A stretch of 35,967 nucleotides of DNA, from the NCBI GenBank assembly GCA_021828255.1, contig JAKASB010000001.1:26608-62574 (forward strand), in the 5' to 3' direction. Source of the stretch: a bacterium. GTDB lineage: Bacteria; SZUA-79; Acidulodesulfobacterales; Acidulodesulfobacteraceae. How positions within the stretch are numbered: the first letter of the stretch is position 1; each line of letters starts with the position of its first letter. Under the pieces are notes generated by a model that saw nothing but the letters and a program-made list of their open reading frames with translations, was not told where the DNA came from and ran no database searches. This document shows positions 1 to 35,967 of this stretch, piece by piece. Position numbers and translations under genes: made by a program.

Positions 1-40
1 TTATATCGGGATTTTCCTTTAATTTTTTAATATCGAACAT
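1..40 (-). CDS. serS: Possible 5' end of seryl-tRNA synthetase (partial, runs off the window)
   Basis: Reverse-strand ATG at 40 reads MFDIKKLKENPDI..., resembling the SerRS N-terminus (MLDIKxIRENPD). Only 13 codons are visible. Confidence 0.35.
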   Translation of the reverse strand, partial: MFDIKKLKENPDI

Positions 41-185
41 ATGAACATAATAAAACTTTTTTAGATAATTATAGCCATTAGGTATTGTATATTAATTTCC
101 GATTTAATATCAATAATATTTTTATCCGGCATATTTTTCCTTAAATTAAATAATTAGTTAAATATTAGGGAAATTTTTTCCCATA

Positions 186-232
186 TTTTAAAGGTGTCTA
201 TTATTTTTTAAAGGTGTCTGATTTATTTATTC
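186..232. repeat. Dispersed repeat copy 1 (tandem TTTTAAAGGTGTCT, then GATTTATTTATT)
   Basis: ttttaaaggtgtct at 186-199 and 206-219, followed by gatttatttatt. Same core as the copies near 7820, 7928, 23587 and 27463. Confidence 0.7.
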
Positions 233-301
233 TCTTACTCCCGACTACATTCTAGCGACTACATCATAGGGTCTCATTTTATTTATATATATATTATTAA
301 A

Positions 302-318
302 TGGCATATTTATTGCAT
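302..318 (+). promoter_or_regulatory. Putative sigma-54 (RpoN) -24/-12 promoter for the flgF operon
   Basis: TGGCATATTTATTGCAT: GG (303-304), exactly 10 nt, then GC (315-316). Matches TGGCAC-N5-TTGC. Lies about 70 nt upstream of flgF. Confidence 0.65.
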
Positions 319-386
319 ATATAGCATATATAAGAAAAATAAATTTACAAATTTAAGAAGTGTATAATTTAAGAGGCGTATAATAA

Positions 387-1163
387 ATGAACGGCGGTTC
401 TTACATAGCTCTTAGCGGGATGCTTGCTGAAGGGAAAAAATTGGCTATAATTACCGACAATATATCCAACGTTAATACCGTAGGGTATAAGAGCAGTAAC
501 GTTACTTTTGCGGAATTCTTATCTCCGCAGGCTATTTCCGACTTAAATTCGGGTGCCGGTAAACCTTTGGTCGACAAAGCATATCCGATAACCTTAAGTA
601 CCTATATCAATATGTCGCAAGGACCTTTAAAAAAGACCGGCAACAGACTTGACCTTGCAATAAACGGCAGTGGATATTTTGTAGTTCAAACTCCGGACGG
701 AATTAAATATACGAGAAACGGGGTATTTTCTTTAAACCAAGAGGGAGAACTTGTAAATCAAAATGGTTTCCCCGTTATGAATGCCGATAAAAAACCTATT
801 TTTTTAAACGAAAGAGGTTCAAATATAACTATTACCGGTTCAGGCATAATAAACCTTACCGATCCGCAGACAAATAACGAATTATATTCCGGCAGGATAC
901 TGACGGTTAATTTTAAAAATCCTGAATATTTATCTAAATACGAAGGCACGCTGTTTTCTGAGACAAAAGGCTCGGGAGCGCCGGTTCAGAATCAAAACCC
1001 CGATATACTTCAGGGATATGTCGAAGAATCAAACGTTAACGAGATAAAAGGCATGGTTCAGATGCTAAGCGTTTCTAAGACATACAATAATATGATCCAA
1101 GTTTTAAAATCTTATTCTCAGGTTAATAATACGGCTATTAATACGATAGGAGCGGCGGTTTAA
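387..1163 (+). CDS. flgF: Flagellar basal-body rod protein FlgF
   Basis: N-terminal rod motif (MLAEGKKLAIITDNISNVNTVGYKSSNVTFAEF), internal LDLAINGSGYFVVQTPDG..YTRNGVFSLNQEGELV, C-terminal GYVEESNVNEIKGMVQMLSVSKTYN. Adjacent to flgG. Confidence 0.92.
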   Translation: MNGGSYIALSGMLAEGKKLAIITDNISNVNTVGYKSSNVTFAEFLSPQAISDLNSGAGKPLVDKAYPITLSTYINMSQGPLKKTGNRLDLAINGSGYFVVQTPDGIKYTRNGVFSLNQEGELVNQNGFPVMNADKKPIFLNERGSNITITGSGIINLTDPQTNNELYSGRILTVNFKNPEYLSKYEGTLFSETKGSGAPVQNQNPDILQGYVEESNVNEIKGMVQMLSVSKTYNNMIQVLKSYSQVNNTAINTIGAAV

Positions 1164-1210
1164 TTTTATTTTTAACAAATGATTATCGTAACGGAGGGAA
1201 ATTTTATAAG

Positions 1211-1996
1211 ATGAGAGCTTTATGGACGGCTGCAACCGGTATGGAAGGACAGCAGATAGAAATCGACAATATTGCAAACAATCTCGCCAACACAAATACG
1301 ACTGGATATAAAGAATCAAGGGTTAATTTTGAGGATCTGTTTTATCAAACGATTAAGTCTCCAGGGGCATATTCTTCGCAATACACTCAGGTTCCTACAG
1401 GTATTCAGATAGGTCTTGGCACCAAGGTATCTTCGATAGAAAAAGAATTTACGCAGGGTGACCTTCAGCAGACCTCAAATCCGTTAGATATGGCAATTTC
1501 CGGACAGGGTTTTTTTCAGATTCAGATGCCAAACGAAGAGACTGCATATACGAGAGACGGAACTTTTCAGACAAATTCACAGGGTCAGCTTGTAGATGCA
1601 AACGGCAATCAGCTTGTCCCGCCCATTACTATACCGCCTAATGCCACTTCTGTTACTATTTCCGTAAACGGAACCGTTTCGGCGGCAATTTCCGGTCAGA
1701 CTAGTCTTGCTCAGATTGGAACGATAACGCTTGCTAATTTCATAAATCCGGCGGGACTTAACAGTATCGGCAATAACCTTTATTTGCAGACTTCGGCTTC
1801 CGGTGTTCCGCAGATAGGGACGCCTAATGCAAACGGACTAGGAACTATTCAGCAGGGATTTCTCGAAATGTCCAATGTAAATTTGGTAGGGCAAATGGTC
1901 TCTATGATAACTGCTCAAAATGCATATACGATAGACTCCAAGGCGATTACAGTCGCAAACCAGATGCTTCAGAGTATGAGCGGTTTAATACCATAA
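1211..1996 (+). CDS. flgG: Flagellar basal-body rod protein FlgG
   Basis: MRALWTAATGMEGQQIEIDNIANNLANTNTTGYKESRVNFEDLFYQT and C-terminal EMSNVNLVGQMVSMITAQNAYTIDSKAITVANQML are classic FlgG. Confidence 0.97.
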   Translation: MRALWTAATGMEGQQIEIDNIANNLANTNTTGYKESRVNFEDLFYQTIKSPGAYSSQYTQVPTGIQIGLGTKVSSIEKEFTQGDLQQTSNPLDMAISGQGFFQIQMPNEETAYTRDGTFQTNSQGQLVDANGNQLVPPITIPPNATSVTISVNGTVSAAISGQTSLAQIGTITLANFINPAGLNSIGNNLYLQTSASGVPQIGTPNANGLGTIQQGFLEMSNVNLVGQMVSMITAQNAYTIDSKAITVANQMLQSMSGLIP

Positions 1997-2049
1997 TATA
2001 ATAATTATAATAATTAACTGTTATATAAACGACGCAAAATTAAACTATT

Positions 2050-2802
2050 ATGTTTAAACAAACAATATTTGCTTTTATATTTTTGGTATCGCTTTTGCTT
2101 TTGACATTTTCATATTCGAGGTATGCTCACGCCTTAAAAAAACCTAAAAACGCAGCGTTAAAATATATATACTTAAAACGTATGGTTATAAAATCCTATA
2201 TAAAAAAAATTCCTTTAAAATTTAAAAAATATTTTCATTTCGGCGATTTTGAGTATAATATTCCTTTTAAAATTACGGCTAAAAACTTTAAAGATTATTC
2301 CGTTAAAGTTGAAATTAATAACTTAAAATATTCCGGCTACCATACGGCTGTAATAAAACTATTGAATAAAAATAGCGGAACTATTAAGGGTATGGACGAT
2401 ATTACGTTTAAAACCGAGATTTACGCTCCGGTTGTCGTTGCTTCCGAAACAATCGGCAAATTTCAAATTATTAAAACCGGTGACGTTAAAATATCATATA
2501 AAAATATTCCGGGTTTAAACGACGGTTATTATTTAAACTATAAAAACCTCATAGGCAGAGAGGCTAAATTTTTTATCACTGCAGATTCCGCCTTGACTGC
2601 CGCGAATACTGAAAGGAAAAAAATAATAAATTTCGGCAATACGGTAAATATAGTTTATAACAGATACGGATTAATTTTGAAAACAAAGGGTATGGCGCTT
2701 CAAGCGGGAGCATTAAACTCCGTAATCAGAGTAAAAAATATCGCTTCCGGCGCCATTTTGAACTGTATAGTAAAATCAGGTAAAGTCGTTACGGTAAGAT
2801 AA
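2050..2802 (+). CDS. flgA: Flagellar basal body P-ring formation protein FlgA
   Basis: Signal peptide, C-terminal SAF-like region (G..V.I.Y...GL.LKTKGMALQAGALNSVIRVKNIASGAILNCIV), position between flgG and flgH. Confidence 0.85.
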   Translation: MFKQTIFAFIFLVSLLLLTFSYSRYAHALKKPKNAALKYIYLKRMVIKSYIKKIPLKFKKYFHFGDFEYNIPFKITAKNFKDYSVKVEINNLKYSGYHTAVIKLLNKNSGTIKGMDDITFKTEIYAPVVVASETIGKFQIIKTGDVKISYKNIPGLNDGYYLNYKNLIGREAKFFITADSALTAANTERKKIINFGNTVNIVYNRYGLILKTKGMALQAGALNSVIRVKNIASGAILNCIVKSGKVVTVR

Positions 2803-2852
2803 TATGTAATTTAGCAATATAAATGCGGGATAGAGGAGAACTATAGTTTGTT

Positions 2853-3566
2853 ATGAAATTATTAAAACAAAATAGGAGAAATTATTTTACGGTTTTCCCA
2901 GCGTTAATGTTGACTTCAGCATTATTGCTATCTTTTATTTTAACCGGATGCGGCGTCCATCCTCCTAAATCGATGATTCCACCGACATATGTTAAGCCTA
3001 CGGCAAGAAATGGGGGAATTCAAGGTAAACCGGCGCTTGGCTCGCTGTGGACCGGAACGGGAACCGGAACGAACCTTTATGCGGATAACGTTGCTTTTAA
3101 ACTCAATGATATAGTGACGATTATAGTAAATGACCAGACTCAAGTTCAGGATTCATCGGGAACGGCGCTTTCACATAATTCGTCGGGAACGGGGGAGTTT
3201 GCCTTCGGTACTCTTTCAACGTCAAAACCTACCGGTTACGAAGGGTCTAACGCGGAAACTTTTAACGGCGGCGGCGGAGTAGCGGAAACCGGACAAATTT
3301 CTTCGGTTATTCAGGCTCAGGTCGTGAAAGTTTTCCCTAACGGCAACATCGAACTTAAGGGAGAAAGGAAAGTTTCCGTTAATGGAGAAACCAGATTCTT
3401 ATTAATAAAAGGCATAGCCAGACCAATCGACATATCTCCGGCAAATACAATTTTGTCTAGCCAAATTGCAGATGAAAGAATATGGATAAACGGCAGGGGA
3501 TACGTAAACAGTTCTCAGAGTCCGAACTGGCTGTATAAGATTATGCAGGATATCTGGCCGTTCTAA
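2853..3566 (+). CDS. flgH: Flagellar L-ring protein FlgH (lipoprotein)
   Basis: Lipobox LTGCG, then GSLWTGTG...NLYADNVAFKLNDIVTIIV and GNIELKGERKVSVNGETR..L.GIARPIDISPANTILSSQIADERI. Confidence 0.95.
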   Translation: MKLLKQNRRNYFTVFPALMLTSALLLSFILTGCGVHPPKSMIPPTYVKPTARNGGIQGKPALGSLWTGTGTGTNLYADNVAFKLNDIVTIIVNDQTQVQDSSGTALSHNSSGTGEFAFGTLSTSKPTGYEGSNAETFNGGGGVAETGQISSVIQAQVVKVFPNGNIELKGERKVSVNGETRFLLIKGIARPIDISPANTILSSQIADERIWINGRGYVNSSQSPNWLYKIMQDIWPF

Positions 3567-3663
3567 ATTTACGTTCTAAGTTTAACAGACAATATATACA
3601 TATCGTAAAAATAAAAATCATATCATATAAATAAAAGAAGGTTAAAGAAGAAATATATAAAAA

Positions 3664-4722
3664 ATGAAGAAGAAAATACTTTTGATGCCGTTAATATTTC
3701 TGCTCGGTTTATTTATTATTGGTGCGGCGGCTGGTTTCTCCGCCGCCGCTACTATAGGAAATATCACTTCTATTTACGGGGCTATGAGCAACCCGATTGT
3801 AGGCTACGGTTTAGTTACCGGTCTCGACGGGACGGGTGACCAGTGGGGGGTTAACGTTACTCAGCAGAGCATAGTTACGATGCTGTCAAAACTCGGGATA
3901 AACACAAACGAGGCGTCCTTGTATGAAATCAGGGATACCGCCGCAGTAATGGTTACTGCCGAACTTCCTCCTTTTGCCGTTCCAGGCGAAAGAATAAACG
4001 TTACAGTCAGCTCCATCGGAAACGCGCAAAGTTTGCAGGGCGGAGTTTTATTGATGACCCCGTTAAAAGGACCAAACGGAATGGTTTATGCGCTCGCCCA
4101 GGGCAGCGTTTCTACCGGGGGCAGCGTCGCATCCGAAAACGTTATGCCTCTTCCCGGATACGTGCCGGTGTCGCAAAATTTTCAGACGTCGGGTATAATT
4201 GATAACGGAGGAATTGTAGAAAAAGGCATTTCTATAGGTTTAAACACGTTTAGCGTTGTTCGTCTGATTCTTAAAAATCCGAATTTTACCGACTCATCGA
4301 GGATTGCCGCGGCTATAAACGCAAAAATAGGTAAGGGAACTGCAAAACCTATGAATTCTACAAGCATTTCCGTCGCGGTTCCATCTTCCTACAAGGATAA
4401 CGTTGCTCAGTTTATGTCCGTTATTAACGCAATAGACGTCAAAACCCATTCAAAGGCGATTATAGTTATCAACGAACGCTCCGGCACAGTCGTAATGGGC
4501 GGAAATATAAAGATAAATCCGGTGGCTATATCAAACAGAAATATAACCCTTAAGATTAATAAAAAAAGAGTTCCCAACGCATTTTATTTGAAAAAAGGTT
4601 TAACGGTAACCGAACTTGTAAAAGCCTTAAATGCCGTAGGCGCTTCGACATCAAGTATAATCTCTATACTAGAATCGATTAAGGCGGCTGGAGCTTTATC
4701 GGCGGAAATAAAGATAATTTAA
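3664..4722 (+). CDS. flgI: Flagellar P-ring protein FlgI
   Basis: Signal peptide, NPIVGYGLVTGLDGTGDQ, and C-terminal ALNAVGASTSSIISILESIKAAGALSAEIKII. Confidence 0.97.
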   Translation: MKKKILLMPLIFLLGLFIIGAAAGFSAAATIGNITSIYGAMSNPIVGYGLVTGLDGTGDQWGVNVTQQSIVTMLSKLGINTNEASLYEIRDTAAVMVTAELPPFAVPGERINVTVSSIGNAQSLQGGVLLMTPLKGPNGMVYALAQGSVSTGGSVASENVMPLPGYVPVSQNFQTSGIIDNGGIVEKGISIGLNTFSVVRLILKNPNFTDSSRIAAAINAKIGKGTAKPMNSTSISVAVPSSYKDNVAQFMSVINAIDVKTHSKAIIVINERSGTVVMGGNIKINPVAISNRNITLKINKKRVPNAFYLKKGLTVTELVKALNAVGASTSSIISILESIKAAGALSAEIKII

Positions 4723-4816
4723 CACAATGGAGGGACATTAAAGTTATAGTTTAAAAGTGACGATTGTTATATAACGGCAAACAACTAAAAATATATTAAA
4801 AAAGAAGGTAAAAAGT

Positions 4817-5122
4817 ATGACAATCGAAATTTCTAACATTACGCCCGTTATCTACGAGATACCGCAAAATAATAACGACAATAACGGCGGAAAAAAAGAG
4901 GTAAACGGTTTGGAAGCCGCTCAGACGGCAGGTTCCGACAAGGTCAGCATATCCAGCGATGCAAGTTTTATCGGCAATTTAAAAAGTTCTATAGATAATG
5001 CCCAGTCAGCCGCTCCTTCTAAGGTTAACGATATTAAACAAAAAATTGCTTCGGGAAATTATGCCGATGCTTCAAAAATTGCCGCAGGGTTAATTAATAA
5101 CTTAAACATTACCGGCGAGTAA
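4817..5122 (+). CDS. flgM: Anti-sigma-28 factor FlgM
   Basis: DKVSISSDA... and C-terminal VNDIKQKIASGNYADASKIAAGLINNL. Located upstream of flgK. Confidence 0.85.
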   Translation: MTIEISNITPVIYEIPQNNNDNNGGKKEVNGLEAAQTAGSDKVSISSDASFIGNLKSSIDNAQSAAPSKVNDIKQKIASGNYADASKIAAGLINNLNITGE

Positions 5123-5157
5123 GCAATCGGTAGACAATAAAAGAGTTTAATTTTAAG

Positions 5158-5634
5158 ATGGAAAATACCGTAGAAAACAAAAAAAAACTTGAGGATCTTC
5201 TTAAGATTACTTTAAGGTTAAAAAAGGAACTTGGCGAGTCTTATTTAATCTTGAGAACTGATTTTAATCCATTAAACAATATAGACACATTTGACAATAA
5301 GAGAGTAGTTTTAAAAGAAATAACCGAAAAAATAAAAGAGCCGGGTGTGCTGCAGTTGGGATTACAGGAGAAGGGGGAGGAGTTGACAGACAGGTATGAA
5401 GATGAAGATATAAAAAACATAAAAGAGCTTATAAAAGCGGAAATACTTGAAATAGCAGAATTAAATAACGCTTTTTCAGCTCTAATCAAAAAAAACATTT
5501 ATTATAATCAGTTAACCATTTCGTTTATTACCGATGCTTTTAACAAAAGCTCCATTTATGACAGAGCCGGCGAAAACAATTCAAACTTTTTTCCCTTAAA
5601 AAACTTTTTAATGAAGTCGGGAGTTAGGGTATAA
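5158..5634 (+). CDS. flgN: Probable FlgN-type flagellar export chaperone
   Basis: Mainly helical small protein between flgM and flgK; assignment is mostly positional. Confidence 0.5.
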   Translation: MENTVENKKKLEDLLKITLRLKKELGESYLILRTDFNPLNNIDTFDNKRVVLKEITEKIKEPGVLQLGLQEKGEELTDRYEDEDIKNIKELIKAEILEIAELNNAFSALIKKNIYYNQLTISFITDAFNKSSIYDRAGENNSNFFPLKNFLMKSGVRV

Positions 5635-7809
5635 ATGCTGACCATAAATAATATATTAGATATTGCAGATTCGGCTATGAACGCCAATACGGCGGCAATG
5701 AACACCGTGTCGCAGAACGTCGCCAACGTCAATACCCCTTTTTATAACAGTGAAACACCGATAGAAACCGAAGCTCCGGCGGTCGTGGGTTCTCCTTATA
5801 CATACGGCACAGGAGTAAACGTCAACGATATACAGAGGAGTACCGACAATTTCGTCCAGTCCGAAGTAAATAACGAAACCGCGCAAAACAGCTACTATAC
5901 CACACTGTATCAAGGTTTGGATCAGATTCAAAACCTGTTTAACGACCAGACCGGTTCCGGTTTCAGCTCGCAGATATCTCAATTTTTTAACGACTTTCAG
6001 AACGTGGCGAATAATCCCTCGAATACTTCCCAGAGAACGGCTTTACTATCTGACGCGCAGTCGCTTGCGGGGTCGATAAATAACGCTTATACTACTATAA
6101 TGAATACGGTATCTTCTACTAATACTTCGATTAACGGCGTTATTCCGCAGATTAACAGCCTTACGTCCCAAATTGCCGGTCTTAATCAGCAAATTACTTA
6201 TGCGCTTAACGCGGGAAGCAACGCCAACGAACTGCAGGACCAGCAGACGCAGGCTATAAACAGCCTTTCCAAACTTGTCAATATTTCATACTATACGAAT
6301 AATAATGGAAAAACAAATATATCGCTTGGGAATGTACCGTTAGTGTCGAGCGATTCTTCTTTCAATCTTTCAACGCAGGTTGACCCTTCTAACGCCGCAA
6401 ATCTTGATATTATGTGGAACGGACCTGACGGCTCGATGCAGTCTATCACAAGTAATGTTACCGGAGGCAGTCTCGGCGCATACGTAAATCTTGAGCAAAC
6501 AGCGGCGCCGTCTTACATAAGCCAGCTTGATTCGCTGGCGGCATCCATTACGGACAACGTAAACTCCCTGCAATACAACGGATATGGTCTCGACGGCTCG
6601 ACCGGAAACTACTTTTTTAAACAGGATTTGACGACCGCTGTGGGAAGCGGAGTGACGGACGCGACCATATCAACCGGCACGGTAACGAACCCGGCGGACT
6701 TGACGGCGGATAGTTATACAATTTCAACGACCGGCGGCGGTGTTTTTACCGTTACAAATAATACTACCGGTAAAACTCCCATAAATAACCAAACGATAAC
6801 TCCGACGACAAATAAATACGGTCAAAGTGTTTATACTTTAAATTTTGACGGCGTATCCGTTAATATTACGGGAACGTCCACTTCGGGAACGGCGCCTGCA
6901 AACGGTGATACATTCACCGTTCAGCAAAATACGACCAATCCGGCATTTACTATGGCTCTTAATCCTAATTTAACGTCGTCTCAAGTGGCGGCGGCATCCG
7001 CCGTTTCTACGGCTGTTAATCCCACCAACACGGGCAATGGGGCGATAAGCGCCGGTTCGGTGATTAATCCGACTGACGTTACTAATGGAACTACTATCGC
7101 TAATAGTAATGAAGGCGGACAATATACGATTAAATATACTCCTGGCGGTACGGGACAAGTGGTAAACGGTGTTACAAATTCAAACTATAACTTTACGGTA
7201 ACGAATACTACTACGGGCGAAATTCAATATCTTAATATAACTCCCACGACTAATTCGAGCGGGCAACCCGAATATTCAGTTTTTTTTGGAAATCAAACCG
7301 ATGCATCAGGCATTATAAGCGCTCAAAATTTTCATGTGACGCTAACAGGAACACCTCAAGCAAATGATTCATTTACGGCAAATGTTCTAAGTCCGTCCAA
7401 TTCTTCATCCGTCAACAACGGCTCAAATCTTAATAGCAATTATTTAACGTCTATGACCACTTCAGATATGAGTTCTGCCGGTCTTAGCGGCAATAACGAA
7501 AACGCCCTTGCCATAGGGGCGCTTCAAAATAACGATATATCTATTAATGGAACAAATTCTACTATTTCGACGTATTATTCAAATATAGTTTCAAATATCG
7601 GAACGCAGTCGCAGAGCGCGAACACAAATTATACTAATTCGACGTCGGTTTTGACGAACCTGCAAAATCAACTGTCGTCTTTCGTGGGCGTCAATATGAA
7701 CCAGCAAATGACGAATCTCGTCAATTACCAGAATTCGTATCAGGCGGCGGCGGCTATTACAAGCTCTGTTCAGGCAATTATGACGGCGCTTTTAAGCACG
7801 GTGCCGTAA
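5635..7809 (+). CDS. flgK: Flagellar hook-associated protein 1 FlgK, with a duplicated central domain
   Basis: N-term MNANTAAMNTVSQNVANVNTPFYN; C-term GVNMNQQMTNLVNYQNSYQAAAAITSSVQAIMTALLSTV. Confidence 0.95.
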   Translation: MLTINNILDIADSAMNANTAAMNTVSQNVANVNTPFYNSETPIETEAPAVVGSPYTYGTGVNVNDIQRSTDNFVQSEVNNETAQNSYYTTLYQGLDQIQNLFNDQTGSGFSSQISQFFNDFQNVANNPSNTSQRTALLSDAQSLAGSINNAYTTIMNTVSSTNTSINGVIPQINSLTSQIAGLNQQITYALNAGSNANELQDQQTQAINSLSKLVNISYYTNNNGKTNISLGNVPLVSSDSSFNLSTQVDPSNAANLDIMWNGPDGSMQSITSNVTGGSLGAYVNLEQTAAPSYISQLDSLAASITDNVNSLQYNGYGLDGSTGNYFFKQDLTTAVGSGVTDATISTGTVTNPADLTADSYTISTTGGGVFTVTNNTTGKTPINNQTITPTTNKYGQSVYTLNFDGVSVNITGTSTSGTAPANGDTFTVQQNTTNPAFTMALNPNLTSSQVAAASAVSTAVNPTNTGNGAISAGSVINPTDVTNGTTIANSNEGGQYTIKYTPGGTGQVVNGVTNSNYNFTVTNTTTGEIQYLNITPTTNSSGQPEYSVFFGNQTDASGIISAQNFHVTLTGTPQANDSFTANVLSPSNSSSVNNGSNLNSNYLTSMTTSDMSSAGLSGNNENALAIGALQNNDISINGTNSTISTYYSNIVSNIGTQSQSANTNYTNSTSVLTNLQNQLSSFVGVNMNQQMTNLVNYQNSYQAAAAITSSVQAIMTALLSTVP

Positions 7810-7819
7810 AAAAAATAAT

Positions 7820-7860
7820 AATAAAAGGTGTTAATAAAAGGTGTCAGATTTATTTATTTT
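7820..7860. repeat. Dispersed repeat copy 2 (tandem AATAAAAGGTGT, then CAGATTTATTTATT)
   Basis: aataaaaggtgt at 7820-7831 and 7833-7844, followed by cagatttatttatttt. Confidence 0.7.
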
Positions 7861-7927
7861 TCATATTTATTATGTCGATTAATATAAAAAGAATTGCGGA
7901 TAAAAAATAAAAAATGTCGGATTTGTC

Positions 7928-8015
7928 GAAAAAGGTGTCAGATTAATTTTCCGCTGTTCTTTGTTTCGTAATTATTGCAGAGCGTCAGGCGGAAAAAAAA
8001 TCTGACACCTTTTTC
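7928..8015. repeat. Dispersed repeat copy 3, long inverted repeat between flgK and flgL
   Basis: Arms GAAAAAGGTGTCAGATTAATTTTCCGC (7928-7954) and GCGGAAAAAAAATCTGACACCTTTTTC (7989-8015): 27-bp near-perfect inverted repeat with a 34-nt loop. Confidence 0.85.
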
Positions 8016-8036
8016 TTCTGACACTTTTTTCGCATG

Positions 8037-8078
8037 GGAATGACAAACCAATATAATGTTAAATCAACTTGTCATTCC
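8037..8078. repeat. Short inverted repeat GGAATGACAA ... TTGTCATTCC
   Basis: Perfect 10-bp arms at 8037-8046 and 8069-8078, directly upstream of flgL. Confidence 0.6.
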
Positions 8079-8122
8079 TGAAACCTAGAAAACTCTATGT
8101 TTTAGAGAGCGAGGTATTTAAA

Positions 8123-9118
8123 ATGATACAGATAACCAACAATATGATATATAACAATATCAATAACGAACTGCTGAACGAATCAACTCAGGTTTATAAT
8201 CTTCAGGGGGAAATTTCGAGCGGTTTACAAATCAACTATCCGCAGGATAATCCTGCGGGAATGGTCAACGTTCTTTCGTATAAAAACAGCACCGCGCTTG
8301 TTACACAGTATAACTCAAACGTAAGTATCGCCAACAGCGTAGGCTCTTTAACTTCATCCACTATAAGTAACACAATGACGGTAGTAAATCAGGCGCGCAC
8401 GCTTGCTATTGAAATGGCAAACGGGACTAATTCTCCCGCAAACAATCAGGCGGCGGCAAAGCAGGTAGGGCAGATTATCAACGAACTTACGCAGTCGGCG
8501 GATACTTCTTATAACGGTCAGAATATTTTTACCGGAAATAACCTTAATACTGCTTCGGCATATACGACTACGACGGCTTATTATACGGCTGCAAATTCAA
8601 GCGGGACAACCACTAATGTTAATTATAGCGTTTATACATATGCGGGAACGGATACGAACCAGAATTACCAGATAACCCAGAATGAAACAGTAACGCCGTC
8701 GCTTACGGCAGACGCCATATTCGGAAACGATCCCGCAAATCCGTCGGGTAGTCCGATGACTAAATCATATACCCCTTCCGGCCTTATTTCCGTTCTTTCA
8801 CTTTTTCAGCAGGAACTTACCTCCGGCGTGTATCAGCAAAATTCTTCCGCAATTATTTCGGGCATTCAGAATGGATTAAATACCATGACCGCCGCTCAGG
8901 CAACCATTGGAACGGTCGTTCAACGGTTAAACGAACAGCAAACGAGCTACCAAACGGTTTTGTCCAATATTTCCCAACTCCTCGGACAGACTCAGGACGT
9001 GAACGTCGCACAGGCTATGACGAGTCTTACGCAGGTTCAGAATTCTTATCAGGCTACGCTCGAAGCCGCTTCCAACATTACTTCGCTGACCCCGATGCTT
9101 CTCCAGTATCTTAAATAA
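8123..9118 (+). CDS. flgL: Flagellar hook-associated protein 3 FlgL (start moved from track 8069 to ATG 8123)
   Basis: MIQITNNMIYNNINNELLNESTQVYNLQGEISSG matches the FlgL N-terminus; GAGG SD just upstream. The track start is a TTG inside an inverted repeat. Confidence 0.92.
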   Translation: MIQITNNMIYNNINNELLNESTQVYNLQGEISSGLQINYPQDNPAGMVNVLSYKNSTALVTQYNSNVSIANSVGSLTSSTISNTMTVVNQARTLAIEMANGTNSPANNQAAAKQVGQIINELTQSADTSYNGQNIFTGNNLNTASAYTTTTAYYTAANSSGTTTNVNYSVYTYAGTDTNQNYQITQNETVTPSLTADAIFGNDPANPSGSPMTKSYTPSGLISVLSLFQQELTSGVYQQNSSAIISGIQNGLNTMTAAQATIGTVVQRLNEQQTSYQTVLSNISQLLGQTQDVNVAQAMTSLTQVQNSYQATLEAASNITSLTPMLLQYLK

Positions 9119-9149
9119 GTCTCAAATAATAAGTAAATAATTCTTTTTT

Positions 9150-9425
9150 ATGTTAATTCTTGCAAGAAAAACGGGCGAAAGCATAAAAATAGGCAATAAT
9201 ATAACCATAGAGGTTATATCGGTAGCCGGTAGTACGGTAAAAATAGGAATAGAAGCCCCAAAGGAAGTCGGTATCCTAAGAAAAGAGCTTTACGACATTG
9301 TTAAAAACGAAAATATAAGCGCTTCCGCTATTAATTTAGCCGATTTATCAAAACTAAACGAATTAGACGATTTAAACGGGCTAAATGGCACATATATTGA
9401 AAAAGATAAAAAATATAAAAAATAA
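9150..9425 (+). CDS. csrA: Carbon storage regulator CsrA
   Basis: MLILARKTGESIKIGNNITIEVISVAGSTVKIGIEAPKEVGILRKELY. Confidence 0.97.
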   Translation: MLILARKTGESIKIGNNITIEVISVAGSTVKIGIEAPKEVGILRKELYDIVKNENISASAINLADLSKLNELDDLNGLNGTYIEKDKKYKK

Positions 9426-9471
9426 TTAAATTAAATATTAGAATATTAGAAAAATTCAAGAGGTTTTGTAA

Positions 9472-9963
9472 ATGAATGAAATCAACGCCGGAACCGAGAT
9501 TTTAGTGAAAAGCATTTATTATCCTGAAGGGATAGCGGTCGAAAAAACAAAAATCATAGAATTTGTTAAACCCATGCTCGGGTTCGACTCGTTGAAAAAA
9601 TACTGCATCTTAAATATCAATAAAGAAAAAAATCTGCCATTTTTTATTTTGCAGAGTATAGAAAATGAAGGATTATGTTTCATTGTTGCGGACCCTAATT
9701 TCTTTTTCAAAGATTACGCTGCCCAGATTACCGACGAGGAAAAAGAACTGCTAAATCTTACTAATAAAACCGGCGTAATTATATTCGTTACGGTTACAGT
9801 ATTTAAAGATTTATATTCATCGACGGTAAACTTGAAAGGACCTATTATTATAAATACCAAAAATCATAAGGCGATTCAGACGGTTTTAAACGACGACTTG
9901 TATTCCGTAAAGCAAAAACTGCCGATAATAAAATCAAACCTAAGTAATCCCCGGACTCCTTAA
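9472..9963 (+). CDS. fliW: Flagellar assembly factor FliW (CsrA antagonist)
   Basis: PMLGFDSLKKYCILNI...PFFILQSIENEGLCFIVADPNFFFKDY, VNLKGPIIINTKNHKAIQTVLND; adjacent to csrA. Confidence 0.92.
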   Translation: MNEINAGTEILVKSIYYPEGIAVEKTKIIEFVKPMLGFDSLKKYCILNINKEKNLPFFILQSIENEGLCFIVADPNFFFKDYAAQITDEEKELLNLTNKTGVIIFVTVTVFKDLYSSTVNLKGPIIINTKNHKAIQTVLNDDLYSVKQKLPIIKSNLSNPRTP

Positions 9964-9997
9964 ACACAATATCGTTTTCAAATAAGCACCGGTTTTT

Positions 9998-10987
9998 TTA
10001 ATCCTTCCGTCTTCTATCGACAATTACACTTGACCCGGTCTTTTCTTTTGCTATAGATTTTAATCCCGAAGTTATTTCGCTTATCTGCCCGTAATGCGAA
10101 ATTTTTTTGGTTACGTCTTCGATGACGACAATAGACAGGCTCATTACCGGAAATTTTTGCATTTTTCTTTGCCTGTCGTATACTTCGATATATCTTCTTT
10201 GTTTATCGGCATTATCGTAAAACGACAGTACGATTTTATCGAAATTGCAGATTACGCTATTTGAGATGTCCATAATGTCACATGGATGAGAGATTATGAC
10301 AAAATCGTCCCCGCCGATATGTCCCATGAATACATATTTTTCAATATCTCTGCATCTTGTTTTAGAAATGTCATAAACAGTAGTCGCAATGAGTCTCGAT
10401 GTCATCATGATAACCTCGTCCCCTCTTAAAAAGCCGTATTTGTCATTATAGGATTTAAAATTGTCTATATCTATATAGGCAAAAGAAAAATCAATGTTTT
10501 TGTTAAGTTTATTTTTAACCGATTCCATTATAGAAGAATTCCCAGGAAGTTTTGTCAGCGGGTTTGCGTCTAATGCCGATTTAGAAGTATATATAATACT
10601 TTCTACTTTATAATTGAGTTCGTATGAATTAAGAGGCTCTTTAATATAATCTTTCAAAAAATGTTTTTCGTCTTCTATAACGTTAAAATCAAAACCTGCC
10701 GGAAGTATAAAAAGTACGGGAATATTGCTTAGCATATTATCTAACTGCATATCATTAATCATTTTAATTTCTCTTTTATGTTCTTCGTAATCTTTTTCGG
10801 AAAATGCGTTCATGGTTATGATAATTAACTGTGGAGGCGAAGCATAAACGGAATAATAAGCCTGATTGAATGAATCGAATATTTTAAAATCATACTTTCC
10901 TAATTCTTCTTTAAAAACAGTTTTATATGCGGAGTTTTTGCCGGATATGATAAATATTTTAGGTTTATTATTTTTATCTTTATTCAT
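9998..10987 (-). CDS. REC-like/GGDEF protein with GGDDF motif
   Basis: C-terminal YIDIDNFKSYNDKYGFLRGDEVI...GHIGGDDFVII; N-terminal receiver-like fold. Confidence 0.8.
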   Translation of the reverse strand: MNKDKNNKPKIFIISGKNSAYKTVFKEELGKYDFKIFDSFNQAYYSVYASPPQLIIITMNAFSEKDYEEHKREIKMINDMQLDNMLSNIPVLFILPAGFDFNVIEDEKHFLKDYIKEPLNSYELNYKVESIIYTSKSALDANPLTKLPGNSSIMESVKNKLNKNIDFSFAYIDIDNFKSYNDKYGFLRGDEVIMMTSRLIATTVYDISKTRCRDIEKYVFMGHIGGDDFVIISHPCDIMDISNSVICNFDKIVLSFYDNADKQRRYIEVYDRQRKMQKFPVMSLSIVVIEDVTKKISHYGQISEITSGLKSIAKEKTGSSVIVDRRRKD

Positions 10988-11008
10988 GTCAAATTGAAAG
11001 TTAATGAA

Positions 11009-11860
11009 TCAATCGAATATATACAGTTCGTCTTTATAAGAATATATTTCTTCTATAATAGATTTTATGAAATATATATCGATATCGAGTATCTTTAGGG
11101 TGTCCCTGTTGATTTTTTCTAAATATGTTACTCCGGAAAAACCGATTCCTAAAGCCAAGGTTAAGAAATTGGCAAGATTTAATATTGCCGATTCGATTTT
11201 AAAATCGTCCGCAAGATTAACGTTGTGATGATATTTTATCGGCAGGTAAATAGAAGAAGGCAGATTCCATTCTTTTATGAGCATATAGCCTAAATAGTCG
11301 TGGGATATATTGAGAATATCATATTCGATATCTGCTAAAGGTTTTTCGCTTTTGTCCGCAATTTCTATAATTTTTTTAAAATCTTCTTTAAACGTGGCGG
11401 CTATAATAATTTTTCCTATATCGTGCAGCAATCCTGCGGAGAACATGTTATCCGAGTCGATATTATTTATCTTTTTTGCATTAATAGACGCCGCGATATG
11501 TTTAGCCGTGAAAGCACAGAAAAGACTATGTTCCGACAATCCCGCCATAGTTTTTTTCATTGCGGTAAAAACCGTCGTAGAAATTATGATGCTTTTTAAA
11601 ACATTAAACCCTAATAGCATTATAGCATGATTTATACTGTATATTCTCTGAGGAAATCCGTAAAAAGGAGAGTTCACTATTCTCAATATTCTTGCCGAAA
11701 GGCTTACGTCGTGGGACATTAGTTCGCCGATATTTTTTATTGAAAAGTTATCGTTATCTATTTCTTTCGAAATTTTAGATAACACTTTAGGCAGAGTAGG
11801 TATGTTATCCGTTTTTTTTACGGTAGCGATTAACTCGTCTAAGGTGTCGATTTTTTTCAT
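11009..11860 (-). CDS. HDOD domain protein
   Basis: LPTLPKVLSKISKEIDND...LMSHDVSLSARILRIVNSPFYGFPQRIYSINHAIMLLGFNVLKSIIIS; GLLHDIGKIIIA. Confidence 0.9.
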   Translation of the reverse strand: MKKIDTLDELIATVKKTDNIPTLPKVLSKISKEIDNDNFSIKNIGELMSHDVSLSARILRIVNSPFYGFPQRIYSINHAIMLLGFNVLKSIIISTTVFTAMKKTMAGLSEHSLFCAFTAKHIAASINAKKINNIDSDNMFSAGLLHDIGKIIIAATFKEDFKKIIEIADKSEKPLADIEYDILNISHDYLGYMLIKEWNLPSSIYLPIKYHHNVNLADDFKIESAILNLANFLTLALGIGFSGVTYLEKINRDTLKILDIDIYFIKSIIEEIYSYKDELYIFD

Positions 11861-11868
11861 TTTACATT

Positions 11869-12219
11869 TTATATGCTTCCGCCGTAATTTTTAGTTATAA
11901 CGTTTTTTATAATTTCTTTAATTTCTTTCATAAATTTGTCATCTCTGGAGTATTGAAATCTTTTTTCCAACAAAAGCAATTCATTTTTCATTTTTTCTTT
12001 ATTTTCAGTATCGTCTTCCGCCTTGGTATCATCCGTTCCTTCTATGGATATATAATTATCCGCCGCTCCAGTCGAATCAACGTTTATTTTTTTAATACTT
12101 TCTATAAACTTAGCCGTAAGAACCGTTCCTTTCTTAAGAACCGTAATTCCTTTATTAGATATTATATCTTTAGCAAGTGTATCGCCTGCTTTAAGGTTTT
12201 CAGGAGTTACTTTTTTCAT
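11869..12219 (-). CDS. Stand-alone small domain resembling the N-terminal module of HD-GYP proteins
   Basis: VTPENLKAGDTLAKDIISNKGITVLKKGTVLTAKFIESIKKINVDS is like the short module preceding many HD-GYP domains; the remainder is a charged helix. Confidence 0.55.
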   Translation of the reverse strand: MKKVTPENLKAGDTLAKDIISNKGITVLKKGTVLTAKFIESIKKINVDSTGAADNYISIEGTDDTKAEDDTENKEKMKNELLLLEKRFQYSRDDKFMKEIKEIIKNVITKNYGGSI

Positions 12220-12322
12220 ATAAGTTATAATTATCGTTTAAATATCTTTAAAAGTTGATTTATATTATATCATATTATAAAATTGTAATAGTAAAAAAAA
12301 TAAAACAATAAATATAATCGAT

Positions 12323-12709
12323 ATGAAAAATTATACGGTAATAAAAACGGGGACAGATTTAAATCTGTCCCCGTTAATCGGATTAAAATTTAAGATTGCA
12401 GGTAAAATTCTTATTATAAACAAATATATACTGCTTATTCTTTTAGAAAAAAGGGAAAACCCAGTTAATATCGGACATATATTCGATAGAAAAGTTTTTT
12501 TAACGTCTCTTTTCTCAAAAGTAAAGCTTGTATATAAAAAAACAGACTGTGACGAGTTTGCAGCGAAGTTTAAAGAAAAGTTATTGAGTATATCAGAATC
12601 CGATAAAATTATTATGAATATTTTAATTGAAAGAAAAGAAGATACGGCAGATGAAATTTCGGCGTTAAGAAAACTTTCCGCTGCCATTAAAGCTTACAGT
12701 TCTAATTAA
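12323..12709 (+). CDS. Hypothetical protein with a palindrome in its 5' coding region
   Basis: Open frame between divergent and downstream genes. Residues KTGTDLNLSP are encoded by a 30-bp palindrome, so the true start is uncertain. Confidence 0.55.
   Translation: MKNYTVIKTGTDLNLSPLIGLKFKIAGKILIINKYILLILLEKRENPVNIGHIFDRKVFLTSLFSKVKLVYKKTDCDEFAAKFKEKLLSISESDKIIMNILIERKEDTADEISALRKLSAAIKAYSSN
12346..12375. repeat. Perfect 30-bp palindrome AACGGGGACAGATTT/AAATCTGTCCCCGTT (REP-like)
   Basis: Read directly: 15-bp arms with no loop and no mismatches. Confidence 0.9.
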
Positions 12710-12721
12710 ATATTATATAAG

Positions 12722-13624
12722 GTGCATTATAATATGAATAATAATAATTTGAATAACTATTTTTATAATAATCAGGAAATAGTTTTAGAAACGCCGCAAA
12801 AAACTTTCAAGGGCTATATTAATAAAATAGAAGACGATTTTTTATATATCATTCTGTTATTCGAATTTAGCGGGCAAGATTACGATATAGACGGCGACAT
12901 ATCTTTAATTAAAGATTCCGGCGATATTACTATAATAAGTTCTGGACTTTCTAAAACTTTTTTATATAAAACGTTATTAAAAAATATCGTTAAAAATGCT
13001 AAGAATATTTCTTTAAAGGTTCAAATTGCCGGCGCCCCAGTCGAAAGAGAAGGCAGGGAATTTTTAAGGATAAATACCGTTATTCAGTTTGTTTATGAAG
13101 AAATCTCCATGGAAGAATTTCTTGAAACCAAAGACAGCTATATTTCCAGACCCTCTCTTACCACATCCGTTTACGGAATTTACGGCATCGCGGCTCCTAA
13201 AGTTTATCAATCCTCGGCGGAATCCAACGCCGATGCCCCGGTCAATCCCAGAATTGAGAAACTTCTTATAGCTATAAACAGCAAATTGGATGTTATTCTT
13301 TCCATTCTTAATCCCGAAGCATCTATTTTTGCCGGAATTAAAGAAAAACCCGTATCTATCAGCGGGTCTGGAATTATGTGGTCAGATGAAGATAAGGGGC
13401 TAAAGCAGGGGAGTATTATAAAAATTATGATGTTGTTCCCGACCGTACCGCAGTTTGCAATAAAGGCTTTAGCTCAGGTCGTAAAAATTTCAAAAGAAGA
13501 ACTTAAGTCCCCTTTAGTATCTATAGTCTGTAAATTTAGCGCCATAAATGAATATGATAGAGACGAAATAATTAAATTTACGCTTGAACAGCAAAGGCGG
13601 CAAATTAAAAAATTCACCTCTTAA
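12722..13624 (+). CDS. PilZ-like / YcgR-like protein
   Basis: EREGREFLRINTVIQFVYEE (PilZ-like region), IEKLLIAINSKLDVILSIL linker, VSISGSGIMW (D/N-x-S-x-x-G-like). Next to the motility cluster. Confidence 0.6.
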   Translation: MHYNMNNNNLNNYFYNNQEIVLETPQKTFKGYINKIEDDFLYIILLFEFSGQDYDIDGDISLIKDSGDITIISSGLSKTFLYKTLLKNIVKNAKNISLKVQIAGAPVEREGREFLRINTVIQFVYEEISMEEFLETKDSYISRPSLTTSVYGIYGIAAPKVYQSSAESNADAPVNPRIEKLLIAINSKLDVILSILNPEASIFAGIKEKPVSISGSGIMWSDEDKGLKQGSIIKIMMLFPTVPQFAIKALAQVVKISKEELKSPLVSIVCKFSAINEYDRDEIIKFTLEQQRRQIKKFTS

Positions 13625-13664
13625 CCCTTAAAATTTAACCTCTTTAACTCCTTAGTTAGTTTAG

Positions 13665-14456
13665 TTAGGATTTCGGCAGTTCGTTATTCAAAAAATTAGA
13701 AAGGACGACTATATTTACCCTTCTGTTAAGCGCGCGCCCCGCCGGCGTCCTGTTGCTTGCGACCGGCTTGTATTTCCCGTATCCCGAGGCGGAAAGCCTT
13801 GCGGGAGGGAAATTTATGCTTTTTATAAAAAAGCTCAGAACGTTGACCGCCCTGGCGGTGGAAAGCATCCAGTTGTTCGGGTATTTTGCCGTGCGGATAG
13901 GCGTTGAATCGGTATATCCTTCGATAGCGATGTTATTTTTGACTTTAAGCAGTTCCGATGCTATATATTTTAAAAGTGGATGATATTTTCCGATTATCCT
14001 TGCGCTGCCGGAGCCGAAAAAGCTTGAACCTTTTAAAGATATAACAAGTCCCCGGGTTGATTTATATACCCTGAGTGAAGATTTATACGAGCTGTTTCCC
14101 GTCGTGAAAGATTTTATTTTTGATTCGATGCCGGTAAAAACCGCAGATTCATGAGCTTCTTCCTTAATAAGTTTTTTGTTGGATTTCGAAACTTTGAATA
14201 TTTTCGGCGCGACTCTCGTAACGATTAATTTCGGGGTCGAAGCTATATTGGGCTTGGAAGTCGTAACTGTAATAAATTTATTTGCCCCGAATGCCTGCTG
14301 GATAGACACCGCAAGTTCTTTAAGTCTGACGTTATTAACTTTGGATAATGCAAACATTACTATGAAAAAAGATAGAAGAGTGGTTAAAAAATCGCCGTAG
14401 CTTATCATCCATCTTTCCGTATTGGTATCTTTGGGGTACTTTTTTTTCTTTCTCAT
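13665..14456 (-). CDS. motB: Flagellar motor protein MotB
   Basis: WMISYGDFLTTLLSFFIVMFALSKVN (conserved TM Asp) and OmpA-like IEGYTDSTPIRTAKYPNNWMLSTARAVNVLSFFI...SASGYGKYKPVA. Confidence 0.95.
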   Translation of the reverse strand: MRKKKKYPKDTNTERWMISYGDFLTTLLSFFIVMFALSKVNNVRLKELAVSIQQAFGANKFITVTTSKPNIASTPKLIVTRVAPKIFKVSKSNKKLIKEEAHESAVFTGIESKIKSFTTGNSSYKSSLRVYKSTRGLVISLKGSSFFGSGSARIIGKYHPLLKYIASELLKVKNNIAIEGYTDSTPIRTAKYPNNWMLSTARAVNVLSFFIKSINFPPARLSASGYGKYKPVASNRTPAGRALNRRVNIVVLSNFLNNELPKS

Positions 14457-14458
14457 TT

Positions 14459-15241
14459 TTATTTCTCCCGATTTTTTATTTCATACATTTTTTTCTCCTG
14501 TTCGCTTAAAAAGGATTTTAGCTTTTCTTCTATAAGCCTAGGGTTTTCGCCGTTCTGAATACTTCTTATTCCCATAAGGATAAGTTCGTATCTTAAAACT
14601 TTTACTTTCAGGTTCATCTTGAGTTTGCTTGATATAGGAAATAAAACGGCATTTGCAAAAGTAAGACCGTAAAGCGTTGCGGTAAATGCGACCGCTATGC
14701 CGGTGCCGAGCCTGTTGGGGTTATTTAAATGCTGCATAACATGGATAAGACCCAGCACAGCGCCTATTATGCCGAGGGTAGGAGAGTATCCGCCCGCCTG
14801 TTCATAAATTTTAACGCTTTCTTCTCCAAATTCTTCTATATTAGATAACTCTGTTTCCATAATTTCTATAACTATTTGAGGGTCTATGCCGTCAACGACC
14901 AATTGCAATGCTTTTTTTATAAAATTGTCGGATGCGGCTTCTATATCGGATTCTAATGCAAGCACCCCGTTTTTTCTTGCTTTTGTGGCATAATTAAGAA
15001 GGTCGGATATAGTATTTTCAAAATCGACCTTTTCGGATAAAATAATTTCTTTAAGCGATAAAAGAGCTTTTTTAATGTTTTCCATCCTGTTTCCGGCGAT
15101 AGTCGCTCCGACTGTTCCAACTATGACTATTACGAAGCCTATAGGGTCGATCAGCTGCATTAAAGTAGACCCCTGCAGAAAATTTCCAAATATTATCCCG
15201 CCGAGGCCAAGAATAAAGCCTATAATAGACGCTATATCCAT
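14459..15241 (-). CDS. motA: Flagellar motor protein MotA
   Basis: DIASIIGFILGLGGIIFGNFLQGSTLMQLIDPIGFVIVIVGTVGATIAG; AGGYSPTLGIIGAVLGLIHVMQHLNNPNRLGTGIAVAFTATLYGL. Confidence 0.97.
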   Translation of the reverse strand: MDIASIIGFILGLGGIIFGNFLQGSTLMQLIDPIGFVIVIVGTVGATIAGNRMENIKKALLSLKEIILSEKVDFENTISDLLNYATKARKNGVLALESDIEAASDNFIKKALQLVVDGIDPQIVIEIMETELSNIEEFGEESVKIYEQAGGYSPTLGIIGAVLGLIHVMQHLNNPNRLGTGIAVAFTATLYGLTFANAVLFPISSKLKMNLKVKVLRYELILMGIRSIQNGENPRLIEEKLKSFLSEQEKKMYEIKNREK

Positions 15242-15421
15242 ATTTTAGTTTTTATAATATTTATTAAATAAATTTATAAATCTTTATTTTTATTATTATA
15301 ATATAAATAATACATTTTTAAAATAATTTTTTAGCAAAAATTTCCGTAAACTTTTATTAATAATCTGATTATGATATAATTTTTTAATATATTTAGAATT
15401 AATTTTATATTAAAAAATTAT

Positions 15422-16369
15422 ATGAATATAACCGATGCTTTAAATTCTTCCGAGGCGGCGAATTCTTTGAAGGCTGCGGCGCCGGCTGTTCCCGCAGGTA
15501 AAAACATCCCTGCCGGAAAAACAGGAATTTCTCCGGCAGAGCTTAACGAAATAAAAACCGTCGCTACGAAGTTCGAAAGCCTTTTTTTAAATATGATTTT
15601 TGATTCTATGTCGAAAGAAGTAGGAAAAGGCTCCTTTATCGATAAGGGGACGGGTTATAAAATCTTTAATTCTCTTTTTTACGAAGCCGTAGCCAACAAC
15701 GAAAGCTACGGGAAAGGTATAGGCATTGCAAGGATGATAGTAGATTATTTTAAAGAACATCCTTCTTTAATCGCGCAGGAGGGTCTTAAAAGTTTGGATT
15801 CTTCGGTATCCAAACTTTCTGCGGCTAATAATCTTTTTCAGGCGTATAATTTATCTTCTAAATACGATAATAATCAAAGCGGGGTTAATTTAAACTTTAA
15901 AGAAAACAATAAAGGCAACGCGGGTAATAATAACGAAAACAGCGGCAACTTAATAAACGGAGATTATGTTACAGCCGATGGACTTGCAAAAAAAGCTTCG
16001 GAGATTTACGGCGTTCCTTACGGGCTGATAAAAGCCGTAATAAAAACCGAATCCGGATTTAACCCTTATGCGGTTTCCGGCAAAGGAGCCGTAGGACTTA
16101 TGCAACTTATGCCTGAGACGGCAAAGGAGCTCGGCGTTAACCCGTATGATCCGGAAGGAAATGTTTTCGGCGGAACGATGTATCTTAAACGCCTTTTAAA
16201 CCTTTACGGCGGAAATGAGGAGCTTGCGCTTGCCGCTTACAATGCGGGAATAGCAAATGTCGATAAATATGCCGGCATACCGCCGTTCGAGGAGACCGAA
16301 AATTATGTCAAAACGGTTCTTTCGTATTATAGGGAATATAATACTGCGGATTCTAAAACTAAATCTTAA
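15422..16369 (+). CDS. flgJ: FlgJ-type rod-binding domain fused to an SLT lytic transglycosylase
   Basis: N-term [21 protein letters not shown]...[16 protein letters not shown] (rod-binding); C-term [39 protein letters not shown]...ALAAYNAG (SLT). Confidence 0.88.
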
Positions 16370-16398
16370 ATTAATTATATCAATTAATTATATTTAAT

Positions 16399-17721
16399 AT
16401 GGGAAGGCTCATTAATTTACGGGAATATGAGGATGCGCTGGATAGCGCAAATCCCTTGCTGGTTAAGGGAAAACTTACTAAGGCTGTAGGTCTTATCCTT
16501 GAAACCAAACACCCGGGTCTTTCTATCGGAAAGATATGCCGGATAAAAAGTAAAAAGTCGGATGTGCCTATGGATATTACGGCGGAAGTTATCGGCTTTA
16601 ATAACGATAAGGCTATACTTATGCCCTACGGAGATACCTCCGGCATAAGTTTAGAAAGCGAAGTTCTTCTTTTAGACGAGGAAGAAAAATTTCCTGCGGG
16701 AGAGGAACTTCTAGGAAGGGTTTTAGATCCTTTCGGCAACCCGATAGATGAAAAAGGTAGAATTTTTTGCAGTAATTATGCAAAAATATCTGCCGAACCC
16801 CCTTCCCCGCTTTCCAGAAAAAGAATCAACGAAGTTATGGATGTCGGCGTCAGGGCGGTTAATTCGTTTCTTACTATCGGCAAAGGTCAAAGAATAGGTA
16901 TTTTTGCGGGTTCCGGAGTGGGCAAAAGCACTCTTCTGGGCATGATTACGAAATATTCTAAATCCGACGTAAACGTTATAGCCTTAATAGGCGAGAGAGG
17001 GCGCGAGGTTAAAGAATTTATAGAAAAAAGTCTTGGAAAAGAAGGACTAAAAAAATCGGTCATCGTAGTAGCCACATCGGATAAATCGCCTCTCATCAGG
17101 CTCCGCGGCGCTTTCGCCGCAACCGCCGTCGCAGAATACTTTAGGGACAAAGGACGCAACGTTTTGTTTTTAATGGATTCTATAACAAGGTTTGCTACGG
17201 CATCCCGCGAGATAGGTTTATCCGCAGGCGAGCCGCCGACGGTTAGAGGTTATACGCCGTCCGTATTCAGCATTTTGCCTAAACTTCTCGAAAGGGCGGC
17301 TATTTCGGACAAGGGGAGCATTACCGGAATATATACGGTCTTAGTCGAGGGCGATGATATGAACGAACCGGTTTCCGATACGGTAAGGTCTATTCTCGAC
17401 GGGCATATTATTCTTTCAAGAAAGATGGCGGAAAACGGTATTTTTCCGGCTATAGATGTTCTGAATAGTCTCTCGAGAGTTATGCCGGACATCGTTTCGG
17501 AAGACCATTTGCTTAAGGCGAGGGATGTTTTTAAAGTAGTTTCAGAATATAGAATAAACGAAGACCTTATAAATATAGGCGCATATTCTAAAGGTTCGAA
17601 CGATAAAATAGATTTTGCTATAGACCACATTGCAAAGATAGAAGATTTTATAAGGCAGACGCCTGACGAAAAATATTCATTTGACGAAAGCTTAGGTGAG
17701 TTAAGGGAGCTTCTAAATTAA
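16399..17721 (+). CDS. fliI: Flagellum-specific ATPase FliI
   Basis: Walker A GIFAGSGVGKSTLLGM; IGERGREVKEFIE; LFLMDSITRFATASREIGLSAGEPPTVRGYTPSVFSILPKLLERA. Confidence 0.96.
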   Translation: MGRLINLREYEDALDSANPLLVKGKLTKAVGLILETKHPGLSIGKICRIKSKKSDVPMDITAEVIGFNNDKAILMPYGDTSGISLESEVLLLDEEEKFPAGEELLGRVLDPFGNPIDEKGRIFCSNYAKISAEPPSPLSRKRINEVMDVGVRAVNSFLTIGKGQRIGIFAGSGVGKSTLLGMITKYSKSDVNVIALIGERGREVKEFIEKSLGKEGLKKSVIVVATSDKSPLIRLRGAFAATAVAEYFRDKGRNVLFLMDSITRFATASREIGLSAGEPPTVRGYTPSVFSILPKLLERAAISDKGSITGIYTVLVEGDDMNEPVSDTVRSILDGHIILSRKMAENGIFPAIDVLNSLSRVMPDIVSEDHLLKARDVFKVVSEYRINEDLINIGAYSKGSNDKIDFAIDHIAKIEDFIRQTPDEKYSFDESLGELRELLN

Positions 17722-17784
17722 TTTCTACCCGCAATTTTTTACGTATTTTAGGTGTTTTGAAAATTGATAAAGATAGGTAACAAC

Positions 17785-18855
17785 ATGCAATATAAATATA
17801 ATAATAATCCTGTCAGTCGGCAGAGGATAGGCAGGGAAGAAGCCTTAACATTATTTAAAAATAGCAGCCTTCTCGAACTCGGGAAAATAGCAGGCGGCAT
17901 AAGAAAAGCCAAACACCCCGGCAATATCGTAACCTTTATTATCGACAGAAACATTAACTATACCAACGTATGCACGTCGGAATGTAAATTTTGCGCTTTT
18001 TATAAAAAATACGGCGTTCAAAATGAAGGGGCTTACATCCTTTCTAAAGAACAAATCTTTGACAAAATCCGTGAAACGAAAGAACTTTTCGGAACGCAGA
18101 TCCTTCTCCAGGGCGGGTTAAATCCCGATATCGATATAGATTACTATCTTAATCTTTTAAACGATATAAAAGAAAAATTTGATATTCATATACATGCCTT
18201 TTCTCCTCCCGAAATAGCTTTTATAGCAGATTCAAACGGCATTACCGTTAAAGAAACTGTTAATCTTTTAAAGGAAGCGGGGCTGGGTTCGGTGCCGGGC
18301 GGCGGAGCCGAGATATTAATCGACAGAGTCAGAAAGAAAATCAGTCCAAATAAAATTAACAGCGGGAAGTGGCTCGAAGTTATGGAAGAAGTTCACCTTG
18401 CGGGTTTAGATTCGTCGGCGACCATAATGTTCGGGACCATAGAAACCGACGAAGACATCATAGAGCATCTTTTTAAACTCAGGAGTCTTCAAGATAAAAC
18501 CGGCGGATTTAAAGCTTTTATTCCTTGGAGTTTTCAGAGCAAGAATACTGCGCTTAATCCAAGGGGAGTGTACGGTCATTACTACCTGAAAGTTCTTGCA
18601 ATTTCACGGATAGTTTTAGATAATTTCGATAATATCCAGGCATCGTGGGTAACGCAGGGGGCAAAAATGGGGCAGGTAGCCTTAAGTTTTGGCGCAAACG
18701 ACATGGGTTCGACCATGTTAGAAGAAAATGTCGTAAAAGCGGCGGGAACGACAAACAGCGCCGTTGACGAGAAATTAATGGTAAAGCTGATTAAAGACGC
18801 TGGGTTTATTCCCGCGCAAAGAATTAATAATTATGATATAATAAAATTTTATTAA
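17785..18855 (+). CDS. mqnC: Radical SAM enzyme MqnC (futalosine menaquinone pathway); ATG 17785 preferred over TTG 17764
   Basis: INYTNVCTSECKFCAFYKKYG (CxxxCxxC), GLGSVPGGGAEILIDRVRKKISPNKI, SSATIMFGTIET. Confidence 0.88.
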   Translation: MQYKYNNNPVSRQRIGREEALTLFKNSSLLELGKIAGGIRKAKHPGNIVTFIIDRNINYTNVCTSECKFCAFYKKYGVQNEGAYILSKEQIFDKIRETKELFGTQILLQGGLNPDIDIDYYLNLLNDIKEKFDIHIHAFSPPEIAFIADSNGITVKETVNLLKEAGLGSVPGGGAEILIDRVRKKISPNKINSGKWLEVMEEVHLAGLDSSATIMFGTIETDEDIIEHLFKLRSLQDKTGGFKAFIPWSFQSKNTALNPRGVYGHYYLKVLAISRIVLDNFDNIQASWVTQGAKMGQVALSFGANDMGSTMLEENVVKAAGTTNSAVDEKLMVKLIKDAGFIPAQRINNYDIIKFY

Positions 18856-18933
18856 AAATTAATATCAAATTATGTTATAATTAATTCCATTTACTAAAAA
18901 TAACAAATTAACTAAGAAGAGGAAAACAGCGCG

Positions 18934-19296
18934 GTGACTGAAGAAAGACTGCTATATTTTAAAAACATACTTAATAAAAAATTAGATACTATCCTCGGTG
19001 AAGCTTTAAAAACCGTAGATACAATGACAAAAGAGGACGATAACTTTCCGGATCCTACGGACAGGGCGACGTTAGAATCGGACAGAAATTTTGAGTTAAG
19101 GATTCGGGACAGGGAAAGAAAACTTATTCCGAAAATAAAAGAAGCGCTCGAAAGAATAGAAAATGGAAGTTACGGCATATGCGAAGAATGCGGGGGAGAA
19201 ATTTCTGAAAAGAGGCTGGAATCAAGACCGGAGGCTACTATGTGCATTGTTTGCAAAACAAGGGAGGAAGAGCTTGAAAAAAAATCCAATATGTAA
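18934..19296 (+). CDS. DksA/TraR-type zinc-finger protein (GTG start)
   Basis: ALERIENGSYGICEECGGEISEKRLESRPEATMCIVCKTREE: four-Cys zinc finger. Confidence 0.9.
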   Translation: MTEERLLYFKNILNKKLDTILGEALKTVDTMTKEDDNFPDPTDRATLESDRNFELRIRDRERKLIPKIKEALERIENGSYGICEECGGEISEKRLESRPEATMCIVCKTREEELEKKSNM

Positions 19297-19312
19297 TAAA
19301 GTGGTATAAATT

Positions 19313-19723
19313 ATGATAAATTCTTTAAATAAAATTTGTCTGCGCAAGCGCATACTTATCGCCGAAGACAATAAAATGCATTCCGAGCTTTTAAAAATTA
19401 TCATCCAGTCTTCTTTCGATGCCAGTATCCTTATTGCGGAAAACGGCAGAGATGCCTTAGATAAAATTGCGGAAGGCTATATTTTCGACCTTATAATAAT
19501 AGACATAATGCTCCCAAAAATAAATGGACTAGACGTACTTAAAACAATTAGAAAAGTTTACGATAAAGTTCCCGTTTTAATGATTAGCGTGCTGGATGAT
19601 AAGGAGATTATCAATAAAAGCTATGCAGAGGGAGCTACCGATTTCCTCACAAAGCCGATAAAAAACGGTTTACTTAAAGACAAGATAAACGTTTTGTTGG
19701 GGGTACCCGTCTGCTCTCATTAA
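19313..19723 (+). CDS. Single-domain response regulator
   Basis: RILIAEDNKMHSELL...LIIIDIMLPKINGLDVLK...VPVLMISVLDD...GATDFLTKPIK. Confidence 0.93.
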   Translation: MINSLNKICLRKRILIAEDNKMHSELLKIIIQSSFDASILIAENGRDALDKIAEGYIFDLIIIDIMLPKINGLDVLKTIRKVYDKVPVLMISVLDDKEIINKSYAEGATDFLTKPIKNGLLKDKINVLLGVPVCSH

Positions 19724-19812
19724 AAAATAATTAATTAATATAGGGACGGAAAATAAAATAAAGGGGAACTAAATTTAATTTGAAGAAACAGAATAATTTT
19801 ATGAATGGTATC

Positions 19813-22743
19813 ATGGCAAAAATATTGATATATGGCGGCGGAAATGCCGCAAAAACGCTTATCGATATGTTTCAAGACGACAAAAACGTCGAGATAGCCG
19901 CTTTGGTTGCCAGAAATTTAGTTAAAGAAGGAGCGCTTTTAGCCAAAGAATTAAACATAAAATGCTTTAAAACCATTAAAGAGGTAAAAGATAACAATAT
20001 AGATTTTAATATCATTTTTAATCTAACGGGACAGTCCGAACGGGAACTGCCGGAACTTATAGAACTCCATGACGGAGGGGTCGAAATAGTCAATTCCGTC
20101 AGCTCGAAGCTGATTTACGACCTGCTTTACGACAGGCATAAAAGCCATATAGACAAAGAAAGTATTATTAAACAGCTAAGAGAGCAAAAAGCATACTTCA
20201 AAAATATACTCGACGACTCGTTCGATATGATTATGGTTACCGACCGCCGCGGGGTGATTACGGAGTTCAATAAAGGCGGCGAGAATATGTTAGGTTATCC
20301 TCAGAAAGAAGTCATAGGGAAACGCGCCTCCGAGTTTTATATTAATCCGGAAGAAAGGGACGATATTTTAGAAAGGCTTAAAAAAGACAAATTCGTCGCT
20401 AATTACGAAACAATCCTTAGGAAAAAAGACGGCAGTCCGGTGGATATTTCCCTTACCATATCCCGCATTACGGATAAAGCGGGCGAGATAATCGGGACTA
20501 TCGGTATTTCAAAAGATATCTCTGACAAAAAACTTCAGGAAAAAAGGCTTAAAGAACTCAACGAGAGCCTCGAAAATAAGGTTATCGAAAGAACAAGACA
20601 GCTCGAGGAAAGCATTAAAGAGCTTGCGAGGGCTAATGAACTTAAATCGAAATTTATCGCAAATATGTCCCATGAACTCAGGACGCCCCTTAATGCCGTA
20701 ATAGGCTATTCAGACCTTTTGACCGATTCGCCGGATTTAAGCGAAAAGTATAAACAATATACCAATAATATATTAGTATCGGGTAAACACCTGCTTCAGC
20801 TTATTAACAATATACTCGATATATCTAAATTAGAAGCAGGGATGTTCTCTCTCGAATATTCGGTGTTTTACATTAAAGAAGCTATAGACGAAGCCATCAT
20901 TGTTTTAAAATCGCTCGCTGAGAAAAAGAATCTTTTTATAAACGTAAGTTATGAATGTTCGGAAGATTATAAACTTTATTCCGACAGGGTAAAATTTAAG
21001 CAGATAATATATAACCTCTTAAGCAACGCTATCAAATTTTCTTTTGAAAATACGGAAATAAAAGTCCTATGTAAAAATATTCCTTCCACTTTTTTGGATA
21101 TTAAAACTACCTCTAATTTCAATTTAGAAAGATACAATAAACCGCAGGATAAAATGTTCGAATATGTTCAAATAGATGTCTTTAATCGCGGCATCGGCAT
21201 AGACGACAATTTTAAAAATAAAATATTCGAGGAATTTGCACAGGCGGATACTAATTACTCTAGGCAGTATGAAGGAACCGGCCTCGGACTCGCTCTTACA
21301 AAAAAAATTATCGAACTGCACGGCGGACATATAAATTTTGAATCCGTTAAAAACGATTTTACCAATTTTACATTCGTGCTTCCCAATCCCCTTGAAACCG
21401 AAGTACGCGCCGTAAGCGCCGAAGATGCCGAAAAAACCTTGATAACCGTCGATGCAAAAACATTTTTCAGGAACAATAACGCAAAAAGAAATAAGCCGCT
21501 TGTTTTGGTGGCAGAGGACGACAGACCGACATCCGAAATTTTTACTATAAATTTAATAAATTCAGGATACTCCGTCGCCCACGCATACGACGGCATCGAA
21601 ACGATAGAAAAAGCCAAGGGTTTAAAGCCGTTCGCTATACTTCTCGATATAATGCTTCCAAAAAAAGACGGATGGGAGGTTCTAAACGATTTAAAATCTG
21701 ATAAAGATACAAAAAACATACCTATAATTATTACGAGTATTATAGACAATAAAGACTTAGGATTTGCGCTTGGAGCGACGGATTATCTTATAAAACCGAT
21801 AGACAGGGAAACTCTAATTCATACTTTGTCGCAGTTCACCCTTACTTCAAAAAGAAAAAAAAGGCAGGTAAATATCCTGCTGGTGGACGACGACCCTATC
21901 GTTCATAAGATGATAGAAAAACTGCTTATCGATGAAGGCTTTAATTTAATCCATGCATACAACGGCGAAGAAGGGCTGAGAATGGCAATCGAACTTAAGC
22001 CCGATTTAATTCTTCTGGATTTAATTATGCCCGATATAGATGGATTCGAAGTTGCCGAAAATATCAAAAAGCATCCCATATCGGCTCAGATACCTATATT
22101 TATAATAACTTCAAAAGATTTGACGGTAGAAGAAAGATTGCGGCTTTCAGGAAACATAGAAAGGATAATAGGCAAAAAAGCTTTTTCGGCGGAAGAACTC
22201 AGCCGCTCAATAAGGGAGCTTGAACTTATATATCCTCAAAAAGCCGGTCTATTTGACGAGATTACCGGTCTTTTGGACCATAACTATTTTAATATAAGGC
22301 TTGCGCAGGAAATTAACAGGGCAAAAAGATATAATACAGTTTTCAGCATAGTTTTTTTAGATATAGACCGTTTTAAAGAATATTACGACATAGTGGGAAA
22401 TTTTCACTCCGACATAGCCCTTAAAAAAATATCCGAAATGTTGAAAAAACTGTTGAGGGGTTCGGACGTCGTCGTCAGGTTCGGTTATGACGAATTCGCC
22501 ATTATCCTGAGTAACACTTTAAAGGAGCCGGCGTCCTTCGTAGCAAACAGATTCTGTTCCATAGTAAGGGATTATCCTTTCTATAAAGAAGAAGAACTTA
22601 TATCAAAAAAATTAACGGCTTCTTTTATAGTCGCCTCATTTCCAAAAGACGGGGAAACGCCGGAAGAGTTGATTTCCAAAATATACAACAAACTGTGCGA
22701 CGTTAAAAATGCCGGCGGGAATGCCGTAGTCGAAGTAGGTTGA
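19813..22743 (+). CDS. Hybrid histidine kinase: Rossmann-like - PAS - HisKA - HATPase - REC - REC - degenerate GGDEF (ATG 19813 preferred over TTG 19780)
   Basis: MAKILIYGGGNAAKTLIDMF; PAS MIMVTDRRGVITEFNKGGENMLGY; H-box FIANMSHELRTPLNAVIGYSD; two REC (VLVAEDD..LLDIMLPKKDG and ILLVDDD..LLDLIMPDIDG); VVVRFGYDEFAIIL. Confidence 0.9.
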   Translation: MAKILIYGGGNAAKTLIDMFQDDKNVEIAALVARNLVKEGALLAKELNIKCFKTIKEVKDNNIDFNIIFNLTGQSERELPELIELHDGGVEIVNSVSSKLIYDLLYDRHKSHIDKESIIKQLREQKAYFKNILDDSFDMIMVTDRRGVITEFNKGGENMLGYPQKEVIGKRASEFYINPEERDDILERLKKDKFVANYETILRKKDGSPVDISLTISRITDKAGEIIGTIGISKDISDKKLQEKRLKELNESLENKVIERTRQLEESIKELARANELKSKFIANMSHELRTPLNAVIGYSDLLTDSPDLSEKYKQYTNNILVSGKHLLQLINNILDISKLEAGMFSLEYSVFYIKEAIDEAIIVLKSLAEKKNLFINVSYECSEDYKLYSDRVKFKQIIYNLLSNAIKFSFENTEIKVLCKNIPSTFLDIKTTSNFNLERYNKPQDKMFEYVQIDVFNRGIGIDDNFKNKIFEEFAQADTNYSRQYEGTGLGLALTKKIIELHGGHINFESVKNDFTNFTFVLPNPLETEVRAVSAEDAEKTLITVDAKTFFRNNNAKRNKPLVLVAEDDRPTSEIFTINLINSGYSVAHAYDGIETIEKAKGLKPFAILLDIMLPKKDGWEVLNDLKSDKDTKNIPIIITSIIDNKDLGFALGATDYLIKPIDRETLIHTLSQFTLTSKRKKRQVNILLVDDDPIVHKMIEKLLIDEGFNLIHAYNGEEGLRMAIELKPDLILLDLIMPDIDGFEVAENIKKHPISAQIPIFIITSKDLTVEERLRLSGNIERIIGKKAFSAEELSRSIRELELIYPQKAGLFDEITGLLDHNYFNIRLAQEINRAKRYNTVFSIVFLDIDRFKEYYDIVGNFHSDIALKKISEMLKKLLRGSDVVVRFGYDEFAIILSNTLKEPASFVANRFCSIVRDYPFYKEEELISKKLTASFIVASFPKDGETPEELISKIYNKLCDVKNAGGNAVVEVG

Positions 22744-22778
22744 TTTAAAATAAATTAACAAAAATTAAATTAATTTAT

Positions 22779-23156
22779 ATGCGGCATAAAATTCTCATAG
22801 TGGAAGATAACGCCATTAACATGGATTTAGTAAAAGCTCTGCTTGAGCCGTTCTATTTTGATATAATAACGGCATATGACGGCTACGAGGCGTTAAAAAA
22901 AATCGGCAAGAATTCGGATATTTCTTTGATATTATTAGATATCGGACTTCCTGGAATCGACGGGATAGAAGTATTCAAAAGACTGAAATGTATAGATGCA
23001 TCTAAGGATATTCCGGTTATCGCCGTTACCGCCCATGCTATGGCCGGCAACAAAGAACACTTGCTGTCTATAGGCTTTAACGATTTCGTTGCAAAACCCA
23101 TAGATAAAAATATATTCTACGAAAAAATAAGGAAAATATTAAAACTTGACCGATAA
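22779..23156 (+). CDS. Single-domain response regulator (DivK-like)
   Basis: KILIVEDNAINMDLVKALL...LILLDIGLPGIDGIEVFKRL...IPVIAVTAHAMAGNKEHLL..GFNDFVAKPID. Confidence 0.92.
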   Translation: MRHKILIVEDNAINMDLVKALLEPFYFDIITAYDGYEALKKIGKNSDISLILLDIGLPGIDGIEVFKRLKCIDASKDIPVIAVTAHAMAGNKEHLLSIGFNDFVAKPIDKNIFYEKIRKILKLDR

Positions 23157-23583
23157 TTTTAAATTTTATACGGAGCTGAAGGTCAGGTATGAAGAGACCG
23201 ATGCAATGTCCGTTGTCTATTACGGCAAATATTTCGTTTTTTTCGAGGTGGCAAGAACGGAGTATCTTAAAAATATCGGTTATAATTATATCGATATAGA
23301 AAAAGAGGGGTTTTATTTTGTAGTTGCCGAATCTAACTGCAAGTATTTCAATCCTGCAAGATACGACGACGATTTAAAAATATTTACAAGAGTCGAATAT
23401 ATAAAAAACTCCAGTTTTAATTTTATCTACGACATCCTCAAAATAAGCAAAAAAACAAACGAACCGGATATAAAAATAGCTTCCGGCAATACCGTCCTTG
23501 TCTGCGTCGATAATACGAACTTCAAGCCCCGCCGCATCCCCGAGTACTTAAGAAAAGCAATCCAAAACTTCGAAAAATTTTAA
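23146..23583 (+). CDS. Hotdog-fold acyl-CoA thioesterase (YbgC-like), TTG start overlapping upstream gene
   Basis: KVRYEETDAMSVVYYGKYFVFFEVARTEYLKNIGYNY...YFNPARYDDDLKI. Confidence 0.85.
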   Translation: MTDNFKFYTELKVRYEETDAMSVVYYGKYFVFFEVARTEYLKNIGYNYIDIEKEGFYFVVAESNCKYFNPARYDDDLKIFTRVEYIKNSSFNFIYDILKISKKTNEPDIKIASGNTVLVCVDNTNFKPRRIPEYLRKAIQNFEKF

Positions 23584-23586
23584 AAT

Positions 23587-23652
23587 ATTAAAGGTATCCG
23601 ATTTATTTATTAGCTCACAGCCAAGCGGGTTTGCCGTGTTGACACCTTTTTC
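23587..23652. repeat. Dispersed repeat copy 4 (degenerate, AAAGGTATCCGATTTATTTATT ... GTTGACACCTTTTTC)
   Basis: Arm 1 shares GATTTATTTATT with the other copies; arm 2 is GACACCTTTTTC. Arms only partly complementary. Confidence 0.6.
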
Positions 23653-23702
23653 ATTTTTACATTACACTTCAATAACCCATACTAGATAGAGCATCTCCGG
23701 CA

Positions 23703-23746
23703 TTTTGTAACCAAAATGTAACAAAAATTTAACTCCTTTTTAACAA
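23703..23746 (+). promoter_or_regulatory. Four 11-bp-phased direct repeats (Pho-box-like) upstream of the T4SS operon, followed by CATAAT at 23753-23758
   Basis: ttttGTAACca / aaatGTAACaa / aaatTTAACtc / ctttTTAACaa: pentamers at 23707, 23718, 23729 and 23740, exactly 11 bp apart. Confidence 0.65.
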
Positions 23747-23849
23747 ATCCTTCATAATACTGAAACATTAAAATGATATAAATATCTTTAAAGCATAAGC
23801 ATATTTAATCTAATTTATATAATTTTAATTTATATCAAAAGGAGGAAAA

Positions 23850-24332
23850 ATGTTATTAGCTCTGTTTAACGATTACTCTCTTAAAATTGCCGCAAAAATT
23901 CAGACCGAAATCTATACCGAAGATTTCCGTTTTAAAAAATTAGAAAAAAATTGGCAAAAAATTCTAATTTTGGCTTTTGCCTTCGGCTCTATTTTATCCG
24001 TCAGCTCCCATGCGTTTGCCGTTATAAATTTAAATCAGGGTTCTTTGGGAATCGGGGCTTCGGGAATTTTAAACGAGGCTACGACATGGATTTGCTACAG
24101 GCTTGCCCCTGCCACGCTGACCATAGGTCTTATTAAAGGGTTTTACGATATAAAACAGCATAAGCCCGATGCGGCAAGGAAAGCGTTTATAACGGCGGCG
24201 GCAGGTACGGGGGTTATGCTCGCTCCTACGATAACTGGAGCGATACTCGGCATCGTCCAGAGCGCAGGGGGTTCTACCGGGGGAATTAATATGGGAGGCG
24301 GAAACGGCGCAACTACGGTAGGACAGCCATAG
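23850..24332 (+). CDS. VirB2/TrbC-like pilin candidate
   Basis: AGGAGG SD; hydrophobic leader ending SSHAFA; two hydrophobic segments with a short KGFYDIKQHKPDAARK loop; Gly-rich tail; first gene before VirB3- and VirB4-like genes. Confidence 0.65.
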   Translation: MLLALFNDYSLKIAAKIQTEIYTEDFRFKKLEKNWQKILILAFAFGSILSVSSHAFAVINLNQGSLGIGASGILNEATTWICYRLAPATLTIGLIKGFYDIKQHKPDAARKAFITAAAGTGVMLAPTITGAILGIVQSAGGSTGGINMGGGNGATTVGQP

Positions 24333-24413
24333 TTATCGTAATTATATTTATTATAATTGCAAGATTAAATGAAAAAAGTAATAAATTAGAAAAGTAAAAG
24401 GATATTAAAATAA

Positions 24414-24740
24414 ATGAAAAATCAAAATAACTATAGCAATAACTACGGCAATAACTATGCCGAATTTAAAATTTACAGCGGGATACACGGCAAAGTTACG
24501 AGGTTCGGCCTGGAAATTTACGACTGGGGGCTTTTTATATTTTTTACCATGATTTCTATCCTTTTATTTAAAAAAATTATTATTATTGCAATATTATTAG
24601 ATGCCGCCGTTTTAATTTTTTTTAAAAAATATAAAAAGAATAAGCCGGATTTTTATACAAGTTCATTATTATCCTTTATATTTACTAAAAAAGAGCTTTT
24701 TGTTTTAAACCCGGAACAAGATAAAAAAATTAAATTTTAA
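24414..24740 (+). CDS. VirB3/TrbD-like protein
   Basis: Short protein with a hydrophobic hairpin immediately upstream of VirB4; Asn/Tyr-rich N-terminus. Confidence 0.6.
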   Translation: MKNQNNYSNNYGNNYAEFKIYSGIHGKVTRFGLEIYDWGLFIFFTMISILLFKKIIIIAILLDAAVLIFFKKYKKNKPDFYTSSLLSFIFTKKELFVLNPEQDKKIKF

Positions 24741-24749
24741 TATTCCGTT

Positions 24750-27386
24750 ATGTTTTTAAATTCCGTTTTAAAGAAAATAGATATAAACGATTCTTTAAAC
24801 AATTATATTAATCTTATGTCTGTGAATGACGGCGTCGCTATAGGAATAGACGGATCGTTTACCATAGGTTTTAAGGTCAAAGGTTTCGATTATTATCTTT
24901 CAGGAAACGAAACTATTAACGATGCGACATACGTGAATGACCTATTGTTAAATCTTCTGGACGAAAACATAAGTTTTCAATGGATTTACAAAATAGAAGA
25001 CAGAAACGACGAATTCATATTCAATTATGAAAAATCATCCGTTCCACCGGAACATTTTAAATACATTAAGGAAAATAAAATTAAAAGTTTGAAAGAAAAA
25101 CATATAAAAAATATTAAGATATATCTATTTTGTTCAATTAACGGTTTAAATTTACAAAGTAAATCTAACGGCACTAATCTATTATCTAAAATTTTGGATT
25201 ATTCGACGGGACTTTTTAAAATTAATATTGCAGGAGCGGTTAATTCCAATGCAAGGAATAAAACTAAGGCTGATATGGAGCTTATAGAAAAAAAGCTTAT
25301 AAATATTGAAAATAACCTGTGCTTCATATCGTCAAGACTCAATATAGGTTTAAAAAGAATGAATAATCAGGAACTTACGGATTATTTTTATAAAGAATTA
25401 AATCCAGACAGGTCGGCTTCGATAAAAGTTCCGAAATGGGAAGATATGATAGATAATGGAACGACTTTTAGAAGTCAATTAATATATTCTTATGCCGAAA
25501 TTAAAAAAGATTACTTTTATGTGGACGGCTACTATTACAAATTTATAAATATGCATAGGCTACCTTCCCATATCGATTCATTCGGCATAACTTCGCTTTT
25601 GAATATAAAAAATTCCGGATCTGCGGCACCTGCCGCCGTTAATGGCGGGACTACCGGTAATGCCGATACCGGTATAAAAGGAGATTTCTTCCCATATGAT
25701 GTTTGTGTTGCCTTTAATATTCCCGAACAAGAAAAAACGATAGAAAAAATACAAACCGACAGAAATATAAAAGCAAGTTTAACCGAAGCCGTAGGGGGCG
25801 GATATACGGATTATAAAGGCGTAAACATTACCGAACAATTAGACGAGTTTTTAAAATCAGCTTCAAAAATGCAGAAGAAAATCGTGGAATTTTCTTTATG
25901 CGCAAGGATTAAGTCTAAAAATTTAGAGGAACTTAATTTTAGAGCGGCAAAACTTCTTGAATCGTTTAAAAATTTTAACGGAATGGAAGGGATCACCGAC
26001 AACATGGAACACCATAATTTATTTCTGTCGTTTCTTCCCGGACAATCCAGTTTTAACAGGAGGTTTAAAACATCCATTTCGTCTTCGGCGGCGGCATTTT
26101 TCCCTTTAAATGAAGGTTTTAGCGGAACGGAAAGATGCGCTATTCCGTTGATTAACGACAGGGGAGAAGGAGTAAAATTAGATATTTACAATAATCCTTT
26201 GCCCTCGAAACATGGAATAGTTTTCGGAAAAACGAGGAGCGGAAAAGGCTTTATGTTAAATGGATTTCTGGCTAATTTTTACATTTCCGGCGGAAATTAC
26301 CATATTATAGGTGTAGATATAGGCGGAACTTACAAAAAATTCTGCAAAATATTTAACGGCGATTATATAGAACTAGATTTAGACGGAAACTATTGCTTGA
26401 ATCCGTTTCCTCCAAAGAAATATGTTGTTAGGACCGTAAACGGAGAAGAAATATTTGACCCCGATATAATGGTATTTTTAACCGGCATAATAGGACTCAT
26501 GGCAGAACCTGAAAAAAATTTATCGCCGAACGATAAAACTATTATAAACCGTGCCATACAGACTTCGTATGACAGAATAACAGATGCGGAAGATACGCCC
26601 GTAATATCCGATATTAATAACGTTTTATTCGACTATAACGAAGGCAGGGATATTCTCGATAAAAAAAGAGCTATGGAAATGGGGAAAAATTTATTTCAGT
26701 GGACGGATATTTCTTCGCCTTACGGAATATTATTAAATAGGAAAAACGGCATAGATGTAAACAATAAAATAGTTATATTCGATCTGCAGAAATTAAAAGG
26801 GTACGAAGACCTCCAGAAAGTAGTATTTGCAATAATAAAAAATATTTCGTTCAAAAAAATGTACGATAAGTCGGCAAAAGTTTTTTTCTTTTACGACGAA
26901 TGTTGGGAATTTATGAACGACCCTAAGATTTCCGAACTGATAATGCATCTTTATAAAACTTCGGCGAAATGGGGTTCTATGGTCTGGAGCGTTACTCAGG
27001 AACCGGGAGACCTGTTAAAGGCGGGCAATATAGGCAAAAGCATTATAGAAAATTCGTCGGTAAAAATATTCTGTCAGTTGGACGGCGGCGTTTCCGAGGC
27101 AGATTTAATTGCATGCGGGCTTAACGATAAGGAAACCGGCATCGTCAAAAATCTTAAAGTGGTTAAAGGGCATTATGCCGAATATTTTTTAAAATTCGGA
27201 AAAGATTCCGCAATTATAAGAAATTCCCCCGACCCTTTTGAATACTGGCTCTGTTGTAAATCTTCAGAGGACGAAGAAATAGAAAGGCAAATAGAAGAGC
27301 TTTATCCGGATAAATCATTAAAAGAGCGGCTTTATATTCTTGCGGAAAAATATCCTAACGGACCGTATGGGATAAAAACGGTTTAA
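24750..27386 (+). CDS. virB4: VirB4/TraC/TrbE-family T4SS ATPase
   Basis: P-loop HGIVFGKTRSGKGFMLNGFL, IIGVDIGGTYKKFCKIFNGDYIELDLDGNYCLNPF, Walker B KVFFFYDECWEFM, MVWSVTQEPGDLL, SSVKIFCQLD. Confidence 0.93.
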   Translation: MFLNSVLKKIDINDSLNNYINLMSVNDGVAIGIDGSFTIGFKVKGFDYYLSGNETINDATYVNDLLLNLLDENISFQWIYKIEDRNDEFIFNYEKSSVPPEHFKYIKENKIKSLKEKHIKNIKIYLFCSINGLNLQSKSNGTNLLSKILDYSTGLFKINIAGAVNSNARNKTKADMELIEKKLINIENNLCFISSRLNIGLKRMNNQELTDYFYKELNPDRSASIKVPKWEDMIDNGTTFRSQLIYSYAEIKKDYFYVDGYYYKFINMHRLPSHIDSFGITSLLNIKNSGSAAPAAVNGGTTGNADTGIKGDFFPYDVCVAFNIPEQEKTIEKIQTDRNIKASLTEAVGGGYTDYKGVNITEQLDEFLKSASKMQKKIVEFSLCARIKSKNLEELNFRAAKLLESFKNFNGMEGITDNMEHHNLFLSFLPGQSSFNRRFKTSISSSAAAFFPLNEGFSGTERCAIPLINDRGEGVKLDIYNNPLPSKHGIVFGKTRSGKGFMLNGFLANFYISGGNYHIIGVDIGGTYKKFCKIFNGDYIELDLDGNYCLNPFPPKKYVVRTVNGEEIFDPDIMVFLTGIIGLMAEPEKNLSPNDKTIINRAIQTSYDRITDAEDTPVISDINNVLFDYNEGRDILDKKRAMEMGKNLFQWTDISSPYGILLNRKNGIDVNNKIVIFDLQKLKGYEDLQKVVFAIIKNISFKKMYDKSAKVFFFYDECWEFMNDPKISELIMHLYKTSAKWGSMVWSVTQEPGDLLKAGNIGKSIIENSSVKIFCQLDGGVSEADLIACGLNDKETGIVKNLKVVKGHYAEYFLKFGKDSAIIRNSPDPFEYWLCCKSSEDEEIERQIEELYPDKSLKERLYILAEKYPNGPYGIKTV

Positions 27387-27427
27387 AATAGTTAATATAA
27401 ATATAAAGTAAAAAGGAGGTTAAAATA

Positions 27428-27538
27428 ATGGATGATGGATGCCGAACGCAGCAGAAAAAGGTGCAGAAAAAGGTGTCAGATTTATTTATTTCGTATTGCT
27501 TTCTGTATATACCTGAATTATCGTCCGAAAATAAATAA
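27428..27538 (+). pseudogene. Possible 5' remnant of a small gene read into the repeat (36 aa)
   Basis: Strong SD aaaaaggaggt before ATG 27428; frame MDDGCRTQQKKVQKKVSDLFISYCFLYIPELSSENK* runs through repeat copy 5. Confidence 0.4.
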
Positions 27539-27559
27539 AAATCTGACACCTTTTTCTGC
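27451..27559. repeat. Dispersed repeat copy 5: long inverted repeat inside the T4SS operon
   Basis: Tandem GCAGAAAAAGGT x2 (27451-27474). Arms GCAGAAAAAGGTGTCAGATTTATTTATTTCG (27463-27493) and CGAAAATAAATAAAAATCTGACACCTTTTTCTGC (27526-27559). Confidence 0.85.
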
Positions 27560-27593
27560 TTATAGGCAATCACTACAACCCCCTCCTTTTTAA

Positions 27594-27680
27594 TTGCAGG
27601 AGGATTACGGTAAATCATATTACGGCATAGAAGATTACCACCCCAAACATATAAAAAAGATAAATGAAGAGAGGTTATAA
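27594..27680 (+). pseudogene. Possible 3' remnant of the same small gene
   Basis: Open frame LQEDYGKSYYGIEDYHPKHIKKINEERL* ends 1 nt before ATG 27682 of the next gene and covers its SD (gagagg). Confidence 0.4.
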
Positions 27681-27681
27681 T

Positions 27682-28815
27682 ATGAATAATAGAAAAATAA
27701 AAGGTAAAAGAATTAAGTTGTTTTTGTCGTCCGCAATAGCCGTATTTACTATTGTGGTCTATTCTCTTGGAATATCATACGGACTTGCGCTTCCTTTGCC
27801 GGATATAGGCGTGATTTCGGGTCAGATTCAGTCGGTTGAAACTGCCGCAAGCGGGGCATTTTCGGCTTTGCAGGGACTTGCCGGAACGCTCGGATATGCT
27901 CCTGGAGCATCCGGGGGTCCGCTTTTTAATCCCGGTCCAGGACTGGCGGCGGCAATGTCCACGGTTGACAAACTTACCGCCGACGTTTCGAATATGCAGG
28001 AAGAATATCAGAATATAGTCATTAATTACGACAAGTTGAATCATCTTGTGGATTCCGTAGCAAATACGGTTAGCGGCATAAACAATCTGAATAATCAAAT
28101 AAATTCAGCCTTCAATCAAATTCCGCAGGATTTGACGGCAGGCGACGTTCAGGTAGATTCTGTTCAAAGCCTTGTTTCCGGTATTAATTCCAATATTAAT
28201 TTGGAATCTTCCGAATATCAAAATCTTAATTCCGCAGGCGAACCGTTTAACCCGCAGATTTTTGTTTCAGGGTATTCTTCTTCGGAAGGAAATAATTTAA
28301 ACAAAACCGCCCTCGAAAACGGTTCGGCACAGTTTACCGAAGGAGTTATTTTTAACTCGGCGGGAAACGCCGGAACGGCAAACGAACAGATTAACTGTTC
28401 GTCTTTAGACGGAGGCTACTACTTAAGCGGCGGTGGAAATCCGGTCGGAGGTTGTATCGATCCGGTAAACGGATTTATAGCGGATACGGCATCTTCTGGT
28501 CTTTATAATGCCGGTATTTCGGCGGCAAGAGCGCATAAAGCCGAAATCGAAAGCAGCGAATTTATGCAGGAGATTTCAGGTGACGCACTGAAAAACAGCA
28601 CTAATTATTATGCCTATCAGAGTTCTATTTTAACGCTTATAGCAGAAGAAAACGCCGCAAATTTAAAAAATTTAGGATATATGGAAAGCCAGCTAAAGCA
28701 GATAGAATTGGCTAAATCCGCTGAAGAAATCAAGCATGAGCATACCGGCGCCGCAATATTGCCTCAAACCAATTTTGAACCCGATATGAATTTTTACGGC
28801 AAAACCACTATGTAA
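27682..28815 (+). CDS. VirB5/TrbJ-like secreted T4SS protein (ATG 27682 preferred)
   Basis: Signal peptide; helical body; C-terminal NAANLKNLGYMESQLKQIELAKSAEEIKHEH; position between VirB4 and VirB6. Confidence 0.6.
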   Translation: MNNRKIKGKRIKLFLSSAIAVFTIVVYSLGISYGLALPLPDIGVISGQIQSVETAASGAFSALQGLAGTLGYAPGASGGPLFNPGPGLAAAMSTVDKLTADVSNMQEEYQNIVINYDKLNHLVDSVANTVSGINNLNNQINSAFNQIPQDLTAGDVQVDSVQSLVSGINSNINLESSEYQNLNSAGEPFNPQIFVSGYSSSEGNNLNKTALENGSAQFTEGVIFNSAGNAGTANEQINCSSLDGGYYLSGGGNPVGGCIDPVNGFIADTASSGLYNAGISAARAHKAEIESSEFMQEISGDALKNSTNYYAYQSSILTLIAEENAANLKNLGYMESQLKQIELAKSAEEIKHEHTGAAILPQTNFEPDMNFYGKTTM

Positions 28816-28855
28816 TAGCATTATAATATAAATTATTTAATAAATACAATTAATT

Positions 28856-30004
28856 ATGAGTGTATATTTAAAGTTTTTATTTATTGCCGGTTTAATCTTC
28901 TTATCTAATTATATTTTGATGAAAACCGCTTATGGCGCTGCCGCTTCAAATTTAAATCCTCCGGCACCCACAAGTGCAAGTTCGAGCGGTACTGCTTTGT
29001 CTTCAAGTATCGGCAGCGTCAACGAATCCGCGATGTCTATTTCAAAGTTGGACAACGGGGAAGACTTAAGTATGCTATCCATAGATTCAATTCCGTCTGC
29101 ACTTGATCAGAATTCTATTCTGAGCGGTTTTGTAACGTATATGTTTTATTTCCTGTTTGCCCTCGGGATAATTTTGTCGTTTTTTGAAGGGTATAAGGCA
29201 GAATTAGCAGGAGCATCGTTTAGTTATTACGGATTATTTTTAAGAACAGCATTAGTAGCTATAGGTTTTCTTTCATGGAAGCAGACCGGACAGTCTAATT
29301 TTGTCCAAATGATTTTAACTCTTGCCGATAAAATTCAACTCTATCTTATAAAACAAAATATATTCAGTTTAGGACAATCCGTATCGCAAATAGTTTCTTC
29401 TATTTCGGGCAGTCTTCATTCGGTTTCTATTCCGGCGATTTCTTCTAACGGAACGGCATCAGTCCAAAAAGTGTGGAATTTAAATCCGGTTTCGTGGCTT
29501 GCAGGAGCAATACATGCTATAACCGGTACCGTTTTAATGGGTATAATATGGTTTTTCTTCAATATTTTATATTTAGTTATTCAGCTTTTTATGGCGCTGA
29601 CGCAGCTTATATTTTTAGGATTACTGTTTTCTATATGTCCAATTATACTTGGATTTGAAACAATCCCTTATACAAGGGGAATATTTGCAAAATGGATGAA
29701 AATGTTCATAGAAATTTCATTCTGGGGAGTTATGGTTGCCCTTGAGCAGTTAATTTTCTTTACTATTCTTAGTAAAATGGAATCCATAAATCTTCCGTCG
29801 TCGGAAACCGGCATCGGAAATATTCTCGGAATGTTCACTTTTGCGGAGGTTATTACGGTTTTTATAATTATGATGGTTATAAACGTTTCGGTTCCGTTTT
29901 TAGTAGCCAAATTATTTGACGGTATAAGCACAGAGGCACACGAAAAAATAAAAACGATAAAGCTAAAGGCGGCAGGCACCGGCACCGGTGCTGCGGGGCT
30001 ATGA
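28856..30004 (+). CDS. VirB6/TrbL-like polytopic membrane protein
   Basis: Signal/TM N-terminus and multiple hydrophobic segments (TYMFYFLFALGIILSFFEGYK, MGIIWFFFNILYLVIQLFMALTQLIFLGLLFSICPIILGFE). Confidence 0.75.
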   Translation: MSVYLKFLFIAGLIFLSNYILMKTAYGAAASNLNPPAPTSASSSGTALSSSIGSVNESAMSISKLDNGEDLSMLSIDSIPSALDQNSILSGFVTYMFYFLFALGIILSFFEGYKAELAGASFSYYGLFLRTALVAIGFLSWKQTGQSNFVQMILTLADKIQLYLIKQNIFSLGQSVSQIVSSISGSLHSVSIPAISSNGTASVQKVWNLNPVSWLAGAIHAITGTVLMGIIWFFFNILYLVIQLFMALTQLIFLGLLFSICPIILGFETIPYTRGIFAKWMKMFIEISFWGVMVALEQLIFFTILSKMESINLPSSETGIGNILGMFTFAEVITVFIIMMVINVSVPFLVAKLFDGISTEAHEKIKTIKLKAAGTGTGAAGL

Positions 30005-30008
30005 CATA

Positions 30009-30671
30009 ATGGGAAACCTTTTAAATTACAAAGACGATTATAAAAAGAGAAACGGCAGACTTTTTTACGAAATATGGGGAGACCTTGAAGCCCAGAATAT
30101 AACGCTCAAAATTGTAATAATTCTAATGTCGTTAATTACCGTAATATCGATTCTTACGGCATTTTATACATATAAGGCGAACAGAATTCCAGTGGTGATA
30201 AGAGTAAACGAAGCAGGAAACGCAAAAGTATTAAGGAATCTGCCGTTTAACAACAAAACCGGCATTGGTGAAATAGTATATTTTTCCAAGAGTTTCGTAA
30301 GGGAGTTTACGGGTTTCAATTCCATAATGATTAAGACGGAACTTTCGAGGGCATTAAATAAAATGTCCGAAGATTATGGTAAAAAGACCCTTGTTATGAT
30401 TATCCGCAGCAAATTTATTCAGAAAATGGAAAAAGCGAATATAACGTCTAAAATTAAATTTAAAAAGATAAAGCTCGTCAGACAGACCATAAATCACGAT
30501 GAATTAAAACTTTATGTTGTAAGAAGTGTAATTTCCGATTCCGATTCTTCTATTAAAAACAGCGCCGCATACGAAGACAAGCTCATTCTCAAAAGGATCA
30601 AAAGAAGTATCCAGTATCCTTTTGGTCTTGAAGTAGTTTATTTCAGCAGTTTAAAACTCGGAGGAGCATGA
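30009..30671 (+). CDS. VirB8/TrbF-like protein (ATG 30009 preferred)
   Basis: NRLFYEIWGDLEAQNITLKIVIILMSLITVISILTAFYTYKANRIPVVIRVNEAGNAKV: single N-terminal TM and periplasmic domain; between VirB6- and VirB10-like genes. Confidence 0.65.
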   Translation: MGNLLNYKDDYKKRNGRLFYEIWGDLEAQNITLKIVIILMSLITVISILTAFYTYKANRIPVVIRVNEAGNAKVLRNLPFNNKTGIGEIVYFSKSFVREFTGFNSIMIKTELSRALNKMSEDYGKKTLVMIIRSKFIQKMEKANITSKIKFKKIKLVRQTINHDELKLYVVRSVISDSDSSIKNSAAYEDKLILKRIKRSIQYPFGLEVVYFSSLKLGGA

Positions 30672-31948
30672 TTATAATGTTTAGTTTTAATAACGGCGGT
30701 GGAAACGGCGGGAGTTTCGAAAGTGACGGAGGGGGCGGAGCGGGCCGGCAAAATAATGAACATGTAATAAAAGAAGAAGATATATATAATTCCGAACCAT
30801 ACAAGAAGGACAAACTTTTAAATAAAGATTTCTTTAGATTTTTCAGACTTCCACTTATAATAATTGTTTTTTTAATAGCCGCGGTTATCGTCTTGAAGTT
30901 TTTATTTTTTCATAAGACAAATCCGGCAAAAATAAAAAAAATATCGGCAAAAAATATCGTGATACCGGATAAAAAAAGATTTTCTCCGGCTGTTTTCGAT
31001 TATAACGAAAAAAAAGAAAGAAACAGCGGCGAAGGTGCGGCAAAGGCTAAGACCAAGAAATTCGCCAAATTTAATCATAAATTTAAAAAAGAAACGGAAA
31101 AATTAAACCGCAATATAAAATTTAATAACGGCGAAACAGCTTATGTGAAGGCATCTCCAGGGGCAGCATCGCAAGTTAATAAAAAAATGGTGGTTTTTAT
31201 TGAAGCAAGCTACGGAAAATATATTTTAAATATGGAAAGATATCACCCCGCCCTTAGGTCTCCACTTCTTATCGAGAGTGGAGTTAAAAACGGAGCCGGC
31301 AATAAAAATGCCGCCTTTATGTTTCCGGGCAGCGGGAAGAAAGAAGTAACGGGTGGGAGTCCCGATAACTCCGCCGTTGCTATACCACAGGGAACGGTAA
31401 TAAACGCTTATACCAAGTATAAAATATTTTCTTACAATACTTCCGTTCCGGTTATCGCGGTTTCCTCTTCCGGTTATTATTACAACGGGAAAGCCGTTTT
31501 TGAAAAAGGCGATAAATTTTTTGGAACTGTAAGCGTAAAACATTCCTTAAACCGCCTGAATATCGATTTAGATAAAATTATAAAAAAGTCTGGAAACAGT
31601 GTAAATATAGATGCAATAGCGATGATGCCCGACGGTTCCGGCGGTGTTAAAGGCGATGTCCACCGGCATTACGCCGGCAATATCTTAACGTCCATAGCGC
31701 AAGGCATAGCGGGAGCGGCATCTATTTTCATCGGAGGGGGTTCCGGTGTAAATTCTTCTAATCCTTATACATTTCAAAATCAAGTAAGGGAAAATGTTGC
31801 GCAAAATGAGCTTAATTCAGCGCAAAACGGATTGAATAATTATGCAGATTCAAATCGAAACGCAAGTATAACTTTATCTGCCGGTACCCCCATTAAAATC
31901 ATATTTCTTAAACCGGTATATATAAATCAAATAAAACAAAATAGATAA
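30668..31948 (+). CDS. VirB10/TrbI-like protein
   Basis: Gly-rich cytoplasmic N-terminus, one TM, C-terminal IPQGTVINAYTKYKIFSYNTSVPVIAVSSSGYYYNGKAVFEKGDKFFGTVSV...MMPDGSGGVKGDVHRHY. Confidence 0.8.
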   Translation: MIIMFSFNNGGGNGGSFESDGGGGAGRQNNEHVIKEEDIYNSEPYKKDKLLNKDFFRFFRLPLIIIVFLIAAVIVLKFLFFHKTNPAKIKKISAKNIVIPDKKRFSPAVFDYNEKKERNSGEGAAKAKTKKFAKFNHKFKKETEKLNRNIKFNNGETAYVKASPGAASQVNKKMVVFIEASYGKYILNMERYHPALRSPLLIESGVKNGAGNKNAAFMFPGSGKKEVTGGSPDNSAVAIPQGTVINAYTKYKIFSYNTSVPVIAVSSSGYYYNGKAVFEKGDKFFGTVSVKHSLNRLNIDLDKIIKKSGNSVNIDAIAMMPDGSGGVKGDVHRHYAGNILTSIAQGIAGAASIFIGGGSGVNSSNPYTFQNQVRENVAQNELNSAQNGLNNYADSNRNASITLSAGTPIKIIFLKPVYINQIKQNR

Positions 31949-31989
31949 TTACGGACGGCATTAATAATAGCATTAATGAAATTAATAAT

Positions 31990-32946
31990 ATGATAAATAA
32001 TAATTATAAATATAACGATAACAGCTATAACTATAACGATACCCGCGATATTAATAATTTCGATATCGAATTTTCTAATATTAATTCTATTTTAGATAAA
32101 TTAAATTTCATTAAAGATGATTTAGATTCTAATTTTCTGGAAAGAAAGGGCGTTATAGATATGATTATTCTTGCAGTCGTTTCAAAAAAACATTCGATAT
32201 TGATAGGGGAGCCGGGGCTTGCCAAGACCGCCGTATTGAAGGCTTTAGCCGGACATGTAAAAGGGCTTAAGCTTTTTGATTTTCAGATGACTCCCGCTAC
32301 CGGTATCAACGAACTTATGTCTAAAAACATTCAAAATAAAACCGGCATAGATAACTGCGATATAGCGTTGATAGACGAATTTTTTAAAGGACCGCATGCC
32401 GCGCTTAATTCTCTTTTATCCATTATGAACGAAAGAATAGTATATGTTCCGGAGCCGCGCAAAATTCCTTTAATCAGCCTTTTTGCGACGTCTAACGAAA
32501 AACCAGATAAGTCGTCTGATGCAAATCTTTTGCCCCTTTACGATAGGTTTTTATTCAGAAAAGAGATACTGCCTATAAGAAATGCCGGAAATTTCAAAAA
32601 ACTGCTTGAATTAAAAGACGAACAGAATTTGAATAATATCGGCTGTGCCGGAAAGACGTTCACAAGGAAGGATTTAGACGTGTTAACTTCAATGATAGGC
32701 GCGGTCGGTATAGGCGGTGAAATTTTTAATTGTTTATATAGAATAAGGGAAGAATTGAGAAACAAGCAGGTAATAGTTTCAGACAGAAGGTGGCATGAAA
32801 CGATTAAAATATTAAAAGCAAACGCATTATTAAATAAACGAAATACCGTAGTTAAGAGCGATATCGAGGTACTTGAACCATCGTTGTGGACGTATTATTC
32901 GGATATAAGGGCTGTTAAAAATATTTTAAGGAGAGAACTGCAATGA
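31990..32946 (+). CDS. MoxR/RavA-family AAA+ ATPase
   Basis: Walker A SILIGEPGLAKTAVL; FQMTPATGINELM; Walker B IALIDEFFKGPHAALNSLLSIMNER; sensor ATSNEKP; DRFLFR. Confidence 0.9.
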   Translation: MINNNYKYNDNSYNYNDTRDINNFDIEFSNINSILDKLNFIKDDLDSNFLERKGVIDMIILAVVSKKHSILIGEPGLAKTAVLKALAGHVKGLKLFDFQMTPATGINELMSKNIQNKTGIDNCDIALIDEFFKGPHAALNSLLSIMNERIVYVPEPRKIPLISLFATSNEKPDKSSDANLLPLYDRFLFRKEILPIRNAGNFKKLLELKDEQNLNNIGCAGKTFTRKDLDVLTSMIGAVGIGGEIFNCLYRIREELRNKQVIVSDRRWHETIKILKANALLNKRNTVVKSDIEVLEPSLWTYYSDIRAVKNILRRELQ

Positions 32947-34805
32947 AAGGGAACAGGGCGTTTATCGCAAAATTAACGGCATCGTCGGGTTTATTTGCTT
33001 CCGAGCTTATTTACCTGTTTTTTATCTCCGGATTTTTTTCGGATAAAAGGATTGACTATTATTTTGCTTATTTTAACGGCATCAAACTATTTTTTATCAT
33101 TACTCCGTTAGCCTCATGGTTTATTTCCTCATATACGCTGTTGAATACCGTTCACAACAAATATTTATATTTTAAGCCTGAGGAGGGTAAAAAAAAGAAA
33201 AATAAAATGACAGATAAAATGAATGCTAATGCCTTCAAAGATGTTCTGGTGTGGCCGGAACCTGAAAATCTCCAATTAGTCATAGGAGAGATTCATGAAA
33301 AAGACGGAGCAAGAAAAGAGAAGCCGGAATGGCTCATTATGGATAAAAGCGGGCTTTATACCGGTCTTATCGTTTTTGGTTCTACCGGCACGGGAAAAAC
33401 AAGCGCCTGCGCATACCCATTTTTAGACCAGCTGGCAAAATACAAAAAAGAATCGGCGGACGAAAGAATCGGCGGCTTAATATTAGACGTTAAGGGAGAT
33501 TTCTGGAAAGAAGCGTCGCTTATACTTAAACGCAACGGAAGGAAAGACGATACGGTTATAATAAAGCCCGGCTCCGGTTATTATTTTAATCCCGTGCATT
33601 ATCCGCATTTAGATTCAAAGATTATAGCGGAAAGATTGTATTCAGTCCTCGAAAATATGCATTCTAACGACGGAAGACAGGACAGTTTCTGGAAAGACAA
33701 GTCTATAAATCTTCTTTCAAACTCCATAAATCTCATAAGACTGTGTCTGGGATATCTTACGCTTAGCGATGTTTACGAAATTATTTCAGACGACGTCAAA
33801 TTAAAAAATATGCTTGATTATGCGCAAAATTTAATAAAATCGAAACGTAAGAGTTTTCAAAAATATGAAAACATCCGCGCTGATGAAGGCGGCAGCGAAG
33901 GTATAGGTATAGACATAGATGTAAACGTAAACGAATTGAAACTTGCAATATCGTATTTTTCTGGAGCCGATTATGCGGGTCTCGACGAAAGAACAAAGGC
34001 AATTATAAAGAGCGAATCCTTAAGGGTGTGTTCGGATTTTATCAAACCGGCGTTTAAAGAAACTTTCTGTGCTACAGAACAAAAACTTAACTTTCCCGGG
34101 TTTCAGGAAGTTATAAACGGCGGGAAGATAGTAATTTTAAATATGCCGGAATCAGATTACGGCTTAACAGGAAAAATTATCGGCATTATGTTGAAACTCG
34201 ATTATTTCAGGACGGTATTAAACAGGGTTTATAAGGCGGCAATCGATAATTTCGTCAACATTAAAAGACCGGTTTTATTTATTTGCGACGAATATCAAAA
34301 TTATGTGACTTCGGGAGATATAGAATCCGATGCCGAATTTTTTGCAAGATGCAGGCAGTCTAAAGCAATAAATATCGTGCTTACCCAGAGCTACAGTTCG
34401 TTAAAGTTAAAACTCGGTTCGGAAGAAAAACTAAATTCGTTAATCGGAAACATCAGGTCTTCGATATGGCTTGCTTTAAGCGATGACTATTCCCGTGAAA
34501 AAGCCTCTAAAATATGCGACAAAGAATACAAGCTAAAAATAACGGAAAATATAACCGAACAGGACGACAGGGCAATTTTTAATCCGTATATAGGAAAACT
34601 TTTATCCGATGACAATACTATTTCGCAGGGAACTACAAAGACTTACGAAAAGATGCCGTCCTTCGATACCGATGATTTTGCCGGTCTGAAATTAAATCAG
34701 GCGGTTTACAGAATATATTCCGGCAATGAAGTCAAAGGACCGGGTATAGTATATCTGCACCCAATATACAGACCCAAAACTAAAAGCTGTTTCGATAAAG
34801 ACTAA
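32943..34805 (+). CDS. virD4: VirD4/TraG-type T4SS coupling protein
   Basis: N-terminal TMs; Walker A LIVFGSTGTGKTSACAYPFLDQL; LILDVKGDFW; Walker B RPVLFICDEYQNYVTSGD; FARCRQSKAINIVLTQSYSSL. Confidence 0.92.
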   Translation: MKGNRAFIAKLTASSGLFASELIYLFFISGFFSDKRIDYYFAYFNGIKLFFIITPLASWFISSYTLLNTVHNKYLYFKPEEGKKKKNKMTDKMNANAFKDVLVWPEPENLQLVIGEIHEKDGARKEKPEWLIMDKSGLYTGLIVFGSTGTGKTSACAYPFLDQLAKYKKESADERIGGLILDVKGDFWKEASLILKRNGRKDDTVIIKPGSGYYFNPVHYPHLDSKIIAERLYSVLENMHSNDGRQDSFWKDKSINLLSNSINLIRLCLGYLTLSDVYEIISDDVKLKNMLDYAQNLIKSKRKSFQKYENIRADEGGSEGIGIDIDVNVNELKLAISYFSGADYAGLDERTKAIIKSESLRVCSDFIKPAFKETFCATEQKLNFPGFQEVINGGKIVILNMPESDYGLTGKIIGIMLKLDYFRTVLNRVYKAAIDNFVNIKRPVLFICDEYQNYVTSGDIESDAEFFARCRQSKAINIVLTQSYSSLKLKLGSEEKLNSLIGNIRSSIWLALSDDYSREKASKICDKEYKLKITENITEQDDRAIFNPYIGKLLSDDNTISQGTTKTYEKMPSFDTDDFAGLKLNQAVYRIYSGNEVKGPGIVYLHPIYRPKTKSCFDKD

Positions 34806-34849
34806 AAAATAAAAAACGCAAGGCAAGACTAAATTTAAGAAAGGCGGCA

Positions 34850-35188
34850 ATGAAAAACGGATATGGAAGCGGCGGCGGAACAGGACAGGGTTACGAACTT
34901 GATATTTTAGAAATTGCATTTCTTGTTTTTAGCGGATTATTCGTCCTTTTTTATTTTACGAATCCTAACTTTAAATATCTTATAGATTCTTTTTATCTTT
35001 TTATTGCCTATTCTTTTAAATTTTATACGGCGGTAATAATTCTATACGGTTTTAATTTATTCTTTTTTTTAGCCGGTCTGCATAGCCTCTATGTCAGGGT
35101 TTTTGAGATCAGGGTCAGCGGCTCCAAGCTAAAAATGTATAATAAATTAGAGCAATATAACGAGGAAAAAGCAAATAACAAAAAATAA
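34850..35188 (+). CDS. Small two-TM protein of unknown function
   Basis: Gly-rich N-terminus (MKNGYGSGGGTGQGYELD), two hydrophobic segments, charged C-terminus; within the T4SS operon. Confidence 0.6.
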   Translation: MKNGYGSGGGTGQGYELDILEIAFLVFSGLFVLFYFTNPNFKYLIDSFYLFIAYSFKFYTAVIILYGFNLFFFLAGLHSLYVRVFEIRVSGSKLKMYNKLEQYNEEKANNKK

Positions 35189-35209
35189 AAAGGGGAGGAT
35201 TTAATATTA

Positions 35210-35967
35210 ATGCAAAAGATTAAATATTACCATATAAGTAATAAAAATTACTTTAATTACTTATCTTATTTGATTTTAATATTTGTCTCTTTATCGATAT
35301 TTAATTTTAATAGTTTGAGTAAAGCGGAAGCGCTAAAATATTCAAGTTTAAAGAAATTTAGTATTAAAAAGCCTCTGTGGGTGCATAAATTGCGGATAAA
35401 GACCGGACTTATTTATAAATTAAATACTGCCCAAGGCTATGTTTCCGTTATAACTCTGCCGGTTATACCTTTAGACGTAGCGCTCGGCAACACGGGAGCG
35501 TTTTCGGAACAGATAGTCGGAAGGCAGATATTTATAAAACCTCTAACATACGATACGAGCATAACCAGCAACCTTGAAATATATACAAAATACGGACTTA
35601 TAAACGTGCTTTTGCGGATAAAAAACCCGAAAACCGTTACGTATAATTTAGACATCGCAAATACCATGAAGGACGTCTTCGTAAAGAATTACATAAAAAA
35701 CAAAATAAAGGGGTTAAACGCCGTTTTGTTAAGAAAATATGAGGTAAAAAATCTTTTGCTCGATAAAAAAGCTCAGGCTTTAAAGAAGGAAAAAAAAGAA
35801 GTCATCGACCTTATTCTTATGATTAACAGGAAAAAAATAGACGCATCAATTACTAAAGGCGGGATAACCTTGACCGTAATTTCGATAAGCCGCATAAAAA
35901 ACTTATATTATCTGCAATATCAGCTCACTAATAATTCCGGCAGGAGTTTTTTTGTAAGAAATGTTTA
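35210..35967 (+). CDS. VirB9/TrbG-like protein, 3' truncated by window end; not in the ORF track
   Basis: SD aggggaggat then ATG 35210; 252 codons open to the edge. GYVSVITLPVIPLDVALGNTGAFSEQIVGRQIFIKPLTYDTSITSNLEIYTKYGLINVLLRI matches the VirB9/CagX pattern. Confidence 0.8.
   Translation, partial: MQKIKYYHISNKNYFNYLSYLILIFVSLSIFNFNSLSKAEALKYSSLKKFSIKKPLWVHKLRIKTGLIYKLNTAQGYVSVITLPVIPLDVALGNTGAFSEQIVGRQIFIKPLTYDTSITSNLEIYTKYGLINVLLRIKNPKTVTYNLDIANTMKDVFVKNYIKNKIKGLNAVLLRKYEVKNLLLDKKAQALKKEKKEVIDLILMINRKKIDASITKGGITLTVISISRIKNLYYLQYQLTNNSGRSFFVRNV

Follow-up and report, generated by a model that had tools for sequence, protein, structure and literature searches.

A RavA-type MoxR ATPase encoded within the type IV secretion loci of one bacterial family

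A lineage of type IV secretion systems (T4SSs) in one family of bacteria encodes a RavA-type AAA+ ATPase of the MoxR class within its own loci, and gene context, trees, and selection together indicate that this ATPase is very probably a dedicated T4SS component. The probability that it acts as a remodeler rather than a motor of the VirB11 type is, judged from sequence and predicted structure, roughly 0.6. Both the ATPase family and the class of machine are known; their combination was not found described in the open-access literature. The source family is taken here to be “Ca. Acidulodesulfobacterales” (SZUA-79 group). This group was described from acid mine drainage (PMC6776010), in a paper whose main text is silent on secretion systems, conjugation, and VirB proteins. 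T4SSs are described as driven by VirB4 and VirD4, joined in many cases by VirB11 (PMC12624023). The window, meaning the whole 35,967-nucleotide stretch of DNA analyzed, ends where its contig ends (contig position 62574).

The ATPase gene (positions 31990 to 32946, forward strand) is an intact open reading frame with an ATG start, encoding 318 amino acids. Its product matches the Pfam profiles bpMoxR (PF20030; 87 bits, above the Pfam cut-off), AAA_lid_8 (64 bits), and AAA_5 (46 bits). The best solved relative is Escherichia coli RavA (E value of 5e-27), and in the phmmer comparison with RavA structure 3nbx the Walker A (GEPGLAKT), Walker B (LIDEFF), and sensor 1 (SNE) motifs co-align, as do the arginine finger (LYDRF) and the VSDRRW motif. 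RavA is also the closest PDB fold match (3nbx/4upb; TM score of 0.81, 26% identity) of the AlphaFold model, which has a mean pLDDT of 85.6. Motifs, AAA lid, profiles, and fold thus all place the protein among the RavA-like/bpMoxR members of the MoxR AAA+ class. Is it, then, simply RavA? The NCBIfam RavA model (NF010054) matches at 111.6 bits over model positions 6 to 297 of 498, covering the N-terminal ~300 residues only, well short of the equivalog cut-off of 681 bits, which applies to a full-length model that includes the C-terminal half. The protein shares with E. coli RavA (3nbx, 4upb, 6q7l) the AAA+ core, lid, nucleotide motifs, VSDRRW motif, and fold, but it has 318 residues rather than 500 and is missing RavA's C-terminal half; and whereas ravA sits beside viaA, the gene described here sits in T4SS loci with no ViaA or other VWA gene near. 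An earlier reading made from sequence only had reported an intact RavA/MoxR AAA+ gene, motifs included, between virB10- and virD4-like genes, and the open reading frame, profile searches, and phmmer alignment agree with it.

What kind of T4SS surrounds this gene? The operon, all on the forward strand, opens with a VirB2-like pilin candidate (23850 to 24332; no Pfam family above cut-off), followed by a VirB3-like small membrane protein (24414 to 24740; no Pfam match) and, after virB4, by a secreted protein in the VirB5 position (27664 to 28815; no family match). These three are assigned by position only; the first has homologs in relatives' T4SS loci, the second has HMM homologs directly 5' of virB4 in the subtypes called A and B below, and the third has type A homologs. 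The VirB4/TraC-like ATPase (24750 to 27386) is recognized by PF19044 (105 bits), the F-type TraC model TIGR02746 (214.6 bits), and VirB4 trees. Next come a VirB6/TrbL-like membrane protein (28856 to 30004; PF04610, 32.8 bits, above cut-off), a VirB8-like protein (29988 to 30671), and a VirB10/TrbI-like protein (30668 to 31948; PF03743, 57 bits, above cut-off). The AlphaFold model of the VirB8-like protein (pLDDT of 71) resembles VirB8/TraM/DotI/TrwG folds as well as the R388 arches, with E values down to 2e-5, and its type B homolog matches PF04335 at an E value of 0.02. The RavA-type gene stands here, followed by a VirD4/TraG-like coupling ATPase (32943 to 34805; PF12696, 24.6 bits; NF045973, 60 bits), which occurs in type A loci only. 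A small conserved membrane protein matching no known family (34850 to 35188), with homologs in those type A loci that reach this far, leads to a VirB9-like protein (35210 to 35965) that is cut by the contig end and has full-length homologs in relatives; VirB9-like homologs in types B and C match PF03524 (CagX) at E values of 1.5e-6 to 6e-6, below the Pfam cut-off.

With a VirB4, VirB6, VirB8, VirB9, and VirB10 core in one operon, the system is of the VirB/D4 type. It is not F-type: the window's VirB4 falls outside the F clade (support of 99/98-99 in two VirB4 trees), and profile searches found no TraG or TraH match among the operon's proteins. No PF03432 relaxase was found in nine family genomes, the window's included, so the substrate of the type A system may not be a conjugative plasmid. 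A separate observation concerns the cytosolic N terminus of type A VirB10 (window positions 30668 to 30860), where most copies carry HVIKEEDL-like and DIYNS-like motifs flanking a low-complexity segment whose length varies greatly. These are candidate docking peptides; since types B and C are missing them, they may serve another partner.

How far does the association extend? A protein search of relatives, mostly fragmented MAGs, after which 40 neighborhoods were read, found the ATPase gene in 26 of 30 family genomes, at 36 loci. Every one of the 36 copies lies in a T4SS context, and no T4SS-free copy was found in the family. The loci fall into three subtypes: A (25, the window included), B (5), and C (6, counting L061, a 6.7-kb contig assigned by its three 5' genes); two copies, L073 and L074, are partial, lying at contig ends. 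Type A runs B2-B3-B4-B5-B6-B8-B10-AAA-D4-orf112-B9 and mostly continues into a lipoprotein and a lytic transglycosylase. Type B has the same order minus VirD4 and continues into a cluster of secretin, prepilin-like, and PilB/GspE-type ATPase genes; three type B loci (L056, L058, L059) thereby join a VirD4-less T4SS to a type IV pilus-like cluster as a compound T4SS/T4P locus. Type C is arranged differently, as B8-B9-small lipoprotein-B10, then a B3/B4 fusion, and finally a transglycosylase and the AAA gene, which is far from virB10 and is followed by a tyrosine integrase; on account of this integrase, type C is apparently mobile. Of the family genomes, 19 have a completeness of 90% or more with contamination of 5% or less, and every one of them holds this lineage's VirB4; in G001 the contig ends before the AAA position. 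The type A T4SS seems to be a fixed trait of the Acidulodesulfobacterales/SZUA-79 family. Across the neighborhoods read, the gene adjoins virB10 in both A and B, and in A it adjoins virD4 as well.

Sequence comparison indicates that the gene is under strong purifying selection, with dN/dS of 0.04 to 0.18 across ten pairs, and alignment finds its catalytic residues unchanged across the three subtypes. The copies of G012 and G013 (L066:9375-10478 and L067:9395-10480) are ~50 residues longer than their relatives and seem to carry an insert after residue ~217. In the AAA tree, all T4SS-linked copies lie on one side of a 99/98 branch that separates them from 31 outside homologs, a split that an earlier tree also gave, while the VirB4 trees unite types A, B, and C in one clade (100/98-99). 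Both kinds of tree put A with B and C apart. Wherever it occurs in the family, the ATPase is encoded within a T4SS locus, with which it is inherited. The sequence-only reading had inferred a dedicated T4SS component, and that claim is strongly supported by the residence of 36 of 36 copies in T4SS loci, their spread over three subtypes, their single clade, and purifying selection. The idea of mobile-element cargo was rejected: plasmid and phage homologs are at most 33% identical among the matches listed, and of three plasmid loci that were opened, none lies amid T4SS genes and two have an adjacent VWA gene. Viral contigs gave only 13 distant homologs and no relative of the type C VirB4.

Might a VirB11 lie hidden just beyond the window? 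A genome-wide profile search of the window's genome gave no VirB11 match above PilB/PilT/GspE background, and in relatives whose downstream sequence is intact the genes found there are those for VirB9, a lipoprotein, and a lytic transglycosylase, with no VirB11. None of the 36 ATPase-bearing loci contains one. Genome-wide searches found a clear VirB11/TrbB only in G001, G005, G010, G025, G026, and G027 (162 to 202 bits), the other matches in family genomes being PilB/PilT/GspE background, and the TrbB/VirB11 loci of G001, G005, and G010, the three that were opened, contain neither the AAA gene nor any component of types A, B, or C. A VirB11 hidden beyond the window is therefore rejected. A virB11 gene just outside the window, or homologs lacking T4SS linkage beyond this strain, had been named as grounds for abandoning the sequence-only reading; neither was found, and the absence of VirB11 that it noted holds genome-wide.

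Well-studied MoxR proteins mostly act through a VWA protein, and the lack of such a gene in the window had likewise been remarked upon. It too holds more widely: the window's genome contains no VWA_2 or CoxE-type match, so a partner elsewhere in that genome is rejected, and no VWA gene lies near the ATPase loci in the family, leaving nothing like a MoxR-VWA or RavA-ViaA pair. Some relatives do have VWA_2 proteins, whose genes lie close to those of PilB-type ATPases and not to the AAA loci.

Homologs from outside the family, of which the best 80 genome loci were examined, offer a parallel. At 14 of these loci (L114-L118, L120-L124, L126-L128, and L134), in Dadabacteria, Thermodesulfobacteriota, and other Deltaproteobacteria-type MAGs, the gene for a 383-residue RavA-type ATPase closes a gspC-D-E-F-G-H-I-J-K-type operon for type II secretion (T2SS), overlapping gspK by 16 nucleotides in all 14. 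These operons keep an intact GspE and have no VWA gene, whereas most outside loci without the T2SS link have a VWA gene after the ATPase. With its intact GspE alongside, the T2SS cousin suggests that an ATPase of this family can work for an envelope secretion machine and leave the secretion ATPase in place. T2SS-linked copies group together at 88/86 in the AAA tree, and joining them to type C is disfavored (AU test, p of 0.02, for a group named after an earlier tree had been seen); the T4SS and T2SS linkages probably arose separately. Given the scope of 80 loci, T4SS-linked MoxR genes may exist in other phyla. At one outside locus, L131, on a contig titled as a Klebsiella pneumoniae MAG, the ATPase groups with Binatota/Myxococcota and the contig is probably mis-binned or mislabeled.

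Could the ATPase be a replacement for VirB11? On this account, which is unlikely, the AAA+ ring would sit docked beneath the VirB4 hexamer, as a second motor that drives pilin extraction and the change from building pili to secreting. The gene does occupy the virB11 slot, exactly between virB10 and virD4: R388 runs virB2-3-4-5-6-8-9-10-virB11, and the order here is B2-3-4-5-6-8-10-AAA-D4. Both proteins are ring ATPases of ~300 residues, VirB11 stacks beneath VirB4 (PMC12624023), and VirB11 is missing from every ATPase-bearing T4SS, as is the AAA gene from the three TrbB/VirB11 loci opened in the family. The slot and the VirB11-free state of the ATPase-bearing systems thus also fit replacement. 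The likeness to VirB11/TrbB ends at ring, size, and slot, however: the protein lacks a T2SSE (PF00437) match, hits RavA families only, and has the RavA fold, with VirB11 absent among the 50 matches listed in the fold search. The AAA gene of type C is distant from virB10, and the T2SS cousin sits in operons that retain GspE.

The ancestry of the T4SS also speaks against replacement. A VirB4 profile survey of 393 genomes found related VirB4 proteins in five genomes outside the family, and the loci of these five, like the Myxococcus plasmid locus, lack both VirB11 and the AAA gene. The family also has separate F-like systems, recognized by TraC, TraG, and TraH matches, and in these too the AAA gene is absent. 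The nearest outside VirB4 relatives are those of G060, the Myxococcus plasmid, G121, and G236, with long branches that make their exact branching order unsure. Together with F-type, the outside relatives lie on the same side of a deep VirB4 split as types A, B, and C, set apart from the VirB11-using types (Trb and R388) by a 100/100 branch. Because the nearest outside T4SSs and the family's F-type systems lack both genes, the simplest reading is that AAA was added to a lineage that was probably already without VirB11. Of the substitute motor put forward in the sequence-only reading, then, the virB11 slot stands, while the outside relatives, F-type systems, and retained GspE go against it. A broader version, in which the ring is an integral fourth ATPase that took over the VirB11 position, genetically and perhaps also physically, with an unrelated AAA+ fold and drives pilus building or mode switching, with separate recruitment to power or remodel T2SSs, is similarly doubtful.

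What would T4SS- and T2SS-linked versions have in common? One tentative answer, about as improbable as replacement, is a shared client in pilins and pseudopilins, for instance in membrane extraction or quality control of pilins. The T2SS cousin always directly follows gspK; against this, the pseudopilins of T2SSs are unrelated to VirB2, and the trees suggest separate origins for the two linkages. Pairs of MoxR/GvpN and vWA proteins linked to archaeal T4P loci are a further point in its favor (PMC4858521).

A VirD4-specific remodeler or unfoldase, loading or unfolding substrates with the coupling protein, is very unlikely. In type A the AAA gene does adjoin virD4, which is present at the type A locus of every searched genome having one, and in some genomes the two overlap by 4 nucleotides. 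In the window this overlap (ATGA, the virD4-like frame starting at 32943) is as the sequence-only reading described it; across relatives the order is conserved and the overlap is not, spacing ranging from -64 to +160 nucleotides, which makes the ATGA coupling a local detail. Types B and C carry the ATPase with no VirD4 in the locus, and VirD4 of the type A kind occurs solely at the type A locus in G016 (near-complete, with all three types) and in G022 and G005, both of which have types A and C, and is absent from G009 (type B only). A remodeler of VirD4, as originally suggested, is accordingly disfavored. About as unlikely is a RavA-like regulatory or stress ATPase that sits in the operon incidentally, for although the protein belongs to the RavA family and in E. 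coli the targets of RavA are respiratory complexes and membranes (PMC3893208, PMC9489729), the bacterial family has no T4SS-free copy, the gene is retained in three subtypes, the integrase-bearing mobile form among them, and the VWA partner is absent.

Taken together, the comparisons suggest a VWA-independent RavA-type remodeler recruited to secretion machines. MoxR proteins are described as chaperone-like maturation factors for specific complexes (PMC3893208), and NorQ as a motor remodeling a membrane enzyme via a VWA adaptor (PMC9976466). A hexameric RavA-type ring would be a dedicated accessory part of one T4SS lineage, acting on the cytoplasmic side of the inner membrane and spending ATP to remodel a client while the machine assembles or switches. 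It would work alongside VirB4, and VirD4 in type A, and probably would not replace VirB11 directly. Since the VWA adaptor is absent here, the ring is proposed to engage directly a flexible stretch in some component of the inner-membrane complex or pilus that types A, B, and C have in common. Which component might this be? The lack of VirD4 in types B and C points to a shared core component; the candidates are VirB4, VirB6, VirB8, VirB10, and the pilin, and VirB10 is favored because its gene adjoins the AAA gene in types A and B. Pairwise-identity correlations between AAA and the other T4SS proteins (0.83 to 0.97 for all) single out no partner, as expected within one linked operon, and co-inheritance in a single operon is not evidence of physical contact. 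The missing VWA partner counts against the remodeler.

Related ATPases have been tied to other systems. The bpMoxR family (PF20030; 87 bits here, as mentioned) is known from MoxR-vWA ternary conflict systems (PMC7159879), in a paper that does not mention type IV secretion; the present loci share the family but have no adjacent VWA gene, and no such conflict system was seen. In Makarova et al. (2016; PMC4858521), the archaeal T4P pairs likewise tie a MoxR-class ATPase to a surface or secretion machine, but with a vWA partner, a proposed regulatory or modulating role, and a T4P rather than a T4SS. MoxR AAA+ genes also occur on the conjugative elements R391/SXT, IncP-7 pCAR1, R478, and Rts1, where, as described in PMC2642839, they belong to the plasmid or ICE backbone and are not placed in a T4SS operon, have a CbbQ-type C-terminal domain, and are discussed with VWA partners. 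No paper uniting RavA, MoxR, and type IV secretion was found in the open-access literature, and no account of a RavA-type/T4SS linkage was found in open-access papers that treat MoxR together with VirB11 or with conjugative transfer.

Overall, the linkage suggests that this T4SS gained an extra, energy-driven assembly helper of a kind not described in the literature searched. If so, assembly chaperones of the AAA+ type, like those of respiratory enzymes, can also be recruited by secretion machines, and MoxR ATPases can function without VWA adaptors. For a class of ATPases with few known clients, the family offers testable partners in VirB10, VirB4, VirB6, VirB8, and the pilin.
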